DNA of 64,000 nt from Verrucomicrobiaceae bacterium (GTDB taxonomy: Bacteria; Verrucomicrobiota; Verrucomicrobiia; Verrucomicrobiales; Akkermansiaceae): NCBI GenBank assembly GCA_027487435.1, contig JAIYDP010000224.1, positions 1-64,000 of the forward strand. Direction: 5' to 3'. A program made the position numbers and the translations under genes. The notes below the pieces were generated by a model. The model worked only from the letters and a program-made list of their open reading frames with translations. It was not told where the DNA came from and made no database searches. This document shows, piece after piece, positions 1 to 64,000 of this stretch. Numbering within the stretch: the stretch's first letter is position 1; each line of letters opens with the position of its first letter.

Positions 1-1
1 C

Positions 2-42
2 AAGCGGCTCCTTCAGGGGAGCCGCTTTTTTTTTTTTTTTTT
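2..42 (+). terminator. Rho-independent terminator
   Basis: A 10-bp inverted repeat (AAGCGGCTCC / GGAGCCGCTT) with a short loop is followed by a run of about 16 T. It ends a transcript entering from the left edge of the window and isolates it from the CxxCH protein gene downstream. Confidence 0.85.
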
Positions 43-116
43 CATAAACGATGCGGAGTTTGATCGCGAGACGAAAACGTATAGTCGAGGCATGGATGCA
101 TCCATCAATCTGTAAT

Positions 117-1355
117 ATGGTAAAAATCATCAACAGCATGTTGCTGCTACTGCCGCTCTCCGCACAGGTCGATCTCTGGGATCTGCCTCCGCTGCGATAT
201 TCGGATACTCCAGCAACGGACACGGTGGCTAAGCTCGAAGCACGTTGGCGTGCCACGGAGGCTCCCATCGATGCAAAGACCGAACGCGAACGTGTGGCAT
301 TTGTGCTCAAAGAGCTTGGCATTTCCCCTTCATCGCAAGTGCTGGTTTTTTCGAAAACCAGCAAACAAAATCATCTGATTCATCCCGGCAATCCGCGCGC
401 GCTGTATTTCTCGCCCGATTGTTATGCGGGATTTGTTCCTGGAGGAGCTATGGAAATCATCATCCAAGATCCACAGCTCGGTCCGGTATTCTATTTGATC
501 GACCTCGGCAATCCCCAGTCAGCCCCACGGGCCGAACGCGATACCAGCGATTGCCTGAGTTGTCATGCGAATGGCCGCACCGAACATGTGCCGGGAGTGA
601 TGGTTCGCTCCGTCTTGCCGGATCAAGCTGGCCATGCCCTACTTTCTCTCGGCACTACGGATGTGGATCATACCACCCCCATCGCTCAGCGTTGGGGAGG
701 TTATTACGTTACAGGTTCCATCGGCCTTCCGCACCTTGGCAACCGCACGTACGCGGAGGGTTCTTCCGCAGCACCGCAGATCAGCCATCGAGACGACCTC
801 GTTCAGGTCATCGATACCACAAAATATCTTCAGACCACGAGTGACATCGTTGCCCTCTGTGTTTTGGAGCACCAATGCAAGGCACACAATTTGCTCAACG
901 CCGCTTCTGTGAACTACAGGCGTGCCGTCCATCTCGCGAAATCCTTAGACCCCCATGCCGACCCCGACGAGGGTGGTGCTGGTCGCATCGCAGAAAATGC
1001 AGCAACACAGATCGTCGATTGGTTTCTTTTCCGCAATGAAGCAGCCCTCGGCGAGGATGGTCTGGATGGTGCTGAAGCCTTTCAAGCAACATTTTTCCCC
1101 TCCATTCCCAAGGCGAAAAATGGCGATTCGCTTGCAGATTTCCAACTGCACAGCCGCCTCTTCAAATTTCCCTGTTCCTACATGATTTACAGTGCCGCAT
1201 TCCAAAACCTTCCTGCTACAGTGAAACGGCGTACCTTGGAAAAGATGAAAACCATTCTCACGGCAGCAGAGTCCTCCGACGGTTACGAATACCTAAAACC
1301 TTCGACACGCCAGCGAATTCTCACCATTCTTCAAGATACAGCGGTGCTGAGATAG
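117..1355 (+). CDS. Secreted protein with a single CxxCH heme-type motif
   Basis: About 412 residues. The ATG at 117 is preferred because it gives a hydrophobic signal-like N-terminus (MVKIINSMLLLLPLSAQV); an in-frame ATG at 51 would add 22 polar residues. One CLSCH motif lies at residues 146-150, the pattern used for covalent c-type heme attachment, followed by a TEHVPG segment. No second CxxCH and no other recognised domain is visible. It stands alone between a terminator and the CDF transporter. An exported mono-heme or heme-related protein is an inference; the CxxCH could be incidental. No family name can be given with certainty. Confidence 0.7.
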   Translation: MVKIINSMLLLLPLSAQVDLWDLPPLRYSDTPATDTVAKLEARWRATEAPIDAKTERERVAFVLKELGISPSSQVLVFSKTSKQNHLIHPGNPRALYFSPDCYAGFVPGGAMEIIIQDPQLGPVFYLIDLGNPQSAPRAERDTSDCLSCHANGRTEHVPGVMVRSVLPDQAGHALLSLGTTDVDHTTPIAQRWGGYYVTGSIGLPHLGNRTYAEGSSAAPQISHRDDLVQVIDTTKYLQTTSDIVALCVLEHQCKAHNLLNAASVNYRRAVHLAKSLDPHADPDEGGAGRIAENAATQIVDWFLFRNEAALGEDGLDGAEAFQATFFPSIPKAKNGDSLADFQLHSRLFKFPCSYMIYSAAFQNLPATVKRRTLEKMKTILTAAESSDGYEYLKPSTRQRILTILQDTAVLR

Positions 1356-1499
1356 CTTGCATCGTCATGACAATCCGAGTGGCGCAACAAACGCGGATAC
1401 GGAAAAAAGGGGGGCTTTTGGCGGTGTGTACGTGGGCCCGCGATGGCAGGGAGGATTCTTGACGTAGTGTGAGCCTGGGGTGTAAGTTGTGCCTAAGCG

Positions 1500-2435
1500 A
1501 TGAATAAGACGACCGACGAAGGGATTTCGCTGAGGGAACAACGGCTCGCGCTGAATGTTTCTCTTGGGGTTGCGATTGTGTTGTTGGCAATAAAGATTTG
1601 GGCAGCGGAGGCGACGAAGTCGAGCGCGTTGTATTCTGATGCTGCGGAGAGCGTGGTGCATCTGATTGCCGTTTTCATCGCTGTGGCCGCGTTGCGTTTG
1701 GCGCATAAGCCTGCGGATGAAGAGCATCAGTTTGGCCACGACAAAGCCGCATATTTATCGGCTGGCTTTGAGGGCGCGATGATTTCCACGGCGGCACTGT
1801 TCATCGTTTATGAGTCAGTACGGCAGATGATTCAGGGACCAAAGATGGAACACCTGTGGATTGGTGCCGTGCTGTCTGCGATGGCGATGGTGATCAATCT
1901 GGTGCTGGGATTGGGGCTTTTGCGCATCGGACGCAGAAGAAAATCTCCCGTATTGACTGCAAATGGACAACACGTCTTGGCAGATGTCGCGACCAGTGTG
2001 GCGGTATTGATCGCGCTCGGGTTGGTGCATGTAACGGGTTGGCTATGGTGGGATCCGATCATCGCGCTGCTCGCTGCTGCGAACATTTTGTTTACAGGTT
2101 CACGATTGGTGAAGCGTAGCTTGGCGGGACTCATGGATGCTGCAGAGCCAGATACCGAACAAAACATCCGCCATTGCTTAGATGAAATGATGCATGAGGC
2201 TCCATTTCGCTATCACCATTTGCGCCATCGGCATTCGGGGCATACGCATTGGGTAGAGTTGCACATCGTGGTGGCGGATGAGATGAATGTGCATGAGGCG
2301 CATGAGATCGCGACGATGGTGGAGGCGCGCATCGCTGCCTTGTTAGCGCCTTATGGGCGGATCATCACACACCTGGAACCGCAGTCGGCAGAGGAGATGG
2401 ATGAAACCTGGGAAGGCAAGCGGTTTCTGCATTGA
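1500..2435 (+). CDS. Cation diffusion facilitator (CDF) family transporter
   Basis: 311 residues with about six hydrophobic segments. Family landmarks are SDAAESVVH in the second membrane segment, the loop DEEHQFGHDKAAY after TM2, and an H..aDvatS site (HVLADVATS) in TM5, which together form the divalent-metal path. The C-terminal cytoplasmic domain is His-rich (HHLRHRHSGHTHW), as is common in CDF metal-sensing domains. CDF proteins are proton antiporters exporting Zn2+, Fe2+, Co2+ or similar from the cytosol. The exact metal cannot be read from sequence. The following gene starts on a TTG that overlaps the stop codon. Confidence 0.93.
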   Translation: MNKTTDEGISLREQRLALNVSLGVAIVLLAIKIWAAEATKSSALYSDAAESVVHLIAVFIAVAALRLAHKPADEEHQFGHDKAAYLSAGFEGAMISTAALFIVYESVRQMIQGPKMEHLWIGAVLSAMAMVINLVLGLGLLRIGRRRKSPVLTANGQHVLADVATSVAVLIALGLVHVTGWLWWDPIIALLAAANILFTGSRLVKRSLAGLMDAAEPDTEQNIRHCLDEMMHEAPFRYHHLRHRHSGHTHWVELHIVVADEMNVHEAHEIATMVEARIAALLAPYGRIITHLEPQSAEEMDETWEGKRFLH

Positions 2436-2875
2436 TCGAAAAATGCCGCCTATCGCTGCTTGCGGGCAGAGGAAATGATAGCAATTTCCCTGCCTTGGAA
2501 GAAATACGAATAGGCAAACGCTACGGTCGCTGCATCGAGAGGCGGGGGAAATGGCAAGACCTTTGGGAGTCGATTCAGTATTGCTCGGAGGCGTGTCGCC
2601 GCGCACGGATTACGGCAAAAGACTTGGAGCTGGAGGCTAAGATTGTTTCTCTGCTTGCAGCGCGGGCGAACCATGCAAGCATTTGCCCGAGTGAGGTGGC
2701 TCGCTTCGTTTTTCCAGATGATTGGGAAAAGCAGATGGAGGCAACACGACAAGCCGCACGTCGCTTGGTGGCTCGCCAGATTATTGAGATCACACAAGGT
2801 GGGCGGATGGTTGATCCATCCACGGCGAAGGGGCCGATTCGCTTGCGCAGGGGAAAGAAGTTTCCTCCAACATAA
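2432..2875 (+). CDS. DUF2256 and DUF3253 fusion protein with degraded zinc-ribbon half
   Basis: The frame has no ATG; TTG at 2432 overlaps the upstream stop, and TTG at 2495 is another option. The C-terminal ~80 residues fit DUF3253 well (SICPSEVARFVF, RRLVARQIIEITQGG, VDPSTAKGPIRLRRG). The N-terminal half resembles DUF2256, a small Cys4 zinc ribbon: the second pair is intact (YCSEACRR), but the first CxxC is replaced by GKRY (Gly and Tyr, each one base from Cys). With the missing ATG this suggests decay or repurposing of the metal site. Function of the family is unknown. It is probably co-transcribed with the CDF transporter. Confidence 0.75.
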   Translation: MIEKCRLSLLAGRGNDSNFPALEEIRIGKRYGRCIERRGKWQDLWESIQYCSEACRRARITAKDLELEAKIVSLLAARANHASICPSEVARFVFPDDWEKQMEATRQAARRLVARQIIEITQGGRMVDPSTAKGPIRLRRGKKFPPT

Positions 2876-2909
2876 AAAGCTCCAGCCACCGAGCAGCTGG
2901 AGCTTTTTT
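2875..2909. terminator. Bidirectional terminator between convergent genes
   Basis: The arms AAAAGCTCCAGC and GCTGGAGCTTTT flank a short loop and give A/T runs on both sides. It sits directly after the DUF3253 gene stop and about 20 bases beyond the secDF stop, so it can terminate both convergent transcripts. Confidence 0.85.
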
Positions 2910-2929
2910 GCATTTCGTTACGACAAAGC

Positions 2930-5644
2930 TTAGCCGACGATTTCCGGGCGTTGCGCCGCTTCGTTCTGCTCCAGTTCCACGTAGTTGGTCTTGGTCACGC
3001 CGGCCCACCAGAGGACGAGCGAGGATGCTACGAAAATCGAGGAGTAGGTGCCGACGACGATACCGATGAGGATCATCAGCGCGAACTTGCACATCTCATC
3101 GTTGCCATAAACGTAGAGGGCGGCGACGGTAAAGAGGGTAGCACTGGAGGTCAGAATGGTGCGGGACAAGGTAGCGTTGATCGCCTCATTCATGATTTCT
3201 TGCAAGGTACCTACTCCCGTGCGCAAGTTGTCGCGAATCCGGTCAAAGATGATCACCGTGTCGTTGATGGAATATCCAGCGATGGTGAGAATGGCGGCGA
3301 CGTGGATGATGGAGAGTTGCTGACCAAAGATGGCAATTAAGCCAACGCAGATCACACAGTCATGGAACAAGGCAATCACGGCACCTACCGCGAAGGCCAT
3401 ACGATAGCGAATGGCAACGTAGAGGAAGATCAACAACAAACCTAAGGCTAACGCTTGCGCGGATTCCATCAAAAACTCTTTCCCCATCCTTGCGGAAACA
3501 CCATCGTTACCTGGCTTATCTAACTCAGGATACGCAGCAGCGATGGCCGCGCTCACGTTCGCGCTGTCTTCTGTAGCACACTGCACGGTGAGTTGTGTTA
3601 ACGAGCCTGGTGCTTTCGACTCTTGCGTGGAGGCTTCTTTCGACAGCTTCAGCCCCGCAAGAAGTTCCTCCACGGTGGACTTGCTTGCTTTGCTCTCAGC
3701 CTTGATCTGATAGGCAAGCTGGGTCCCGCCGGTAAAGTCGATGCCAAGCGCTTTGTTCCCTTTCACGAAAAATACGCCCACAGAGGCTACCACGATCACG
3801 CCGGAGATGATCGCGGCAGTACGACTTTTACCGAGGAAGTCAAACTTCGTTGCTTTGATGAGATCAAGGAACTTGAAGGTTTGAATCATTTGGAACTTGT
3901 CTGCCCAACGGAAGAGCACGCGAGTCACAAGGATGGAAGAGAACATCGAACTTACCAAACCGATGGTCAGGGTAATGGCGAAGCCCTTGATTGAGCCGCT
4001 CGCCAAAGCGAAGAGCACGACCGAGGTAATCAGCGAGGTGAAGTTGGAATCAAAAATCGCGGTGAAGGCTTTTTCGTAGGCCAGAGCCAAGGCGGTTTTG
4101 ATCGATTTGCCCGCCGCGAGTTCCTCACGCAATCGCTCGTAGATCAGCACGTTCGCATCCACGGCCATACCAACCGTTAGCACGATGCCAGCAATGCCCG
4201 ATAGCGAAAAGCGGAAACCAAACATCGCCATCAGGCCGAAGAGCATCAATGTGTTGACGAGCAATCCAATCAAAGCGACGAATCCAGCGGTGCGGTAGTA
4301 GGTGAGAATGAAAATGAAGGTAGCAACGAGGCCGATGATGCCTGCCATCACGCCGCGGTGAACGACTGCGGCACCCATGGAAGGCGATACAGTTTGTTCC
4401 ACATCGATCTTTAGACCGTTTTTCAAAGGGTTTTTCAGGTCTTTTGCCAGTTCTACCGCTTCGTTAGGGCCGTTAAGACCGTTGATGATAAAGCTTTTGC
4501 CAAGGGGCACGGTTTCGAAGCCTGGCGCGCTAATGACAACGCCGTCCAGCACGATGGCCATACGATCCAAGCCTGCGGTGAGTTCGCTGGTGAAGGCATA
4601 CATTTTGTCTGCGCCATCGGAGTCAAGTTCGATGGCGACGATGCCGCCTTGTTGCGCTTGGGCAAATTTGATGTTGCTCCCAAAAACGGCAGGGCTTCGT
4701 TTGAGCAAGATGCTGGAGTCGATCGTTTTCTCATTCGGCGTGCCCTCGGCAACTTTGTACTTGTAGGGGAATACTTTATGTCCAATGACGGTTTTTTCAC
4801 GGGACTTCACTTGTTCGACTAAGCTTTCACTCTCGCGATGTACGAGGTGGAGGTCGAGTTTCGCCGCACGGGTCAGGATGGTTCTCACGCGCTCTGCTTC
4901 TTCCGGCTTTGCTCCAGGCATTTGCACCACGAAACGATTCTCTCCGAGGCGGTAGGTGGTTGGCTCGGCGATACCGAAGGCATCGAGCCGTTGCTTAATG
5001 ATCATCATCGCGTTATCGGTATCTACTGCGGTGACTGGCTCAGGATCGCCATTTTGATTAAGACCTGGCTCGACGATCATGGTGAAAGAGGAACCACCAA
5101 CGATGTCGATGGCACCTTTGAGCTTCGAAATCGGGGTAATGGCTAGGGTACAAAGCAAACAAACCAAGACCAGCAGCACCGAGCCTACGTCGCGCTTGCG
5201 CTTTTCATGCTCGGTGGCGAAATACCAACCAAAGAGCCCCATCAAGACGAGGCCATAAAAGACGATGAACAGATTGTTCGTGGTGAGTTGATCGAGGAAA
5301 CCCATCATCTGAAAGCCTTCCGCAGCAGCAGGAGCCGCATCCACAGCAGAAGGAACTGCATCCACAGCAGAAGGAACTGCATTCGCAGCAGAAGTGCCAG
5401 CAGCGTTAGCTGCATCAGTGGCGGCTTGCTCGGCGGCATCAATGATCGGCTTGGCTGCCTCATTCACAGCGGATTCAGGTGTCGGTATGGCAGTGGCGGC
5501 ATCTGCGGCAGGAGCCACGACCTCGACAGCGGGTGTGACAGCTTCGATAGCAGGTGCGACAGCTCCAGCGGCATCAGGTGCAGGCGTGGCGGTAGCTGCT
5601 GGCTCTGTGGTGGCAGCGGCTGAGGAGGTAATTTGAGCAAGCAT
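2930..5644 (-). CDS. secDF: Protein translocase SecDF, single-chain fusion
   Basis: 904 residues from ATG 5644; a TTG at 5674 would overlap yajC. SecD and SecF are joined: the SecD half has TM1 (about residue 120), a periplasmic region and a five-helix bundle with the AGIVLTVGMAVDANVLIYERLREE signature; the SecF half begins near KALGIDFTGGTQ and has the matching DTVIIFDRIRDN signature. SecDF uses the proton gradient to pull exported proteins across the membrane with SecYEG. The ~115 residues before TM1 are Ala/Pro/Val-rich low complexity (for example repeated VPSAVDA), which is unusual. It is the last gene of the tgt-yajC-secDF operon. Confidence 0.95.
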   Translation of the reverse strand: MLAQITSSAAATTEPAATATPAPDAAGAVAPAIEAVTPAVEVVAPAADAATAIPTPESAVNEAAKPIIDAAEQAATDAANAAGTSAANAVPSAVDAVPSAVDAAPAAAEGFQMMGFLDQLTTNNLFIVFYGLVLMGLFGWYFATEHEKRKRDVGSVLLVLVCLLCTLAITPISKLKGAIDIVGGSSFTMIVEPGLNQNGDPEPVTAVDTDNAMMIIKQRLDAFGIAEPTTYRLGENRFVVQMPGAKPEEAERVRTILTRAAKLDLHLVHRESESLVEQVKSREKTVIGHKVFPYKYKVAEGTPNEKTIDSSILLKRSPAVFGSNIKFAQAQQGGIVAIELDSDGADKMYAFTSELTAGLDRMAIVLDGVVISAPGFETVPLGKSFIINGLNGPNEAVELAKDLKNPLKNGLKIDVEQTVSPSMGAAVVHRGVMAGIIGLVATFIFILTYYRTAGFVALIGLLVNTLMLFGLMAMFGFRFSLSGIAGIVLTVGMAVDANVLIYERLREELAAGKSIKTALALAYEKAFTAIFDSNFTSLITSVVLFALASGSIKGFAITLTIGLVSSMFSSILVTRVLFRWADKFQMIQTFKFLDLIKATKFDFLGKSRTAAIISGVIVVASVGVFFVKGNKALGIDFTGGTQLAYQIKAESKASKSTVEELLAGLKLSKEASTQESKAPGSLTQLTVQCATEDSANVSAAIAAAYPELDKPGNDGVSARMGKEFLMESAQALALGLLLIFLYVAIRYRMAFAVGAVIALFHDCVICVGLIAIFGQQLSIIHVAAILTIAGYSINDTVIIFDRIRDNLRTGVGTLQEIMNEAINATLSRTILTSSATLFTVAALYVYGNDEMCKFALMILIGIVVGTYSSIFVASSLVLWWAGVTKTNYVELEQNEAAQRPEIVG

Positions 5645-5670
5645 AGTACAAAAAGCGTGAGAAAAGAAAA

Positions 5671-5982
5671 TCAAGCGTCTTTCTTGATGACGTGGGCCAC
5701 GGCCGATTTATCGAACTCGATCATCGTGCCATCGCAAACTTTTAAAGTGACTGTTTTTTCTTTGATGTGATGCACGAGGGCGTGAATGCCAGCTGTGGTG
5801 ACAACTTTGTCGCCCGATTGCAGGGACTCGATGCGCTTGGCCAATTCCTTGCGTTGGCGCTGTTGTGGCCGGATCATGAGGAAATAAAACATCACCACCA
5901 TCAGCACCATCATGATGATGGGTTGGTACGGATTCGGTGCAGCGGTGTTGGCGAGAATGTTGTGAGCGAGATGATGAATCAT
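5671..5982 (-). CDS. yajC: Preprotein translocase subunit YajC
   Basis: 103 residues: a short periplasmic N-terminus, one membrane helix (IIMMVLMVVMFYFLMIRPQ) ending in the characteristic MIRPQQRQRKE, then a small soluble domain beginning LQSGDKVVTTAGI. YajC associates with SecDF as an accessory of the Sec translocon. It overlaps the tgt stop by four bases (ATGA at 5979-5982) and precedes secDF, the same order as in E. coli, so the three are almost certainly one transcript. Confidence 0.95.
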   Translation of the reverse strand: MIHHLAHNILANTAAPNPYQPIIMMVLMVVMFYFLMIRPQQRQRKELAKRIESLQSGDKVVTTAGIHALVHHIKEKTVTLKVCDGTMIEFDKSAVAHVIKKDA

Positions 5983-7106
5983 GTGTTTCTGGTATATCGT
6001 TGAATGAATGATTTCTGGAAAGAAGCATACGTTCCAGCGGCAATGTGCTGGCGCGCATCGCTGACGAGGCGCAGATAGAAATGCAGATTATGGAAAGAAA
6101 GCAACCGTAAAGAGAGAATTTCTCCGGCACGGAAGAGATGACGGATGTAAGCTCGGGAAAATCCTGCTACGTGCGGGTGGGCTGATTCGCATAGCGGACG
6201 AGGATCGCGGGCGAAGGCGAGGTTCTTGATTTGGATGGGGCCATCAAGGGTAAATGCCGTGCCATGCCGCGCTACCCGGGTCGGCATCACACAGTCAAAC
6301 ATATCCACCCCGCGGGCAATCATTTCCAAAATCTGCGGTGGCGTGCCGAGTCCCATGGCGTAACGCGGCTTGTTTTCCGGCAAAAACGGCACGGCATTGT
6401 CGATGGCACGAAACATTTCCTCCTCCGGTTCACCGACGCTTACCCCGCCAACGGCGTAGCCATCGAAATCCATGGCCGCAAGCTCCGTGGCGGATTGTGC
6501 GCGAAGATCGGCGTAAATGGAGCCTTGAACGATGCCAAAATGGTGCTGCCGCCCCGTGCCGCTGCGAGGATCATTGCTGGTGATCCATTCCTTGCAGCGA
6601 TGCGCCCAGCGCGTGGTAAGTGCTAAAGACTTAGCGGCGTAGGCTTCATCGCAAGGATACGGTGGGCATTCGTCGAAGAGCATGGCGATGTCCGAGCCTA
6701 GTGCTGCTTGGATTTCCATGCTCAATTCGGGAGTGAGAAGCATTTTTGAGCCATCGAGGTGATTTTGAAATTTCACACCTTCTTCGGAAATTTTGCGCAA
6801 TTTTGCCAAGGACCAAACCTGAAAGCCTCCTGAGTCAGTGAGCAGGGGTTTTTTCCATGAAGCAAACGAGTGCAGTCCGCCGAACTCTTGGATTAGTTGA
6901 TGGCCGGGGCGAAGCCAGAGGTGGTAGGTATTGCCGAGGATGATTTGAGCGCCGAGCAGATCGAGTTCATCGGGATGGAGAGTCTTGACCGATCCCTGCG
7001 TGCCAACAGGCATAAATATGGGGGTTTCGACAACTCCGTGAGGCAACTCCAAGCGCCCAAGGCGAGCCTTGGTGCTGGAATCCGTCTTGATGAGGGTAAA
7101 AGGCAC
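5979..7106 (-). CDS. tgt: tRNA-guanine transglycosylase (queuosine), atypical zinc site
   Basis: 375 residues. It exchanges guanine-34 of GUN-anticodon tRNAs for a queuine precursor. Landmarks are FMPVGTQGSVK, GNTYHLWLRPG, LLTDSGGFQVWSL (acceptor Asp), GGVSVGE, and FDCVMPTRVARHG carrying the nucleophile Asp. The C-terminal zinc motif, normally CxCxxC plus a His, is not present: the segment reads LCESAHPHVAGFSRAYIRHL, so the usual three Cys align with Ser/His/Val, while the later His in SFHNLHF remains. The fold is otherwise complete. queD at 16.8 kb supplies another step of the same pathway. First gene of the yajC-secDF operon. Confidence 0.94.
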   Translation of the reverse strand: MPFTLIKTDSSTKARLGRLELPHGVVETPIFMPVGTQGSVKTLHPDELDLLGAQIILGNTYHLWLRPGHQLIQEFGGLHSFASWKKPLLTDSGGFQVWSLAKLRKISEEGVKFQNHLDGSKMLLTPELSMEIQAALGSDIAMLFDECPPYPCDEAYAAKSLALTTRWAHRCKEWITSNDPRSGTGRQHHFGIVQGSIYADLRAQSATELAAMDFDGYAVGGVSVGEPEEEMFRAIDNAVPFLPENKPRYAMGLGTPPQILEMIARGVDMFDCVMPTRVARHGTAFTLDGPIQIKNLAFARDPRPLCESAHPHVAGFSRAYIRHLFRAGEILSLRLLSFHNLHFYLRLVSDARQHIAAGTYASFQKSFIQRYTRNT

Positions 7107-7306
7107 GGCGAATTCAAGGGGAAATTGCCGATCGTGGAAAGAGGGAAATTTTTGAAAGTGTGGCTGTAACGTGGCACTTGCAATGCCGCAGGAAAGATGG
7201 GTAATCTGTATGAGTCATGCCACGAGGTGGGGTATAGTGGGGGGATTTTAAGGTGTGGCTACAAATGGATGATCGACAACGTGTAGCGAAGTTGAGCGAG
7301 AGGCAA

Positions 7307-10156
7307 CTAGCGACTATTTTCCTGACGTGCGCGTTCTTGAGCTTCGCGCATGGCAGCTTCTTGTTGTTCACGTGCGCGCTCTTGAGCTTCCCGCATGGCG
7401 GATTCACGAGCAGCTTCTTGCTGTTCACGTGCCCGTTCCTGAGCTTCACGCATGGCAGCTTCGCGAGCGGCTTCTTGTTGTTCGCGTGCCCGCTCTTGAG
7501 CTTCCCGCATGGCGGCTTCTTGTTGTTCACGTGCGCGCTCTTGAGCTTCCCGCATGGCAGCTTCGCGAGCAGCTTCTTGTTGTTCGCGTGCGCGTTCCTG
7601 GGCTTCGCGCATCGCAGCTTCTTGTGCTTCGCGAGCGGCTTGCTGTTGCTCACGCATGGCGGCTTCTTGCGCTTCGCGAGCAGCTTCTTGTTGTTCGCGC
7701 ATAGCAGCTTCCTGTTGGTTCTTCATCGAAGCTTCTTGTGCTTCGCGAGCGGCTTCCTCTTGCTGACGCATAGCAGCTTCTTGCGCTTCGCGAGCAGCTT
7801 CCTGTTGTTCGCGCATAGCAGCTTCCTGTTGGTTCTTCATCGCAGCTTCTTGCGCTTCGCGAGCGGCTTGCTGTTGCTCACGCATGGCGGCTTCTTGCGC
7901 TTCGCGAGCGGCTTCTTGTTGTTCGCGCATAGCAGCTTCCTGTTGGTTCTTCATCGCAGCTTCTTGTGCTTCGCGAGCGACTTCCTGTTGCTCACGCATG
8001 GCAGCTTCTTGTTGGTTCTTCATCGTAGCTTCTTGCGCTTCGCGAGTAGCTTCTTGTTGTTCGCGCATCGCAGCTTCCTCTTGATTCTTCAAAGCGGCTT
8101 CTTTTTGAGCTATCTCGGCCTGCTCTTGTGCAAGGGCAGCTTCCTGCTGTTCTTTGATGATGCTCTCTTGTTGCTCACGCATAGCGGCCTGTTCTTTCGC
8201 ATCGTTTTCGGCTTGTCGTTGCTTAAGCAGTTCTTGCTCTTTGGCGAGTTCCATTTGCGCTTTCTGTTGCTCTTTGGCAGCTTCGATTGAGCGCTCCTGT
8301 GCTTGTGCCATGTTCTGACGAGCTTTTTCTTCTTCGAGTGCTTGTTGTTCTTTTTGTAATCGAGCGCGTTCCATTGCTACTTCGCCTAATTCCCTTTCAC
8401 GCTCTTGCTGCTGACGCAGCGCGCGTGCTTGATTTTCTTTCATGCGCTCGGTAATAGGATCATTTCCCGTCTGGGGTTGGCGGTTTTCTTGTTCACGATG
8501 CATACCACGCAGTCCATCTGTCGATCCGGTTCGATTGCCTCCTAATGTTCCTCCTAGGGCTGCTCCTTGAAGAGATCCTTTCTGATTGCTCGATGGATTG
8601 CCATTGTCGGACGGAGTGCTGGGCGATGAATCTGCTTCGACCGGTTGTTTTTCGATTGATGCCGTTTCCGCAACGTTTCTTGTTTGTGGTGGGTTCGCAT
8701 CTTTAGCAATTCCGCGAAGGCCTGTGTCCATGGTAGGAACCGTAGCTAGTGGGGTATCACGGGTGGCAGGTGTAGCATTTTCTTTGCTTGCTTGTGTTGC
8801 GGTGAGTTCATCCCGGCGGAGGGCGATTTGTTCACGCAAGCCAATACGACGAATGACTTTTTGCGAGATTTCTTCATTGACGACTTTGTTTGCAGTAAAG
8901 CGCTCGGCATCGCGGCTGCGCTCAAATCTTGTGAATAGCGAGTTGTCAAACGTCTTGCTACGCAACGGTTGATCATTGTCGATGCGCTGAGCGATGCGCG
9001 TTGGACGCAAGGCGGAATTCCACGGGGCGTTGACATTTGGTGCATGGAAACGCAAGCGATCACCGCGTTGGTTGACGTAGCCGATCGGATCAAGGCCGTT
9101 CGGTAATGTGCTATCCCAGTCACAGCGGTAGCGGGGAATGGTCTGGCCAATCCAGCGGCAAGCGACATCGTAATCGACAGCACGGCAAATGATGCGGTTG
9201 CGATCAAAAGTGTATCCGCCACAATAATTGGTCTGTGAATAGAAGCGTAGGCAGTCGCTGGGAGAGCTTACGTAGCGAGAGATGCTAGCTCCGAAATGTT
9301 TTGTGCTGACAAAACAGTAGGCACGTTCACTAATGCCGCAAGAATCGCCGTATTGGGTGGACCAGTCGTTATTGTTCCAGTGTAAGGTTTCTGGAGGAAG
9401 AGGAGCCCAGCCGATGTGCGAAGAATTGTTGCGCCAGCATACCCAGGCAGGTGCCCACGTGGAGCCTGGAACCCAGCACCAACCTGTTTGATTGAGCAAA
9501 ACCCATCTGCCATAGTGAAAGGTAGCCCAGCCGAATGGCTCGGAGGAAACCCAAGTCCAGCCGCAATCACTATACACCCAATGACCTTGGGTGTAGGGTC
9601 GCCAGTTGTTTTGATTCCAACAATTGGGCCGCCAAACGTAGCCGTATTGTGGCACGGAGAACCATGAGCCGTGTGGGCTGAGACGATTGTGGAAGACGCT
9701 GTAGTCGTAATCGACGTTGGTGCTGATGGGTGGTTGCTGCGGCAAAATGGCGTTGCCTTGGGACAAAGGTTGCCGCGGTTGCGCTGCGATTCTTGCTTTC
9801 TCTTGGGCAATTTTTTTGTCGATCTCTGCCAAGCGTGCATTCTCCTCTGCGGTGCGTGTCCGCTCCTCGGCCAACCGTTTGCGCTCTTTTTCGAGGGCAA
9901 GTAATTCGTCGTTGAGTTGTTGGCTGCGACTCTCCAAGTCCTCGCGCTGTTGGCGTAGTTGTTCCTTTTCAAGGGCGAGGCGCTCGATTTCGATTTCGTG
10001 CTGGAGACGTTTTTCTTCTCGTTCGAGAGTTCGCAGTTCTTCGTCGCGCTTTGCGGCATCATCTGCTGCAGAAGGTGCTGCGGTGGTGGGTGTTGATTTG
10101 CGGCACGCGGGAAGAAGGAGCAGGGATAGTCCAAAAAATATGGGTAATGATTTCAT
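7307..10156 (-). CDS. Large lipoprotein with aromatic-repeat domain and highly repetitive coiled coil
   Basis: 949 residues from ATG 10156. The N-terminus MKSLPIFFGLSLLLLPAC is a lipoprotein signal with the lipid-accepting Cys at residue 18. Residues ~30-115 are a Glu/Gln/Arg coiled coil. Residues ~125-330 are Trp/Tyr-rich (YVWRPN, HWVYSDCGWTWVS, GWATFHYGRWV, GWCWVPG, IGWAPLPP), matching the DUF6600 type. A Ser/Thr/Pro linker follows, then from ~residue 570 to the end a near-continuous Ala/Glu/Gln/Arg helix built of units such as REQQEAAREAQEAAM. It is probably an outer-membrane or periplasmic anchored structural protein; no enzymatic motif is seen. Single-gene unit. Confidence 0.8.
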   Translation of the reverse strand: MKSLPIFFGLSLLLLPACRKSTPTTAAPSAADDAAKRDEELRTLEREEKRLQHEIEIERLALEKEQLRQQREDLESRSQQLNDELLALEKERKRLAEERTRTAEENARLAEIDKKIAQEKARIAAQPRQPLSQGNAILPQQPPISTNVDYDYSVFHNRLSPHGSWFSVPQYGYVWRPNCWNQNNWRPYTQGHWVYSDCGWTWVSSEPFGWATFHYGRWVLLNQTGWCWVPGSTWAPAWVCWRNNSSHIGWAPLPPETLHWNNNDWSTQYGDSCGISERAYCFVSTKHFGASISRYVSSPSDCLRFYSQTNYCGGYTFDRNRIICRAVDYDVACRWIGQTIPRYRCDWDSTLPNGLDPIGYVNQRGDRLRFHAPNVNAPWNSALRPTRIAQRIDNDQPLRSKTFDNSLFTRFERSRDAERFTANKVVNEEISQKVIRRIGLREQIALRRDELTATQASKENATPATRDTPLATVPTMDTGLRGIAKDANPPQTRNVAETASIEKQPVEADSSPSTPSDNGNPSSNQKGSLQGAALGGTLGGNRTGSTDGLRGMHREQENRQPQTGNDPITERMKENQARALRQQQERERELGEVAMERARLQKEQQALEEEKARQNMAQAQERSIEAAKEQQKAQMELAKEQELLKQRQAENDAKEQAAMREQQESIIKEQQEAALAQEQAEIAQKEAALKNQEEAAMREQQEATREAQEATMKNQQEAAMREQQEVAREAQEAAMKNQQEAAMREQQEAAREAQEAAMREQQQAAREAQEAAMKNQQEAAMREQQEAAREAQEAAMRQQEEAAREAQEASMKNQQEAAMREQQEAAREAQEAAMREQQQAAREAQEAAMREAQERAREQQEAAREAAMREAQERAREQQEAAMREAQERAREQQEAAREAAMREAQERAREQQEAARESAMREAQERAREQQEAAMREAQERARQENSR
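7320..8100 (-). repeat. Intragenic tandem repeats encoding coiled coil
   Basis: Degenerate tandem copies of short units (encoding mixes of AAMREQQE, AAREAQE and AAMKNQQE) fill the 3' end of the lipoprotein gene. Unit lengths are multiples of three, so copy-number change would lengthen or shorten the helix without frameshift. The antisense frames also stay open for this reason and are not taken as genes. Confidence 0.85.
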
Positions 10157-10270
10157 AAGCACAAGGAGTGTGTGCAGTTGCAACGTATCGAGGTGGAATC
10201 TTATTCAGATTAAAATGATCCGATGGCAAACGATGACACAGATGGAGCGAAGGCGGGGAAATTTGAGCGA

Positions 10271-10306
10271 AAAAAATCCTGCCCGTCGGAACGAACGGGC
10301 AGGAAA
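10271..10306 (-). terminator. Terminator of the pgk-tpiA operon
   Basis: On the minus strand a CCTGCCCGT / ACGGGCAGG hairpin with a short loop is followed by ATTTTTTCG. It lies about 30 bases beyond the tpiA stop codon and upstream-facing to the lipoprotein gene promoter region. Confidence 0.85.
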
Positions 10307-10332
10307 AGAGGGAGGTGCGATGAAGCTATGGA

Positions 10333-11103
10333 CTAAGCAGGAGCGCAACCGTTGTGAATGATGTCGCTGAAGCTCTGCGGTTCCAAGGAGGCACCGCCAA
10401 TGAGAGCGCCATCGATATCGGGGCAAGCCATGAGTTCAGCGGCGTTGTTCGGCTTCACGCTGCCGCCGTATTGGATGCGGATTTTTTGCGCAATGTCATC
10501 GCCGTAGATCGATGCAACAACGCTGCGAACGTAGGCATGCGCATCTTGTGCTTGTTGCGCCGTGGCAGTTACACCTGTGCCAATCGCCCATACGGGCTCG
10601 TAGGCGATGACCGTGTGATCTAGGTCGTCTGTGGTGAGGCCAGCAAGACCTTCAGTGATTTGGCTGCTGAGGATCGATTCCAATTGGCCAGCGTTGCGCT
10701 CTTCCAGTGTTTCGCCGATACAAAAAATGAGCTTGAGATTCACTTCGCGGGCTTTTTTCAGCTTGGCGTTGATGATAGCGTTGGTTTCGCCAAAGATGGA
10801 TCGTCGCTCGCTGTGGCCAATGATGACGTGGCGCACAAGCACCTCACGCAGCATTTTTACACTGATTTCTCCGGTGTAGGCACCGTCATCGAACTGAGAA
10901 CAATTTTGTGCTGCCATTTCGATGCCGCCTGCTTCGCGGAGAGATTCGCTGAGAGTTGGCAGGCAAAGGAATGGTGCTGCAATGACGATGTCGGCACTGG
11001 GACGATCCGTGATTTTTTGCAAAAAGGATTTCACAAAGTCCTGCGTCTCAGACGGACCTTTGTTCATTTTCCAGTTGGCGGCAAAGATGGGGCGGCGATA
11101 CAT
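10333..11103 (-). CDS. tpiA: Triosephosphate isomerase
   Basis: 256 residues, the normal length. It interconverts dihydroxyacetone phosphate and glyceraldehyde-3-phosphate in glycolysis. Visible landmarks are FAANWKMNKG with the catalytic Asn/Lys pair, IIGHSERR with the catalytic His, YEPVWAIGTG with the catalytic Glu, and the phosphate-binding IQYGGSVKP and GALIGGASL. It starts 22 bases after the pgk stop, forming a pgk-tpiA operon ended by the hairpin at 10271-10306. Confidence 0.97.
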   Translation of the reverse strand: MYRRPIFAANWKMNKGPSETQDFVKSFLQKITDRPSADIVIAAPFLCLPTLSESLREAGGIEMAAQNCSQFDDGAYTGEISVKMLREVLVRHVIIGHSERRSIFGETNAIINAKLKKAREVNLKLIFCIGETLEERNAGQLESILSSQITEGLAGLTTDDLDHTVIAYEPVWAIGTGVTATAQQAQDAHAYVRSVVASIYGDDIAQKIRIQYGGSVKPNNAAELMACPDIDGALIGGASLEPQSFSDIIHNGCAPA

Positions 11104-11125
11104 GATGGTGGTTTTGTTGAGTATG

Positions 11126-12322
11126 TTAGATTTTTGTTAGAGCTGCGACTCCAGGAAGTTCTTGCCCTTCGAGAAGTTCCAAAGATGCTCCGCCGCCCGT
11201 GGAAATGAAGTCCATTTGATCCTCTAAATGGAACTTGGTCACCGCGGTTACGCTATCGCCTCCACCGACGATGGAGAGTGCATTTGAGTCTGCAACAGCT
11301 TGCGCAATGGCGCGCGTGCCTTCTGCAAACGAGTCAATTTCGAAAACTCCCATCGGGCCATTCCAAAGAATGGTGCCTGCGGTGGAAATCTCTTTGGCAA
11401 AATCAGCAATGGCTACATCGCCGATATCGATTCCCTCCCAGTCGTCAGGAATTTCTCCGCCATCGGCATAAGGAGCGATGACCTTGGTTTCGGCTCCATT
11501 TTTGAATTCTTGGGTAATGCGAGTGTCTGCGGGAAGGAGGAAACGAATGCCTTTGCGCTCCGCATTCGCAAGGATCTCCAGAGCAAGTTCCAGTTTGTCG
11601 TTTTCGACGAGTGACTTGCCGACTTTGTATCCCTGCGCTTTGCGGAAGGTGTACGCCATGGCACCACCGATGATGAACGTGTCAGCTTTGGCCATCAGGG
11701 CATTGATGACTTGGATTTTGTCAGAAACTTTTGCACCGCCCATGATGACGACGAATGGACGAGCCGCTTGCTCAAGTTTGTCGACAAGGTATTCGAGTTC
11801 ACGTGCCATAAGAAAACCCATGGCGCTTTGTTTTACGAAATGGGTCACACCTTCTGTGGAGGCATGCGCGCGGTGCGCAGTGCCAAAGGCATCGTTGACA
11901 AAAATCTCGGCGTTGCCCGCGAGCTTACGTGCGAAGTCTTGATCATTGGCTTCCTCTTCTTTGTAAAATCGGGTGTTTTCAAGCAATAGAACTTGCCCTG
12001 GTTGTAGAGCCGCACGCAGCGCATCCACTTCTGCACCAATGCAATCCGGTGCGAGAGCTACGGGCTGACCGAGCAGTTCGCCGAGGCGAGTCGCTACTGG
12101 CTGCAAGGAAAACTCGGCTGATGCACCATCCTTCGGGCGTCCGAGGTGCGAGCAAAGAACCAACTTGGCCCCGCCTTCTACGAGATGCTTGATGGAGGGC
12201 ACAGCAGCTGTAATGCGAGCATCATTGGTAATTGCTCCATTTTTTAATGGAACGTTAAAATCTACGCGCATCAGCAGTTCTTTGCTATGGACATCTAAAT
12301 TCTGAATCGAGAGTTTCGCCAT
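11126..12322 (-). CDS. pgk: Phosphoglycerate kinase
   Basis: 398 residues from ATG 12322 (MAKLSIQNLD); the frame is open another 62 codons upstream, but that stretch lies in a dispersed repeat and is not conserved pgk sequence. It transfers phosphate from 1,3-bisphosphoglycerate to ADP. Landmarks are RVDFNVPL, LCSHLGRPK, LLENTRFY, VNDAFGTAHRAHAS, the hinge region, WNGPMGVFE and GGGDSVTAV. First gene of the pgk-tpiA operon, transcribed away from the divergent thioredoxin-like gene. Confidence 0.97.
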   Translation of the reverse strand: MAKLSIQNLDVHSKELLMRVDFNVPLKNGAITNDARITAAVPSIKHLVEGGAKLVLCSHLGRPKDGASAEFSLQPVATRLGELLGQPVALAPDCIGAEVDALRAALQPGQVLLLENTRFYKEEEANDQDFARKLAGNAEIFVNDAFGTAHRAHASTEGVTHFVKQSAMGFLMARELEYLVDKLEQAARPFVVIMGGAKVSDKIQVINALMAKADTFIIGGAMAYTFRKAQGYKVGKSLVENDKLELALEILANAERKGIRFLLPADTRITQEFKNGAETKVIAPYADGGEIPDDWEGIDIGDVAIADFAKEISTAGTILWNGPMGVFEIDSFAEGTRAIAQAVADSNALSIVGGGDSVTAVTKFHLEDQMDFISTGGGASLELLEGQELPGVAALTKI

Positions 12323-12380
12323 ACGCGTCGATATTCTTGCGGGGTAGCGCTTGTCAAGCATCACTGACGATGTTTTTGCA

Positions 12381-12556
12381 TTAAACCCGAGATCCGAAGT
12401 ATAAAGCCGCGATTCGCAGCCATCATTTGACTTGCAAAGCATTTCAGACCTTGTGCTTGTATTTTTAGAATGCAGAACTCTAAGGCCATGAAAGGCTTTG
12501 CACATCAAATCTTGAGAGTGAGTCTCTGGCGTTTCCCTTCAGGATCTCATGGTAAA
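12381..12556. repeat. Palindromic MITE-like element, copy A
   Basis: About 175 bases that align along their length with 47604-47776. The left end TTAAACCCGAGATCCGAA matches the reverse complement of the right end of copy B; A's own right end is degraded (ggatctcatggtaaa). The inner arms GCAAAGC and GCTTTGC pair with each other, where copy B has GCAAGGC and GCCTTGC, a compensatory change. The element lies in the divergent gap between pgk and the thioredoxin-like gene, so it may carry or affect their promoters. The rest of this gap shows no gene. Confidence 0.75.
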
Positions 12557-12619
12557 GCAAATATTGGTTGACAAAAAAGTACAGAGAATGAACTATGCGG
12601 AGACATTAAAAATGATTTT

Positions 12620-13609
12620 ATGAAATTCCTATTACCTTTGCTTAGTTCGGTCATCGTCTGGAGTTCCAGCAGCCTTTACGCGGCTGAGGGTTGGTTGACG
12701 AATTTTGAAACAGCCAAAAAAGATGCTGTCCGCGAAAAAAAAGAGCTATTGCTTGAGTTCACGGGCTCGGATTGGTGCATGCCTTGCAAAATACTCCATG
12801 ATACGATCCTGAGCAAAGATGTTTTCCTCGAATACGCGAAGAGTCATTTTGTCTTGGTGGAATTGGATTACCCAACGAAAAAAAAGCTTGATGACGAACT
12901 TGTTAAGCAAAATGCAGCTTTGCAGCAGGAAATGAAAGTTTTTTCCTATCCGACCGTCCTACTGTGCGATGAATCGGGCAAACCTTACGCATCGAGTCCA
13001 TTTCGTCGTCAAACTCCCGAGGATTATATCGTCAAGCTTGAAGAATTACGCAAGGTGAGAACAGCTCGCGACACAGCATTTTCCGCCGCAGTGCAAGCGA
13101 ACGGACTTGAAAAGGCTCAACTGCTTGTCAAGGGCTTGCAATGCATGGATTCCAAAATTGTTGAGGCGAATTATTCCGATGTCTTACAACAAATTGCTCA
13201 ACTCGATCCGGAACATACCATCACTTATGCCAAAGAACGCTTGGCTGAAGCGGCAAAGATGAAACAACAAGCGGCGACTGGTCTGCTGCTTGGCACTTTC
13301 ATGAAAGAGACCTTAGATCCCTTGGTCAATCAGGGAAATATCGCCGGTGCGGAGCAGGCCATCGATACCTTCCAAGAAAAAAACCCTACCATCATGACTG
13401 CTGCTACAGCGAAAAGCATGAAATTCAGAACGGTTTTGTCAGTTCACATTCGTGCGTTAGATGAAGAGGCTGCGATGGCTCACATTAAGAAATTTGTCGA
13501 AGCTAACCCCAATGATGCAGCCGCAAAGAATCCAGAGGGGCTCATGGCTATGGCCAAGAAGTTGATACAGAAAAAGAAGGATGATGCGAATAAAGAAGCT
13601 GCGGAATGA
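12620..13609 (+). CDS. Exported thioredoxin-fold protein
   Basis: 329 residues. An N-terminal signal peptide (MKFLLPLLSSVIVW... cut near YAAEG) precedes a thioredoxin-like domain (residues ~25-150) with FTGSDWCMPCK as active site and the cis-Pro loop FSYPTVLL. The remaining ~170 residues are helical with no recognised motif. It is likely a periplasmic thiol-disulfide or thiol-stress protein. It is transcribed divergently from pgk, with repeat copy A between them. The redox partner is unknown and no Dsb gene is adjacent. Confidence 0.85.
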   Translation: MKFLLPLLSSVIVWSSSSLYAAEGWLTNFETAKKDAVREKKELLLEFTGSDWCMPCKILHDTILSKDVFLEYAKSHFVLVELDYPTKKKLDDELVKQNAALQQEMKVFSYPTVLLCDESGKPYASSPFRRQTPEDYIVKLEELRKVRTARDTAFSAAVQANGLEKAQLLVKGLQCMDSKIVEANYSDVLQQIAQLDPEHTITYAKERLAEAAKMKQQAATGLLLGTFMKETLDPLVNQGNIAGAEQAIDTFQEKNPTIMTAATAKSMKFRTVLSVHIRALDEEAAMAHIKKFVEANPNDAAAKNPEGLMAMAKKLIQKKKDDANKEAAE

Positions 13610-13654
13610 TCCGCCAAGCTTGCGGTTCATCTCATTTGCGTGTATGCTCTGAAC

Positions 13655-14071
13655 ATGGATCCTTTCACCATCGAGAAGCCTACTAGCGCGGCATTTCTCC
13701 CGTATCCCGTTTCTTCCCTTAGCCCGCCGATTGTGCCGCAGGATTTGAGCAGTTTCAAATCTCGCGGCATCAGCGAGGTGGAGCGTGAACTCCAAGAAAA
13801 ACTTCGTGAGATTCGCGAGCAATACATCGCCACCATCGATCATTACAATTGGAATAAGTTGGTGTACGAGGCTCTGATCCAGTTTGAACCTGTGGTCGGC
13901 CAATGCTACTACCTCTATCGCACGCGACGCGGCAATCTACTATCGATGATCTCTCCAGATCAATGGCCGCAACGACATTTGGCTACGTTGCGCCTGCAAG
14001 TGGATCGCCAATGGAACGTCGAAAGTATCGGCGAAGGTATCGATCCGCTGGAGCTTTTCCAGTCGAAGTAA
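13655..14071 (+). CDS. DUF2452 domain protein
   Basis: 138 residues from ATG 13655 (MDPFTIEKP); an ATG at 13640 adds five residues. The central part matches the DUF2452 pattern: a coiled helix (RELQEKLREIREQYIATI), then DHYNWNKLVYEALIQFEP, VGQCYYLYR and LLSMISPDQW. It is cytoplasmic, with no signal peptide or membrane segment. The family has no assigned function. It is followed 60 bases later by the cation:proton antiporter gene and may share its transcript. Confidence 0.8.
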   Translation: MDPFTIEKPTSAAFLPYPVSSLSPPIVPQDLSSFKSRGISEVERELQEKLREIREQYIATIDHYNWNKLVYEALIQFEPVVGQCYYLYRTRRGNLLSMISPDQWPQRHLATLRLQVDRQWNVESIGEGIDPLELFQSK

Positions 14072-14131
14072 TGTAGAGACGCTTGATGCTCGACATAACG
14101 ATTCGTCGATCAAACAATCGCGATTTCCTCC

Positions 14132-15844
14132 ATGAAAAACGTTGCCACGCTGCTCGCTGCTAGTCTTACCGACATCTCACCGATGTTTGCTTTGTTGGCG
14201 CTAGTCCTTGCTTTGGCGGTTTTCGTCTGCCTCGTGATGGCGAAATTGCACCAAAGCTTGCTCGTTGGTTACTTTCTTTGCGGTATTATCATTGCCAATA
14301 GTGGGGCGATGGAAAAATTGGGATTGGAGCGCGGCGGGGCATCCATTGCCAGCTTTGCGGAGTTAGGGGTGGTGCTGTTGATGTTTTCGTTAGGCATTGA
14401 GTTTTCCCTTCGCGAGTTAAAGCACCTCTGGCGCTTTGCTTTCATCGGAGGTGGCTTGCAAGTTCTCCTCACCTCTGCCATTGCCTTTTTCCTTGCTTGC
14501 GTTCTCAACTACCCCACCACGCAGTCGATGATGATTGCCGTGATTGTAGCACTGAGTTCGACGGCGGTTTCCCTGAAATCCTTCCAAGACATGGGAATGG
14601 GCAGCAGTCCCGGTGCAAAAACGGCTCTCGGTATCGCCTTGTTTCAGGATTTGTTTGTGATCCTCTTATTTATCATCATGCCTTCATTGATGGGAGCCGG
14701 CGGAGGGCAAGCTGTAGCACTTGCGATGGGGAAGGGTGCTGCATTTCTCTTTGTGGCTGGCTTGTTAGGGCGATACGGCATCAATCCATTGCTGCATGCT
14801 GTCGCACGGACAAGAAGTCGGGAATTGTTCACCCTCGCGGTCATCGGCACGAGTGCCGGCATTACTTTTGCTGGTGGCGCGTTAGAACTGAGCTTGGCGC
14901 TTGGGGCGTTTGCCGCAGGCATGATGATGAGTGAATCCATCTACAGTCATCGCATCATGCAGAACATTCTACCGTTCAAGGATTTGTTTCTCACCATCTT
15001 TTTCGTTTCTGTAGGATTGATGATCGATCTCCATGCCTTTGCACTGCATTGGCCATGGGTGCTGACGCTTGCGGCGGTGGTATTTATGACGAAATTTTTG
15101 ATCGTATTTTCCATCGCGCGCTTGTTGCGGCTTCCGTTGCGACCGACATTGCTTGCTGCGGCCAGCCTTTCGAGCATCGGCGAATTTTCTCTTGTGTTGA
15201 TGCAAAAATTTCATCAGTGGGCACCCTTGGATGCGCGCACCGAGCAAGTCATCCTTCTCTGCACAGCCATTGGCATGGGAATGATCCCTGCGACCATGAA
15301 GTCCATGAACCCAATGGCTTCGTACTTGGAGCGGTGGAAAATCTTCCGCCGTCACACCATGGCACCAGAGCAACTTTCCTTGTCACATACGCTGAAAGAA
15401 CTCCATGATCACGCCATCATCTGCGGCTACGGCCCAGTGGGTCAGGCCTTGCATGCTTCCCTGACCGCACAGGGCGTTGCCTGTTTGATCGTGGATCTCA
15501 ATGCTGACACCGTGCGCTCCTTGATCAAAGGCGGACACGCGGTGCTATTTGGCGATATCACTCAACCGGAGGCACTGGCTCTAACGAAAATCCGCAGCGC
15601 CCGCTTGATTGCCTACACATTCCCCCTCGTTTCCGTCACTCGACAATCCATCCCACTAGTCCTTCAGGAAAATCCAGAAATCGCCATCTTTGCGCGAGCG
15701 AAATTTTCTCAAGAAGCCTTAGAATTAACTCTGATGGGAGCGCAGGTCATTCATGATGAAAACGAAGCCGCCACCGCCATCTGTGCTGCAGTGGAAACCG
15801 CGTATGAACAAGCCAAGCATTTCCGAAATCACGCGACCAATTGA
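14132..15844 (+). CDS. CPA2-family monovalent cation:proton antiporter (KefB/YbaL type)
   Basis: 570 residues. Residues ~15-395 form about 12 membrane helices of the Na+/H+ exchanger fold (ELGVVLLMFSLGIEFSLREL, ALSSTAVSLKSFQDMG, FFVSVGLMIDL are typical CPA2 stretches). Residues ~410-550 are a cytoplasmic TrkA-N/RCK domain with the dinucleotide motif CGYGPVGQAL. Such proteins exchange K+ or Na+ for H+ and are gated by the nucleotide-binding domain. The usual KefC-associated flavoprotein gene is not adjacent. Substrate ion not assignable. Confidence 0.92.
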   Translation: MKNVATLLAASLTDISPMFALLALVLALAVFVCLVMAKLHQSLLVGYFLCGIIIANSGAMEKLGLERGGASIASFAELGVVLLMFSLGIEFSLRELKHLWRFAFIGGGLQVLLTSAIAFFLACVLNYPTTQSMMIAVIVALSSTAVSLKSFQDMGMGSSPGAKTALGIALFQDLFVILLFIIMPSLMGAGGGQAVALAMGKGAAFLFVAGLLGRYGINPLLHAVARTRSRELFTLAVIGTSAGITFAGGALELSLALGAFAAGMMMSESIYSHRIMQNILPFKDLFLTIFFVSVGLMIDLHAFALHWPWVLTLAAVVFMTKFLIVFSIARLLRLPLRPTLLAAASLSSIGEFSLVLMQKFHQWAPLDARTEQVILLCTAIGMGMIPATMKSMNPMASYLERWKIFRRHTMAPEQLSLSHTLKELHDHAIICGYGPVGQALHASLTAQGVACLIVDLNADTVRSLIKGGHAVLFGDITQPEALALTKIRSARLIAYTFPLVSVTRQSIPLVLQENPEIAIFARAKFSQEALELTLMGAQVIHDENEAATAICAAVETAYEQAKHFRNHATN

Positions 15845-15915
15845 TAGGCATACGTGACAAACTACGACCACTTTTGCTTGCACCTTGCTTGAATGAAACA
15901 CAAGCTATACCACTC

Positions 15916-16689
15916 ATGACTCCTACGGAAAAAGCAGCAGCTCTCGCAGCGCGCAAAGGTGGCACACCCTTATCCGCTCTCACGGCTTATGATTACCCGA
16001 GTGCGAGATTGATCGATGCATGTGGCATCGATATCCTGCTCGTCGGCGATTCGCTAGGCATGGTCGTTCTAGGTTTTCCGGACACCACGCATGTCACCAT
16101 CGAGCACATGTGCCATCATACCGCGGCAGTAGCGCGTGCGCATCCCCAAGCGTTGGTTTTAGGCGACATGCCGATCGATACCTACAACTCACCCGAGCAA
16201 GCCGTGCGACATGCGATCATGCTCCGCGACGCTGGTGCAGAAGCTGTCAAGCTGGAAGGAGGCTTCGATCAAGTGGCAAATATCACCGCGATTCTTGGTG
16301 CTGGCATACCTGTCATCGGCCACATCGGCATGTTGCCGCAACAAATCGTCAGTGAAGGTGCCTATCGAAAAAAAGGTCGCACGGAAGCCGATGCGCAGCG
16401 CTTGATCCATGATGCGCTCGCCCTATGCGAAGCCGGTGTTTGCGCCATGGTACTGGAATCTGTAGTCCCTGACGTTGCGGCTCGTATCACAGCGGCCGTA
16501 AACGTGCCGACGATTGGTATCGGCTGTGGCATTGGCACTTGTGATGGCGAAGTTGCGGTATTGACGGATCTTCTGGGAAGTTTCCCTTGGTTTGTGCCAC
16601 CTTTTGCCAAACCAGAAGCCCATCTCGCTGCCACAATCTCCTCCGCCGTGCTCGCCTACAAGCGCCGCGTTGAGACGCAAGCACCATAA
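15916..16689 (+). CDS. panB: 3-methyl-2-oxobutanoate hydroxymethyltransferase
   Basis: 257 residues from ATG 15916 (MTPTEKAAAL), a normal PanB length; the open frame continues upstream to 15841, but that would overlap the antiporter gene. It adds a hydroxymethyl group from methylene-THF to alpha-ketoisovalerate, the first step of pantothenate synthesis. Landmarks are SALTAYDYPSA, LLVGDSLGMV with the metal Asp, LGDMPIDTY, AVKLEGG, VIGHIGMLPQ and LESVVPDVA with the catalytic Glu. No panC or panD is visible nearby. Confidence 0.96.
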   Translation: MTPTEKAAALAARKGGTPLSALTAYDYPSARLIDACGIDILLVGDSLGMVVLGFPDTTHVTIEHMCHHTAAVARAHPQALVLGDMPIDTYNSPEQAVRHAIMLRDAGAEAVKLEGGFDQVANITAILGAGIPVIGHIGMLPQQIVSEGAYRKKGRTEADAQRLIHDALALCEAGVCAMVLESVVPDVAARITAAVNVPTIGIGCGIGTCDGEVAVLTDLLGSFPWFVPPFAKPEAHLAATISSAVLAYKRRVETQAP

Positions 16690-16801
16690 CGCGCGATCTG
16701 CAACCCACCTCATCGAGTTCGTTTGATTCGCTTTCATTCGAAAATCGCAATAGAACACTCGACAGTTGCTATGATTCCGCTACATCAGGTTCATCACAAT
16801 T

Positions 16802-17167
16802 ATGCGTGCACGGCTTACCAAAGAATTTCGCTTCGAAGCAGCTCATACGTTGCCTTCTTTGCCTGAAGATCATAAATGCCGACGCATGCATGGTCATAGC
16901 TTTAAAATGACCATCACGATTGAAGGCGACGTGGACACAAAAATCGGCTGGATTTATGATCATAAGTTGATTTCCGATGCGATGAATCCTTTGCTAGCAC
17001 TGCTAGATCATGGCTATTTGAACGACATTGAAGGCTTGGAAAGTCCCACGATCGAGAACATGTGTGCGTGGTTTTGGCGCAAGCTTGAGCCGCAGTTGCC
17101 TGGACTATTTGAAATCGTCATCTACGAGACACCAACGGCGAGTTGTTCGTTTCGCGGGGAGTTTTGA
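16802..17167 (+). CDS. queD: 6-carboxy-5,6,7,8-tetrahydropterin synthase
   Basis: 121 residues, the QueD length. It converts dihydroneopterin triphosphate to carboxytetrahydropterin in queuosine/7-deazaguanine synthesis. The zinc ligands are His15 (FEAAH) and the His30/His32 pair (MHGHSF); the catalytic Cys26 (HKCRRMH) and the later DHGYLND His and YETPTASC Glu are present. It belongs to the same pathway as tgt at 6-7 kb but is not in an operon with it. The next gene starts about 45 bases downstream. Confidence 0.94.
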   Translation: MRARLTKEFRFEAAHTLPSLPEDHKCRRMHGHSFKMTITIEGDVDTKIGWIYDHKLISDAMNPLLALLDHGYLNDIEGLESPTIENMCAWFWRKLEPQLPGLFEIVIYETPTASCSFRGEF

Positions 17168-17211
17168 GCTGCGCGAAGGAATGACGCAAAAAATCTGGTA
17201 TTTTCCCCTAA

Positions 17212-18237
17212 ATGATGCATTGGTTGTCTGGACGAATGGACGAACAGGCATGGGCGATGTATGGGCTGGACAGAGGAGTGTGCTTAGTGGCGCATGGGCC
17301 GTTTACGGCTTGTGCTAGCATGCCACAACAAGGCACCGCTTTCTATTGCAATTCTTTTGGTTTGACGGATCCCTCTCCATGGCGGATTCCTGCGTCATGG
17401 GAAATCATACAAGTGCAGGATTGGCATGAGCCAGAGCTTCCCCACATTGACTGGGAGGCTCCTGATTCAGCAGCTTTTGCGCATGTATTTCAGGAGATTT
17501 CTCATGCGGTACGGCGTGGAGTTTTTGAAAAAACCGTACCAGTAAGTGTGCAGCGTGGCAAAATGACACATGGGTCTGTCGAGCACTTAGCCTATGCCTT
17601 TGCTCGCGTTGGCTCGCCAAAAATTCCTTATGCGTGGATCGATGGCGAAAGTGGTTTTGCCGGAGCAACGCCGGAACTGCTTTTTACTCTAGAGGGGCGA
17701 AATCTTCACACCATGGCGCTAGCAGGCACAGCGCGTGCGGAGGAGAAAGAAATTCTTGCCGTGGATGAAAAAGAAATTCGCGAGCACGAATACGTAGCGC
17801 AGACTTTGATAGCGAAACTTGCCGATTTAGGGACGCTTCAGCGCCATGAGCGAGGCATCTTAGACCTAGGGCCTATCGTGCATTTCCAGACCTTGATTGA
17901 TCTCATACTCGAGGAAGATGTGACGATTGAGGTTTTGTTGCGCAAGCTGCATCCGACACCAGCCCTAGGGCCATTGCCGCGTACCCGCGAGACCCTCGAT
18001 CTGTTGTTGGCTTGGCGCTCGTTTCTCGGGTGTCCTGATGAATTTGGAGCACCTTTTGGTTTGCTGCATGATGGTAAATTTCAATGCGTTGTGGCCATAC
18101 GTGGTCTATGGTGGCAGGGGGCAGAAATACAACTGCCCGCTGGATGTGGCGTGATCGAAGCCAGCCGCATGGTCAATGAATGGCGAGAACTGCGGCTCAA
18201 ACGCGATGCCGTAAAATCAGCAATCGGTCTCCTCTAA
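17212..18237 (+). CDS. Chorismate-binding enzyme, probably isochorismate synthase type
   Basis: 341 residues. The C-terminal two thirds is the chorismate-utilising domain: FAGATPELLF, MALAGTAR, REHEYVAQTL, LHPTPALGPLPR (an isochorismate-synthase-like HPTPA) and GCGVIEASRMVNEW. It is shorter at the N-terminus than MenF/PabB/TrpE. The start is uncertain: there is no Shine-Dalgarno, and an overlapping frame from ATG 17182 gives a plausible N-terminal sequence that stops at 17316, so a frameshift near 17300 is possible. No men, ent, trp or pab neighbours help decide the product; anthranilate or aminodeoxychorismate synthase remain alternatives. Confidence 0.8.
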   Translation: MMHWLSGRMDEQAWAMYGLDRGVCLVAHGPFTACASMPQQGTAFYCNSFGLTDPSPWRIPASWEIIQVQDWHEPELPHIDWEAPDSAAFAHVFQEISHAVRRGVFEKTVPVSVQRGKMTHGSVEHLAYAFARVGSPKIPYAWIDGESGFAGATPELLFTLEGRNLHTMALAGTARAEEKEILAVDEKEIREHEYVAQTLIAKLADLGTLQRHERGILDLGPIVHFQTLIDLILEEDVTIEVLLRKLHPTPALGPLPRTRETLDLLLAWRSFLGCPDEFGAPFGLLHDGKFQCVVAIRGLWWQGAEIQLPAGCGVIEASRMVNEWRELRLKRDAVKSAIGLL

Positions 18238-18260
18238 CACCTCTTACATTTTTTGAATCT

Positions 18261-21005
18261 ATGTCATCTCCACTGCATACTGTCATGAGTCGTGCGAAGC
18301 GCATGTTAGCTCCCGTCTTTGCTAAGACTCTTGAACCCGCTGATCGTCTCGCCCGTTACAAGGAGTTTCTTCAAGCCGAACAAGCGATCTTGCTAGAAGG
18401 TCATCGTTGCGGTGCGGGCGGAGTAGAAACATGTAGCAGTAGAGCTGAGGTGATCGACGCGTTGCTTGCTTGTGTGCATCAAGAGTTCACTGCCGGCCAA
18501 CCTCCATTGCATGTGCGCTTCGCAATCGTGGCAGTGGGCGGCTATGGCCGTGGCATCCTCAATCCTTATTCTGACATCGATCTTCTTTTTCTCACGCAAT
18601 CAAACGCCCAAGACATTCATCCCGAAAAAAAGCGCATCATTGAATCGATCTTGTATCTCCTGTGGGATCTAGGATTCAAGGTGGGGCAATCCGTGCGCAG
18701 TTGCAAGCAGTGCGTCATTGAGGCTCTAGCGGATCAGCAAAGCAAGACGGCAATGATGGATACGCGGCTGATCGCAGGGTCGGAAATTCTCCATAAGAAG
18801 TTTGTTACCGCGTTTCAAAAAAAGATCGTTGGCAAAAACAAAGCGCAATTTCTGCAAATGCGCCTGATAGATCAAAAAACTCGCCATGAAAAATACTCAA
18901 ACACGCCATTTTTGCAAGAGCCTAACGTCAAGGAGTCATGCGGGGGCTTGCGCGATTACCAGAATATTTTATGGATCACTCGCGCGCTGCGTGGCACAGC
19001 AGATTTGGCCACGCTGGTCAAAGAAGAATCCCTCAGTCCGCGGGCTTTGACGGAGGCTGCCGAGGCCTATGACTTCCTTTTGCGGGTGAGAAATGAACTG
19101 CATTATCAAAATGGAAGTGCCAATGATATACTGACTTTGCGCCTTCAAGGTGTCGTGGCGACCGCATTCAACTACCCACAAAAGAGCATCCTGCGTCGCA
19201 CCGAAGCATTCATGCGCGACTATTACACTCACACGCGGCACTTGTGGCAGCATGGCAATTCGTTGATGGAGATTTTTAATCTGGAAAGTCGTGACCAGGC
19301 ACAGTCGGGTTTGCGTTCCTTTTTGAGTTTTCGAAAGAAGAAAATCGAGTCGTTTGATGGCTTCACTTCGCGCGAAGGTCGTATCTGGTTGTCCTCGACG
19401 CAACTCTTTCAACAAGATTCTCACGCGATGATGAGGGTCTTTCAGCACACGCAAGTGCGGAACTTGAAGCTCTCTCCTCCGATCCGAAAGATGCTGCGCT
19501 CGCAATTGCACCTAATGGATCGAAATTTCCTCTACGCCACAGCCAACCGCGAGACGTTCCAAGCCATTTTGGAGCGCAAGGGCGATGTCGCACGGGTACT
19601 ACGGCAAATGCATCGCGTAGGATTTCTCGGCACCTATTTGCCGGAATTCGGCGCGCTAGACTGTCTCGTGCAACACGAATTTTTCCATCGCTACACGGCC
19701 GACGAACATACGCTGCGCTGCATCGATCAGCTTGACCATTTGATTGCGGAGGAAAATCCACGCACAGCATTTTACCGCAAGCTCTTTCTCGATATAGCGG
19801 ATCCTTATGCGATCTATCTCGCTTTCATTCTTCATGATTCAGGACGCGCGGAGGATGTGCGTGAGCACACGGATGGTTCGATGATGTTGGCCAATCAGGT
19901 GTGTAAGCGCCTACGTATCACCGGTTCTCGTCGTGCCTTAATTATGTTTCTGGTGGATAACCACTTATTGTTTTGGCTCACCGCTACCACTCGCAACCTC
20001 GAAGAGCCAGAGGTGATCGCTGAGTTTGCGGCCATCATGAAGACTCCTGAGAATCTTGATGCCTTGATGCTATTTACTTACTGCGATAGCAATGGCACCT
20101 CTCCCGATGCATGGACTGGTTGGAAGGAAAGCTTGATGCGCCAGCTTCACTCTCTGACTCGTCGCTTTCTTCGCGAAGGTCGCAGTGCCTATGAAGCATC
20201 GCTGGAGGAAAGTAAAAATGAACTTCGTGCCGCAGTGCTAGCAGAGATGCGACAAGACTACCATCCCTGGGTGAACGAGCACTTTGATCGTATGCCATCT
20301 GCATCGTTCAGCTTCAAGCAGACGAAACAACTCATTTCGCAAATTCGCACGGTACGACATTTCTCCCAACGAGAGGAAGCTGCGCAAATACCGTATTGCA
20401 TGAAATGGATCGACTTTGCCGATAAGGGCTACAGCGAGCTCATTGTTGCGACGCGGAATCGTCGAAACCTATTGGAAAAACTTTGCTGCGCTCTGGCTTC
20501 TGAACAGATCAACATTCTCTCTGCGGACTTCCACACTAGGACCGATGGCATTGTCGTCAACCTTTTCCGGGTTTGTGATACGAGCTTTCAGCCGATAGCT
20601 GACACCGCCATGCGAAAACGTTTTCAGACGACGTTTGACACCATTTTTGAGGCCGAGGAATACGATCCAGCGAAATACCTGAAACGTAAGCGTAACTTCC
20701 TTGCGCCGCGTAATGATGAAGGCATCGCCTTTCCTGTCCGTTCCCTCGTAAGCAATGATCCCCACGGCCATGCAACAATCGTCGAGATTCAAGCCCTAGA
20801 TCGTATCGGACTGCTGCATGATCTTTTTCATACCATCAATATACATCACCTCGACACGGTACACGCGAGGATATGCACAGAAAAAGGCGCTGCCGTGGAT
20901 ACTCTCTACATTACCCATCCCGGTGGGGCAAAAGTCACAGATCCACAGAAGATCGAAGAGTTACAAAAAGAATTGAATGCCGTAATTTCACGACAAGATT
21001 CATGA
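18261..21005 (+). CDS. glnD: Bifunctional [protein-PII] uridylyltransferase/uridylyl-removing enzyme
   Basis: 914 residues from ATG 18261. Order of domains: nucleotidyltransferase with GGYGRGILNPYSDIDLLFL (residues ~85-110), GlnD_UR helical region, HD phosphohydrolase region around FILHDSGRAEDVREHTDG, and two C-terminal ACT domains (RNLLEKLCCALASEQIN; IEIQALDRIGLLHDLF-like). It uridylylates PII when glutamine is low and removes UMP when glutamine is high, controlling nitrogen assimilation. The HD segment reads HDSGR rather than the common HDxGK, so the removal activity deserves caution. No glnB or glnA is in the window. Confidence 0.94.
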   Translation: MSSPLHTVMSRAKRMLAPVFAKTLEPADRLARYKEFLQAEQAILLEGHRCGAGGVETCSSRAEVIDALLACVHQEFTAGQPPLHVRFAIVAVGGYGRGILNPYSDIDLLFLTQSNAQDIHPEKKRIIESILYLLWDLGFKVGQSVRSCKQCVIEALADQQSKTAMMDTRLIAGSEILHKKFVTAFQKKIVGKNKAQFLQMRLIDQKTRHEKYSNTPFLQEPNVKESCGGLRDYQNILWITRALRGTADLATLVKEESLSPRALTEAAEAYDFLLRVRNELHYQNGSANDILTLRLQGVVATAFNYPQKSILRRTEAFMRDYYTHTRHLWQHGNSLMEIFNLESRDQAQSGLRSFLSFRKKKIESFDGFTSREGRIWLSSTQLFQQDSHAMMRVFQHTQVRNLKLSPPIRKMLRSQLHLMDRNFLYATANRETFQAILERKGDVARVLRQMHRVGFLGTYLPEFGALDCLVQHEFFHRYTADEHTLRCIDQLDHLIAEENPRTAFYRKLFLDIADPYAIYLAFILHDSGRAEDVREHTDGSMMLANQVCKRLRITGSRRALIMFLVDNHLLFWLTATTRNLEEPEVIAEFAAIMKTPENLDALMLFTYCDSNGTSPDAWTGWKESLMRQLHSLTRRFLREGRSAYEASLEESKNELRAAVLAEMRQDYHPWVNEHFDRMPSASFSFKQTKQLISQIRTVRHFSQREEAAQIPYCMKWIDFADKGYSELIVATRNRRNLLEKLCCALASEQINILSADFHTRTDGIVVNLFRVCDTSFQPIADTAMRKRFQTTFDTIFEAEEYDPAKYLKRKRNFLAPRNDEGIAFPVRSLVSNDPHGHATIVEIQALDRIGLLHDLFHTINIHHLDTVHARICTEKGAAVDTLYITHPGGAKVTDPQKIEELQKELNAVISRQDS

Positions 21006-21163
21006 TCCTACATTCCGCAGTTGAGGTCACAAATCAAAGGTATCCCACAACTGATTTCAGCCAGTTAGTAGTAAGTGCATGTCAAAATGCAGCCACCGCA
21101 GCACATTTGGTAAAATCGAAAAGTGCTGCAGGTGACTGATTGTAGAAAGACCTTTGCGAAGTA

Positions 21164-21481
21164 TTAGGGCTTCTTGGCAGGAGCCTTTTTCGCAGGAGCA
21201 GCCTTCTTGGCTGGCGCCGCTTTCTTGGCAGGAGCAGCCTTTTTGGCTGGTGCAGGAGCAGCTTTTTTGGCTGGTGCTGCCTTCTTGGCAGGAGCGGCCT
21301 TTTTGGCTGGTGCGGGTGCAGCCTTCTTGGCAGGCGCAGCTTTTTTCGCTGGGGCTTTGACTGCTACTGCTTTTTTAGCAGGGGCAGCTTTCTTGGCAGG
21401 AGCAGCTTTTTTGGCTGGCGCTGCCTTCTTGGCAGGAGCGGCCTTTTTGGCTGGTGCTTTTGCGGCTTTTTTTGCGGGCAT
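21164..21481 (-). CDS. Histone H1-like Lys/Ala/Pro-rich DNA-binding protein
   Basis: 105 residues made almost entirely of PAKKAA-type repeats after MPAKKAAKAP. Such strongly basic, disordered sequences resemble the C-terminal tail of eukaryotic histone H1 and bacterial proteins such as HctB or AlgP, which bind and compact DNA. There is no folded domain. The gene is internally repetitive at DNA level, so the opposite strand also stays open as a shadow. Its upstream region (21482-21856) contains an 11-bp inverted repeat. Confidence 0.85.
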   Translation of the reverse strand: MPAKKAAKAPAKKAAPAKKAAPAKKAAPAKKAAPAKKAVAVKAPAKKAAPAKKAAPAPAKKAAPAKKAAPAKKAAPAPAKKAAPAKKAAPAKKAAPAKKAPAKKP

Positions 21482-21630
21482 AGTATTTGTTTTCTATTTT
21501 TGTTGTTTTGTTTTTTCTTCTGCTAATAGCAGCAGAGGAAAGATGGTTCCTAGGTCGGGAAAATGGATCGGAGTCGTGGACTCCTTGATGGGTTTGCAGA
21601 AGCGTTAAGAATGATCGTCATCTCTAACGA

Positions 21631-21690
21631 TTTGTTAGAAATGGACAGATGCTTCGTGTGTAGCAAAGCTGCTGCATGGTTTCTAACAAA
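21631..21690. repeat. Inverted repeat in the 375-base gap upstream of the histone H1-like gene
   Basis: TTTGTTAGAAA (21631-21641) and TTTCTAACAAA (21680-21690) are perfect 11-bp arms around 38 bases. Similar half sequences (TCTCTAAC, CTCTAACAAC) occur at about 21621 and 21773. It may be a regulator site or the arms of a small transcript. I see no gene in the rest of 21482-21856. Confidence 0.45.
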
Positions 21691-21856
21691 AGAATGATTC
21701 GTGATGGTTGCTATTCCGTCTTCGCTCATGTAAAGGGTGACAATTCGTAAACCGTTATTAAGAAAAAATTATCTCTAACAACTCCATGCGTCAATCAGAA
21801 ATTACGTAAGGGTAAGAATATCTTTCGTGGCAGAGTTGTGCAGAATCATCATGCTA

Positions 21857-23593
21857 TCATGGATAGAAGATCTTCATCGCCTGTCTGCATGCGGGTATGG
21901 CCAAGCAAGATTGATAGATCACGTTACTATTACCATCCTTGCGACAGAGAAAGTGATAGGCTCCTAGTGCTTCAAAGGTTGCGTTCAAGCCACCAATCAT
22001 GGGAAGTTTTTCGTTGTCACGTAAGGAAATATTTTCGACCATACCCCATGCAGTGAACGCCCCTTGTGCCTCGAAGTTGCGTAAAAGATCGCTCATCTCT
22101 TCTGGGTTCTCATGAATCTGCGCGGCCATCAAAGCGTAGTGGGGATGCAAGACTTCTTGATGCAGCAATTCGGTGCCCCCAACGTAATAGCTTGTGCCAT
22201 CCGAACTCTCGCCTGCGGATAGCCCAAATATGCCGTCAGCATCGGCGACGGCAAGGTGGTTTTGCTGTTCTGTTAGATGCTCACGGCGTAGAGAAAGCCA
22301 GTTCTTTCCTGTCATTGCATCAGGAGTGTCGGCATCAAAATCAGGAAACAAGAGCGATTGGATTTCGATGATGAAGCCGGTGCCTTGATGGATCACTCCG
22401 CTATCGGACATGCGGCCTTTCATTTCGGGTTTGGCTATGGCTTGCAGCAGCAGTACCAAGGCTGTTTCTCCGCCCCAATCTTTCCAGTAGTATGGTATGA
22501 TGGTTTGCCCTTCGTCGGTTACTCCGTGAGAGATGTACCCATCTTCGCTAAGCAGTGGGGCGAAGTCGATGGCTTGTATCATTTCCAAGACTTCTTGCAT
22601 CATGGCTTCTTCCTTGAGTGCATGGCATGCGATAAGGTGACCGAAACAAAACAGCGCGGTATCTACCGTGGAATATTCTGTGCCAGGGTGTCTCTGCAAT
22701 TTGCCATCGGCCATTTTGACGAAGTGCGGCAGTAATCCATAGGGTCCGCGTAAGGCTTTTGCAGAGTCCAGTGCGCGACGACAGACCATTTTCGCGAACT
22801 CGTGATCGACGATACCGCGCGACGCTGCCGCGGCAGTGGCGGCACAAAAAAGCCCGGAGGCAGATATGCTATCAAAAGCTCCATCAGGGATGTGGGCTCG
22901 GTCACGTATGAGCCCAGTCTCCGATGACCAGCAGGTCAATGATTTGGCGTACGATGCGAGAAACAACCACTCTGCGAAAGTGATATCAGGAGTCTCGATG
23001 CGTAAGTCGATCTGATCAAGATCAAGGCTAGCACCTTGTTCACCAACCCATGAAAGGTGTTTCACATCGGTGAGGCCTTCCGCTGGCAAATCATAGATCT
23101 GATTCTCGAAGGTGGTCGTGGAAATATTGCGCGTTTCTGTCCAAAGGAGTTTGTTGAGCTGGTCTAACAGATCGATTTTCCATTTTCCATTGCCACGTAG
23201 AATGGAGCGCAAGCCAGTGACCTTGGGTTGGAATTCTGGCAAGATTTGTTCGGGGTAGCATGCTTGAAAGTTCATGCGATAGGAGCACATGCGATCCAGT
23301 CGGCTCATGGAATGCCACATGCCAGCCCATGAATCCGCATCTTGCTTAAAGTCCATGCTGATGACGCCGCGTTTCCAGCCGATGGTATGCTGAGCGGGGC
23401 CGATGTAGCCGTAGTCCGTGCCAATGTTGGTGTAGGCAATAAAAGGATTGCTGTTGTTGCGGGGCTGAAGGATTTCGCCTTCCGGCACAATCACGGTGCG
23501 GTAATCATGGAGTTTCTGCCAGAGGACACGCTTTTCTGCATGGGCAGAATGTCCTAACAATAAAAAAAGTAGCAAGCTGCATTGGCGTATCAT
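21857..23593 (-). CDS. Secreted glucoamylase-family (six-hairpin) protein
   Basis: 578 residues from ATG 23593, with a signal peptide (MIRQCSLLLFLLLGHSAHA). Residues ~210-400 carry features of the glycoamylase-like/DUF3131-type alpha-alpha barrel: SETGLIRDR, DSISASGLFCAATAAAASRGI, GLLPHFV, EYSTVDTALFCFGHLIA, and WKDWGGETALVLLLQAI. The N-terminal ~180 residues look beta-rich and are not recognised. These proteins usually act on glucans at the cell surface or in the periplasm. Catalytic residues cannot be assigned from reading alone. It ends a minus-strand series with the UbiA-like gene upstream. Confidence 0.65.
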   Translation of the reverse strand: MIRQCSLLLFLLLGHSAHAEKRVLWQKLHDYRTVIVPEGEILQPRNNSNPFIAYTNIGTDYGYIGPAQHTIGWKRGVISMDFKQDADSWAGMWHSMSRLDRMCSYRMNFQACYPEQILPEFQPKVTGLRSILRGNGKWKIDLLDQLNKLLWTETRNISTTTFENQIYDLPAEGLTDVKHLSWVGEQGASLDLDQIDLRIETPDITFAEWLFLASYAKSLTCWSSETGLIRDRAHIPDGAFDSISASGLFCAATAAAASRGIVDHEFAKMVCRRALDSAKALRGPYGLLPHFVKMADGKLQRHPGTEYSTVDTALFCFGHLIACHALKEEAMMQEVLEMIQAIDFAPLLSEDGYISHGVTDEGQTIIPYYWKDWGGETALVLLLQAIAKPEMKGRMSDSGVIHQGTGFIIEIQSLLFPDFDADTPDAMTGKNWLSLRREHLTEQQNHLAVADADGIFGLSAGESSDGTSYYVGGTELLHQEVLHPHYALMAAQIHENPEEMSDLLRNFEAQGAFTAWGMVENISLRDNEKLPMIGGLNATFEALGAYHFLCRKDGNSNVIYQSCLAIPACRQAMKIFYP

Positions 23594-23626
23594 ATTCGCG
23601 ATACTAAAGATGCAATGCATCCAAAA

Positions 23627-24481
23627 TCAAGCGGAAATCAACCAATACAAGATCGCTCCTAAGAGCATGACCAAGTGCGCCGCAACCCGCAGGAAGTGGG
23701 GACTCAAGCGCCGATGCATGCGGTTGATCACGTAAAGAAGACCGGAGCAGGTGATAATCACATCGAAATACGGTCGCGTGCCTGGATGTCCATCCTTGAA
23801 TTTATAGAGTAGGGCAAATAATGCCAGCGCGACCAAAGGCAAGGTCAATGACCATTCTTCCACCACTTCTTGTTCGTTGCCATCGTTGGACGCGGGCAGT
23901 GTAGTCCATGCGTCCACCATGATGACATTGATGATGGTCAAGGTGGCAAAGCAGACCATTTCAGGAGCGATCATGGTAGTGGGCATGTCACGTGCTGATA
24001 GGCCGATCAAACCAGCAACGCAGCCCATGGCGAATGTGAAGCCGGCAATGATGGTTTTCGCGTAGGAGATTCGTCGCTGCGGATCTTGAAAGATAGCCAA
24101 GATGAAAAATAGCGATACACCAACTAAGGGAGCCATGGAACTCGTAATGATGCTCCACTGCAATGATAAGGCAAGGTAGAGAATGGTTGCAATCGCAACC
24201 AGCACGGCGCTGATGAAAGACTTAGGATATTTTTTGTAGAAAACGAGTCGTTGATCATGTTCGCAATCTCTCATGAGCTTTGCTTTGATCAAGTGATCGA
24301 AGGTGTAGATCACCCATACCGACAGGAAAAGCACCGGAATGAGAAGGGTTTCCACGTACTGCAATGACCAAACTTTGGCAAAAACATACAACCATGCAAC
24401 AGCAACGAGAGGCGCATCCAAACTAAGAACGTTCGGATACAACCACCAGGGGATGCTTGTGTTTTTCTGATTCAATGGCAA
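23627..24481 (-). CDS. Polytopic membrane protein resembling UbiA prenyltransferases
   Basis: 284 residues, about eight to nine membrane helices; the only start in frame is TTG 24481. The segment VWVIYTFDHLIKAKLM followed by RLVFYKKY resembles the YxxDRxxD...H.Fhrr pattern of UbiA-like proteins seen in Planctomycetes and Verrucomicrobia, but the first Asp-rich motif is weaker (FDHLIKAK rather than DxxxD). A true prenyltransferase activity is therefore uncertain. It lies between an HTH-like small protein and the glucoamylase-family gene, with short gaps that suggest co-transcription. Confidence 0.55.
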   Translation of the reverse strand: MPLNQKNTSIPWWLYPNVLSLDAPLVAVAWLYVFAKVWSLQYVETLLIPVLFLSVWVIYTFDHLIKAKLMRDCEHDQRLVFYKKYPKSFISAVLVAIATILYLALSLQWSIITSSMAPLVGVSLFFILAIFQDPQRRISYAKTIIAGFTFAMGCVAGLIGLSARDMPTTMIAPEMVCFATLTIINVIMVDAWTTLPASNDGNEQEVVEEWSLTLPLVALALFALLYKFKDGHPGTRPYFDVIITCSGLLYVINRMHRRLSPHFLRVAAHLVMLLGAILYWLISA

Positions 24482-24536
24482 AGAACGGTTGTTGATACGA
24501 TTTCTAGAGGCAGGTTTGAAGCGGGGGAGTTTCGAT

Positions 24537-24992
24537 CTATCGAACGAGTTTTTTCAATTCTACCTGGAAGCTGATGATGTCTTCCTGTGAGGGTCGATAG
24601 CCAGTGGTGTCTGCGTCGAGTCCCAAGCGACCGGTTTCGTCCACATACCACAAGGCGTTTTCTCCATCGGAGAAACACACTTTGCCGCTAAACATTGTAC
24701 CGGGGATGGTGATCTCATCGCGTGTTACAGTAACGCCACCAGTGGTGGAGGAATCTGAACCTACAGCGCCGTCAGCGGCGCTTGGGTCGGCTTGTTGCTT
24801 CTCTTCGGCTTTCGGCTCTTGCTTGAGTGTGATGCCGAGATCGAGAACAAGGAAGCGCGTGTCCATGTAAGTGATGCGATGTCCGAATTCTTCGGTGATA
24901 CGCCGTTGGATGTCAGACATGGTAGCCCCATCTGCGGCCCATGCGTGAATGGCGTTTTTTTGATCGTCGGAAAGCTGTTTGGAAGAAAACAT
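24537..24992 (-). CDS. Uncharacterised protein with HTH-like N-terminus
   Basis: 151 residues. Residues 1-55 are helical and look like a helix-turn-helix (LSDDQKNAIHAWAADGATMSD, then QRRITEEFGHRITYMDTRFL). A Glu/Ala/Ser/Asp/Thr-rich linker follows (residues ~58-88), then a compact beta-rich C-terminal domain beginning TVTRDEITIPG. I do not recognise the family. It lacks a signal peptide and is probably cytoplasmic. It follows the glycosyltransferase fusion gene by about 70 bases. Confidence 0.6.
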   Translation of the reverse strand: MFSSKQLSDDQKNAIHAWAADGATMSDIQRRITEEFGHRITYMDTRFLVLDLGITLKQEPKAEEKQQADPSAADGAVGSDSSTTGGVTVTRDEITIPGTMFSGKVCFSDGENALWYVDETGRLGLDADTTGYRPSQEDIISFQVELKKLVR

Positions 24993-25064
24993 TGTAGCAG
25001 GAAGATGGGTGAAGTTCCCGAAAAAGCAAAGGAAAATACGTTCTACTTCCGATTTGGGGGTAAA

Positions 25065-27029
25065 TCAACGAATCGCTTCTTGCAGCTCGGGTAGGCTCTC
25101 TGGCTGAGCCATTGAGTCTGCTGATGCCATGAGTTGGCTGGAGCATAAGCGCATGAATTCTTGATAGGTGACGAGTTGCATGCGACCATCATGGTGTTCG
25201 ATGATGGCGGTGAGGCTCTCGACCCAGTCGCCTGAATTGAGGTAATGCACATCGCCTACCATCTTGTCAGCTGGGGTATGAATGTGGCCGCAAATGATGC
25301 CTTGGCAGTTGCGCTTATGAGCGAGGCTTTGCAGTTGCTCTTCGTATTTATCGACAAACGCGACTGCGGATTTGACTTTGCCTTTGATGGCCTTGCTGAG
25401 GGAGAAATATTCCTTGCCGATGATGGCGCGGTATTGATTATACACTCGGTTGATTCGCAACAATGTGTCGTAGCCGAATGCGCCCAAGGTGGCGAGCCAC
25501 TTGTGGTTCGTCGCTACGCTGTCAAAGCCGTCACCATGAACGACGAGATATTTTTTCCCTTGTGGAGAAGTGTGGATGTGTTCTTTGATCAATCGCAAAT
25601 TGCCAAAGGCGAAGGGTAGAAAGCGATCCAGGATGTCATCGTGATTGCCTCGTAGGTAAAGGACTTCTGTGTGCTCTTTTTCCATCTTTTTCATGATGGT
25701 GCGAATCACGCGGCTATGTCGATTTTGCCAACGAGTGCCACGCTTCAGCGCCCAGCCATCGATAATGTCGCCGTTTAAGACGAGCTTTTTGCAACGCACA
25801 TGTTTGAGAAAGGAGACGACTTCTTCCGTTTTGCTATCGGCTGTGCCGAGATGGATGTCGGAGAGGAACACGGTGCGGCATTCCAGTTGCCCGCCTACGA
25901 GCCGCTGGCCTTTGGTGTTGATCATCGGATCGCGATGGCGAGCCGCTTTCGCTAGGGAATGCTCAAAGTGTTCGACGATACTCGCCCACGAACGCTGTTG
26001 CACGGATTGGCAAGCGGCGATGCGTAGTGAGGCATGTCCATGGGTCGCGGCCATCAGAGATAAATCTTTAAAGGCCTGGCTATCACCTTTTTGGCACTTG
26101 CTGCCATTTTGCGTATGCTCGATGACTTCCGCCGCTGCGGCGTAATCGTATGCGATTACGTGAAGCCCACTGGCGAGACCTTCCAACACCACATTGCCAA
26201 AGGTTTCCGTTTCACTGGGAAATAGCAGCACATCCGCAGACGCATAGTGGGTGGCAAGTTCTTCATCGAGCTTTGCTCCTACGAAGTGAACCCAGGGATA
26301 CGATTTTTCAAGTTCGGCTCGCTGGGGGCCATCGCCGACAATCACAAGCTGCGCATCCGGAAGGCTGGTGCGGACATGAGCCACCGCTGCTATGGCGAGT
26401 GGTAGATTTTTTTCTACGGCTACACGACCAACGGCGAGAAAAACACACGCCTCAGGCTGAGCATTCCATGTGCCGCGCAATTTTTCGCAACGCCGCTGGG
26501 GTTGATAGAGTTCCGTATCGACACCACGGCCTAACAATTGAGCGTGCCCAATTCCTTCTTGCTGCAACATCTCTACCACTTCACGACTAGGCGCAAAGGT
26601 CGCGAGCGCTCGGCTATGGACTTGTTTTAAATATCCCATCGCTGCATTTTTCAATCCCTTGAGGCGATACTGTTCCATGTATTGATGGAAATTCGTATGA
26701 AACCCAGTGGTTATGGGAATGCCCATCGTGCTGGCGACGCTCACGGCGGACATACCCATCGGACTCTCCGTGGCGACGTAGATCACATCAGGGCGTTTCT
26801 TTTTCCAGCGTTTGCGAAATTTCAATGGCCCTGGCAAGCCGATGCTGACTTCTTTGTAGCCTGGAAGCTTGATTGCGGCGATGCGTGTGCCTCCGCAAGA
26901 CTCGTCGCCAGAGCGAATCACACGCACACGGTGTCCATTCCCGATGAGACCTTTCACAAGGCGCCCCAAGGTCATGGCTACGCCGTTGATGTCAGGAAAA
27001 TACGTGTCAGTAACGATGTCGATTCTCAT
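25065..27029 (-). CDS. GT4 glycosyltransferase fused to an LpxH-like metallophosphatase
   Basis: 654 residues from ATG 27029 (MRIDIVTDTYFP). Residues ~1-375 are a GT-B family 4 glycosyltransferase: PDINGVAMTLGRLV, GFHTNFHQYM, VFLAVGRVAVEKNL, and the donor site FPSETETFGNVVLEGLASG. Residues ~405-640 are a calcineurin-type phosphoesterase: FLSDIHLGT, LVLNGDIIDGW, LYLRGNHDD, VVHGDGFD and IICGHIHTP supply the two-metal ligands in the order of the UDP-2,3-diacylglucosamine hydrolase (LpxH) group. A role in lipid or envelope glycoconjugate synthesis is an inference. The junction is continuous, with no frameshift. Confidence 0.9.
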   Translation of the reverse strand: MRIDIVTDTYFPDINGVAMTLGRLVKGLIGNGHRVRVIRSGDESCGGTRIAAIKLPGYKEVSIGLPGPLKFRKRWKKKRPDVIYVATESPMGMSAVSVASTMGIPITTGFHTNFHQYMEQYRLKGLKNAAMGYLKQVHSRALATFAPSREVVEMLQQEGIGHAQLLGRGVDTELYQPQRRCEKLRGTWNAQPEACVFLAVGRVAVEKNLPLAIAAVAHVRTSLPDAQLVIVGDGPQRAELEKSYPWVHFVGAKLDEELATHYASADVLLFPSETETFGNVVLEGLASGLHVIAYDYAAAAEVIEHTQNGSKCQKGDSQAFKDLSLMAATHGHASLRIAACQSVQQRSWASIVEHFEHSLAKAARHRDPMINTKGQRLVGGQLECRTVFLSDIHLGTADSKTEEVVSFLKHVRCKKLVLNGDIIDGWALKRGTRWQNRHSRVIRTIMKKMEKEHTEVLYLRGNHDDILDRFLPFAFGNLRLIKEHIHTSPQGKKYLVVHGDGFDSVATNHKWLATLGAFGYDTLLRINRVYNQYRAIIGKEYFSLSKAIKGKVKSAVAFVDKYEEQLQSLAHKRNCQGIICGHIHTPADKMVGDVHYLNSGDWVESLTAIIEHHDGRMQLVTYQEFMRLCSSQLMASADSMAQPESLPELQEAIR

Positions 27030-27130
27030 GATGGTGATTCTTTCCTGCATCAATATGCAAGAAATCTTAACCATCATGAAGTGTCAATGTGTGACAATAT
27101 TGTAACATGGGCTCATGCAGCCCTCATGCC

Positions 27131-27772
27131 TTATTTCTTTTCGGCAGCTTCTTCGACAACGGAAATGGAGATGATTTTCACCGCCTCGATGGGCACATCA
27201 CCAGCGGTGGAAACGATTTTTTCGCCACTAACAGGATGCAACATCGTCAGTGGTTTTTGAGCCGTTTCGACCTTCTTGATCTTTTCTACCACATCCATGC
27301 CTTTGATCACTTTGCCAAAGACGGCATAGCCAAAACCATCAGGGTTTGGCGCGTTGAGCATTTCATTGTTTTTTACGTTGATGAAAAACTGCGCCGTTGC
27401 CGAATTCGGATTGCCAGTGCGCGCCATGGCGATGGTGCCGACATCATTTTTCAAGCCATTTTTTGCTTCATTGACAATGCCTTTGCCGGTGGGCTTTTGC
27501 ACGATCGCATCGTCCTTGATTTCAAAGCCTCCGCCCTGAATCATGAAGTCTTCGATGACGCGGTGGAATACCGTGCCGTCGAAATGTTTCTTGTTCACGT
27601 AGGAAAGAAAATTCTCGACGGTGACCGGAGCTTTCGCGCGATTGAGTTCGATCGTTACGTCGCCATGGTTGGTTTTCATCAGCAGTTGATCGGGTGCGCT
27701 AGCAGCTTTTGCAGGTTCTTCCGCAAAGGAAATGGACGCTAATAGCGCAAGGATGGTGGTGGTGTATTTCAT
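27131..27772 (-). CDS. Exported cyclophilin-type peptidyl-prolyl isomerase
   Basis: 213 residues with a signal peptide (MKYTTTILALLASISFA) and a cyclophilin domain: TNHGDVTIELN, APVTVENFLSYV, FDGTVFHRVIEDFMIQGG with the catalytic Arg, GTIAMARTGNPNSATAQFFINV, and GYAVFGKVIKGMDVV. It accelerates proline isomerisation of exported proteins in the periplasm. It lies between pyrF and the glycosyltransferase fusion on the same strand, with gaps of 36 and about 100 bases. Confidence 0.94.
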   Translation of the reverse strand: MKYTTTILALLASISFAEEPAKAASAPDQLLMKTNHGDVTIELNRAKAPVTVENFLSYVNKKHFDGTVFHRVIEDFMIQGGGFEIKDDAIVQKPTGKGIVNEAKNGLKNDVGTIAMARTGNPNSATAQFFINVKNNEMLNAPNPDGFGYAVFGKVIKGMDVVEKIKKVETAQKPLTMLHPVSGEKIVSTAGDVPIEAVKIISISVVEEAAEKK

Positions 27773-27808
27773 AGTATTTTGATTTTGGTTGAGATTGGTG
27801 GAAAAAAT

Positions 27809-28585
27809 TTACACTTGGTAAGCGGCGCGGATGGTCGCTGACCAATGGGCAGCGCGTTGTCCGTAGGTCTTGTCGTCATCTGCATAGAGAATTCCGCGCG
27901 ACACATTGATCACATCTGGTGCAGTGCGCCCCGCAGCAGCAAGCGCGGCGAGATCGCCCCCTTGCGCGCCGAGGCCAGGCACTAGCAATGGCGCATCCGG
28001 CATATCCGCAAGCACATCCGCTGCATTGGTGAGGCCTACCACGTAGCCAACATCCGTGGCCATTGCCGCAGCGCGCGAGCGTTCGCCCAGTGCTGTGACC
28101 AATTGATAAACCGAGCGTCCGTCGTCGAGCTTGCGGCGTTGGAAGTCAGCCGATCCCGCGTTCGAGGTGACGGCCAAGAGATAAATGCCCCGACCTTCCC
28201 AACCGAGAAATGGCTCTAACGAATCATAGCCAAGAAACGGATTCAACGTTACGGCATCCACATTCCAATGCGAAAAATAACTCTGCGCGTAATATTTCTG
28301 TGTCTCGCCAATGTCGCTGCGCTTGGCATCGAGAATGATCGGAACTTCTCGCGGCATCCACGAAAGCAAGCGGTCAAGTATTTCGATGCCACGCAGCCCC
28401 ATCGCTTCAAAATACGCCATGTTCGGCTTGAACGCGGCAGCTACGCTGTAGGTTTCCTCCACCACTTGCCGTAAAAACGCTTCCGTCTCTGCCGGCGTGG
28501 CGCTGCCAGGCCGTGGATCGAGACCCACACACAAGCGAGAATCAGTAGCTTCGATGCGTTGTCGCAGGCGTTCAGAATAGCGCAT
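27809..28585 (-). CDS. pyrF: Orotidine 5'-phosphate decarboxylase, subfamily 2
   Basis: 258 residues from ATG 28585 (MRYSERLRQRI); the frame is open upstream to 28654 without support. It catalyses the last step of UMP synthesis. Landmarks are LCVGLDPRPG, FKPNMAYFEAMG, the catalytic ILDAKRSDIGETQKYYA (Lys/Asp tetrad region of the longer type 2 enzymes), VTLNPFLG, LLAVTSNAGS and LLVPGLGAQGGD. The divergent amidase gene starts about 105 bases away. Confidence 0.95.
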   Translation of the reverse strand: MRYSERLRQRIEATDSRLCVGLDPRPGSATPAETEAFLRQVVEETYSVAAAFKPNMAYFEAMGLRGIEILDRLLSWMPREVPIILDAKRSDIGETQKYYAQSYFSHWNVDAVTLNPFLGYDSLEPFLGWEGRGIYLLAVTSNAGSADFQRRKLDDGRSVYQLVTALGERSRAAAMATDVGYVVGLTNAADVLADMPDAPLLVPGLGAQGGDLAALAAAGRTAPDVINVSRGILYADDDKTYGQRAAHWSATIRAAYQV

Positions 28586-28690
28586 GCCCCAAGGTCTATG
28601 CATTTTCCCACAGATGGCAAGAGCGGGAAACAACGATGGCACAAATTTTTCCATCTTCCCAAGTCGATGAGAATGCGCTAGCTTCGTGAA

Positions 28691-29437
28691 GTGAAATCAC
28701 CGCTGCTGATCTTTCCTTTGACCCTTTTGGCCGTAGTCGCGGCGGTAGTGTGCTGCACCCCCGCCGTGCCAATAGGTTCTGAGCGCGGCGTGGAGTGGGG
28801 CACTCAGCGCAGCGGCTCGCCATCCGCTCAGCAAACATCTCGCCCCGTAGCCGCGAGCGGAAATCTCGCATCATTGATGGCGCGGGTCAATTTACGCCAA
28901 GACCTCGTTCCCAAAGGCTGCCACGGACGCAAGGTCTTCCGCCCCATGACGCCGCGCTATATCACCATTCACAGCACGCAAAATTACAGTGCCGATGCCT
29001 ACAAACATTCCCTCGCCCTCAAACGCGGTGCTCTACGCGCCCCCAAGCGCAAGGGCGGAAATCGCATCGGCTACTTGATCTGGCATTTTACTGTGGATGA
29101 CAAGGTCGCTCTCCAACACGTCCCCACCAACGAACAGGGCGAGCATGCCGACTTCGATGGACCAGGCAACCGTTCCAGCATCGGCATCGAAATGTGCGAG
29201 CATCGCGGCAGCAATCTCGCCGCCACCATGGATCGCACCGCTCGCCTCGCCGCCTATCTGATGCGCAAACATGGCATCCCGCTGCGCAACGTCGTGCCCC
29301 ACTACCATTGGCCGCGCCGTGGTGCTAGCCCACCCAACAAAAATTGCCCGCACTTTTTGTTAGAAAATGGCCGCCCGGGGCGAAAATGGCGCGCCTTCCT
29401 CGCCAAAATCGATTCCTACTACCAACAGATGCGATAG
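28691..29437 (+). CDS. N-acetylmuramoyl-L-alanine amidase, lipoprotein-like
   Basis: 248 residues starting at GTG 28691. The N-terminus MKSPLLIFPLTLLAVVAAVVCC is a membrane-export signal with a possible lipidation Cys. The amidase_2 fold is shown by YITIHSTQNYS (zinc His), GYLIWHFTVDD, SSIGIEMCEHRG (Glu) and VVPHYHWPRRGASPPNKNCPHFL (zinc His and the final His/Cys segment). It cleaves the bond between muramic acid and the peptide in cell-wall recycling or remodelling. The YkgJ-type gene begins immediately after its stop codon. Confidence 0.93.
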   Translation: MKSPLLIFPLTLLAVVAAVVCCTPAVPIGSERGVEWGTQRSGSPSAQQTSRPVAASGNLASLMARVNLRQDLVPKGCHGRKVFRPMTPRYITIHSTQNYSADAYKHSLALKRGALRAPKRKGGNRIGYLIWHFTVDDKVALQHVPTNEQGEHADFDGPGNRSSIGIEMCEHRGSNLAATMDRTARLAAYLMRKHGIPLRNVVPHYHWPRRGASPPNKNCPHFLLENGRPGRKWRAFLAKIDSYYQQMR

Positions 29438-29860
29438 ATGATGCTCGATCACCCTAACAGCGGCAGTCCTGGCAATCGCGATGTGTTCCTTGATCCGGAT
29501 CATTTTCACGTCTGTGAACGCTGCACCGCCTGCTGCAAATGGCCCGGCGACGTGCGCCTCGAAGACGAAGACATCCCACGCATGGCCGATTTCCTCGGCA
29601 TCACCGAGCAGGCATTTCTCGAGCAATACACCCGACTGCGCACCAATCGACAAGGCCTATCGCTCATCGAGAAATCCAACCACGAATGCATCATGCTCGA
29701 AGGCAACTCCTGCCGCATGCACCCCGTAAAGCCCAGCCAATGCGCGGGCTTCCCAAACAAATGGAACTTCCCCGGCTGGCGCAACATCTGTCACGCCACC
29801 ACGATCCCTATGGACGAAGCCAAAGCACGTGGCTTGGTCGGAAAAAATTCTGCAAAATAA
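29438..29860 (+). CDS. YkgJ-family cysteine cluster protein
   Basis: 140 residues; starts ATGATG directly after the amidase stop, so translation is probably coupled. The eight-Cys pattern of the family is present: CERCTACCKW, ECIMLEGNSCRMH, QCAGFPNKW and NICHAT. These proteins are thought to bind zinc or an iron-sulfur centre; the biological role is not established. Nothing links it mechanistically to the amidase beyond the shared transcript. Confidence 0.92.
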   Translation: MMLDHPNSGSPGNRDVFLDPDHFHVCERCTACCKWPGDVRLEDEDIPRMADFLGITEQAFLEQYTRLRTNRQGLSLIEKSNHECIMLEGNSCRMHPVKPSQCAGFPNKWNFPGWRNICHATTIPMDEAKARGLVGKNSAK

Positions 29861-29930
29861 TCCTTGCGCCTACGAGCAAAAGCTGACTATCGTTCTCGCC
29901 CGCCGCGCAAGTAGCGGTAAAACACACAAT

Positions 29931-30007
<77 letters not shown>

Positions 30008-30008
30008 A

Positions 30009-30045
30009 CAAAAGCCTCGATTCTATAAGGGATTGAGGCTTTTTC
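30009..30045 (+). terminator. Terminator after initiator tRNA
   Basis: AAAAGCCTCGAT and ATTGAGGCTTTTT form a stem with a T-run directly after the tRNA CCA end. Nothing else is seen between here and the vapC remnant. Confidence 0.85.
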
Positions 30046-30174
30046 CTTTGGTTGGTGATGCGAGGTGTGAACACTTGCTATAGGCACTTGCCGCCTCGCC
30101 TTCCAGCCACGCAAAGAATTAGTGGGCAGGAGAACGAGCATTGAGATGCGTTGCTTTTTGAGTTGTTACGTAGT

Positions 30175-30520
30175 TTAGCGAAAGGGGTTGATGACGAGCA
30201 CGCTGCCGTAGGTTTGGCCGTGGCTGAGGTCTTCGGAATAAACAACTGTGGCAACCAAGCGCTGCGCTGCGGCGAGGATCGCGCCGTCCCAATAGGCGAG
30301 TTGGTATCTCTGAGCCAGCGCAATGCCTGCGCTACTGGAGTTGGTAGCTTACGGGTAGCGTTAGAGAATAACTCAGCCAGCACTTGTGCGGAGACGCCAT
30401 AGTCCGTTGCCAGCATCAACTCAATGGACTTGGCTCGTTTCGTCGCAGAGGCGGGTGCCGTATCTACGGCGTAAAGGAGGATATATTTATATCGTAAAGC
30501 GCGTTAACGACTGCGGTCAT
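30175..30520 (-). pseudogene. Broken VapC-type PIN-domain toxin
   Basis: Read on the minus strand from ATG 30520 the sequence starts MTAVVNALYDINI, then needs a one-base frame change to continue LLYAVDTAPASATKRAKSIE and YGVSAQVLAELFSNATRKL. After PTPVAQ there is an internal deletion of the middle of the domain with another frame change, and the end resumes as LAQRYQLAYWDGAILAAAQRL, VVYSEDLSHGQ, VINPFR and stop at 30175. These are the PIN signature segments (YDxN, E, SYWDAxI, YSEDLxHG). With two frame breaks and missing residues it cannot make a working RNase toxin. Confidence 0.85.
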
Positions 30521-30743
30521 AAAGCTCCTCGCGTGGGGTTTTAATGCCATGGCTGCTAGCGGTGGATTGCTGGATGATTTCCATCAATCGCAGGCGGGAA
30601 GGTGTGATTGGGGGGCTGTCTGTTACCAATGTGCGTTAATAATCTACCACCAACGCGTCAAGTGAGGTGTGGTTGCGCTGGGCGTAGCGTTTTGCTTCAT
30701 CGGCAACTTCCTCGTCAAGTTCAAGCAATAGCGTTTTCTTGAA
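30504..30743 (-). pseudogene. Broken VapB-like antitoxin with in-frame stop
   Basis: The minus strand encodes FKKTLLLELDEEVADEAKRY and AQRNHTSLDALVVDY, then a TAA at 30636-30638, and the same frame continues as RTLVTDSPPITPSR up to KTPREELYDRSR and a stop at 30504, overlapping the toxin ATG by 17 bases as in intact vapBC pairs. This matches ribbon-helix-helix antitoxins of the DUF6364 kind. No ATG remains at the 5' end. A truncated N-terminal DNA-binding piece could still be made, but no start codon is evident. Confidence 0.78.
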
Positions 30744-30956
30744 TGGGAAATATGCTAGAATGTGGGAAACGTCAAGCTGCGGATATCGGGCGGAGCACTG
30801 AGCCAGATCTGTTCCGAATTATGCGGGTAGTTGTAGTAGTGAAGAGAGTGAATCGGCTTGCTGGACGCGGGATTGGGGTGGGAATAATTTCGTATTTCTC
30901 GTTTGACGTGTCAGGAAACTTTTGGAAGGCTAAGCCTGCATCAAATAAAAACCATT

Positions 30957-31550
30957 ATGAAACTCAGTATTTTTGCTCTCTTCATTTCGTTCGCATCTGT
31001 CTCCGCAGCCACTACCATCATTCGTGGTTTTGAGAATCTATCACCGGGAGCTTACCCCTCCATTTCCTATCCAGAATTCACAGTGACTGCCACTTCTTTT
31101 GGTGGTGACTTGCGCGTTACTACTTTTGCCGGATTCGCAGCAGAGGGAGTCAATTTTATTTATGCAACGAAATCATCCGCACCGAGTGCGATAGGCGATG
31201 GGAATTTACAATTCACCGCCAACACCATTTACACATTTGATAGTTTTTCCGTCAATGGTGTCGAATCGAGTGTCGGAACAGTCGTTGCAAATGTGAACAT
31301 GTTCGCTGACGGCGGTGCCTCCTTAGGCTCATTCAACATCATCGCCCCAGGTTCTAATATGACACCCGTGGCCTACACATTTGCGAATTATACGACCACT
31401 CCAGTCGCTAAGTTTGAAATCACCAACAATGTTGACCTTTCAGGGTTTGCGGTCGATAAGATTGTTATGACGATACCTGAACCATCGTCTTTATTGCTCG
31501 GTAGTTTTGGTGCGTTCGTTTTGGTCGCACGGCGCCGTCGCACGGCCTAA
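30957..31550 (+). CDS. PEP-CTERM sorting-domain protein
   Basis: 197 residues from ATG 30957: signal peptide (MKLSIFALFISFASVSA), a beta-rich Ser/Thr/Gly/Asn central part without Cys, and the C-terminal sorting tail IPEPSSLLLGSFGAFVLVA followed by RRRR. Such tails direct export and processing by an exosortase, which is not encoded in this window. It is unlike the tandem PEP-CTERM group at 38.9-40.9 kb in its central part. It is a single-gene unit followed by short dispersed repeats. Confidence 0.88.
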   Translation: MKLSIFALFISFASVSAATTIIRGFENLSPGAYPSISYPEFTVTATSFGGDLRVTTFAGFAAEGVNFIYATKSSAPSAIGDGNLQFTANTIYTFDSFSVNGVESSVGTVVANVNMFADGGASLGSFNIIAPGSNMTPVAYTFANYTTTPVAKFEITNNVDLSGFAVDKIVMTIPEPSSLLLGSFGAFVLVARRRRTA

Positions 31551-31552
31551 GC

Positions 31553-31580
31553 GTGGCGGAGGCGTCCTCGCCTCCCAGCC
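31553..31580. repeat. Small palindromic REP-like repeat
   Basis: GTGGCGGAGGCGTCCTCGCC plus the next eight bases contains the hairpin GGAGGCG-TCCT-CGCCTCC. Near-identical units lie at 43150-43176 and, inverted, at 43193-43220. It directly follows the stop of the PEP-CTERM gene. Confidence 0.6.
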
Positions 31581-31617
31581 CCTCAAAGAAACCACTCAGC
31601 CGTGACCAAGGAAAAGC

Positions 31618-31677
31618 TAGGCATCCCCACGTTGCCGGAAAAGCTCCGGCTTGACTACGGCGGCTTGCGTTTCCTCA
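31618..31677 (-). pseudogene. 3' relic of a third phosphatase-TPR-sulfotransferase gene
   Basis: The minus strand reads EETQAAVVKPELFRQRGDA and stop. The intact paralogue at 36182-38869 ends EALAAVVKPELFRQRGA and stop, and 36 consecutive bases are identical (31630-31665 versus 36192-36227). The remainder of the gene is gone; the nucleotidyltransferase gene stop lies only a few bases upstream. It marks a former extra copy, or a recombination endpoint. Confidence 0.8.
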
Positions 31678-31681
31678 AAGG

Positions 31682-32284
31682 TCATTCGGGTTGATCGAGA
31701 ATGTGAAGCAGTCTTCCTGCTAAAGTTGAGTCCAGATCCGCTACCATGGTGCGATCCAGCAGCCCTACATCGGCTAAATCGCGCAGGTGAACGCGATCTT
31801 TGTCACGCCACGCGGCCAGCTTCATTCGCACGAGCGCGTTCAAGGAAATGAGTGTGAAATCCCCTACGTCTTCTGAGTCATCTACATCCGCATTTGCATA
31901 GAGGGCATCTTGCTTGGGTTTTTCTCCCGCAAACAACACATGCACCGCATCACGGATTTTTCCTTCTGGGCTATCAAGAAACACATCCATCGCTCCGCCT
32001 CCTAGGGATGCAACACGACGATGCGTGTATCCCGCAGCTTGCAATGCCGCAACGGCAGCGGGCAAATCTGCCCTTCTCAGCAAAACATCCACATTTCTGG
32101 TATTTCGCACCGCGCTCTCATCGACTCGTGATACCCAGGCAGCTACCGCGTTTCCACCAATCACGGCATACGGCACATTGGCTTTGCGGAGACAGGCACT
32201 CACATGCAGCAGACGTAAGCGGATTTTATCTACCGCATCACTCATGCGCTGCCAATTGACGGGTGATACAAGCAAGGGAATCAT
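31682..32284 (-). CDS. Nucleotidyltransferase-fold protein (AbiEii/MNT-like)
   Basis: 200 residues. Residues ~35-75 hold the nucleotidyltransferase core: VPYAVIGGNAVAAW followed by RNTRNVDVLLRR, where families of this kind have GG...R.T.DvDlL. The first acidic residue of the DxD pair is Asn here (NVD), so catalysis may be altered. The C-terminal part (LISLNALVRMKLAAWRDKDRVHLRDLADVG) is typical of AbiEii-like proteins, often linked to toxin-antitoxin or phage defence. No partner antitoxin is adjacent. It separates the 3' relic from the first large phosphatase gene. Confidence 0.75.
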   Translation of the reverse strand: MIPLLVSPVNWQRMSDAVDKIRLRLLHVSACLRKANVPYAVIGGNAVAAWVSRVDESAVRNTRNVDVLLRRADLPAAVAALQAAGYTHRRVASLGGGAMDVFLDSPEGKIRDAVHVLFAGEKPKQDALYANADVDDSEDVGDFTLISLNALVRMKLAAWRDKDRVHLRDLADVGLLDRTMVADLDSTLAGRLLHILDQPE

Positions 32285-32449
32285 CGTTGTGAGAACTTTT
32301 GGTTGGTGTATTACCGTAGTGCATTTGATGCGATGTAGTCTAGCTAGAGCATTTGATTGCGAAATCCTAGAATTTTACCAGAGTCGCAAGCTTGGCCTGC
32401 GTTCTGAGCAATTTTTTCGCTAGGACTGATAACCTCAAAATCTAGGAAG

Positions 32450-35107
32450 CTACCCAGAAATCCGCTGCCGATGCAGGCGGGCATCGATGACGCTAGCCAT
32501 AGCGTGAGCATGGGGAAGTTTATTAGTTCCAAGGAAATCGACGATCTTAGACAAACTAGGCTGGGGATCGCGGATCAGTTCAGTATAGTCAATTTCCAGC
32601 AAGGTCACTTTGGCTGAGCCACGCAGCAAATCCAGACTGGAGGCAAGATGTTTTTCCAGTAGAGGCACCACCTTGGCCGTTACATCGGCGAGGTCGCCAG
32701 GAGTTCCAAAACGCATGAGGTGCTGGGACATGGCGACTTCATCGAGGGGGCGGCGCATAAAGATGATTTTGTAGTCATGCTGGCGTGGTAAGTGCGGCAG
32801 CAGCGCGCTGACGATTTTTACCGCATGGTCGCCTGCGGGTGTCAGCACTTGTGGGTTGTGCGGGAGTTCCAGGATGCTTTCGTATTCGTAGTAGCCCTTC
32901 GGATTATTTCGGTCTGGGTTACGGACACCATCCGTTAAGATCGGATATCCTGCCGCATGCAGAATTTGCATCATGAGCGAGGTGCCACTGCGTGGTAGCC
33001 CCGAAACTAAGGTAATTGAGAGGGATTCCGTAGGTGTGGCGGCAGGATCGGACTTTGTTACGATAACCCGATGGTTGGCTCTGTTTTCAGACTCGGCGCG
33101 GAGCTTCGCTACGCGCTCCGGTTGTTGCTTTAGTTGGTAGAGGATGGCGAGGCGTGCCGCATTATGATAAAGATATTGGTCTGTGCGGTCTGTGACTTGG
33201 TATAGCTTGGCTAGCAGTTGGTGGGCTTGGTGGAACGTAGGAGCGAGCCGCAAGGCTGTTTGCAGCGCCAGCTCCGCATTGGAGTAATCCCGCAAACGCA
33301 AGTGGCAGCGAGCCAGCACAAAGTGGGCGCGCGGCATGGTGAACTCTAGTGAAATAGCCGTCAGTGCGGCGGTGGTGCCCTCCGCTGGCCGTTGTTGGTT
33401 TAGGTAGCAAGATGCCAGCCCAAGGTGGGCGTGAGCGTCCTCCGGGATGAGTGTGAGGAGTTGAAGAAAGGCTTCTTCCGCCTCCTGCCATCTGTGGAGC
33501 TGCATCTGGGCAAATCCGAGTTGCCGCCAAAATCGGGGTTCGATGCTGGAGGAGGAGCGAGCTTTCTCCAGCCATGCGACGGCACCAGTGGCATCCCTAC
33601 GTTGCATGGCCAACTGAGCGCGTATCAGTGCAACTTCATTCACATTCGTAAAAGTTTCCAACGTCGCGTTAATGGTGGAGTCGGCTTCCTCAGTAAGGCC
33701 AAGCATCATTTGGCAGCTAGCTAGGGTAAGGGAAAAATCGGTGCGCTCTGGGGATGCTGCGCAGAGTTCTTCCAGCACAGGCAGTGCCTCGGGGTAATGA
33801 CCACCATCGAGAAAGGAGCGGGCGAGCGTCCATTGATTTTCCCGCTCGGTAACGATGGCATCTTCTGATGCATTACCAGTGGATTTTTCCACATATCCGA
33901 GAGCTACGAATTGATCGAGCAGGGCGCGACTTTCTTGCTCTCCCATGATTGAGCTTACGGGAGCAGGTGTTAGCGTTTCCCAGGTTGCTATAGCGCGCGG
34001 AGCACGGGGTTCGGCAAAGGCTTCCTGCAAGACTTTTCCCTCCATGTCCTGGCCGATGGGAAGGTCATAGAGGTGAAGCAGAGTAGGGGTCAAATCGAGA
34101 AGGTTTGCACCATGAATCAGCTGATCGCGAGCGAAACAGGGGCCGCTAGCTGCAAAAATTCCATGTTCGCGATGCCATACGGTAATGCCTGCCGGCACCT
34201 TAGGTACGAACTTGGGACGGAGATGATCGCTATGGAAGCCGTGATCGCTGACTAAAACGATGTGCGTCTCAGGCGGAGCGAGGGCGATGAGCCGTGCCAG
34301 CATCAAATCATGCATGCGGTAGGTGGCATTCATCACCCCGTGGTAAAGCTGGTATTCTCGCTCGGGAATACCATCCAAGCGAGGAGGATGGTATGGCATG
34401 AAGTGGTGGGCGATTTCGTCAATCGCTCGGAAGTAAACGGCTACGAAGTCCCATGGGGTATTTTCTAAAGTCCAGCAGGCGGCAGCCTGAATGGAAAATG
34501 CCTCAGCAAGGTGCGCGCGCAAGTGGTTGACGCGGCGATCATGCGCGGTATCGATTTCCCGCCATTGGGGAATAAACAAACCGACGGTAGGGCCATCGAT
34601 ATCTTCTGGACTGACTCTGAGATCATTCAGCTCAGCGGCATGTTGTTCTGGCCAGATGGTGCCGCTAGGTGCGGGTGGCCATTCCTTTCCGGGTTCGGCA
34701 GTGGGCGCGGTGTAGGCATTGGATACCACGCTACCACCAGGGATTTGCCCACCATGTGAGGCGAACCAGCCGAGCACATGGCAACTGAGTCCCTGCGCGG
34801 CGAGAATGTCCCAAATGGCGCGGCACTTGCGGCTGGCCGCTGTCACTGGTTGCACGCGACCATTCATTGGTTCTACTTCGGTAAATCCCAATACGCCATG
34901 ATCATAGGCGCGTTTGCCCGTAGCGATGCTCGTCCACAAAAGGGGAGAGAGCATGGGGTCTAAGGAACGGAGGTTGCCACTCACTCCGCTTCCCAGCAGC
35001 CTTCGCATCATCGGCATTTCGCCACGCTCTACGAGAGGATGGATGAGCTTCCAATCGGCACTATCCCAGCCGACTACTAGCACTTTGGGCGTAGATGAAC
35101 GATTCAC
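32450..35107 (-). CDS. Alkaline-phosphatase-fold/TPR/sulfotransferase fusion, paralogue 1
   Basis: 885 residues from GTG 35107, no signal peptide. Residues ~8-390 are an alkaline-phosphatase superfamily (type I phosphodiesterase) domain: VLVVGWDSADWKLIHPL (metal Asp), SPLLWTSIATGKR (nucleophile Thr), FRAIDEIAHHF, and LVSDHGFHSDHLRP (metal Asp/His). Residues ~425-690 are helical TPR-like repeats. Residues ~700-880 are a sulfotransferase with the PAPS-binding SGLPRSGTSLMMQ and a later FMRRPLDEVAMSQ loop. A cytosolic enzyme combining phosphoester cleavage and sulfo-transfer is inferred. Its paralogue lies at 36182-38869, with a PEP-CTERM gene between them. Confidence 0.85.
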   Translation of the reverse strand: MNRSSTPKVLVVGWDSADWKLIHPLVERGEMPMMRRLLGSGVSGNLRSLDPMLSPLLWTSIATGKRAYDHGVLGFTEVEPMNGRVQPVTAASRKCRAIWDILAAQGLSCHVLGWFASHGGQIPGGSVVSNAYTAPTAEPGKEWPPAPSGTIWPEQHAAELNDLRVSPEDIDGPTVGLFIPQWREIDTAHDRRVNHLRAHLAEAFSIQAAACWTLENTPWDFVAVYFRAIDEIAHHFMPYHPPRLDGIPEREYQLYHGVMNATYRMHDLMLARLIALAPPETHIVLVSDHGFHSDHLRPKFVPKVPAGITVWHREHGIFAASGPCFARDQLIHGANLLDLTPTLLHLYDLPIGQDMEGKVLQEAFAEPRAPRAIATWETLTPAPVSSIMGEQESRALLDQFVALGYVEKSTGNASEDAIVTERENQWTLARSFLDGGHYPEALPVLEELCAASPERTDFSLTLASCQMMLGLTEEADSTINATLETFTNVNEVALIRAQLAMQRRDATGAVAWLEKARSSSSIEPRFWRQLGFAQMQLHRWQEAEEAFLQLLTLIPEDAHAHLGLASCYLNQQRPAEGTTAALTAISLEFTMPRAHFVLARCHLRLRDYSNAELALQTALRLAPTFHQAHQLLAKLYQVTDRTDQYLYHNAARLAILYQLKQQPERVAKLRAESENRANHRVIVTKSDPAATPTESLSITLVSGLPRSGTSLMMQILHAAGYPILTDGVRNPDRNNPKGYYEYESILELPHNPQVLTPAGDHAVKIVSALLPHLPRQHDYKIIFMRRPLDEVAMSQHLMRFGTPGDLADVTAKVVPLLEKHLASSLDLLRGSAKVTLLEIDYTELIRDPQPSLSKIVDFLGTNKLPHAHAMASVIDARLHRQRISG

Positions 35108-35136
35108 AGAAAAGAATGAAAATCATAAATAGAGCC

Positions 35137-35159
35137 TAGCTGGGTTATTCCCCCAGCTA
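35137..35159 (-). terminator. Intercistronic hairpin after PEP-CTERM gene
   Basis: TAGCTGGG and CCCAGCTA form a perfect 8-bp stem about 40 bases beyond the PEP-CTERM stop and 30 bases before the GTG of the large gene. The following minus-strand bases are T-rich (CTATTTATGATTTT) without a clean T-run, so it could be a weak terminator or a partial read-through element. Confidence 0.45.
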
Positions 35160-35197
35160 AGCCCAAGATGGAATGCTTCAATCGAAGCAGCTAGTGA

Positions 35198-35875
35198 TCA
35201 AGCAGCCACAGTGCTGCGGCGGCGACGCAAAGCCGTGCCACCTACACCTAAAGCGAGCAGCAGAGCTGAGCTCGCCTCTGGGATGATCACACCGACGGTA
35301 TCGCCAGCAGTAATGGGGGCGTTGGCAACCTGTTCGATGGCAAACTCACGCACTGTCATGGTATCTGCGACATCACTGTATTCAATGTGTGCCCAGCCGT
35401 AATTGTAATCCGCGCCATTGCGAATTCTTAATCCAATATAGCCTTCGCCGCCAGTGTTCCAAACAGGTGCTGGGTAGTTGTAGAAATCGAAATACGACAC
35501 ACCTGAGTGCCAGGGCAAACTAGAGTCAATGGTAGCACCAGCAGATAGTTTTAAGATGTAGTAAGCAGCATTCTGAGTTGTACCATATGTGAGGCCAGTC
35601 ATCACCCCATCCCTACCAGTAGCACGGAATTGAAAGTCATCAGCTGGCTGGTAGTTATTAATACGGGCATAAGGGCCAGGACCCGACTGATCCAGATCGA
35701 TGGTAATCGATTCGGTCACCATGTTCGCCGTGAGATCAGGGATATCGGTATGCAGCACGGCCGCATTGGCAGAAGGTGAAAGGACTCCTGTAACAATAAG
35801 TCCGCTCACAGCAGTTGAATAGCCTGTCAAAGAACAGAAAGACAAATTATGTTTGTTGGTATGTGTTTTTTTCAT
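35198..35875 (-). CDS. PEP-CTERM-like protein (IPEA variant tail)
   Basis: 225 residues: a signal segment after a polar start (TGYSTAVSGLIVTGVLSPSANA), a beta-rich body with the pattern GYIGLRIRNG...YGWAHIEYSD, and a tail IPEASSALLLALGVGGTAL then RRRR. The motif has PEA rather than PEP. The body pattern (GYIG..., GW..V/I, ...ITAG..., IPE) is shared with the three proteins at 38.9-40.9 kb, so it belongs to the same family. It lies between the two large phosphatase-TPR-sulfotransferase genes on the same strand. Confidence 0.85.
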   Translation of the reverse strand: MKKTHTNKHNLSFCSLTGYSTAVSGLIVTGVLSPSANAAVLHTDIPDLTANMVTESITIDLDQSGPGPYARINNYQPADDFQFRATGRDGVMTGLTYGTTQNAAYYILKLSAGATIDSSLPWHSGVSYFDFYNYPAPVWNTGGEGYIGLRIRNGADYNYGWAHIEYSDVADTMTVREFAIEQVANAPITAGDTVGVIIPEASSALLLALGVGGTALRRRRSTVAA

Positions 35876-36086
35876 AGAATTGTGACTATGTAAGTCGGCG
35901 CGATCAAAAAAATTTTATCTAGGTAAGTCAACAATTTTTTTCAGAAACGTTGCGGAACTCAACTGTGCATTTTTGTGTCTGACTTGGAGCATAGCACGTT
36001 GATACATTTTCCCGCCGATCTTCTATTTCCCATGCCTGTATCCACAGAATATGAATATACAGACAAACAAACTTCTTCCTCACCCT

Positions 36087-36120
36087 CCATCTGTGGTTTG
36101 AAAATAGGAACCACAGATGG
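36087..36120. repeat. Perfect 12-bp inverted repeat in the gap upstream of the PEP-CTERM gene
   Basis: CCATCTGTGGTT (36087-36098) and AACCACAGATGG (36109-36120) flank 10 bases. It lies about 60 bases beyond the stop of the large gene ending at 36182, on the side of its 3' end, and lacks a T-run. The rest of 35876-36181 shows no gene; the part next to 35875 is AT-rich and should hold the PEP-CTERM promoter. Confidence 0.6.
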
Positions 36121-36181
36121 ATGGGATGGATTTGATGGGGATAGCTTGCTGTCCGCCACACATCCCCTTTCACATCAGGTT

Positions 36182-38869
36182 TTATGCGCCTCGTTGCCGG
36201 AAAAGCTCCGGCTTGACTACGGCGGCTAGTGCTTCATCCGTGCCGGAAAACGACTCGCCGAGGAACTCGCGGAGCTTGGGAATCCATGCCAACGGGTCTG
36301 CTACGAGGGCGGGGAAATCCACTTCCATGAGCTGGATACGCGGGCTTTGCCGCAGCGTCGCCAGCAGTTGCGCGACGTGCGTTTCCTGGGTGGCGATGAG
36401 GTGCGCTTTCTCGGACTTCGGCTTCATGCCTTGGTTGGCGAGCATGCGCCATTGCGAATCAACGACCTGCGCCACGGGACGACGCATGAAGATGATCTTG
36501 AAACGGTGTTTCGGCGGCAGGTGCGGCAGCAGTGCGGAAATGATTTTGATCACCTTGCCCTCGGCTTGCTCGATGATGCGTGGGTTTTTCGCCAAGGATT
36601 TGATCTCTTCCCACTCCCAGTAGCCTTCCTGGTTGTCGTCATCGGCGGTGCGTTTGCCATCGTGCATCAGTTCCATGCCAGCGGCGCGGAGGAGCTGCAT
36701 CATCAGGCTGGTGCCGGAGCGCGGCAGGCCGGAAACGAGAGTGAAATCCATCGGCTGGATGGCGGCATCCGCAGCGGCTTTCGCGGCGGCGGCTTCGCGG
36801 CGGCGTTGGCGCTCGGCTTGGCGGGTGATGGCTCGTCCGGTGGCATCGGCGCGCAGGCTGGCGAGGCGTTTGGTTTCCTCGCTTTGGTTGATGTAGCGCA
36901 GCACGCGGGAACGGGTCTCGCAGACTTCGGCTTCGGCGCTGTCGCCCAGGGCGCGATAGGCTTGCGCAAGGTGTCGGTAGGCGAGGCCGTTCTTGGGGTT
37001 GAATTGGAGGTTGTTGCGCAGCGCATGGATGGCGGCAGTCCAGTTGTTCTGCTGAAACAGCGCGATGCCGAGCAGGAAGTGCCCGCGCGGGTTGGCGAAG
37101 TCCAGCCCGGTGGCGGACAGCGCGGCTTCGGCGGCTTGCTCCGGCTGGCGGTGATGGAGGAAATAGCGTGCCAGGGTCAGGTGGGCGTGAGCGCTGCCGG
37201 GATCGATCTCCAGCGTGCGTTCGGCGGTCGTTTTCGCTTTCTCCCATTCGCGCACGGCGAGGTAGGCATCGGCTAGGCGATGGAGAAGCTGGGTGTTGTC
37301 CGGATCTTTGGCGCGGACGATGTCAAAATGGGCGAGCGCCTCTCCGTGCTTGCCGCGTTCCAGCTCGATGCCGCCCATCAGCAGGCTGGCATTGACGCTG
37401 TGGCCAAAGCCTTCCAAGCACACTTGCAAGGTTTCCTCCGCTTCATCCAGCAAGCCGAGTTGGAATTGGCAGCGGGCGAGCAGTTGCGCGTAGTCGGTGC
37501 GCTCGGGGTAGGCGTTGAAACAATCTTCCAGCAAGGGCAGGGCGAGATCGTATTTGCCGCCGTAGAGGCAGGCGCGGGCGAGGTTCCATTTGTTTTCGCG
37601 ATTGGTCTCGTCTGCCGCTTCGGTGGGATCGGCGGAGACGGCATCGATGTAGCCGAGGGCGACGAATTGATCGAGCAAGGCCTGGCTTTCTTCCTCGGTG
37701 AGCGAGCCGCGCGAGGAACCGCGGCTTTCGCCTGTTTCCCATGTCGGAATGGTGGCGATAGGGCGGCGCTCAGCGAAACTTTCCGTCAGCACGCGGCCTT
37801 CCATGTCCTCGCCCACGGGCAGGCCGAAGTAGTGCAGCACGGTGGGCGCGATGTCCAGCAAGCGCGCGCCGTGGACGATTTCATCAGCGGCAAATCCTGG
37901 CCCCTTGGCGAGGAAAATGCCTTGCTCCCTGTGCCACACGGTGATGCCCGCAGGCACACGCGGCGTGAACTTGGGCCGCAGGTGATCGCTGTGAAAGCCG
38001 TGGTCGGACACCAGCACCACGGCGGTGTCTGGGCCGGCGAGCTGGATGAGACGCTGGAGCATCATATCGTGCGCCCGATAGGTGCTGCGGACGACGTGTT
38101 GGTAGAGTTGAAAATCATCCTCGGGGATCCCCGCCATTTTCGGCGGATGGTAGTGCATGAAAAAGTGCGAGATTTCATCGATCGCGCGGAAATACACCGC
38201 CATGAAGTCCCATTCGGGATCGCTCTGCATCAGGTGACAGGCGGCGGCTTGCACGGAGAAGGCCTCGGCAAGTTTCTCCGCGAGTTGTTGCAGGCGGCGG
38301 TCGCGCTGCTGATCCACCTTATGCCCCTCTGGCACGAAGGCACGGATGATGTCCTCCTGGATGTCCGCAGGCAGGATGCGGCGGTCATTGAGTTCGACTG
38401 CCAGTTCGGGCGGCCAATAGCTGCCGGGCATCGGCTCCGGCCACTCGGAGGGATCGCTCTCCGCGCTCACGCCCTTGATGTGGCCATACATGTTGGAAAC
38501 CATTTTGCCGTTGAGTCCTTGCTCGCCTTGGGTGGCAAACCAGCTCACCACGTGGCTGCGCAGGCCATGCTCGCCCAGCATTTCCCACAAGGTCTTGCAC
38601 TGCCGCGTGGCAGCGGAAACAGGAACGATGCCCCCACTCACCGGATCGACTTCGGTGAAACCTTTCACCCCATGGTGATAGGCCATCTTCCCGGTGGCGA
38701 TGGAAGTCCACAGCATCGGCGAGAGCTGCGGCTCCAGGGTAGCCAGATTGCCGCTCACGCCGCCCTCGATGAGTTGGGCCACTCCAGGGAGTTTCCCTTC
38801 CTCGAGAAGCGGGTGAATCAGTTTCCAATCCGCCGAATCCCAGCCGATGAGTAGGAGTCGTTTTTTCAT
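36182..38869 (-). CDS. Alkaline-phosphatase-fold/TPR/sulfotransferase fusion, paralogue 2
   Basis: 895 residues. Same plan as the gene at 32450-35107: phosphatase domain (LLIGWDSADWKLIHPLLEEG, SPMLWTSIATGK, FRAIDEISHFFMHYHPP, LVSDHGFHSDHLRP), TPRs (residues ~430-690, for example AYLAVREWEKAKTTAERTLE), and sulfotransferase (LVSGLPRSGTSLMMQLL, IIFMRRPVAQVVDSQ). Base composition is clearly GC-richer than paralogue 1, leaving long open antisense frames that I do not take as genes. It starts 10 bases after the stop of... no gene in cis: the upstream neighbour is the PEP-CTERM gene ending at 38879, so the two are probably co-transcribed. Substrate unknown. Confidence 0.85.
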   Translation of the reverse strand: MKKRLLLIGWDSADWKLIHPLLEEGKLPGVAQLIEGGVSGNLATLEPQLSPMLWTSIATGKMAYHHGVKGFTEVDPVSGGIVPVSAATRQCKTLWEMLGEHGLRSHVVSWFATQGEQGLNGKMVSNMYGHIKGVSAESDPSEWPEPMPGSYWPPELAVELNDRRILPADIQEDIIRAFVPEGHKVDQQRDRRLQQLAEKLAEAFSVQAAACHLMQSDPEWDFMAVYFRAIDEISHFFMHYHPPKMAGIPEDDFQLYQHVVRSTYRAHDMMLQRLIQLAGPDTAVVLVSDHGFHSDHLRPKFTPRVPAGITVWHREQGIFLAKGPGFAADEIVHGARLLDIAPTVLHYFGLPVGEDMEGRVLTESFAERRPIATIPTWETGESRGSSRGSLTEEESQALLDQFVALGYIDAVSADPTEAADETNRENKWNLARACLYGGKYDLALPLLEDCFNAYPERTDYAQLLARCQFQLGLLDEAEETLQVCLEGFGHSVNASLLMGGIELERGKHGEALAHFDIVRAKDPDNTQLLHRLADAYLAVREWEKAKTTAERTLEIDPGSAHAHLTLARYFLHHRQPEQAAEAALSATGLDFANPRGHFLLGIALFQQNNWTAAIHALRNNLQFNPKNGLAYRHLAQAYRALGDSAEAEVCETRSRVLRYINQSEETKRLASLRADATGRAITRQAERQRRREAAAAKAAADAAIQPMDFTLVSGLPRSGTSLMMQLLRAAGMELMHDGKRTADDDNQEGYWEWEEIKSLAKNPRIIEQAEGKVIKIISALLPHLPPKHRFKIIFMRRPVAQVVDSQWRMLANQGMKPKSEKAHLIATQETHVAQLLATLRQSPRIQLMEVDFPALVADPLAWIPKLREFLGESFSGTDEALAAVVKPELFRQRGA

Positions 38870-38878
38870 ATCGTCACA

Positions 38879-39520
38879 TTACGCCGCCTGCTTGCGGCGG
38901 CGGATGAAGGCACCAGCAGCCAGCGCACCGAGGGAAAGCACGGCGGTGGATGGCTCGGGGACTTGACCTGCGGTGAGGCTTCCACCAGCAGTTTCCAAAG
39001 CACCACCGTTGTATTGGAACAAGCCGGTAGCGGAGTTGTAAGCAACATCCAGCCAGCCCTTGTTGCCGTTTGCGGTGATGAAACCAATGTAGCCAGAGAC
39101 ATCGCCCACGAAGTCACTTTGTGGAGTGCCACTATTTACTATGACTGCATAGTTCGCGTACTGCGGCGAATCATTGTTGGCGAAAATGGAATCCCCAAGG
39201 TTAAGCAGGCTGATACCTGCAAAAGTAGTGTAAAGAGTTGGGATGGTTCCTGTTCCGGTGAACCGACCGCCATCAGGATTTAAAGATAGAATCAGATAGG
39301 CACCACTGAAACCGGGGTCGATTTTCAGGAATGAAGAATCAGGAAGTGTTATATTGCTTATAGGCTGATCGCTTACATCATCCAATCTCCCCTCAGTGAA
39401 CGAGCCACTGTCCGAGAAGGTAACAATCGCCGCACTTGCGGTGCTGGCGAGTGTGCCGCAAGAAACTGCGGCCGTGAGATATCCGCCGAGGCGGGTTGTC
39501 GTTTTGTTTTGTAATTTCAT
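38879..39520 (-). CDS. PEP-CTERM protein, tandem copy 1
   Basis: 213 residues. The signal segment (MKLQNKTTTRLGGYLTAAVS and then CGTLASTASAA) and tail (VPEPSTAVLSLGALAAGAFI then RRRK) are nearly identical to the two genes upstream, while the body differs strongly. Body features include GYIGFITANGNKGWLDVAYN and ATGLFQYNGGALE. It is exported and probably processed at the PEP motif by an exosortase encoded elsewhere. It is followed 10 bases later by the second large phosphatase-TPR-sulfotransferase gene. Confidence 0.9.
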   Translation of the reverse strand: MKLQNKTTTRLGGYLTAAVSCGTLASTASAAIVTFSDSGSFTEGRLDDVSDQPISNITLPDSSFLKIDPGFSGAYLILSLNPDGGRFTGTGTIPTLYTTFAGISLLNLGDSIFANNDSPQYANYAVIVNSGTPQSDFVGDVSGYIGFITANGNKGWLDVAYNSATGLFQYNGGALETAGGSLTAGQVPEPSTAVLSLGALAAGAFIRRRKQAA

Positions 39521-39553
39521 ACTTATTTTTTTGTTGAGGTAGGGAAAATGGTT

Positions 39554-40213
39554 TCACGCCACCTGCTTGCGGCGGCGGATCAAGGCACCGGCAGCCAGCG
39601 CACCGAGCGAAAGCACGGCGGTGGATGGCTCGGGGACGGCACCAGCAGCAATGCCGACACCGATTTGGTCTTCGTAGGCGCCACTGAGGATTTGGAAGGT
39701 GTTCGTGGCGGACATCCAGGTCACTTCAAAGTAGCCGTAGTACCATTCTGGACTGCCGCTTAGGTCTCCACGTGCGCGGAAGCCCATGAAAGAGTTTGGT
39801 CCAAAGTCGGGCGATTTACTACCATCATAGCTAAACAAGGTTTCCGCATAATCGCCATCGAACAGAGAGGAGGCATCAACCATGGCTCCAGAAGAAAAAT
39901 TCTTTGGAGAGGCATCTGTTGTTAATGAGTTCACTGCAAATGCCATGTGACGGCTGTTTCCAAGCCCCAAATAGTCGCCAGCAGTGTCATTGTAAATCCC
40001 GAGATCCCCGAAGATAAGCCCTGAGTGCAAGGAACTTAGAGGGAACCTTGGATGGTCATCATCATCTGGAACGCCTCCATTGATTCCAGAGATGGAGGTG
40101 ACATCGAGTGTAACAACCGCCGCACTGGCGGTGCTGGCGAGTGTGCCGCAAGAAACTGCGGCCGTGAGATATCCGCCGAGGCGGGTGGTTGTTGTTTTAT
40201 TTTGTAATTTCAT
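39554..40213 (-). CDS. PEP-CTERM protein, tandem copy 2
   Basis: 219 residues. Signal segment and tail (VPEPSTAVLSLGALAAGALI then RRRK) match copy 1 almost exactly, including at DNA level. The body shares TLDVTSISG, the FMGFRARG and YYGYFEVTWMSATNTFQILS segments with copy 3. It is separated from copy 1 by 33 bases and from copy 3 by 32, so the three appear to be one transcript. Surface or secreted role is inferred from the sorting signal. Confidence 0.9.
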   Translation of the reverse strand: MKLQNKTTTTRLGGYLTAAVSCGTLASTASAAVVTLDVTSISGINGGVPDDDDHPRFPLSSLHSGLIFGDLGIYNDTAGDYLGLGNSRHMAFAVNSLTTDASPKNFSSGAMVDASSLFDGDYAETLFSYDGSKSPDFGPNSFMGFRARGDLSGSPEWYYGYFEVTWMSATNTFQILSGAYEDQIGVGIAAGAVPEPSTAVLSLGALAAGALIRRRKQVA

Positions 40214-40245
40214 ACTTAAGTTTTGGTTGAGGCGGGGAGAATGGT

Positions 40246-40869
40246 TTACGCAGCCTGCTTGCGGCGGCGGATGAAGGCACCGGCAGCCAGAGCACCGAGG
40301 GAAAGCACGGCGGTCGATGGCTCGGGGATAGCACCGGCGGCGATTCCCATAATTGGAGTGCTTTCGTAGGCTCCGCTAAGGATTTCAAAGGTGTTCGTCG
40401 CTGATGTCCATGTGACTTCTAGCCAGCCTAAGCGGCCGTTGGTATCGTGGAAGCCGATGTAGGAGCCGGCACCGAAGTCGGGCGAAACATTGCCTCCAAA
40501 GCGAAAGAGTAATCTACCGGACACATCGTCAAAATAGTTTGGAAAATAAATGGGGTTTCCAGAGGCAATATTCCTAGGCGATGTAGGGCCGCCGTTGATG
40601 ATAAAGTATGCTCCCGAATCAACGTCCATTCCCCATTTGCCATCGATGCCATTATACGTTTGCAGTTGCCCGCTCAGACCAGAGTGCAAAGTGCTCATGT
40701 CAATCGAGTTAAAGCTTCCTGGTGCCACTCCAGCGTTCGGGCCTGATATCGAGGTGATATCCAGTGAGACAATGGCGGCATGGGCCGAGCTGGCAAGTGT
40801 GCCGACGGTAACGGCGGTGGTGAGATAGCTGGTGAGGCTGTTATTGCTTGTTTTCGTGTGTAATTTCAT
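40246..40869 (-). CDS. PEP-CTERM protein, tandem copy 3
   Basis: 207 residues from ATG 40869 (MKLHTKTSNNSLTSYLTTAV); the frame is open far upstream but that part overlaps the next gene. The body contains VSLDITSISGPNAG, SYIGFHDTNGRLGWLEVTWT and TNTFEILSGAYE, then the tail IPEPSTAVLSLGALAAGAFI and RRRK. The signal sequence is the most divergent of the three. First gene of the tandem PEP-CTERM set and so probably nearest to its promoter, in the 67 bases before the next gene's stop. Confidence 0.9.
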   Translation of the reverse strand: MKLHTKTSNNSLTSYLTTAVTVGTLASSAHAAIVSLDITSISGPNAGVAPGSFNSIDMSTLHSGLSGQLQTYNGIDGKWGMDVDSGAYFIINGGPTSPRNIASGNPIYFPNYFDDVSGRLLFRFGGNVSPDFGAGSYIGFHDTNGRLGWLEVTWTSATNTFEILSGAYESTPIMGIAAGAIPEPSTAVLSLGALAAGAFIRRRKQAA

Positions 40870-40936
40870 ATTTTTTTTATTTATCATGTTGTCTGTTGTG
40901 ACCTTGTGGTCGTTTGCTTTAGTTCGGCAGAATGGT

Positions 40937-41884
40937 TCAATGTTGCCTGTTATCGGCATCAGAAAAATGGCGGGTGTAGCGAGAGCGGCGGGCGAGAAGT
41001 TGGTGAGGCAGGGATTCCAGCAGGGCAGCGAGAGCAGCGGGGGATGGTACATCGTCGATGTGGAAAGAAAGTGCCTCAGGCTCGGGCAAATGGTCGCGCG
41101 CTTGCAAGCAATGGCAAAGCAGTGCCCGACAAGCCTCTGGTGTGCCAAGAAGAGTCGCGAGTGAGAGCTGGCCGTGCGCGGAGTTGGCGAGGCAGGCGGC
41201 GACGGGCGCACCAGAATCATCCAGCATCACTGCCGAACAGCGGACATCGAAGAGGCTGGGCGAGGCGGAGGCGGCACTCTGGAAGCCATGCGCTAACTCG
41301 GATGGGCGCAAGGACGGGCCGCAGAGCAATTTGCGCAGAGCGGGGAAATGGCTCGGATGCGGCGAAACAGGAGCCTCCCTGTTTGTTGCAGCGTCTGCGA
41401 GCGCAGCACGCCATGCGGCGGCATCGGCATGGAAATGCGAGCGGTTGATGGTGGCCACGAAGCCGATGCTCTCTAAGAGGGCGGCAGTAGGATGGCCTGC
41501 GGGCAACCACTCTGCGGCACTAATGGCGGCGATGGCGGCGATGGCGGGTTCTTGCGCTGCCACATGGGCGATGAATGCTTGAAGAAAGGTCGATACCTCC
41601 GCCCCCATCGCAGGCAGGGCCGACCACTGAAACTCCGCCGTGAGGGTTTCATCCGTCTCAGGAATCGTTTTCCAGAACACCACCGCCATCAGGCGCTCTA
41701 CGGGCAGGGAACGCACGGCTACGAAGCATTGCATTGCCCCCTCGCCCTCGCGCACCGCATCTGGTCGGCATAAAGAAGCCGCCCTCCCGAGCTCATCTGG
41801 CTCGGCAGGGCGGAAATCGCAGGTGGTAGTTGTGGCAGCGGATGATTCCGTAGAAAAATGATGCCCCGAGTCATCAGGGGGCAT
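40937..41884 (-). CDS. Uncharacterised protein, possibly GNAT-like
   Basis: 315 residues from ATG 41884 (MPPDDSGHHF), overlapping the upstream gene's stop by 11 bases, which suggests translational coupling. The first half has acetyltransferase-like features: a start resembling CDFRPAEPDELGRAASLC, strands around CFVAVRSLPVERLMAVVF, and a terminal ALLESIGFVATINRSHF typical of GNAT C-termini. The second half repeats a similar plan weakly (DDSGAPVAACLAN, LLESLPHQLLARRSRYTRHF), so it may be a tandem GNAT. Assignment is tentative. GC-rich like its partner. Confidence 0.5.
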   Translation of the reverse strand: MPPDDSGHHFSTESSAATTTTCDFRPAEPDELGRAASLCRPDAVREGEGAMQCFVAVRSLPVERLMAVVFWKTIPETDETLTAEFQWSALPAMGAEVSTFLQAFIAHVAAQEPAIAAIAAISAAEWLPAGHPTAALLESIGFVATINRSHFHADAAAWRAALADAATNREAPVSPHPSHFPALRKLLCGPSLRPSELAHGFQSAASASPSLFDVRCSAVMLDDSGAPVAACLANSAHGQLSLATLLGTPEACRALLCHCLQARDHLPEPEALSFHIDDVPSPAALAALLESLPHQLLARRSRYTRHFSDADNRQH

Positions 41885-42686
41885 CAGGAGTCGCTGGGGT
41901 AGAGGATGATGGAGCGGCGGCGGGGGTGGCGGGAACGGCAGGTTCATCACCTGGCTCGGGGATCTCGCCGGGCAGGGCCTCAAAGGTGATGCCGTAGGAG
42001 CGCATGATCTCGCGCGCGGTGCTAGGCTCATTGCGGCGGGTAGCGTGGCGCAGTTCATAGATGATTTCTTGCACCAGAACGCCGGCCTGCACGCGGGCGA
42101 CGCGGATTTTTTCGATGATTTCTTGCAAGGCGCGGTCGGCGGGGACGATCTGATCCGCCTCGATGGTGGCGGTGCTCAGGGCGGAATCGAGTTCTGTGGC
42201 GGAGGGATTCGCCATCAGCGGGAAGCCCGCAGCGGCTGCGGCGGCATCCCCGGCGATGAGTTGTCGCGCTACGGTGCGGCGATCTTCGCGGCTGGTGATG
42301 GGTGGGATGTTGCCGCTGTGATCCAGCTTGTGGTAATCAAGCACGGCGACGTTGTGTTTCAGGCGCAAGGTGCGGCGGGCGAGCACGACGATGTAGTCGC
42401 TAATGTAGGTATCTAGGGCAGCCTCGGCGACTTGGGCTTCGGCGGTCTCGCGGGTGACATCGCCCTCGAGGACGGCGCGCTGGGCGAGCAAAGTGGCAAA
42501 GCCGGGGGTGGGGATTTCTGATGGCGCATCTGCTGGGCCATCATTGACGAACTCGGTGACTTCCTCGACGAGGGAGGGGGGCAGGTAGTTTTTGCCGCCG
42601 CGAGCATCGCTATCAGCAGTCTTCAAGGAGGTGGTGAGCAGGTGCAATTGACCGGCATCGGAGCGGGGTATGCGTAGGTGTGGCAT
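41874..42686 (-). CDS. Uncharacterised cytoplasmic protein with Pro/Ala tail
   Basis: 270 residues, no signal peptide. It looks mostly helical (VAEAALDTYISDYIVVLARR, ADRALQEIIEKIRVARVQAG) and ends in a Pro/Ala/Ser/Thr-rich tail (residues ~240-270). I recognise no family. It overlaps the following possible GNAT-like gene by 11 bases, so the pair probably act together. It lies next to the repeat-rich segment and the type III restriction-modification operon, but is transcribed away from it. Confidence 0.55.
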   Translation of the reverse strand: MPHLRIPRSDAGQLHLLTTSLKTADSDARGGKNYLPPSLVEEVTEFVNDGPADAPSEIPTPGFATLLAQRAVLEGDVTRETAEAQVAEAALDTYISDYIVVLARRTLRLKHNVAVLDYHKLDHSGNIPPITSREDRRTVARQLIAGDAAAAAAGFPLMANPSATELDSALSTATIEADQIVPADRALQEIIEKIRVARVQAGVLVQEIIYELRHATRRNEPSTAREIMRSYGITFEALPGEIPEPGDEPAVPATPAAAPSSSTPATPDAP

Positions 42687-42801
42687 GGTGGTGGGATGTT
42701 TAAGGTGAGATGTTTAACATTGGGATTTTGCTGAACGATGTAAACTAGGATTTCCCATCGGGGTATGTGAAGCAAAAAAACTTGGGAAAATTGGTATAAG
42801 A

Positions 42802-43070
42802 GTGTCTGTGGGGGTGGATTCTATACAGAAATGGCATCTGAGCACGTGCGCAGGGGGCGATTCTACGCAGAAATGGCAATTGCGCACGTGCGCAGGGGGC
42901 GATTCTGCGCAGAAATGGCAATTGTGCACGTGCGCAGGGGGTGATTCTGCGCAGAAATGGCAATTGTGCACGTGCGCAGGGGGTGATTCTACGCAGAAAT
43001 GGCAATTGCGCACGTGCGCAGGGGGTGATTCTGCACAGAAATGGCAATTGCGCACGTGCGCAGGGGGCAT
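42802..43070. repeat. 42-bp tandem repeat array with a 14-bp palindrome
   Basis: About six and a half copies of a 42-base unit run head to tail. Most copies contain the perfect palindrome TGCGCACGTGCGCA followed by GGGGG and an AGAAATGGCAATTG segment; outer copies are more degenerate. Copies differ only at scattered positions, so there are no CRISPR-like spacers. The period is a multiple of three, which leaves several frames open on both strands; these look like shadows rather than genes. It lies between the GC-rich hypothetical pair and the restriction-modification operon. Confidence 0.9.
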
Positions 43071-43149
43071 ATTTTTCCAAATAGGGTGTCTGCGCACGCC
43101 CCTCCTATGCGCGGCGGTAAATCTGCGTTTCCCGATGGCTCGAGGGAAT

Positions 43150-43220
43150 GTGGCGGAGGCGTCTCGCCTCCATGCCTTCTTGATTCTTATCTGGCTGGGA
43201 GGCGGGGACACCTCCGCCAC
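43150..43220. repeat. Inverted pair of REP-like units
   Basis: GTGGCGGAGGCGTCTCGCCT and following bases (43150-43176) and its inverted relative (43193-43220) can pair with each other over about 27 bases; each also contains its own smaller GGAGGCG hairpin. The same unit occurs at 31553-31580. Confidence 0.7.
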
Positions 43221-43234
43221 GGTTTAGCTCCTTC

Positions 43235-43397
43235 TGCCTTCCGTCCCAACGGGACGCTTTATCCTGGGGCGTGGTTCGATCTGACATGTCCGTTTCATCA
43301 TCGTTGAAGCCATTTTCCCCAACAAACCTCGCGACCATCCCGATGTTTCCAGACTAAGAATGTTCCCCGATGAGGCGTCCCGTTAGGACGGAAGGCA
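43235..43397. repeat. 163-base element bounded by 23-bp inverted repeats
   Basis: TGCCTTCCGTCCCAACGGGA (from 43235 to 43257) and the reverse-complementary segment at 43375-43397 differ at one position in the core (CCCAACGGG versus CCTAACGGG). Each arm has its own small CCGTCCnAACGGGACG palindrome. The inside shows no coding frame. With the preceding repeats it fills most of the 800 bases upstream of the methyltransferase gene, where I see no gene. Confidence 0.7.
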
Positions 43398-43493
43398 AAA
43401 GAACCCATTGACCACGATGGGGGCTTAGGCATTTTATGAATATTACCACATTTTTTCTCGCATGGGCTTGTTTTCCTTTTTAGGCTCGGCGAC

Positions 43494-45122
43494 ATGGCGC
43501 GGCAGGAATATAGGGATCTTAGCAAGGAGCAGTTGATCGCACTGCTGGAGGCGCGGGATCGCAGGAAATTGGGGCTGGTGTGGGAGCGGGATGCCATCGA
43601 GCAAGATCTGGCGCTCAATGCGGATTTTGTGGCGTTGGAGGAAATGCCAGAACTCTCGGTGGGCGAGGGTGTGCGGGAAAACTTCATCATCGAGGGCGAT
43701 AACTTCGATGCGCTGCGGGCGCTGCGCATTGCCTACGCCGGGCAGGTGAAGTGCATTTACATTGATCCGCCCTACAATACGGGAAACCGCGACTTCGTTT
43801 ATAATGACCGCTTTGTGGACAAGGAGCATGCGTGGCGGCATTCGCTGTGGATCGAGTTCATGTTCCAACGCCTCACCCTAGCCCGCGATCTGCTGGCGCA
43901 GGATGGCGCGATTTTTGTTTCCATCGATGATAACGAGATGTTCCACCTCGGCATGTTGATGAATGAGGTGTTTGGGGAGAGTAATTTTGTGGCGAATGTG
44001 ATTTGGCAGAAACGAACATCACCGGATGCGCGATTGCGTTTGGGCGCAGGCCATGAATACATCCTAGCTTATGCTAACAGCAAAGAGAGCCTTGGCCTTA
44101 ATAAAGCCCCATTAGACGAAAAAGACCGCATAAAATACTCTAATATTGACAATGATGCGCGTGGAGTATGGACATCAGCAGATTTTACAGCACAAGGATT
44201 TCGTCCCAATCAAATGTATTCTATATTAACCCCTTCTGGTCGCGTATTGTCACCACCTCGTGGCAGATGTTGGGCTAAGTTAGAGACGGAATTTCAGAAA
44301 TTACGGGATGATGGTCGGATATGGTTTGGAGCTGATGGTTCAGCACGTCCTCGTGTTAAAAATTTTTTGAGTGAAACAGAGGGGCGTAGTTCTTGGACAT
44401 GGTGGAGTAACAATGAAGTTGGTCACAGTCAGGAAGCGAAAAAAGAACTTCTCGCAGTGATGTCAGATACTGATGAGTCTCCGCTTGCACATACCCCCAA
44501 ACCCGTCCGCCTTATCGAGCGCATCCTACAAATCGCCACGAATCCCGGAGATTTGATTTTAGACTTTTTTGCTGGCTCGGGCACGACGGGGCATGCGGTC
44601 TTAAAGATGAATGCCGCAGCACCTACCGAGGCACCGCGACGTTTCATCCTCGTCTCGAATAGCGAGGCGAATGCGGAGGAGCCGGAGAAAAATCTTTGCC
44701 GCGATGTGTGCCGCCAGCGAGTGGCAAATGTGATCGCGGGCTATGGCACTACGCCAGGCAGCGGCGGGAGTTTTGCCTATCTGCGCACGCGGCGCATCCC
44801 GCAGCCGCGGGTGGTGCGGCGCATGGAGCACACGCAGGTGTGGATTTTTTTGCAGTTGATGCACTTTGCCAATCTGGGGGCGAGCGAAGTACTCGCCTCG
44901 GGCCGCTTGTTCACGCGGGCAGGAGCGGAGCATGCGGTGTTTTACCCCACGGCACTGACAGAAGCCATCGTGCAACGGCTAGAAAAAGAATGCGCTAAGG
45001 CGGCGAACGTGACGATTTACACCTGGCAGCCAGAAGTGCTGGCCTCACGGCTGGATGCTCCCGGCACGGCGATTTTACCCATTCCTCAAACCATCATCGA
45101 ACGATTCGGACTACGGCCATGA
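43494..45122 (+). CDS. Type III restriction-modification DNA methyltransferase (Mod)
   Basis: 542 residues. Beta-class amino-methyltransferase: the catalytic DPPYNTGNRDF (motif IV, residue ~87) precedes the AdoMet site LDFFAGSGTTGHAVLKM (motif I, residue ~360). It methylates adenine or cytosine in the target and also provides target recognition for the Res partner. Residues ~165-325 (43980-44480) form the target-recognition region and are encoded by markedly AT-richer DNA than both flanks. The stop overlaps the res ATG (ATGA at 45119), so the genes are translationally coupled. Target sequence not predictable. Confidence 0.92.
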   Translation: MARQEYRDLSKEQLIALLEARDRRKLGLVWERDAIEQDLALNADFVALEEMPELSVGEGVRENFIIEGDNFDALRALRIAYAGQVKCIYIDPPYNTGNRDFVYNDRFVDKEHAWRHSLWIEFMFQRLTLARDLLAQDGAIFVSIDDNEMFHLGMLMNEVFGESNFVANVIWQKRTSPDARLRLGAGHEYILAYANSKESLGLNKAPLDEKDRIKYSNIDNDARGVWTSADFTAQGFRPNQMYSILTPSGRVLSPPRGRCWAKLETEFQKLRDDGRIWFGADGSARPRVKNFLSETEGRSSWTWWSNNEVGHSQEAKKELLAVMSDTDESPLAHTPKPVRLIERILQIATNPGDLILDFFAGSGTTGHAVLKMNAAAPTEAPRRFILVSNSEANAEEPEKNLCRDVCRQRVANVIAGYGTTPGSGGSFAYLRTRRIPQPRVVRRMEHTQVWIFLQLMHFANLGASEVLASGRLFTRAGAEHAVFYPTALTEAIVQRLEKECAKAANVTIYTWQPEVLASRLDAPGTAILPIPQTIIERFGLRP

Positions 45123-47584
45123 TCACACCCAAGCCCTTCCAAGATACCTACATCGGCAACATTCTGGCGCTGTTCCGCGCGGCGAAGAGTCAGTACGATG
45201 AAGTCACCGCTGCGGCGTATGACAGGCAAAAGGTCTTTGCCTACAATGGCGCGTGTTTGCTGAAAGCACCGACGGGAGCGGGCAAGACGCTGATCGCCGG
45301 GATGGTGGCAGAGAAGTTTGCTAGCGAAGAGCAAGTGGTGTGGCTATGGTTCGCGCCATTTAAGGGGCTGGTGGGCCAAGCGGCGATGTCCTTGCGAGAT
45401 CACCACCCTGGCCTGCGGGTGAGAGAACTGGCTACAGATCGCAAAGCGGCTGGCACGCGGTCGGGCGATACCTTTGTGCTAACGTGGGCATCGGTGGTGG
45501 CAAAGACCACGGAAGCGCGGAAAATGCGCACGGATCGGGAGGCATTGATGTCACTGGATTCCATGCTGGAAGATTTGCGCGGGGCAGGGTTTCGCATCGG
45601 CGTGATCATCGATGAAGCGCATCATGGCTTCGGCACCAAAACGCAATCTGTGGAGTTTTTTCACCAAGTATTGCAACCGGATTATGCGTTGATGGTCACG
45701 GCCACGCCGGATGACGCGGATGCAGAGGCATTCATCAAAGCGGCGGGAATCAAGGACTTGCACCGCGTGAGTGTCTCGCGGGAAGAAGCGGTGGCAGCGG
45801 GGTTGGTGAAACAGGGGGTGAAATCCATCGCCTACATTTCGCCGCCGGATCAAGTGACTTTAGCCGACTTCGAGGCAGCGGCACTGACGGATGCTTGTGC
45901 CATGCACGCGCGGCTCAAGCAGGAACTGGTGGCAGCGGGAGTGAATCTCGTGCCGCTGATGATGGTGCAGGTGGGCAAAGAGAAACACGCCATCGATGAA
46001 GCGAAGCGCGGCTTGATGGCAAGAGGCTTCACAGAAAACACCATCATGGTTCACACGGCGGACGAGCCCGATGAAAATTTCCTCTCGATGGCACACGATG
46101 AAGAGAAAGAGGTGCTGATCTTTAAAATGGCAGCCGCGCTAGGCTTCGATGCGCCGCGCGCCTTCTGCATGGTATCCATGCGTGCGGTAAAAGACACTGA
46201 CTTCGGCACGCAATTGATCGGGCGCATCCTGCGGGTGCATCGCCGTCTGCAAGGGCGTGCCTTGCCGGCGATTCTCCAGCACGGCTATCTCTTTCTCGCC
46301 GATCACGATAGCCAAGAAGGTGTGGCGACTGCGGCGAAAAAGATCAACCAATTGCAGAGTCAACTGACGGCGACCAGCCCCTTTGTGATGGTGACAAACG
46401 TGGGTGGCAGCAAGGGGGTGCAAGTGGTGCGGAATCACCAGCCCACGCTATTTCCGGAACATCCTACGCTAACGCAGGACGACGACACGCCTGCTACCTT
46501 CCCTGCGGATGATGAGGAAGATGTGCCCGCAGAACCCCGCGCCACGAGCCAAGGGTTTCTGGATCTGCTGGATGGGCTATCGGTCAATCCCACCCAAGAT
46601 GGCGAGACGGAAAACGCAGCACCGCCTGCGAGTGGCCATCGCTACGACCTCAAGCCCGGTGCGCCACTGCGTTTCATCACGCAGGAATTGCCCGTGGACA
46701 TCATCGAAAAACTGCTGGGCTGCATGGAGCAGCAAGTGGCATTCGATGATGGTGCGATGCTTGCCGCTCTAGCAAAAGACGTGCAAGTCATACGCGTGGA
46801 GCAGAGTCACCTCAGCGAAGGGGAAGAAAAACGTTCGCTGATCCGTGCGAAGATTGATTTAGAAAAAGTAGAGCGGCAAGCGCAGCAGGTACTACTGCGG
46901 CAGCAATACCTCAGCGCGAAGGAGTTGCAAGATCACTTGCTGAAACGGCTGGCGGAGGAATTTACCCGCAATGGAATGTCCGATGTGGCGCAGGACGATG
47001 ACAGGCTGGAAAGTGCGCTGGCATTGATTTTAGTGCGCTACCCTCGGCTCTTGAAGGATGTGGAGAAAAGCTGTGCGGCGCGTTTTTCCATCACACGGGA
47101 AGCAGAACCACTGCCGGGCTATATAGTATCCGCTACGCCATTGAGCGCATCTTTCAAAAACATCTATGGCGTGTATCCTGCGGATCTGAATGAATGGGAG
47201 CGTGAATTTGCGAAGTTGCTGGACAATGATCCAAGTGGCACGGTGCTGTGGTGGCATAGAAATCCGGTGAAGAAGAAATACTCAGTGGCCATCGTGCGCC
47301 CGGATGGTGGGCGTTTTTTCCCTGATTTCATCGAGGGAGTCAAAGACCGGACGGTTGCGAAAGACGGGATTCTGCTCATCGAGACGAAGCATGCGATTGG
47401 TTCGCTGGACTCGAAGATCAAAGCGGTGATCGAGCACAAAGACTATGGCCGGGCCTTGATGATTCACTGGGAGAACTGGCAAGAGAAGACGTTGCGGCGT
47501 GCCATGACCGTGGCCTACGATGCGCAGACGGATACCAACGTCATCCATGCCGTTTTCCGATGTTCAGCAATGGCGACGTATTGA
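45119..47584 (+). CDS. Type III restriction enzyme, Res subunit (helicase-nuclease)
   Basis: 821 residues. Superfamily 2 helicase: LKAPTGAGKTLIAG (Walker A, residue ~48), VIIDEAHHGFG (motif II), MVTATPDD (motif III) and GTQLIGRILRVHRRLQG (motif VI). The C-terminal nuclease has the PD-ExK pattern FFPDFIEG ... ILLIETKHAIG near residue 740-765. With Mod it forms an ATP-dependent restriction complex that cleaves unmodified DNA. A DUF-like acidic linker lies at ~450-500. The frame is intact, so the system is probably active. Confidence 0.9.
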   Translation: MITPKPFQDTYIGNILALFRAAKSQYDEVTAAAYDRQKVFAYNGACLLKAPTGAGKTLIAGMVAEKFASEEQVVWLWFAPFKGLVGQAAMSLRDHHPGLRVRELATDRKAAGTRSGDTFVLTWASVVAKTTEARKMRTDREALMSLDSMLEDLRGAGFRIGVIIDEAHHGFGTKTQSVEFFHQVLQPDYALMVTATPDDADAEAFIKAAGIKDLHRVSVSREEAVAAGLVKQGVKSIAYISPPDQVTLADFEAAALTDACAMHARLKQELVAAGVNLVPLMMVQVGKEKHAIDEAKRGLMARGFTENTIMVHTADEPDENFLSMAHDEEKEVLIFKMAAALGFDAPRAFCMVSMRAVKDTDFGTQLIGRILRVHRRLQGRALPAILQHGYLFLADHDSQEGVATAAKKINQLQSQLTATSPFVMVTNVGGSKGVQVVRNHQPTLFPEHPTLTQDDDTPATFPADDEEDVPAEPRATSQGFLDLLDGLSVNPTQDGETENAAPPASGHRYDLKPGAPLRFITQELPVDIIEKLLGCMEQQVAFDDGAMLAALAKDVQVIRVEQSHLSEGEEKRSLIRAKIDLEKVERQAQQVLLRQQYLSAKELQDHLLKRLAEEFTRNGMSDVAQDDDRLESALALILVRYPRLLKDVEKSCAARFSITREAEPLPGYIVSATPLSASFKNIYGVYPADLNEWEREFAKLLDNDPSGTVLWWHRNPVKKKYSVAIVRPDGGRFFPDFIEGVKDRTVAKDGILLIETKHAIGSLDSKIKAVIEHKDYGRALMIHWENWQEKTLRRAMTVAYDAQTDTNVIHAVFRCSAMATY

Positions 47585-47603
47585 AATGCAGATATAGGCG
47601 GTA

Positions 47604-47776
47604 TTTAACCCGAAATCCGAAGTGTAACGCCGCCATTCGCTGCCATCATTTGCCGCGCAAGGCATTTCAGACCTTGGGGCAGCATCGTTGGATGCAGCCC
47701 ACTGCGGCCATGAAACGCCTTGCACATCGAAGCCTAGCAGCGACTTTCTGCCGCTCTATTTCGGATCTCGGGTTTA
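47604..47776. repeat. Palindromic MITE-like element, copy B
   Basis: 173 bases with terminal inverted repeats: left end TTTAACCCGAAATCCGAA, right end TTCGGATCTCGGGTTTA (its complement). The arms also pair inside (GCAAGGCATTTCA with TGAAACGCCTTGC, and GCAGCATC with GGATGCAGCC), so the whole element can fold as one hairpin. It aligns with copy A at 12381-12556. It sits 20 bases after the res stop codon and before the next ATG at 47899; no gene is seen in the gap. Confidence 0.85.
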
Positions 47777-47898
47777 TCCTGCCATTCTTTGCTTGTCTGG
47801 TAAAAGTGTCATGGATTATCCGGCCTCGCGATGCATCTGAAAAATCCACATTGCCTATTGCAAGAAAAGAGCCTGTAACGCAGAGTTCGCACGACGCT

Positions 47899-48762
47899 AT
47901 GGAAACACATCGAAGAAAACGGGTTATCAAAAGACGCTCATCAAGCAAGTCCAAGCCAAAGACGGAATCGAGATGGAGCGACAAGAAGCAGGATGATGAA
48001 CTCAAAGGCTGGTTGACCATGGGCGCGATCATTGCCGGGCTGGTGGTGGGGTTTGGGGTGGTGTTGTATGTGGTGTTTGGTTCTTCAGGAGACAAGTCCG
48101 AGAAAGATCAGCAGGCTCCACCCACGCCCATCGTGGAAGAAAAATGGCAGGGACCATTGCCCAAGGACGTGGCAGAAAATTTCACGAAAGCCACCACGCA
48201 CGCCGAACGCATCAAATGGGTGCGCGATCCGGATCGCGTATCGGCGCTGATGCTGTCGTTTTTCGACGAGGGTGCAGGAGCGAAGGAGAAAGTCGTGAGC
48301 GTCAAGCGCATGGGTGGTGTGAGCACTGGCAACTTTCTTTACGAGCGATTTCAAGCACGACTGGACAACGAAAAAAGCCGCATGCTCGCTGTAGTGTTTA
48401 CCGATGAAGGTGCGAAAGTCGATTTCGAATGTTACGCACGCCATGGATCCGCCAAGTGGTCGGACTTGTTTGCCGGTGTGGTGAAGGAAGCGAGTGAGGT
48501 AAGGGGCACTCTAGCGAGCGGGTCCTTCTATTTGTTTGAATTTGCCGACGACAAAAAATGGAACAGTTACCTCGTGACCACGCCAGACTACGATGGGCCG
48601 ATTCACGTCTATGCCGCACGCGGCAGCGAAACCGACAAGGCGATGAGCCGAGTAGGTACGGGAGAAGTGCGCGTGATGCTCGCCCTGCGCGCCGTGGGCG
48701 ATAGCTACCAGAAGCGGCAATTTGAAGTGACAAAACTCATCACCACAGGTTGGGTGAAGTAG
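47899..48762 (+). CDS. Uncharacterised membrane-anchored protein
   Basis: 287 residues from ATG 47899. The frame is open upstream to 47560 but runs through the MITE-like element, so the later start is chosen. Residues 1-35 are very basic (RRKRVIKRRSSSKSK), one membrane helix follows (TMGAIIAGLVVGFGVVLYVVF, residues ~40-60), and the remainder is a soluble domain containing WVRDPDRVSALMLSFF and ARHGSAKWSDLFAG. I do not recognise the family. Topology suggests cytoplasmic basic N-terminus and exported domain. Confidence 0.6.
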   Translation: METHRRKRVIKRRSSSKSKPKTESRWSDKKQDDELKGWLTMGAIIAGLVVGFGVVLYVVFGSSGDKSEKDQQAPPTPIVEEKWQGPLPKDVAENFTKATTHAERIKWVRDPDRVSALMLSFFDEGAGAKEKVVSVKRMGGVSTGNFLYERFQARLDNEKSRMLAVVFTDEGAKVDFECYARHGSAKWSDLFAGVVKEASEVRGTLASGSFYLFEFADDKKWNSYLVTTPDYDGPIHVYAARGSETDKAMSRVGTGEVRVMLALRAVGDSYQKRQFEVTKLITTGWVK

Positions 48763-48788
48763 GTGGCACATGCAAATCGCTGGCGGGC

Positions 48789-49592
48789 TTAGCGCCAGAG
48801 CCAGCGCAGGCTTTCTGCAAATACTTTTCCCCCGGCCTTGCCGTTGTGGGCGCCGTCATCGGTGACGAATTGGTAATCGTAGTTGCGGAATTTGAGCGCT
48901 GCGGCCATTTGTTGATTGGAAAGAAACCAATTGCCGTGCTCGTTGTCCAGATCGTTGCTACCGTCTTGCAGGAAGATGCGCAGGGGGCGCAGCGGTTCTT
49001 TGCGAATCAGCGAGGGATAGACGTGACCTCCACGGATGTTGGTGAAGCTGCCGATGTGGCTCATGACTTTGCCAAAGAGCTGGGGGCGTTCCCATGCGAC
49101 GGTAAAGGCGCAGATGCCGCCCGATGACATGCCGCAAATGGCTCGCTGCTTCGGATCCTTGCTGAGCATTTGGCGTTTTTCTGCAAGCGGAAGAATTTCT
49201 TTTTCTAACATCTGCGCATACTGGGCGGAGAGCGTGTCATACTCCACGGAGCGATTGCTTTTTGGCCCTTTTGGGACATTCCAACCAGGAGCGCTGGGCA
49301 GTTCCTCAGCAAAAACACCGGGGTTGATGAAGACTAAGAGCATGGGTGGGAGCGCGCCGTCGGTGACGAGCTTGTCGATGACTTTAGGTGCTTGGAATTC
49401 GCCACCCGCGTAGGCGTGGCCGTCTTGGAACACCATCAACGCGGCAGGTTTTTTCGGATCGAGCTTCGGCGTTTGGTGAAATGCGTAATGTCGGATGGTT
49501 CCGGGATAGACCGCGCTTTTGTGAGTGAACCACTCGATGCCATGAAGCGGCAGAGAAAGCAGACATAGGGCGATGGGCAATAGATGTTTCAT
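48789..49592 (-). CDS. Secreted alpha/beta-hydrolase esterase (enterochelin-esterase/CE1 type)
   Basis: 267 residues from ATG 49592 with signal peptide (MKHLLPIALCLLSLPLHG). The fold is that of the esterase D family: LMVFQDGHAYAG, LLVFINPG, the nucleophile elbow AICGMSSGGICAF, DGSNDLDNEHGNW carrying the acid, and the late DDGAHNGKAGG His region. Relatives hydrolyse siderophore or acylated-sugar esters. No siderophore genes are nearby, so a carbohydrate-esterase role is as likely. It lies downstream of, but 200 bases from, the bufferin operon. Confidence 0.85.
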   Translation of the reverse strand: MKHLLPIALCLLSLPLHGIEWFTHKSAVYPGTIRHYAFHQTPKLDPKKPAALMVFQDGHAYAGGEFQAPKVIDKLVTDGALPPMLLVFINPGVFAEELPSAPGWNVPKGPKSNRSVEYDTLSAQYAQMLEKEILPLAEKRQMLSKDPKQRAICGMSSGGICAFTVAWERPQLFGKVMSHIGSFTNIRGGHVYPSLIRKEPLRPLRIFLQDGSNDLDNEHGNWFLSNQQMAAALKFRNYDYQFVTDDGAHNGKAGGKVFAESLRWLWR

Positions 49593-49798
49593 GATGGCCA
49601 GATGAGATGCGTTTTTTTGATGGTTAGCAAGAGGCAACTCTGCATGACTTTATATCAACAACTACAGATCTAGTGAGAGTCAATGTAGTAGATGTCGCCT
49701 CGGTGCCCGATACCAGTGTAGCTCGCTATGACCAACTCGTTGTCAGGCTGGTGCCATGAGTGTAGGAAGAGTTTTGGGCTATGATAATCTGCTATAGC

Positions 49799-50689
49799 CT
49801 AACGCATCGACATGGCCTGCGAACTCATCGCATCCTTGCCATGCCACGAGACAGTAGCGTCGAGAGTTTGTTGTCCAGGCGCGCCCTGCACGCCCAACCA
49901 GCCTCGCGATTGCCAATTGGTGAACCATTGCGAGAGCATCGTAGGATCGGGATGTGGTTCGGGCAAAAGCGCAAAAAAATCGGCGAGAAATACACCGTCG
50001 CGTAAGCCGAGCAAAAACGTAGCCTCATCGGACTCCACGCGCGTCCACTCACTGCGGCCTGATGCGTGACGCCACACCGCGATCCACACGGGTTGCTGAG
50101 GAGTAGTGGCGGCGGGTGAGAAATCCTCCCATTCATGACATAGATCCGCAGGCACCGGGATCTCGAACAAGCGCAGATGTTCTTGCAAAGCAATGATATT
50201 TTTTTCCAGATCTTCCGGTTGCGGCAATGCGCATTGAATCGCCTCAAAGCTCTCCATTTGCGCATACTCGATTCTGGCGAGCGCGGCAAACCATAGCCGC
50301 TGAAGGTTATCGAGCCGTTGTGAATTTTCCAGAAATAACGCGAAGGCTTCACCCAAGTGTCGCAAGGTATAGCTCTGGGATGGCCTTTCTAGCAGATACT
50401 GCTCAATCAAATCCCAGAACAACTCATCACCTGCCATGCGACGCAACAGCGGAAAATCTTCCGCCAATGAATCGAGCAATCGAAACCAATACTGCCGGTG
50501 ATACAACTCCAGTCGCTCAGCTCCGCTCAATGCCACGCCTTGCTTGATCCATTTGTCGGCTATCGCGAAAAATTCCGCACTGTGTCCTTCCACAACGGGA
50601 TTCAACTCCGTAGATCGCCGACTCGCACCGCGCAGGGGCATGGTAAGGGCACGAAAAAAATCTTGCTGCCATGACTCATGCGGCTGCAT
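49799..50689 (-). CDS. bufC: DUF2063 protein, RiPP recognition partner of MNIO enzyme (BufC/HvfC type)
   Basis: 296 residues from ATG 50689, chosen because AGGAGG lies five bases upstream, inside the end of the MNIO gene; a GTG at 50695 is less likely. Residues ~5-115 form the DUF2063 helical domain (WQQDFFRALTMPLRG, GAERLELYHRQYWFRLLDSL, EDFPLLRRMAGDELFWDLIE). The C-terminal half is a second domain including LGLRDGVFLADFFALL. In bufferin and Hvf systems this protein presents the precursor to the DUF692 oxidase. Last gene of the operon. Confidence 0.88.
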   Translation of the reverse strand: MQPHESWQQDFFRALTMPLRGASRRSTELNPVVEGHSAEFFAIADKWIKQGVALSGAERLELYHRQYWFRLLDSLAEDFPLLRRMAGDELFWDLIEQYLLERPSQSYTLRHLGEAFALFLENSQRLDNLQRLWFAALARIEYAQMESFEAIQCALPQPEDLEKNIIALQEHLRLFEIPVPADLCHEWEDFSPAATTPQQPVWIAVWRHASGRSEWTRVESDEATFLLGLRDGVFLADFFALLPEPHPDPTMLSQWFTNWQSRGWLGVQGAPGQQTLDATVSWHGKDAMSSQAMSMR

Positions 50690-51548
50690 CGTCACCTCCT
50701 GGTTGATGGTCTAACGCATTCCTATTTCGCCATTGCTCAGATTTTTTCGCTTCCTGCCAAACTTCTTCGAAGGAGGGAATGCTCGCGTCCCACTCTAACA
50801 ATGTCGCCGTCGGGCCACAGCGTTCGATGGCACGAGCATAGAGTGCCCACACAGGATCGATCACCGGATGATCATGAGTGTCGATGATGAAGCGTTCATA
50901 GCGAGAATGTCCGGCGATGTGAATTTGCGCCACGCGATCGCTGGGGATGAAATTCACATATTCTAATGGATCGAAATCATGGTTCACCGAGGAAACGTAG
51001 ATGTTATTGACATCGAGCAAGATTCCCACGTCCGCTAATTCACAGACCTCTGCAAGGAACTGCCACTCGGTCATTTCATCCATCGTAAATTCGGCATAAC
51101 TGCTGACATTTTCCATGGCTAACGGAATTTCGAGAAAATCCTGGGCGATTTTTAAGTTCTCCGCAGTCTTGCGTGCAACGTCGAAGGTGAACGGCAATGG
51201 CAAAAGGTCGTGACTGACGCGACCATCGACACTACCCCAGCACAGGTGATCGGAAATCCACGGTGTGTTGGTGCGTTTGATGAGTTTTTTCAAGCGCCGC
51301 AAGTGATCCCTGTCGATGCCTTTTTCGTTGCCTGGATAGAGACCCACGCCGTGCATCACGACTTGGTATTGATCCATAATCGCATCGAGGACAGCCAGTG
51401 GTCGTCCGCCTGCTACCATGTAGTTTTCTGAAATGATTTCAAACCAATCGACTGCCGGCTTTTCTCTGAGGATGTGGTCGTAATGCGGAACGCGCAGACC
51501 AATGCCTGTGCCCAGTGATTTTCCATTCGTAAAGCGGTGATTAGCCAT
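50676..51548 (-). CDS. bufB: MNIO-family (DUF692) multinuclear iron oxidase, bufferin maturase
   Basis: 290 residues. The DUF692 TIM-barrel is clear: GIGLRVPHYDHIL, DWFEIISENYM, VMHGVGLYPGNEKG, WISDHLCWG, ENVSSYAEF, LLDVNNIYVSSVNH, QIHIAGHSRYE, DTHDHPV and LLEWDASIPSF give the His/Glu/Asp metal ligands. These enzymes modify Cys residues of small exported precursor peptides, for example to thiooxazoles in bufferins. It overlaps the upstream anti-sigma stop by eight bases and the downstream bufC start, so the three are translationally coupled. Confidence 0.94.
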   Translation of the reverse strand: MANHRFTNGKSLGTGIGLRVPHYDHILREKPAVDWFEIISENYMVAGGRPLAVLDAIMDQYQVVMHGVGLYPGNEKGIDRDHLRRLKKLIKRTNTPWISDHLCWGSVDGRVSHDLLPLPFTFDVARKTAENLKIAQDFLEIPLAMENVSSYAEFTMDEMTEWQFLAEVCELADVGILLDVNNIYVSSVNHDFDPLEYVNFIPSDRVAQIHIAGHSRYERFIIDTHDHPVIDPVWALYARAIERCGPTATLLEWDASIPSFEEVWQEAKKSEQWRNRNALDHQPGGDDAAA

Positions 51549-51906
51549 CGGAGTTGTTATGGGGTTCTGATCCTAAAGAGTTGCCATCGCGAGTATTTTG
51601 CTTTGCCAAGTGTTCGCGCAGCTTGAGCAGAAATTCTTCGGATGGCGGTGTCTTCGACAAATCTGCGACATGCAGTTTTACCAAGTGGCGCAGCACTTTG
51701 ATCTGTTTGGTAAACTTTCGACAAACGGAGCATGCGAAAAAATGAGCCAAGCAGCGGATTTGCTCACGGAATCCCAAGGGCCGATCCGCAGCCATCAGTG
51801 ACAATTCCGTAAAGTGTTGGCAAGAGATATGGTGCGCGTGCATCCATTTACCGATCAATTTGTGGCTCCTCTGGTAGTCTCGCGGTGGTGGCGGTAGTTG
51901 TTTCAT
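51541..51906 (-). CDS. Probable zinc-finger anti-sigma factor
   Basis: 121 residues from ATG 51906, whose A overlaps the sigma-factor stop (TGATG). It carries a HISCQHFTELSL segment followed by LAHFFACSVCRKF, a H..C...H..C..C arrangement like ZAS anti-sigma domains (residues ~30-75). No membrane helix follows, so it would be a soluble, perhaps redox- or metal-sensing, inhibitor of the adjacent ECF factor. Its position between sigma gene and MNIO gene supports this. Family assignment is by pattern and context. Confidence 0.75.
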   Translation of the reverse strand: MKQLPPPPRDYQRSHKLIGKWMHAHHISCQHFTELSLMAADRPLGFREQIRCLAHFFACSVCRKFTKQIKVLRHLVKLHVADLSKTPPSEEFLLKLREHLAKQNTRDGNSLGSEPHNNSDG

Positions 51907-52481
51907 CACTGTAAGGATTCTTGTAAGCAGAGGCGAAGTGAGTGGCGTGCCCGTGTTAATAAAACTGCCGCACTGCCGCTGGTGACACCTGCGGCTTCGG
52001 CGGCCTCCGCGATCGACAACTCATCGACTTCACGTGCTTGAAACAAGAGTAGCAAACGTTGTGGCAACTTCGCCATGCAGAGGGCGATAAATTTCCTTAA
52101 ATCCGAATTGTGTGCCGCCGCTGCGGGTGATTGTAGCATCGCTTGCGCACCGTGATTCGGATCGATTGTCCAATTTCCGAGCTCATCAAAAATCGCACTT
52201 ACAGGATTTCGTTGCTCGTCAGCATCTAGGCTTTGCGTTTGTGGCTTACGAGCATCACTGCGCCATTGATCCAAAAGTTTGTGCCGCAAGATTCCTGTAA
52301 GCCACACCAGAATGGTGGAGCCTCCTTGAAACGAATCCCAAGATTTCCAAGCACTGATCATGGTATCCTGCACGAGGTCTTCCGCGAGGTGATGATTTCT
52401 CACCCGTGAAAACGCATAGCCATACAAGGTCGGCGCGTGCTCCATAAAGAGATCAATCGCGATTTTTGATTCGTTGTTCAT
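51906..52481 (-). CDS. ECF-family RNA polymerase sigma factor
   Basis: 191 residues from ATG 52481, overlapping the DoxX stop by four bases (ATGA). Region 2: APTLYGYAFSRVRNHHLAEDLVQDTMISAWKSWDSF, with WLTGILRHKLLDQWR. Region 4: AKLPQRLLLLFQAREVDELSIAE and AAEAAGVTSGSAAVLLTRARHSL as the helix-turn-helix. It probably controls its own operon, released from the downstream anti-sigma protein by a stress such as excess copper; that stimulus is inferred from known bufferin systems. Confidence 0.94.
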   Translation of the reverse strand: MNNESKIAIDLFMEHAPTLYGYAFSRVRNHHLAEDLVQDTMISAWKSWDSFQGGSTILVWLTGILRHKLLDQWRSDARKPQTQSLDADEQRNPVSAIFDELGNWTIDPNHGAQAMLQSPAAAAHNSDLRKFIALCMAKLPQRLLLLFQAREVDELSIAEAAEAAGVTSGSAAVLLTRARHSLRLCLQESLQ

Positions 52482-52948
52482 GGCACCAGCGTAGCAGGGA
52501 AGAACTTTTTGGCAATGGGACAAAGTGCATGGTCGGCAGAGATGCGCCCTGCCCCAAAGGCCATGCAAACCAAGGTCGCGACAAGAAAGGAAAATGGGGC
52601 TTGATCTGAAAAATCGGAAAGAGAAAGAAAAGCATCCTCCCGATGTGCCGTGGCGTAGGCAACCACCATAGCTGCGGCCAAAGGAATCGAAATCAAACGT
52701 GTAAGTAAGCCACTCAAAAGAAATAATCCACCTACCATTTCAAGCGAACCGATCATCACCGCATTTGCGTGTGGGGCTGGTATCGAGAGTGATGCAAAAA
52801 ACTCTGTGGTGGCATCGAGGTGACCAAGTTTGCCTTTTCCGGTGAGATAAAAGTTCCAGCCACATGTGACGCGGACGAAGAGCAGAACTAAAGATTGCAA
52901 GCCGGGCTGGATCTTCTGATATCTTTGCTGTAAAAATGTAAGAGACAT
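52478..52948 (-). CDS. DoxX-family membrane protein (HvfX type)
   Basis: 156 residues with four hydrophobic segments. DoxX landmarks are LVLLFVRVTCGWNFYLTGKGKL, the MIGSLEMVGGLFLLSGLLTR stretch and PLAAAMVVAYATAHRE. DoxX proteins accompany many MNIO/RiPP operons, where a redox or transport role is proposed but not proven. It follows the precursor gene after a strong hairpin and overlaps the sigma-factor start codon by four bases. Confidence 0.9.
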   Translation of the reverse strand: MSLTFLQQRYQKIQPGLQSLVLLFVRVTCGWNFYLTGKGKLGHLDATTEFFASLSIPAPHANAVMIGSLEMVGGLFLLSGLLTRLISIPLAAAMVVAYATAHREDAFLSLSDFSDQAPFSFLVATLVCMAFGAGRISADHALCPIAKKFFPATLVP

Positions 52949-52965
52949 GATGGATGATAAATGAT

Positions 52966-52999
52966 GTACCCCGCTGCAAGCACTCTTGCAGCGGGGTAC
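52966..52999 (-). terminator. Perfect 15-bp hairpin between bufA and the DoxX gene
   Basis: GTACCCCGCTGCAAG (52966-52980) and its perfect complement (52985-52999) flank a four-base loop, CACT. It lies eight bases beyond the precursor stop and 17 bases before the DoxX ATG. The following minus-strand bases (ATCATTTATCATCC) are not a strong T-run, so it could act as a partial terminator or 3'-stabiliser giving more precursor than downstream mRNA. Confidence 0.75.
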
Positions 53000-53007
53000 G
53001 CTTTGAG

Positions 53008-53256
53008 TTAGAGAATCGAACCTGTTTTCTTCTCTTCTTTCTTCTCTCCTTTGCAGCCGTCTTTGCCCTTACAGCCGTCTTTGCCATTGCAGCTTTCTTT
53101 GCCGTCCTTCTTCTCGCCCTTGCAACCGTCCTTGCCTTTGCAGCCTTCTTTTTCTTCGGCAGGCAAGTTATTTTCAGTCAGTTGCACTGGCGAAGCCATG
53201 GCTCCAGCAGCGAAAATTCCGAGAATAGCGGCGGACATCAATGTAGTGTTTTTCAT
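53008..53256 (-). CDS. bufA: Bufferin-type Cys-rich precursor peptide (BufA/HvfA-like)
   Basis: 82 residues: a signal peptide (MKNTTLMSAAILGIFAAGAMA) then a Lys/Gly/Asp/Glu-rich peptide with five Cys in repeated contexts, EGCKGKDGCKG, ESCNGKDGCKGKDGCKG. Known BufA/HvfA precursors carry repeated EGKCG-type motifs whose Cys are modified by the MNIO enzyme and bind copper in the periplasm. Here the order around Cys is D/E-G-C-K-G, a variant. First gene of the minus-strand operon; the 179-base divergent gap to padR should hold its promoter. Confidence 0.88.
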   Translation of the reverse strand: MKNTTLMSAAILGIFAAGAMASPVQLTENNLPAEEKEGCKGKDGCKGEKKDGKESCNGKDGCKGKDGCKGEKKEEKKTGSIL

Positions 53257-53313
53257 AGTGTGTGGTGTTGTATTGTTTATTTTGAATGAGCTCTCATTGC
53301 GAGCTACACCTAT

Positions 53314-53340
53314 GAGTCGTCACAAACGCAAAACCCTTAA
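53314..53340 (-). promoter_or_regulatory. Possible ECF-type promoter of the bufferin operon
   Basis: On the minus strand TTAAGGGTTTTG is followed after a short spacer by GTGACGACTC, about 60 bases before the bufA ATG. The GACGAC-type -10-like box is reminiscent of ECF promoters, but there is no second copy in the window to define a consensus, so this is a guess. Confidence 0.2.
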
Positions 53341-53425
53341 CAAAAAAATGAGTTTTTTCTCTTCATCGTTGTTTTTAGAAAAAATCGAAATATTTCATTG
53401 ACTGATACCTTGTTATGCACGATAC

Positions 53426-53451
53426 CTGTCTTGTCATGAGCGACAAGACAG
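53426..53451 (+). promoter_or_regulatory. Perfect inverted repeat over the padR start codon
   Basis: CTGTCTTGTC (53426-53435) and GACAAGACAG (53442-53451) are perfect 10-bp arms around ATGAGC, the first two codons of the regulator. A TTGACT at 53398-53403 followed 17 bases later by GATACC could be its promoter. The site could be an autoregulatory operator on DNA or a hairpin occluding the start codon in mRNA. Confidence 0.65.
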
Positions 53452-53810
53452 ATACATCGGGCGACTGGTTTGATAACTGGGCCGTGCAGATGCGCAAGGG
53501 TCTGTTAGATTTTTGCATCTTGCGTGCTCTCAAGGAAGGCGAGTGGTATGGGTATGCGCTCGTCAAAGCTCTGGTGGCGATTCCGGGAGTCGGTGTGGCG
53601 GAAGGTTCGATCTACCCTTTGCTATCGCGCTTGAAGAAACAGGGGCTGGTGGACACGCGATTGGAGGAATCGAACGAAGGGCCAGCGCGGAAATACTATC
53701 GGCTTACTCCGCAAGGTCTTGAGCAGGCTGAGGAAATGGCAGTCTATTTTGAAACGATGATACGAGGAGTCGAAACACTAGGAAAACAACAAAGCCAAAA
53801 ACAACGATGA
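53436..53810 (+). CDS. PadR-family transcriptional regulator
   Basis: 124 residues from ATG 53436 (MSDKTDTSGDWFD). The winged-helix PadR domain is shown by MRKGLLDFCILRALKEGEWYGYALVKAL, EGSIYPLLSRLKKQGLV and GPARKYYRLTPQG. PadR proteins are usually local repressors that release DNA on binding a ligand. Its stop overlaps the ATG of the large PEP-CTERM membrane protein (ATGA), so that protein is the likely partner and target. It is divergent from the bufferin operon. Confidence 0.93.
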   Translation: MSDKTDTSGDWFDNWAVQMRKGLLDFCILRALKEGEWYGYALVKALVAIPGVGVAEGSIYPLLSRLKKQGLVDTRLEESNEGPARKYYRLTPQGLEQAEEMAVYFETMIRGVETLGKQQSQKQR

Positions 53811-56368
53811 AACAGTGGACAGAATCAGCAGAAAAGCGATTGGAGCAATACTTACAAGAGCGAGTGGAGCGCGAGGGGATGTATGGCGAAGAAGCCGCCG
53901 AACTCAAGGATGACTTGCGTCGGCACATCCACGAAGAAATCTCGAAGAGTCAGGTTGGCACCTGTAGCTTGATGGAGCTAGAAAATGTGTTAGGGAAAAT
54001 CGATGCTGGATACAGTCCGAGCGTATCGCCGTCCGCCGTGAAATCGAAGTCGAGAAATGAGAAATCCAAGAGGATGTTGCTATGGCTGTTTGGTGTGATC
54101 ATTCCGTTAGGCATTGTCTTGTTTGAGTGGGCGACAAATTTTTGTGCTGGGGTATTTTTTGAAACCATTCCTACGGTGGCGCATGGTTTGCTCTTGCTGA
54201 CTGTGCCGATGGTGCATTTTTGGCTGTTGCGCACGAAGGAGCAAGCGCAGAAGGTAGGGTGGAAATGGCGTGCTGTAGGAGCGGGAGTGAGTTTTGGCGT
54301 AAGCTTGTTTTACGCGCTGCTGTTTTTGCCGTTGGTGCCAGCATCATGCTTCGCGATGATCCTTTTCGGGATGGGACTTTTGTCCCTATCGCCGATCTTC
54401 GCATGGATATGCTCCTACCGGATCTATCGGGCAGAAAAACGTCACGCGGCATCTTGCGGGGTGAAACATTTCACGCGGGTATGGCGCACGGCATTTCTCG
54501 TGGTATTTGCGGCTCTGTGTTTGCATGAAGTTCCTGCGCTATGGACGCGTCATCAAGTGGTTCGCTACTTTGAGGAGGAGGAAGCCGTTTCCCAAAATGC
54601 CTTGCAAGCGCTGCGTTTCTATCATTCTGCGGATACGTTGTTGCACATGTGCTATGAAACGAATTGGAATAGAAGTGGCGGCAGCATCAGCAACTGGGTT
54701 AGCAGAAGTGCATGGAGTTCGTTATTTTTGGACGAAAGCGTTAGAGTTCAGTATGATAGTGCAAAAGTGCGCGATTTTTATTTCCGCGTGACGGGCGTTC
54801 CCTTCAATTCGCAACGTCCTCCGCACTGGCAGAATGCGAGCAGTTTTTCGCAACGAGGCGGCTCATGGGAAAGGGAGCTTGAAGAAATCGATTACGATCT
54901 CGGTGGCGATGTGGTTGCGGCGAAAGTGAAAAATCTCGACTGCAAGGAATCGCGCTTCGATGGACATCTCGATGCCAAGGCTCGCATCGGCTACGGCGAG
55001 TGGACCTTGGTTTTCCGCAATACGGCAACGATAGCCAAAGAAGCGCGTTGCCAAATGCGCCTTCCGAGCGGCGGACAGGTGAGTCGATTGACGCTGTGGA
55101 TCAATGACGAACCGCGTGAGGCAGCTTTTGGCACGGTGGCTCAGGTCAAGGCAGCCTATAAGGAAGTTGCCGTGGTGCAACGTCGCGATCCAGTGCTGGT
55201 GAATATGATCGGCCCAGATACCATCATGGTGCAATGTTTCCCCGTGCCGCCAAGAGGTGAGATGAAAATCCGCATCGGCATCACGGCTCCGTTGGAAGGC
55301 GATACATGGCGCTTGCCCTACATCACCGAGAAAAATTTTGGACAAGTCTCGCAAATGCAAAACGCCTTATGGATGCAGGCGGACAAGGCATTTTCTTGCA
55401 TCGATAACACAAAAAAATCGCACGCCGATGGCGAAATGCAGTCGCTCAGTTTTGGCAGCGATACCATGAAGCTACGGATGAAATTGTCCGAAACACCGAA
55501 AGAGCCGAGCGCCGTTTGGTGTGAAGATCGTTTCGCCGAACCTGAGCAGCGATACCTCATCGGCGCAGCGCAAACCATCAACTCACCGGCGATGGAAAAA
55601 ATCATCGTCGTGGTCGATGGCTCAAAAGCCCTGCAAGAACAACGCGCATGGATCGCCAACGCACTCAAAGACCAAGCCGTTCGTATCATTCTCGCTAACG
55701 ATGCCGCCCTCGACATCAGCGCGGGCGCTCTCGCCAAGCACGAGTTTCGCGGTGGCTGCGATAACGAGCCAGCGCTTTATGAAGCCTTGCGCGATGCGAA
55801 AGAATCCACCAACGCCGCAGTGGTGTGGTTGCATGGGCCGCAACCGACAATGCTTTGCAAGAGCGAGCGGATTTTGCAGTTGTTAGAACGTGGCAACAAT
55901 CGTCCGAAATTCTTCGCCCTACCCGTAATCGATGGCGCGAACCGCTTGTTCGAGGCGCTGGGTCGCAGCGGATTGATGACATCGGCCCCCAGTGATGCAG
56001 GTAGTGAAGCGGGGCTATCGGCATGGGTCAAACGACTCAACCAAGGCGGCGAAATGTTTTCCTGGAAATGGTCGCACCAAGAGCCATTCGCAGGCCTCAC
56101 GGGAGAGAAAGTAAGCGATCAACTCGCGCGGCTGTGGGCGATGGAAGAAGTAGCCAAAACCAAAAACGGCAGATTGGCGGTGAAATATCAATTGGTCAGT
56201 TACGTTTCAGGCGCGGTGGTCTTAGAAACGATGGAACAATATGCCCGCCATGGTTTGCAACCCGTTGATACCGCCACCACACCGAGCGTGCCGAATGTTC
56301 CCGAACCCTCGACGATCTTGCTCATCCTGTTAGGCCCGCTCATGGCCTGCCTACGTCGCAAGCGTTGA
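53807..56368 (+). CDS. PEP-CTERM integral membrane protein with VIT-like region (TIGR02921 type)
   Basis: 853 residues. A cytoplasmic helical N-terminus (residues 1-90, anti-sigma-like or sensor-like helices with RRHIHEEI) precedes five or so membrane helices (residues ~95-240). The large soluble part contains a VIT-like segment (SRLTLWINDEPREAAFGTVA through VFPVPPRGEMKIRIGITAPL) and a von-Willebrand-like strand IIVVVDGS. It ends VPEPSTILLILLGPLMA then RRKR. This order is that of the PEP-CTERM integral membrane family that occurs next to PadR genes. Function unknown. Confidence 0.85.
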   Translation: MKQWTESAEKRLEQYLQERVEREGMYGEEAAELKDDLRRHIHEEISKSQVGTCSLMELENVLGKIDAGYSPSVSPSAVKSKSRNEKSKRMLLWLFGVIIPLGIVLFEWATNFCAGVFFETIPTVAHGLLLLTVPMVHFWLLRTKEQAQKVGWKWRAVGAGVSFGVSLFYALLFLPLVPASCFAMILFGMGLLSLSPIFAWICSYRIYRAEKRHAASCGVKHFTRVWRTAFLVVFAALCLHEVPALWTRHQVVRYFEEEEAVSQNALQALRFYHSADTLLHMCYETNWNRSGGSISNWVSRSAWSSLFLDESVRVQYDSAKVRDFYFRVTGVPFNSQRPPHWQNASSFSQRGGSWERELEEIDYDLGGDVVAAKVKNLDCKESRFDGHLDAKARIGYGEWTLVFRNTATIAKEARCQMRLPSGGQVSRLTLWINDEPREAAFGTVAQVKAAYKEVAVVQRRDPVLVNMIGPDTIMVQCFPVPPRGEMKIRIGITAPLEGDTWRLPYITEKNFGQVSQMQNALWMQADKAFSCIDNTKKSHADGEMQSLSFGSDTMKLRMKLSETPKEPSAVWCEDRFAEPEQRYLIGAAQTINSPAMEKIIVVVDGSKALQEQRAWIANALKDQAVRIILANDAALDISAGALAKHEFRGGCDNEPALYEALRDAKESTNAAVVWLHGPQPTMLCKSERILQLLERGNNRPKFFALPVIDGANRLFEALGRSGLMTSAPSDAGSEAGLSAWVKRLNQGGEMFSWKWSHQEPFAGLTGEKVSDQLARLWAMEEVAKTKNGRLAVKYQLVSYVSGAVVLETMEQYARHGLQPVDTATTPSVPNVPEPSTILLILLGPLMACLRRKR

Positions 56369-56533
56369 GAGTGTGACGTGGTCTCCCGAAATACCTACCA
56401 TGGACTTCGTGACTCCATCGACATTGTGATATGCCAAGCGGCGGAGATTATGCTCCATTTTCGATGATCAACATAGTTCTGCACATACCTTCTTTTAGGT
56501 TGTGCAAAGCGAGGAAGTCAGTATCTTGGAAGT

Positions 56534-57460
56534 ATGAACGGCATGAGGAATCTCTGGTTGGCAATGCAAAGTGTGTTTTGCCCATTTTTCGTAGGGACGT
56601 TTGCTGGATCGGTTCAGGGACAGATTGTGGATTGTCATGTGCATTTGTGGGACTTGTCGCGTCCAGAGGGGTTGACCTGGATTAAGAAAGATGACCCTGT
56701 GCTGCAACGGAATATGCTACCGGCGGACTTTGAGAAAATCGCTCAGGCGAATGGCGTGACGGGCGTAGTAATCGTGCAGGCAGGACAGAGCCTGCCCGAT
56801 AATCAATGGAACCTCGATGTCACGGCGCATAATCCCAAGTTGTTTTGTGGCTTGGTAGGGAATCTATCGCAAGTGATTGGCACTGAGGCATTTGCACCAC
56901 TGTTTGAGAAACTGTGCAAAGATCCGCGTTATCTGGGGTATCGTCTCTCGGGAAGACCCCCGCAGGGATTGAGCGAGACTTTCTATAAAGATCTCGAACT
57001 CACCGCTACTGCGGGCAAAAGTGTTGATTTTCTACTCGGCGGGTATTCGCTTGCAGAAGTTGAGGCGATTGCGAAACGTGTTCCGAAGTTGCGGATCATC
57101 ATCGATCATTTTGGCGGGGTTCAATTGACTGGCGCTCCGCTAGATGCAGCTTGGGTGAAGGCGTTTCGTGCTGTATCGCAACAGCCGAATGTCTTTTGCA
57201 AAGTCTCTGCCTTGTATGGTCGTGTAGAAAAGCAACCTGCACCTAAGGATTTGTCATTTTATCAAGAGGTTCTCGACCTAGCGTTCGACAGCTTTGGCGA
57301 AGATCGGTTGGTGTATGGCAGTGATTGGCCGGTGACGGAGGCTACAGGCGACTATGCCTCGGTGTTAGAGCTGACAAGTGCGTTTTTTGGTAAAAAAGGT
57401 AAGCAAACGAGCGAGAAATTGTTTCATCGCAATGCAGAGAAGTTTTATTTGAGGAAATAG
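56534..57460 (+). CDS. Amidohydrolase-2 family TIM-barrel hydrolase
   Basis: 308 residues. After a hydrophobic N-terminus (WLAMQSVFCPFFVGTFAGSV, possibly an export signal) the metal-binding QIVDCHVHLWDL opens the barrel; later landmarks are VVIVQAG, YRLSGR, LRIIIDHFGG (His) and LVYGSDWPVTEA (Asp). These are the ligands of the amidohydrolase-2/lactonase-like group (for example L-fuconolactonase relatives). The second metal His after GYxxD is replaced by other residues, so one metal is expected. Single gene; substrate not predictable. Confidence 0.88.
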   Translation: MNGMRNLWLAMQSVFCPFFVGTFAGSVQGQIVDCHVHLWDLSRPEGLTWIKKDDPVLQRNMLPADFEKIAQANGVTGVVIVQAGQSLPDNQWNLDVTAHNPKLFCGLVGNLSQVIGTEAFAPLFEKLCKDPRYLGYRLSGRPPQGLSETFYKDLELTATAGKSVDFLLGGYSLAEVEAIAKRVPKLRIIIDHFGGVQLTGAPLDAAWVKAFRAVSQQPNVFCKVSALYGRVEKQPAPKDLSFYQEVLDLAFDSFGEDRLVYGSDWPVTEATGDYASVLELTSAFFGKKGKQTSEKLFHRNAEKFYLRK

Positions 57461-57529
57461 CCATTCACATCGCTTCTTTGCATCGGCTTCGAGGCACGGT
57501 TGATCGAAAGCGCGTGTGTCACTTTTTCT

Positions 57530-59140
57530 TTATGCGGTGACGGCTCCGCGGTCATCGTTGAGGCCAGATTTTTCTAGGAAATAATCATAGCCGCCAGCGT
57601 AGCGGGTGACGGCGCCGTGATTGATGTGGAGTGTGGTTTCCGCTAAGGAGCGGATGAAGTGGACATCGTGGGAGATGAAGACGAGCGTGCCTTGATAGGA
57701 TTTTAGCGCACTAACGAGAGAATCAATCGATAGAATGTCAAGGTGCGTGGTGGGCTCGTCCATCAGCAGGAGGTTCGGGGGATTGACGAGGAATTTCACG
57801 AGGTTGAGGCGTGACTTTTCGCCGCCGGAGAGGACTGGAGTGCGCTTTTCGACATCGGTGCGGCGGAATAGGAAAGATCCTAGTATGGAGCGCGCTTCGT
57901 CTTCGCGGAGTGTGGAGCAGGCACTCATGACCTCTTCGAGCACCGTGTTGTTTTCGTTGAGGGCTTCGCTGCGGTGCTGGCTGTAGTAGCCGAGTTTGGT
58001 GGCGTAGCCGACATCGACTTTTCCGCCGTTGATGGGGATGACGCCGGCAAGGATTTTGAGCAGGGTGGATTTGCCAGCGCCGTTGGGGCCGACAAGGACG
58101 ATTTTGTCATTGCGCTCGATGGTGAGGTCGAGGTCTTTGTAGATTTGTTTGCTGCCGTAGGCTTGAGAAACTTTTTGGAGTTCTATGACTTTTTGGTTGG
58201 ATCGAGGTGGCTGCGGGAAGCTGAAACGGAAAGCTTTGCGGGGAGCGCGAGGCTTTTCGACGCGTTCGAGTTTTTCGAGGAACTTGACGCGCGACTGGAC
58301 TTGTGAGGCCTTGGAGGTCACCTGGCGGAAGCGGTCGATGAATTCTTGGTGTTGCTCGATTTCCTTGTTTTGGTTGCGATAGGCTTGGACTTGCTGTTCG
58401 TAGCGTTGTTCGCGCTGAGTGAGGTAACTGGTGTAGTTGCCGGGGTAGGTGATGAGCTTTTGGGCATCGGGGTCGATCTCGACAATGGTTTCGATGAGTC
58501 CGTCCATGAAATCGCGATCGTGGGAGATCATCAGGATGGCACCGGAATAGTTCAGCAGGTAGCGCTGGAGCCAGATGAGGGATAGGAGGTCGAGGTGGTT
58601 GGTGGGTTCGTCGAGCATGAGCAGGTCAGGCTCCATCACGAGGAGTCGTGCGAGGTAGGCGCGCATGATCCAGCCGCCGGAGTACTCGTGGGCGGGTTTG
58701 TGGAAGTCGATTTCTTTGAAGCCGAGGCCGTTGAGGATTTTTTTGGCTTTCGGTTCGAGTTGGTAGCCGTTGAGGTGGTTGAATTGGTCTTGGGCTTTGG
58801 CGTAGGTGGGGCTGGCGTGGTCGTTTTTTGCTTCGAATTCGCGGATGGTGCGGAGGAGTCCGACCATTTCTGGGGTGACGCCCATGGCAATTTCGAGGAT
58901 GGTTTCGTCGCCAGGGGAGCCGGCTTCTTGGGCGAGGTAGCCGGTGATGGCGTATTCGTCGCGCTCGATGGTGCCTTCGTCAGGGCGGTCTTCATCGAGG
59001 ATCATGCGGAAGAGTGTGGATTTTCCTGCGCCGTTCGGGCCGACGAGAGCAACGCGTTCGCCCCAGTTGATGGTCATTTCGGCCTCGCGAAGAAGGGTGC
59101 GGCCGCCGAGGGTTTTGGTAAGTTTGTGGACGCTGAGCAT
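57530..59140 (-). CDS. ABC-F family ATPase
   Basis: 536 residues from ATG 59140 (MLSVHKLTKTLGG). Two ABC domains without membrane segments: Walker A GPNGAGKST in each, signature YSGGWIMRAYLARLL in the first and LSGGEKSRLNLVKFL in the second, and Walker B LLMLDEPTNHLD and LLMDEPTTHLD. The linker (residues ~240-310) is a long charged helix of the P-site-inserting type. ABC-F proteins act on stalled ribosomes in translation or antibiotic protection. Subtype (EttA, Uup, YbiT) not resolved. Divergent from the EVE gene. Confidence 0.94.
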   Translation of the reverse strand: MLSVHKLTKTLGGRTLLREAEMTINWGERVALVGPNGAGKSTLFRMILDEDRPDEGTIERDEYAITGYLAQEAGSPGDETILEIAMGVTPEMVGLLRTIREFEAKNDHASPTYAKAQDQFNHLNGYQLEPKAKKILNGLGFKEIDFHKPAHEYSGGWIMRAYLARLLVMEPDLLMLDEPTNHLDLLSLIWLQRYLLNYSGAILMISHDRDFMDGLIETIVEIDPDAQKLITYPGNYTSYLTQREQRYEQQVQAYRNQNKEIEQHQEFIDRFRQVTSKASQVQSRVKFLEKLERVEKPRAPRKAFRFSFPQPPRSNQKVIELQKVSQAYGSKQIYKDLDLTIERNDKIVLVGPNGAGKSTLLKILAGVIPINGGKVDVGYATKLGYYSQHRSEALNENNTVLEEVMSACSTLREDEARSILGSFLFRRTDVEKRTPVLSGGEKSRLNLVKFLVNPPNLLLMDEPTTHLDILSIDSLVSALKSYQGTLVFISHDVHFIRSLAETTLHINHGAVTRYAGGYDYFLEKSGLNDDRGAVTA

Positions 59141-59255
59141 ACTGCGGCGCAGGTTGGCGGAGAATGGGTGTGAGTTCAAGAGCGATTTGCGATGTTTGCG
59201 GATGTTTGCAAATGTTTGGATTGGCAGAGACGTGGGTGCATGGCAAGCTGCGTGG

Positions 59256-59717
59256 GTGAGTCATTGGTTGATCAAGAGCGAGCCGGATGTTTTTTCGATT
59301 TCTGATTTGAAGCGGGTGAAGCGGGAGCCGTGGAATGGGGTGCGGAACTATCAAGCGCGCAATTTCATGTGGAGACAGATGCGGGTAGGGGATTTGGCGT
59401 TATTTTACCATAGCAATGCCGTGCCGCCTGGCGTGGTGGGTGTCGCGCGAGTGGCGAGTGAGCCGTACGCGGATGCGACGCAGTTTGATCCAGCGTCTGA
59501 ATATTTTGATGCGAAGGCATCGGAGGAAACCCCGCGTTGGTGGTTGGTGGATTTTGCGTTTGAGGAAGCGTTTGTGGAAATGGTGACCTTGGAACGGATG
59601 CGTCGTGAAGCGGTTCTTGAGGGTATGGTGTTGTTGCAGAAGGGCACGCGGTTGTCCATTACGCCGGTGGAGCAGAGGCACTTTGACCAGATCGTGAAGT
59701 GGGGGCGTGGCCGGTGA
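59256..59717 (+). CDS. EVE-domain protein
   Basis: 153 residues from GTG 59256, giving VSHWLIKSEPDVFSI, the normal EVE start; the frame is open much further upstream through the ABC-F promoter region without conservation. Landmarks are WLIKSEPD, WNGVRNYQARNFMW, MRVGDLALFYHSN, PGVVGVARV and the later LERMRREAVLEGMVLLQ. EVE domains are PUA-like and bind modified bases in RNA or DNA. Its stop overlaps the TSUP start (TGATG), so the two are co-translated. Confidence 0.93.
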   Translation: MSHWLIKSEPDVFSISDLKRVKREPWNGVRNYQARNFMWRQMRVGDLALFYHSNAVPPGVVGVARVASEPYADATQFDPASEYFDAKASEETPRWWLVDFAFEEAFVEMVTLERMRREAVLEGMVLLQKGTRLSITPVEQRHFDQIVKWGRGR

Positions 59718-60457
59718 TGTGGGAGGATCCGTCGATGTTTGGGCGCGCATGCATTGCTGCGGTGTGCGTCGGCTTGGCGAAGGCTGGGTTTAGCGGCATC
59801 TCGCTGATTTCGGTGTTTTTGTTTGCCGATTTGTTTGGAGCTAAGCACTCGGTTGGTTTGGTGTTGCCGCTGTTGATTGTGGCGGATTTGTTGGCGTATC
59901 CAGCGTTCCGCGAACATGGTTCGTGGAAACCAGTGTGGCGTTTGTTGGGGCCTGCGCTGCTGGGCTTAGCTGCGGGTTGGTTTTTGTTAGGTAAGATTGA
60001 TGACCAGCAAGCACGATGGGCGATAGGGGGCAGCATTTTATTGATGGTCGCGGTGCAAGGGTTGAGATCATGGAAACAGGAAGCCTTTGCGCGAATGGCG
60101 GAGTCGGCAGGTTTTGGAAACGCCTCCGCAGTATGTGGTGGAGTGGCCACGATGCTGGCAAACGCCGCTGGGCCGGTAATTCAGTTGTATTTGATTTCCA
60201 AGCGATTGCCGAAGATGGAGTTGCTCGGGATCAGCTTGCGATTTTTCCTGCTGATCAATTTGATCAAGCTGCCGCTAAATTTTCAGCTCAACTTGATCAA
60301 TCGGGAGACATTGCTCTTGAACGCTACGTTGATCCCAGGAGTACTTGTTGGTGTTTATTGTGGCAGGTACTTGGTGAAGAAGGTGCCGCAGCGGCTATTT
60401 GAGATTTTGGTGCTAACCTTCTCGACGGTTGCTGGACTGAAGCTTTGCTTTTTTTGA
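59717..60457 (+). CDS. TSUP-family (TauE/SafE) membrane transporter
   Basis: 246 residues from ATG 59717, with seven or eight hydrophobic helices. Typical features are VGLAKAGFSGISLISVFLFA in TM1 (glycine-rich repeat), GLVLPLLIVADLLAYPAFRE, and the second-half GPVIQLYLISKRLPKMELLG and LIPGVLVGVYCGRYLVKK. The family moves sulfite, sulfoacetate or other small anions across the inner membrane. Substrate not assignable. Confidence 0.9.
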   Translation: MWEDPSMFGRACIAAVCVGLAKAGFSGISLISVFLFADLFGAKHSVGLVLPLLIVADLLAYPAFREHGSWKPVWRLLGPALLGLAAGWFLLGKIDDQQARWAIGGSILLMVAVQGLRSWKQEAFARMAESAGFGNASAVCGGVATMLANAAGPVIQLYLISKRLPKMELLGISLRFFLLINLIKLPLNFQLNLINRETLLLNATLIPGVLVGVYCGRYLVKKVPQRLFEILVLTFSTVAGLKLCFF

Positions 60458-60539
60458 TTTTTTGCTCAATAACGTCGTGCTTGCGAGGCTAATGATGACT
60501 CTGAAAATCGCGGTGTGGTTCTTCGGATTTCAGATAATA

Positions 60540-62759
60540 TTAATCACCCATTTTGACTTGGTCTTCTAGTCGTAAACGATAGCTTTCCACGGCACGACTC
60601 CACGCTGGATGCAATTGATCAAATGGACGAGACCATACGCTACGATGCATCGTAAGCATGCTCTGAGCACTATACATCACTTCTGCCATCTCATTCTTGC
60701 TAAGGCTATCTGGCCCATCCGTGAGCCAGCGTCCCGTGAGGATGGATTCTGCGTGGTCCGTCTCGGATTCGAGTAATGAAACATGCACGCCATTTACGTA
60801 AGGATCCACCACAGCAGCTACCACACCACTACGATGTGCAGCATTTGCTGTAAGCGCAGGATCCACCGCTGCTTTTGCCTCATCCGCCAAAACCATTACC
60901 TCACTTGGCTTCAGCTCTTCGGGCGTTACTAAAATTCGATGATGCAACATGGCTAATCCATACCGTGATCGGCTGGTCAAAACAGAAATTACCGGAGCAA
61001 AAACCAAACCGACTAGTATGGGTGCCATCCAGAATAAAAATCCCACTCCAATCATATAGCCAACCCACGTCCACAACACGCCGATGATCATCGCTGGAGC
61101 ATGATAACGAAATGCCTCGCCCCATCCGGTTCCATCTGTCTCACGATTTTGATTTCCCCATTTCACCGATCTACCAAACACCATGCCTAAGACGATTAAC
61201 GTGTGTGAAACCATGATGCTCGGAGCGAGGAGTGCGCTTAGCATCATCTCAAGTGCCACACTCGCTGTCAGCCTCACAACACTACCAAAACTACGCCGGA
61301 TCGAGCCAAAACAAAGAACTCCAAGGTAAGCAAAAATCTTCGGCGAAAACAAAAGAAACATCACTAACGTTGTCAGTACAAAGGCCTGAATGTCGCCAGT
61401 TATATCGAAATACTTACCCACAATTCCATCAAAGGGCAGTTTGCTCAATTGACTAGAACGGAAATCAAATGCCACCCAAGTATTCAGTAGCATGAACAAA
61501 AACCACACGGGACTGCCCAAATATGCCATGATGCCAATGAACAAATGCGTCCGCGAGGCAAAGGGAAACTTCTTCGCAAAAACCAACCACATGTGCTGCA
61601 GGTTTCCTTGGCACCAGCGGCGATCGCGCTTCAAGTGATCGATCAACGTCGGCGGTGCTTCCTCATACGTTCCCTCGATGTCCCAAGCGAGCCACACTTC
61701 CCATCCTGCTTTGACCATTAATGCCGCTTCCACGAAGTCGTGACTAAGAATTTTTCCGCCAAAGGGCTCCTTTCCCGGCAGTGCTGGCAACTCACAAAAT
61801 TCCGAAAATGGCCGCACGCGAATCAAGGCATTATGCCCCCAATAGCTCCCCTGACCCAACTGCCAGTAGTTCAACCCACGGATGAACAAGGGCCCATACA
61901 GGCGCATCGCAAACTGCTGCAGCCTCGTGAAAACGGATGTCCCTCGGATCAACTTCGGTGGCGTTTGTAATATACCAAGTCGCGGATGCGCTTCCATCGT
62001 CCGTGCCATTGTCACAATGTCACGCCCCTCCATCAAGCTATCCGCATCCAGCACCACCATCCCCTCATAGCGCCCACCCCAGGTCTTGATGAAGTCTCCA
62101 ATATTTCCCGCCTTACGATTCTCATTGATCCTTCGGCGACGATAGAACACCCGACCAAATGCATTCAATTTCCGGCATAGATTCGTCCATGCCACCTCTT
62201 CTTCCACCCATAGCGACAATTGCGTCGTGTCACTCAAAAGGAAAAAATCAAATGCCTCTAGTTGCCCCGTAGCTTCGATGGAGCGAAAGATCGCCTCCAC
62301 TCGCGCACAAACCTTGACGATATCTTCATTGTACACCGGCATCACCACCGCAAAGCGGCGATCTAACTTCTCCTGCTTATCCCGCACCATCCGCGTCACC
62401 CGCACCGCTCGCCAGAAAAACAATCGATCCCATAACCCCAGCAGCGCGTGAAATGAACCCAATACCAACAAGCCATTCAGCAAGGAAAACACGATCAACA
62501 ACAACACATGCGTCGCATGCCAACCCATTCGATAAAACAAATCTGCCAACCACAATGTCGCCAACACATTCGTTAGCACTACTACCCCAAAAAAACAAAA
62601 ACGTCGCAGCCACGTACGCTGCGAACTGATCAACGCCTGCGCCGATGCCGGTGGAGCCGCCGCTGCATTACTTTCCGACCATACAAACGATTCAGGCTCG
62701 CGTGCGTCAGCATCCAGATCTTCTTGGGCGTCCTCGCCACTCGGTTTCTTGATTTCCAT
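60540..62759 (-). CDS. opgH: Osmoregulated periplasmic glucan glucosyltransferase OpgH
   Basis: 739 residues. N-terminal soluble region, then membrane helices around residues 50-110, the GT2 domain with VVMPVYNED, VVLDADSLM (DxD), SHDFVEAALM and RRWCQGNLQH (QxxRW), and a C-terminal group of about five helices. It uses UDP-glucose to build beta-glucan chains and pass them into the periplasm. It is preceded by a small gene and opgG in one minus-strand unit, with gaps of four bases and an overlap. Confidence 0.95.
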   Translation of the reverse strand: MEIKKPSGEDAQEDLDADAREPESFVWSESNAAAAPPASAQALISSQRTWLRRFCFFGVVVLTNVLATLWLADLFYRMGWHATHVLLLIVFSLLNGLLVLGSFHALLGLWDRLFFWRAVRVTRMVRDKQEKLDRRFAVVMPVYNEDIVKVCARVEAIFRSIEATGQLEAFDFFLLSDTTQLSLWVEEEVAWTNLCRKLNAFGRVFYRRRRINENRKAGNIGDFIKTWGGRYEGMVVLDADSLMEGRDIVTMARTMEAHPRLGILQTPPKLIRGTSVFTRLQQFAMRLYGPLFIRGLNYWQLGQGSYWGHNALIRVRPFSEFCELPALPGKEPFGGKILSHDFVEAALMVKAGWEVWLAWDIEGTYEEAPPTLIDHLKRDRRWCQGNLQHMWLVFAKKFPFASRTHLFIGIMAYLGSPVWFLFMLLNTWVAFDFRSSQLSKLPFDGIVGKYFDITGDIQAFVLTTLVMFLLFSPKIFAYLGVLCFGSIRRSFGSVVRLTASVALEMMLSALLAPSIMVSHTLIVLGMVFGRSVKWGNQNRETDGTGWGEAFRYHAPAMIIGVLWTWVGYMIGVGFLFWMAPILVGLVFAPVISVLTSRSRYGLAMLHHRILVTPEELKPSEVMVLADEAKAAVDPALTANAAHRSGVVAAVVDPYVNGVHVSLLESETDHAESILTGRWLTDGPDSLSKNEMAEVMYSAQSMLTMHRSVWSRPFDQLHPAWSRAVESYRLRLEDQVKMGD

Positions 62760-62763
62760 TCGT

Positions 62764-63354
62764 TCAGCCTTTCCATATCAACCATCCGATGGCCGTAATC
62801 CCGGATAAAATCGCCAAGGAAAAAAGCTTCTTCATCATGGGTCGCGTTTCCATCATCGTAAACCACTGCGCGGCACCACTCCCCAGCGCATTCAGCTCTA
62901 GCGGCCTTGGTGTCATCGTCAACGCGGCAAACTGCGGTCCCGCCGCCAAATACGAACTCTGCATCTTCTTCACAAACGGCTCCGGCCATGGTGCCTGCGC
63001 TAAAAAAACAGGCTGCCACTTCCCCGGCATATCTGCCAACAACAACGCCAACCTCCCCCGTGCCGCAAGACGATTGTCCTCAAGCTCCACGTTCAATACC
63101 CCAGAAGTCCAGTCCGCTACAGCCTTGAGCGTTTCCTCCATCGCTAACACCCTCGGCACCATCTCGGGCTCTCGTCCTTGGCGATCCGATGCACGAAACA
63201 AGATCGCTCGCACCATATCTGCTACCAGCAAGCGATTCTTCAATTGCAACGCACGCAAATAGCACTCCACAGAAATGTAAGCCTCTTCCCACTCGGCAAG
63301 CTCCATCTCCGTCATCGGACGAAGATTACTTATGGCTGAATTCGATATACCCAT
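62764..63354 (-). CDS. Uncharacterised protein interposed between opgG and opgH
   Basis: 196 residues from ATG 63354, overlapping the opgG stop by 25 bases, and ending four bases before opgH. It is mostly helical (MELAEWEEAYISVECYLRAL, ALQLKNRLLVADMVRAI) and ends in one membrane helix (LFSLAILSGITAIGWLIW), so a C-terminally anchored cytoplasmic or periplasmic protein. I recognise no domain. The tight coupling on both sides argues for a role with OpgG/OpgH, such as a scaffold or regulator; that is inference. Confidence 0.7.
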   Translation of the reverse strand: MGISNSAISNLRPMTEMELAEWEEAYISVECYLRALQLKNRLLVADMVRAILFRASDRQGREPEMVPRVLAMEETLKAVADWTSGVLNVELEDNRLAARGRLALLLADMPGKWQPVFLAQAPWPEPFVKKMQSSYLAAGPQFAALTMTPRPLELNALGSGAAQWFTMMETRPMMKKLFSLAILSGITAIGWLIWKG

Positions 63355-64000
63355 GTTTCTGTTAGATAGTCTTCCCCCTTCTTCAGGCAGCAACGCAATT
63401 CCGTAGCCCCCACTTCCGCCAGTTTGTCGCCCTGACCCTTTGGCGTAAATCGAAAACTTAGCCGCCAGCGACCATCGCTCATTTTCTGGATGTTCGTATG
63501 ATTGACCTCAAGCTTTTCTTCAGCTTGCTTGGACATCTCCACAACAGCTGTTAATTCCTCCGCACTTGCTATATTTGCTAAGCCGCCGCCCTCAAATTCC
63601 ACGATCACGGTGCGCTGCTCCGGCTCCCATTCATGCACTCCCGTGCGCGTCGCCACCACGATTCCCCCTGCATCTGCTGGATCTGCTCGCGATGTCCAGA
63701 TTTGCCGATAAGTAAACTCATACCGCTGCCCTGGCACCGGCGTCACATCCGGCACCCACGTCGCTACAATGTTATCATCCAGTTCTCGATTGGTGGGAAT
63801 CTCCATCAACATCACCTTGCCTTTGCCCCAGTCATTCGTCGGCTCCATCCATACCGATGGCCGTAAATCATACGCCGCCTCACCATCCTCATACGCCGCG
63901 AAACGTCGATCACGCTGCACCAATCCAAACCCCTTCACCCCATCGCCGTCCAGAAAACTGAACTCCAAACGCCCCGAATCATTCACTAACGGCCGCCAAA
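63330..64000 (-). CDS. opgG: Glucan biosynthesis protein OpgG, C-terminal part (5' end outside window)
   Basis: The frame is open at the right edge (WRPLVNDSGRLEF) and about 223 residues are visible. Family segments are FGLVQRDRRFAAYEDGEAAYDLRPSVW-like (only the Arg/Asp-rich core is characteristic), PTNRELDDNIVATWVP, and RYEFTYRQIW. OpgG is periplasmic and acts on the glucan backbone made by OpgH. It is the upstream member of the opgG-small gene-opgH unit; its start is beyond base 64000. Confidence 0.93.
   Translation of the reverse strand, partial: WRPLVNDSGRLEFSFLDGDGVKGFGLVQRDRRFAAYEDGEAAYDLRPSVWMEPTNDWGKGKVMLMEIPTNRELDDNIVATWVPDVTPVPGQRYEFTYRQIWTSRADPADAGGIVVATRTGVHEWEPEQRTVIVEFEGGGLANIASAEELTAVVEMSKQAEEKLEVNHTNIQKMSDGRWRLSFRFTPKGQGDKLAEVGATELRCCLKKGEDYLTETWVYRIQP

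Follow-up and report, generated by a model that had tools for sequence, protein, structure and literature searches.

Two segments of the 64,000-nucleotide stretch of DNA analysed here (the window) are, with a probability of about 0.9 judged from sequence comparison, copies of a miniature inverted-repeat transposable element (MITE) that owes its movement to a transposase of IS1380 type. This reading follows from the ends of the element, the duplications that flank it, its copy number and the presence in a congener of a partner with the same ends. The element family is new to these searches; MITEs as a kind are already known. The MITE is a 164-bp element with no gene of its own, the 15-bp ends of which (CCCGARATCCGAAGT) would be recognised by an IS1380-family DDE transposase encoded elsewhere. 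Insertion would occur into a 5-bp A/T-rich NTNAN target, at best TTNAA, with duplication of the target. It seems likely that the mover belongs to the transposase lineage found in the congener G007, and that the donor has been lost from the host genome or is absent from its assembly. The palindrome was presumably inherited from the founder, rather than kept for an RNA.

Copies in the window and the extent of the family

The two segments are real and can be aligned end to end (Table 1). The span assigned to copy A in the preliminary description (12381-12556) corresponds exactly to the element plus both 5-bp flanks. Copy A is diverged, with 72-79% identity to other copies over most of its length, and is located upstream of pgk; a TTGACA box, read by eye, lies between it and the pgk start codon. 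Contrary to the earlier statement that no ORF lies inside, a 400-aa frame (47560-48762) runs through copy B. A Pfam search with this frame gave no match, and the simple gene caller starts a gene near copy B only at 48013.

Table 1. Positions of the two element copies, their ends and flanks, and neighbouring genes in the window
Feature	Position	Strand	Remarks
pgk (phosphoglycerate kinase)	11126..12322	-	host gene; start from simple gene caller
Left 5-bp flank of copy A, TTAAA	12381..12385	.	
MITE copy A	12386..12551	+	between divergent pgk and thioredoxin-like gene
Left end of copy A, CCCGAGATCCGAAGT	12386..12400	+	
Right 5-bp flank of copy A, GTAAA	12552..12556	.	4/5 bases as in left flank
Thioredoxin-like gene	12620..13609	+	host gene, other side of copy A
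ResIII/DEAD helicase ORF	45119..47584	+	ends 24 bp before copy B
Left 5-bp flank of copy B, TTTAA	47604..47608	.	
MITE copy B	47609..47772	+	full length, 164 bp
Left end of copy B, CCCGAAATCCGAAGT	47609..47623	+	identical to left end of IS1380-family element of congener G007
Right end of copy B (reverse strand CCCGAGATCCGAA)	47760..47772	-	
Right 5-bp flank of copy B, TTTAT	47773..47777	.	4/5 bases as in left flank

Other features of the window were observed in passing. The helicase ORF before copy B probably encodes, by inference, the Res subunit of a Type III restriction system; it follows a DNA methylase ORF (43494-47584 for the two), and together they are probably a Type III restriction-modification pair. 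Direct repeat arrays occur at 7326-8149 (spacing 24/45/57 nt) and 42769-43104 (42 nt). Direct repeats in 18-nt steps at 21174-21488 resemble alanine/lysine-rich coding sequence of the kind found in histone H1-like proteins.

The family is multicopy. The host genome, a 9.39-Mb draft in 506 contigs that is 82% complete, contains this palindromic 164-bp element in at least 125 distinct places. A covariance model built from 30 copies gave 147 matches among the best 150 of 3736 candidates; 22 were opposite-strand rows, present because the element is palindromic, and their removal left 125 places as a lower bound. BLAST of the genome with copy B, with the best 40 of 206 candidate places scored, yielded 40 forward rows among those listed, all of them matches; with copy A, the best 40 of 157 candidate places were scored. 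Neither doubt raised at the outset, that only two copies exist and that they fold no better than shuffled sequence, applies. The draft (9.4 Mb at 82% completeness) is more than twice the size of the genomes of nine congeners (2.9-4.4 Mb).

In the fetched stretches, paired ends are most often 164 bp apart (33 pairs, at most 4 mismatches). Shorter forms retain the ends, and some have exact flanking repeats, including forms of 44 bp (GTAAA) and 56 bp (TTTAA) and two of 94 bp (TTAAA and TTTAA). Several candidate size variants were rejected. Apparent elements of 60 and 70 bp are half-elements, a consequence of the likeness between the middle of the element and its ends; an 849-bp composite (C247:29139-29987) is by eye two separate insertions, each at TTGAA; and what lies inside a 980-bp pair of ends in contig C194 is other sequence that looks by eye like an ordinary gene. 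At two loci (L031 and L044), more than 100 bp of a different core, inward of the end, is common to both, and this is perhaps a second MITE type in the genome. A further repeat (CCTAGAATCCGCAGTTGATGTCACC...) lies beside ends at two other places (the flanks of L005 and L060). When copy B was searched as DNA against 38 genomes, including its own, only its own, G005 (one copy, 90% identical to copy B) and G008 (a partial match only) responded; neither G005 nor G008 has a full transposase of the partner lineage.

Ends, target site and a likely IS1380-family partner

The element runs CCCGARATCCGAAGT…TTCGGATYTCGGG. The 5-bp repeats on either side of it derive from an A/T-rich target with the profile N-T-N-A-N (NTNAN), of which TTNAA is the best form. 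The end helix, 91.0% paired across 30 copies, represents terminal inverted repeats. Target-site duplications, for which the preliminary description had asked, were found. Among the 125 places, 121 lay within fetched stretches and 120 had both flanks; exact 5-bp repeats flank the element at 24 of these 120, against 3.2 with mispaired flanks, and exact repeats of 3, 4 or 6-9 bp occur at only 0 or 1 places. An exact duplication is absent at 96 of the 120. Exact 5-bp repeats accompany 19 of 40 less-diverged copies but only 4 of 40 more-diverged copies (Fisher p = 0.0004). For this split, matches at E up to 1e-18 were aligned; they numbered 82, including one from G005, and two were skipped. At the site of copy A, the element is absent in nine of nine congeners as judged by the covariance model at E up to 1, which among the pgk loci of 10 congeneric genomes matched the host genome only. 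These loci were searched whole, with 1500 bases upstream of the Pfam match in eight congeners and 1214 in G002, and the start of the thioredoxin-like gene is visible by eye upstream of pgk in five of the congeneric loci.

A transposase with matching ends, another item on the earlier list of checks, was found in G007. This congener contains a 1539-bp element (L231:2803-4341) that is flanked by TTGAG on both sides, a 5-bp duplication, and encloses a 434-aa ORF that matches the IS1380 profile NF033539 (235.5 bits, cut-off 180) and also PF13701. Its left end is identical to that of copy B at 15 of 15 bp, and its right end matches at 14 of 15, with one base different. The 1539-bp element is likely the autonomous partner. 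A protein 99% identical to its transposase, with one internal stop, is present in G004, and broken copies are present in G124. The host assembly, at 82% completeness, gave no match to the G007 transposase protein, PF13701 or NF033539; G185, with 105 ends, has no IS1380 transposase; and the G007 element gave no match in a plasmid collection.

The 164-bp core and the G007 insertion sequence have only the 15-bp ends in common. Derivation of the core from the partner, which is not required of a MITE, did not appear in this comparison, and origin by internal deletion is therefore not demonstrated. G154 has a 124-bp MITE that carries more of the G007 insertion sequence than does the MITE of the host genome, and the MITEs read in G185 have different cores.

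Among 195 genomes of the taxonomic family, 42 have ends with NTNAN at no more than 1 mismatch, against 2 of 195 for a reversed-pattern control. The host genome has 178 such hits, followed by G185 (105), G154 (21), G002 (16), G146 (14) and G007 (11). NF033539 matches were found in 24 of the 42 genomes having ends and in 29 of the 153 without (p = 3e-6), a test that ignores phylogeny and takes the two surveys as covering the same 195 genomes. Of the 53 genomes in which the profile matched, 44 have no match that exceeds the cut-off. Nine transposases exceed it across the 195 genomes, and such ends (at most 3 mismatches) lie beside only two of them, in G004 and G007; at four of the other seven loci, one side is truncated where the contig stops. 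In G146 and G154 (L236, L248, L249), many of the ends listed are close to where a contig stops (~100-280 bp away), as though the assembly had been interrupted there by multi-copy elements.

Duplications in the IS1380 family range from 4 to 5 bp. The element resembles IS1380 insertion sequences, such as ISEcp1 and the 1539-bp element of G007, in its ends, 5-bp duplication and A/T-rich target, with ISEcp1, a member of the family, described as making 5-bp duplications in the accessible text of PMC2887853; it differs from them in being 164 bp long and non-coding, with an unrelated core. The bacterial MITEs Chunjie of Geobacter and QMITEs of Coxiella, as far as the available portion of PMC10969869 describes them, are likewise short and non-coding with inverted ends, duplications and size variants, and are largely intergenic, but their ends and hosts differ. 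The TTAA target of piggyBac also resembles TTNAA, and a piggyBac tree has been drawn with IS1380 as the outgroup (PMC10813416, seen in part). However, piggyBac is eukaryotic with a 4-bp target, and this is a resemblance only. The searches made found no literature joining IS1380 with TTNAA.

The palindrome and competing explanations

The preliminary description had emphasised a covarying stem and offered three candidates: a non-autonomous transposable element, a REP/BIME-type element moved by a single-strand transposase, and a structured RNA family. Copies A and B do differ by a compensating change, but covariation over the whole family is weak. Selection for the hairpin is unsupported, and descent from a palindromic founder suffices. 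A structured RNA or regulatory hairpin that was spread by transposition and then domesticated under selection, for example as a 3'-end hairpin, is one rival explanation. As single-stranded DNA, copy A folds with z -4.71 (0 of 200 dinucleotide shuffles equally good) and copy B with z -3.23 (1 of 200), and 21 sampled from 82 copies have a median z of -4.73 (range -10.41 to 0.3, mononucleotide shuffles). Elements also lie between convergent genes more often than expected (33 of 98, where such spacers make up 19% of intergenic length; p = 0.0006). On 82 copies, the covariation score of 0.087 exceeds that of shuffles (0.067; 0 of 500 as high) and of all slid versions (0.021-0.040), and 11 doubly changed pairs compare with 5.3 in shuffles (1 of 500 as high). 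However, slid versions give 6-12 doubly changed pairs, a range that includes 11; the structure guided the fitting of the alignment, and related copies inflate the shuffle test. On 30 copies, RNAalifold gave a covariation term of +0.26 and found a double change in 2 of 29 pairs; with the ends added, covariation did not rise above the shuffle control. Conservation varies little along the element (0.84-0.90 per segment), Rfam at gathering score matched one tRNA in the window and nothing at the element, and exact duplications fade as divergence grows. Domestication as an RNA is very unlikely, and the structured RNA candidate is not supported.

Assignment to another DDE family, either IS4/IS1634-like or a Tn3-derived TIME, would also account for 5-bp duplications; Tn3-derived miniature elements make duplications of 5 or 6 bp according to the accessible part of PMC4133298, and the host genome has one PF01609 (IS4-like) gene. 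That locus has no such end at up to 2 mismatches, with single hits at 3-4, and an identical 15-bp end belongs to an IS1380-family element; this assignment is very unlikely too. A REP/BIME-type palindrome moved by a Y1 (TnpA-REP/RAYT) transposase would fit an extragenic palindrome in many copies, and the genome has seven Y1_Tnp matches. It is contradicted both by the fixed 5-bp target duplications, since Y1 elements are not known to duplicate their target, and by the owner of the ends, a DDE element; we consider it the least probable of the explanations, to the point of being scarcely credible. REPs are 20-40 bp long in the accessible text of PMC3733652, and the window element is longer, with a target duplication. 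The non-autonomous transposable element remains as the candidate that agrees with the inverted ends, the 5-bp duplications, the many copies and the transposase-bearing element with matching ends in a congener.

Placement at genes and stop codons

Placement of the element was assessed against the output of a simple gene caller, which gave 828 genes at a coding fraction of 0.67 and for which a gene across an insertion is hard to call. None of 121 elements has a called gene running across it, which given the caller is weak evidence for gene sparing, and 14 of the 121 overlap a called gene at an edge. The flanking genes are in tandem at 56 elements, convergent at 33 and divergent at 9, and 23 have one side without a called gene. 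The stop codon of a called gene lies 0-1 bp from the element edge at 17 of 121 elements, against an expectation of ~2.5%, the share of weighted target sites outside genes that lie 0-2 bp from a stop; the binomial p is 1e-8, and would be 1e-4 at a true rate of 5%. Pfam matches were obtained for 14 of 18 stop-adjacent ORFs, which include a threonyl-type tRNA synthetase, a PurH-type enzyme, a sulfatase, ExbD and an FGGY kinase. One element (C117:2286-2434, L141) lies between convergent genes and abuts both stop codons, and at each of the two C247 insertions TTGAA includes the stop codon of the adjacent gene, an FGGY kinase in one case and an ExbD-like gene in the other. The term "stop codon" was not found in the available portion of the MITE review PMC10969869.

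For every N, TTNAA carries a stop codon, TAA or TGA, on one of its strands. Because of this, landing on stop codons could be guided by the target itself, with the duplication keeping the stop intact, as a built-in safe-site strategy; this proposal is tentative, and we lean somewhat against it. Target preference together with purifying selection would explain the stop-codon peak, and the data do not separate the two.

The results add a well-populated MITE family with IS1380-type ends to a genus within the Akkermansiaceae, which belong to the Verrucomicrobiota, and show that a single set of ends encloses unrelated cores in related genomes. They also provide a testable case of stop-codon insertion in what is otherwise ordinary mobile-element biology. 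If true, the safe-site strategy would let a family without its own transposase reach more than 100 places while sparing genes.
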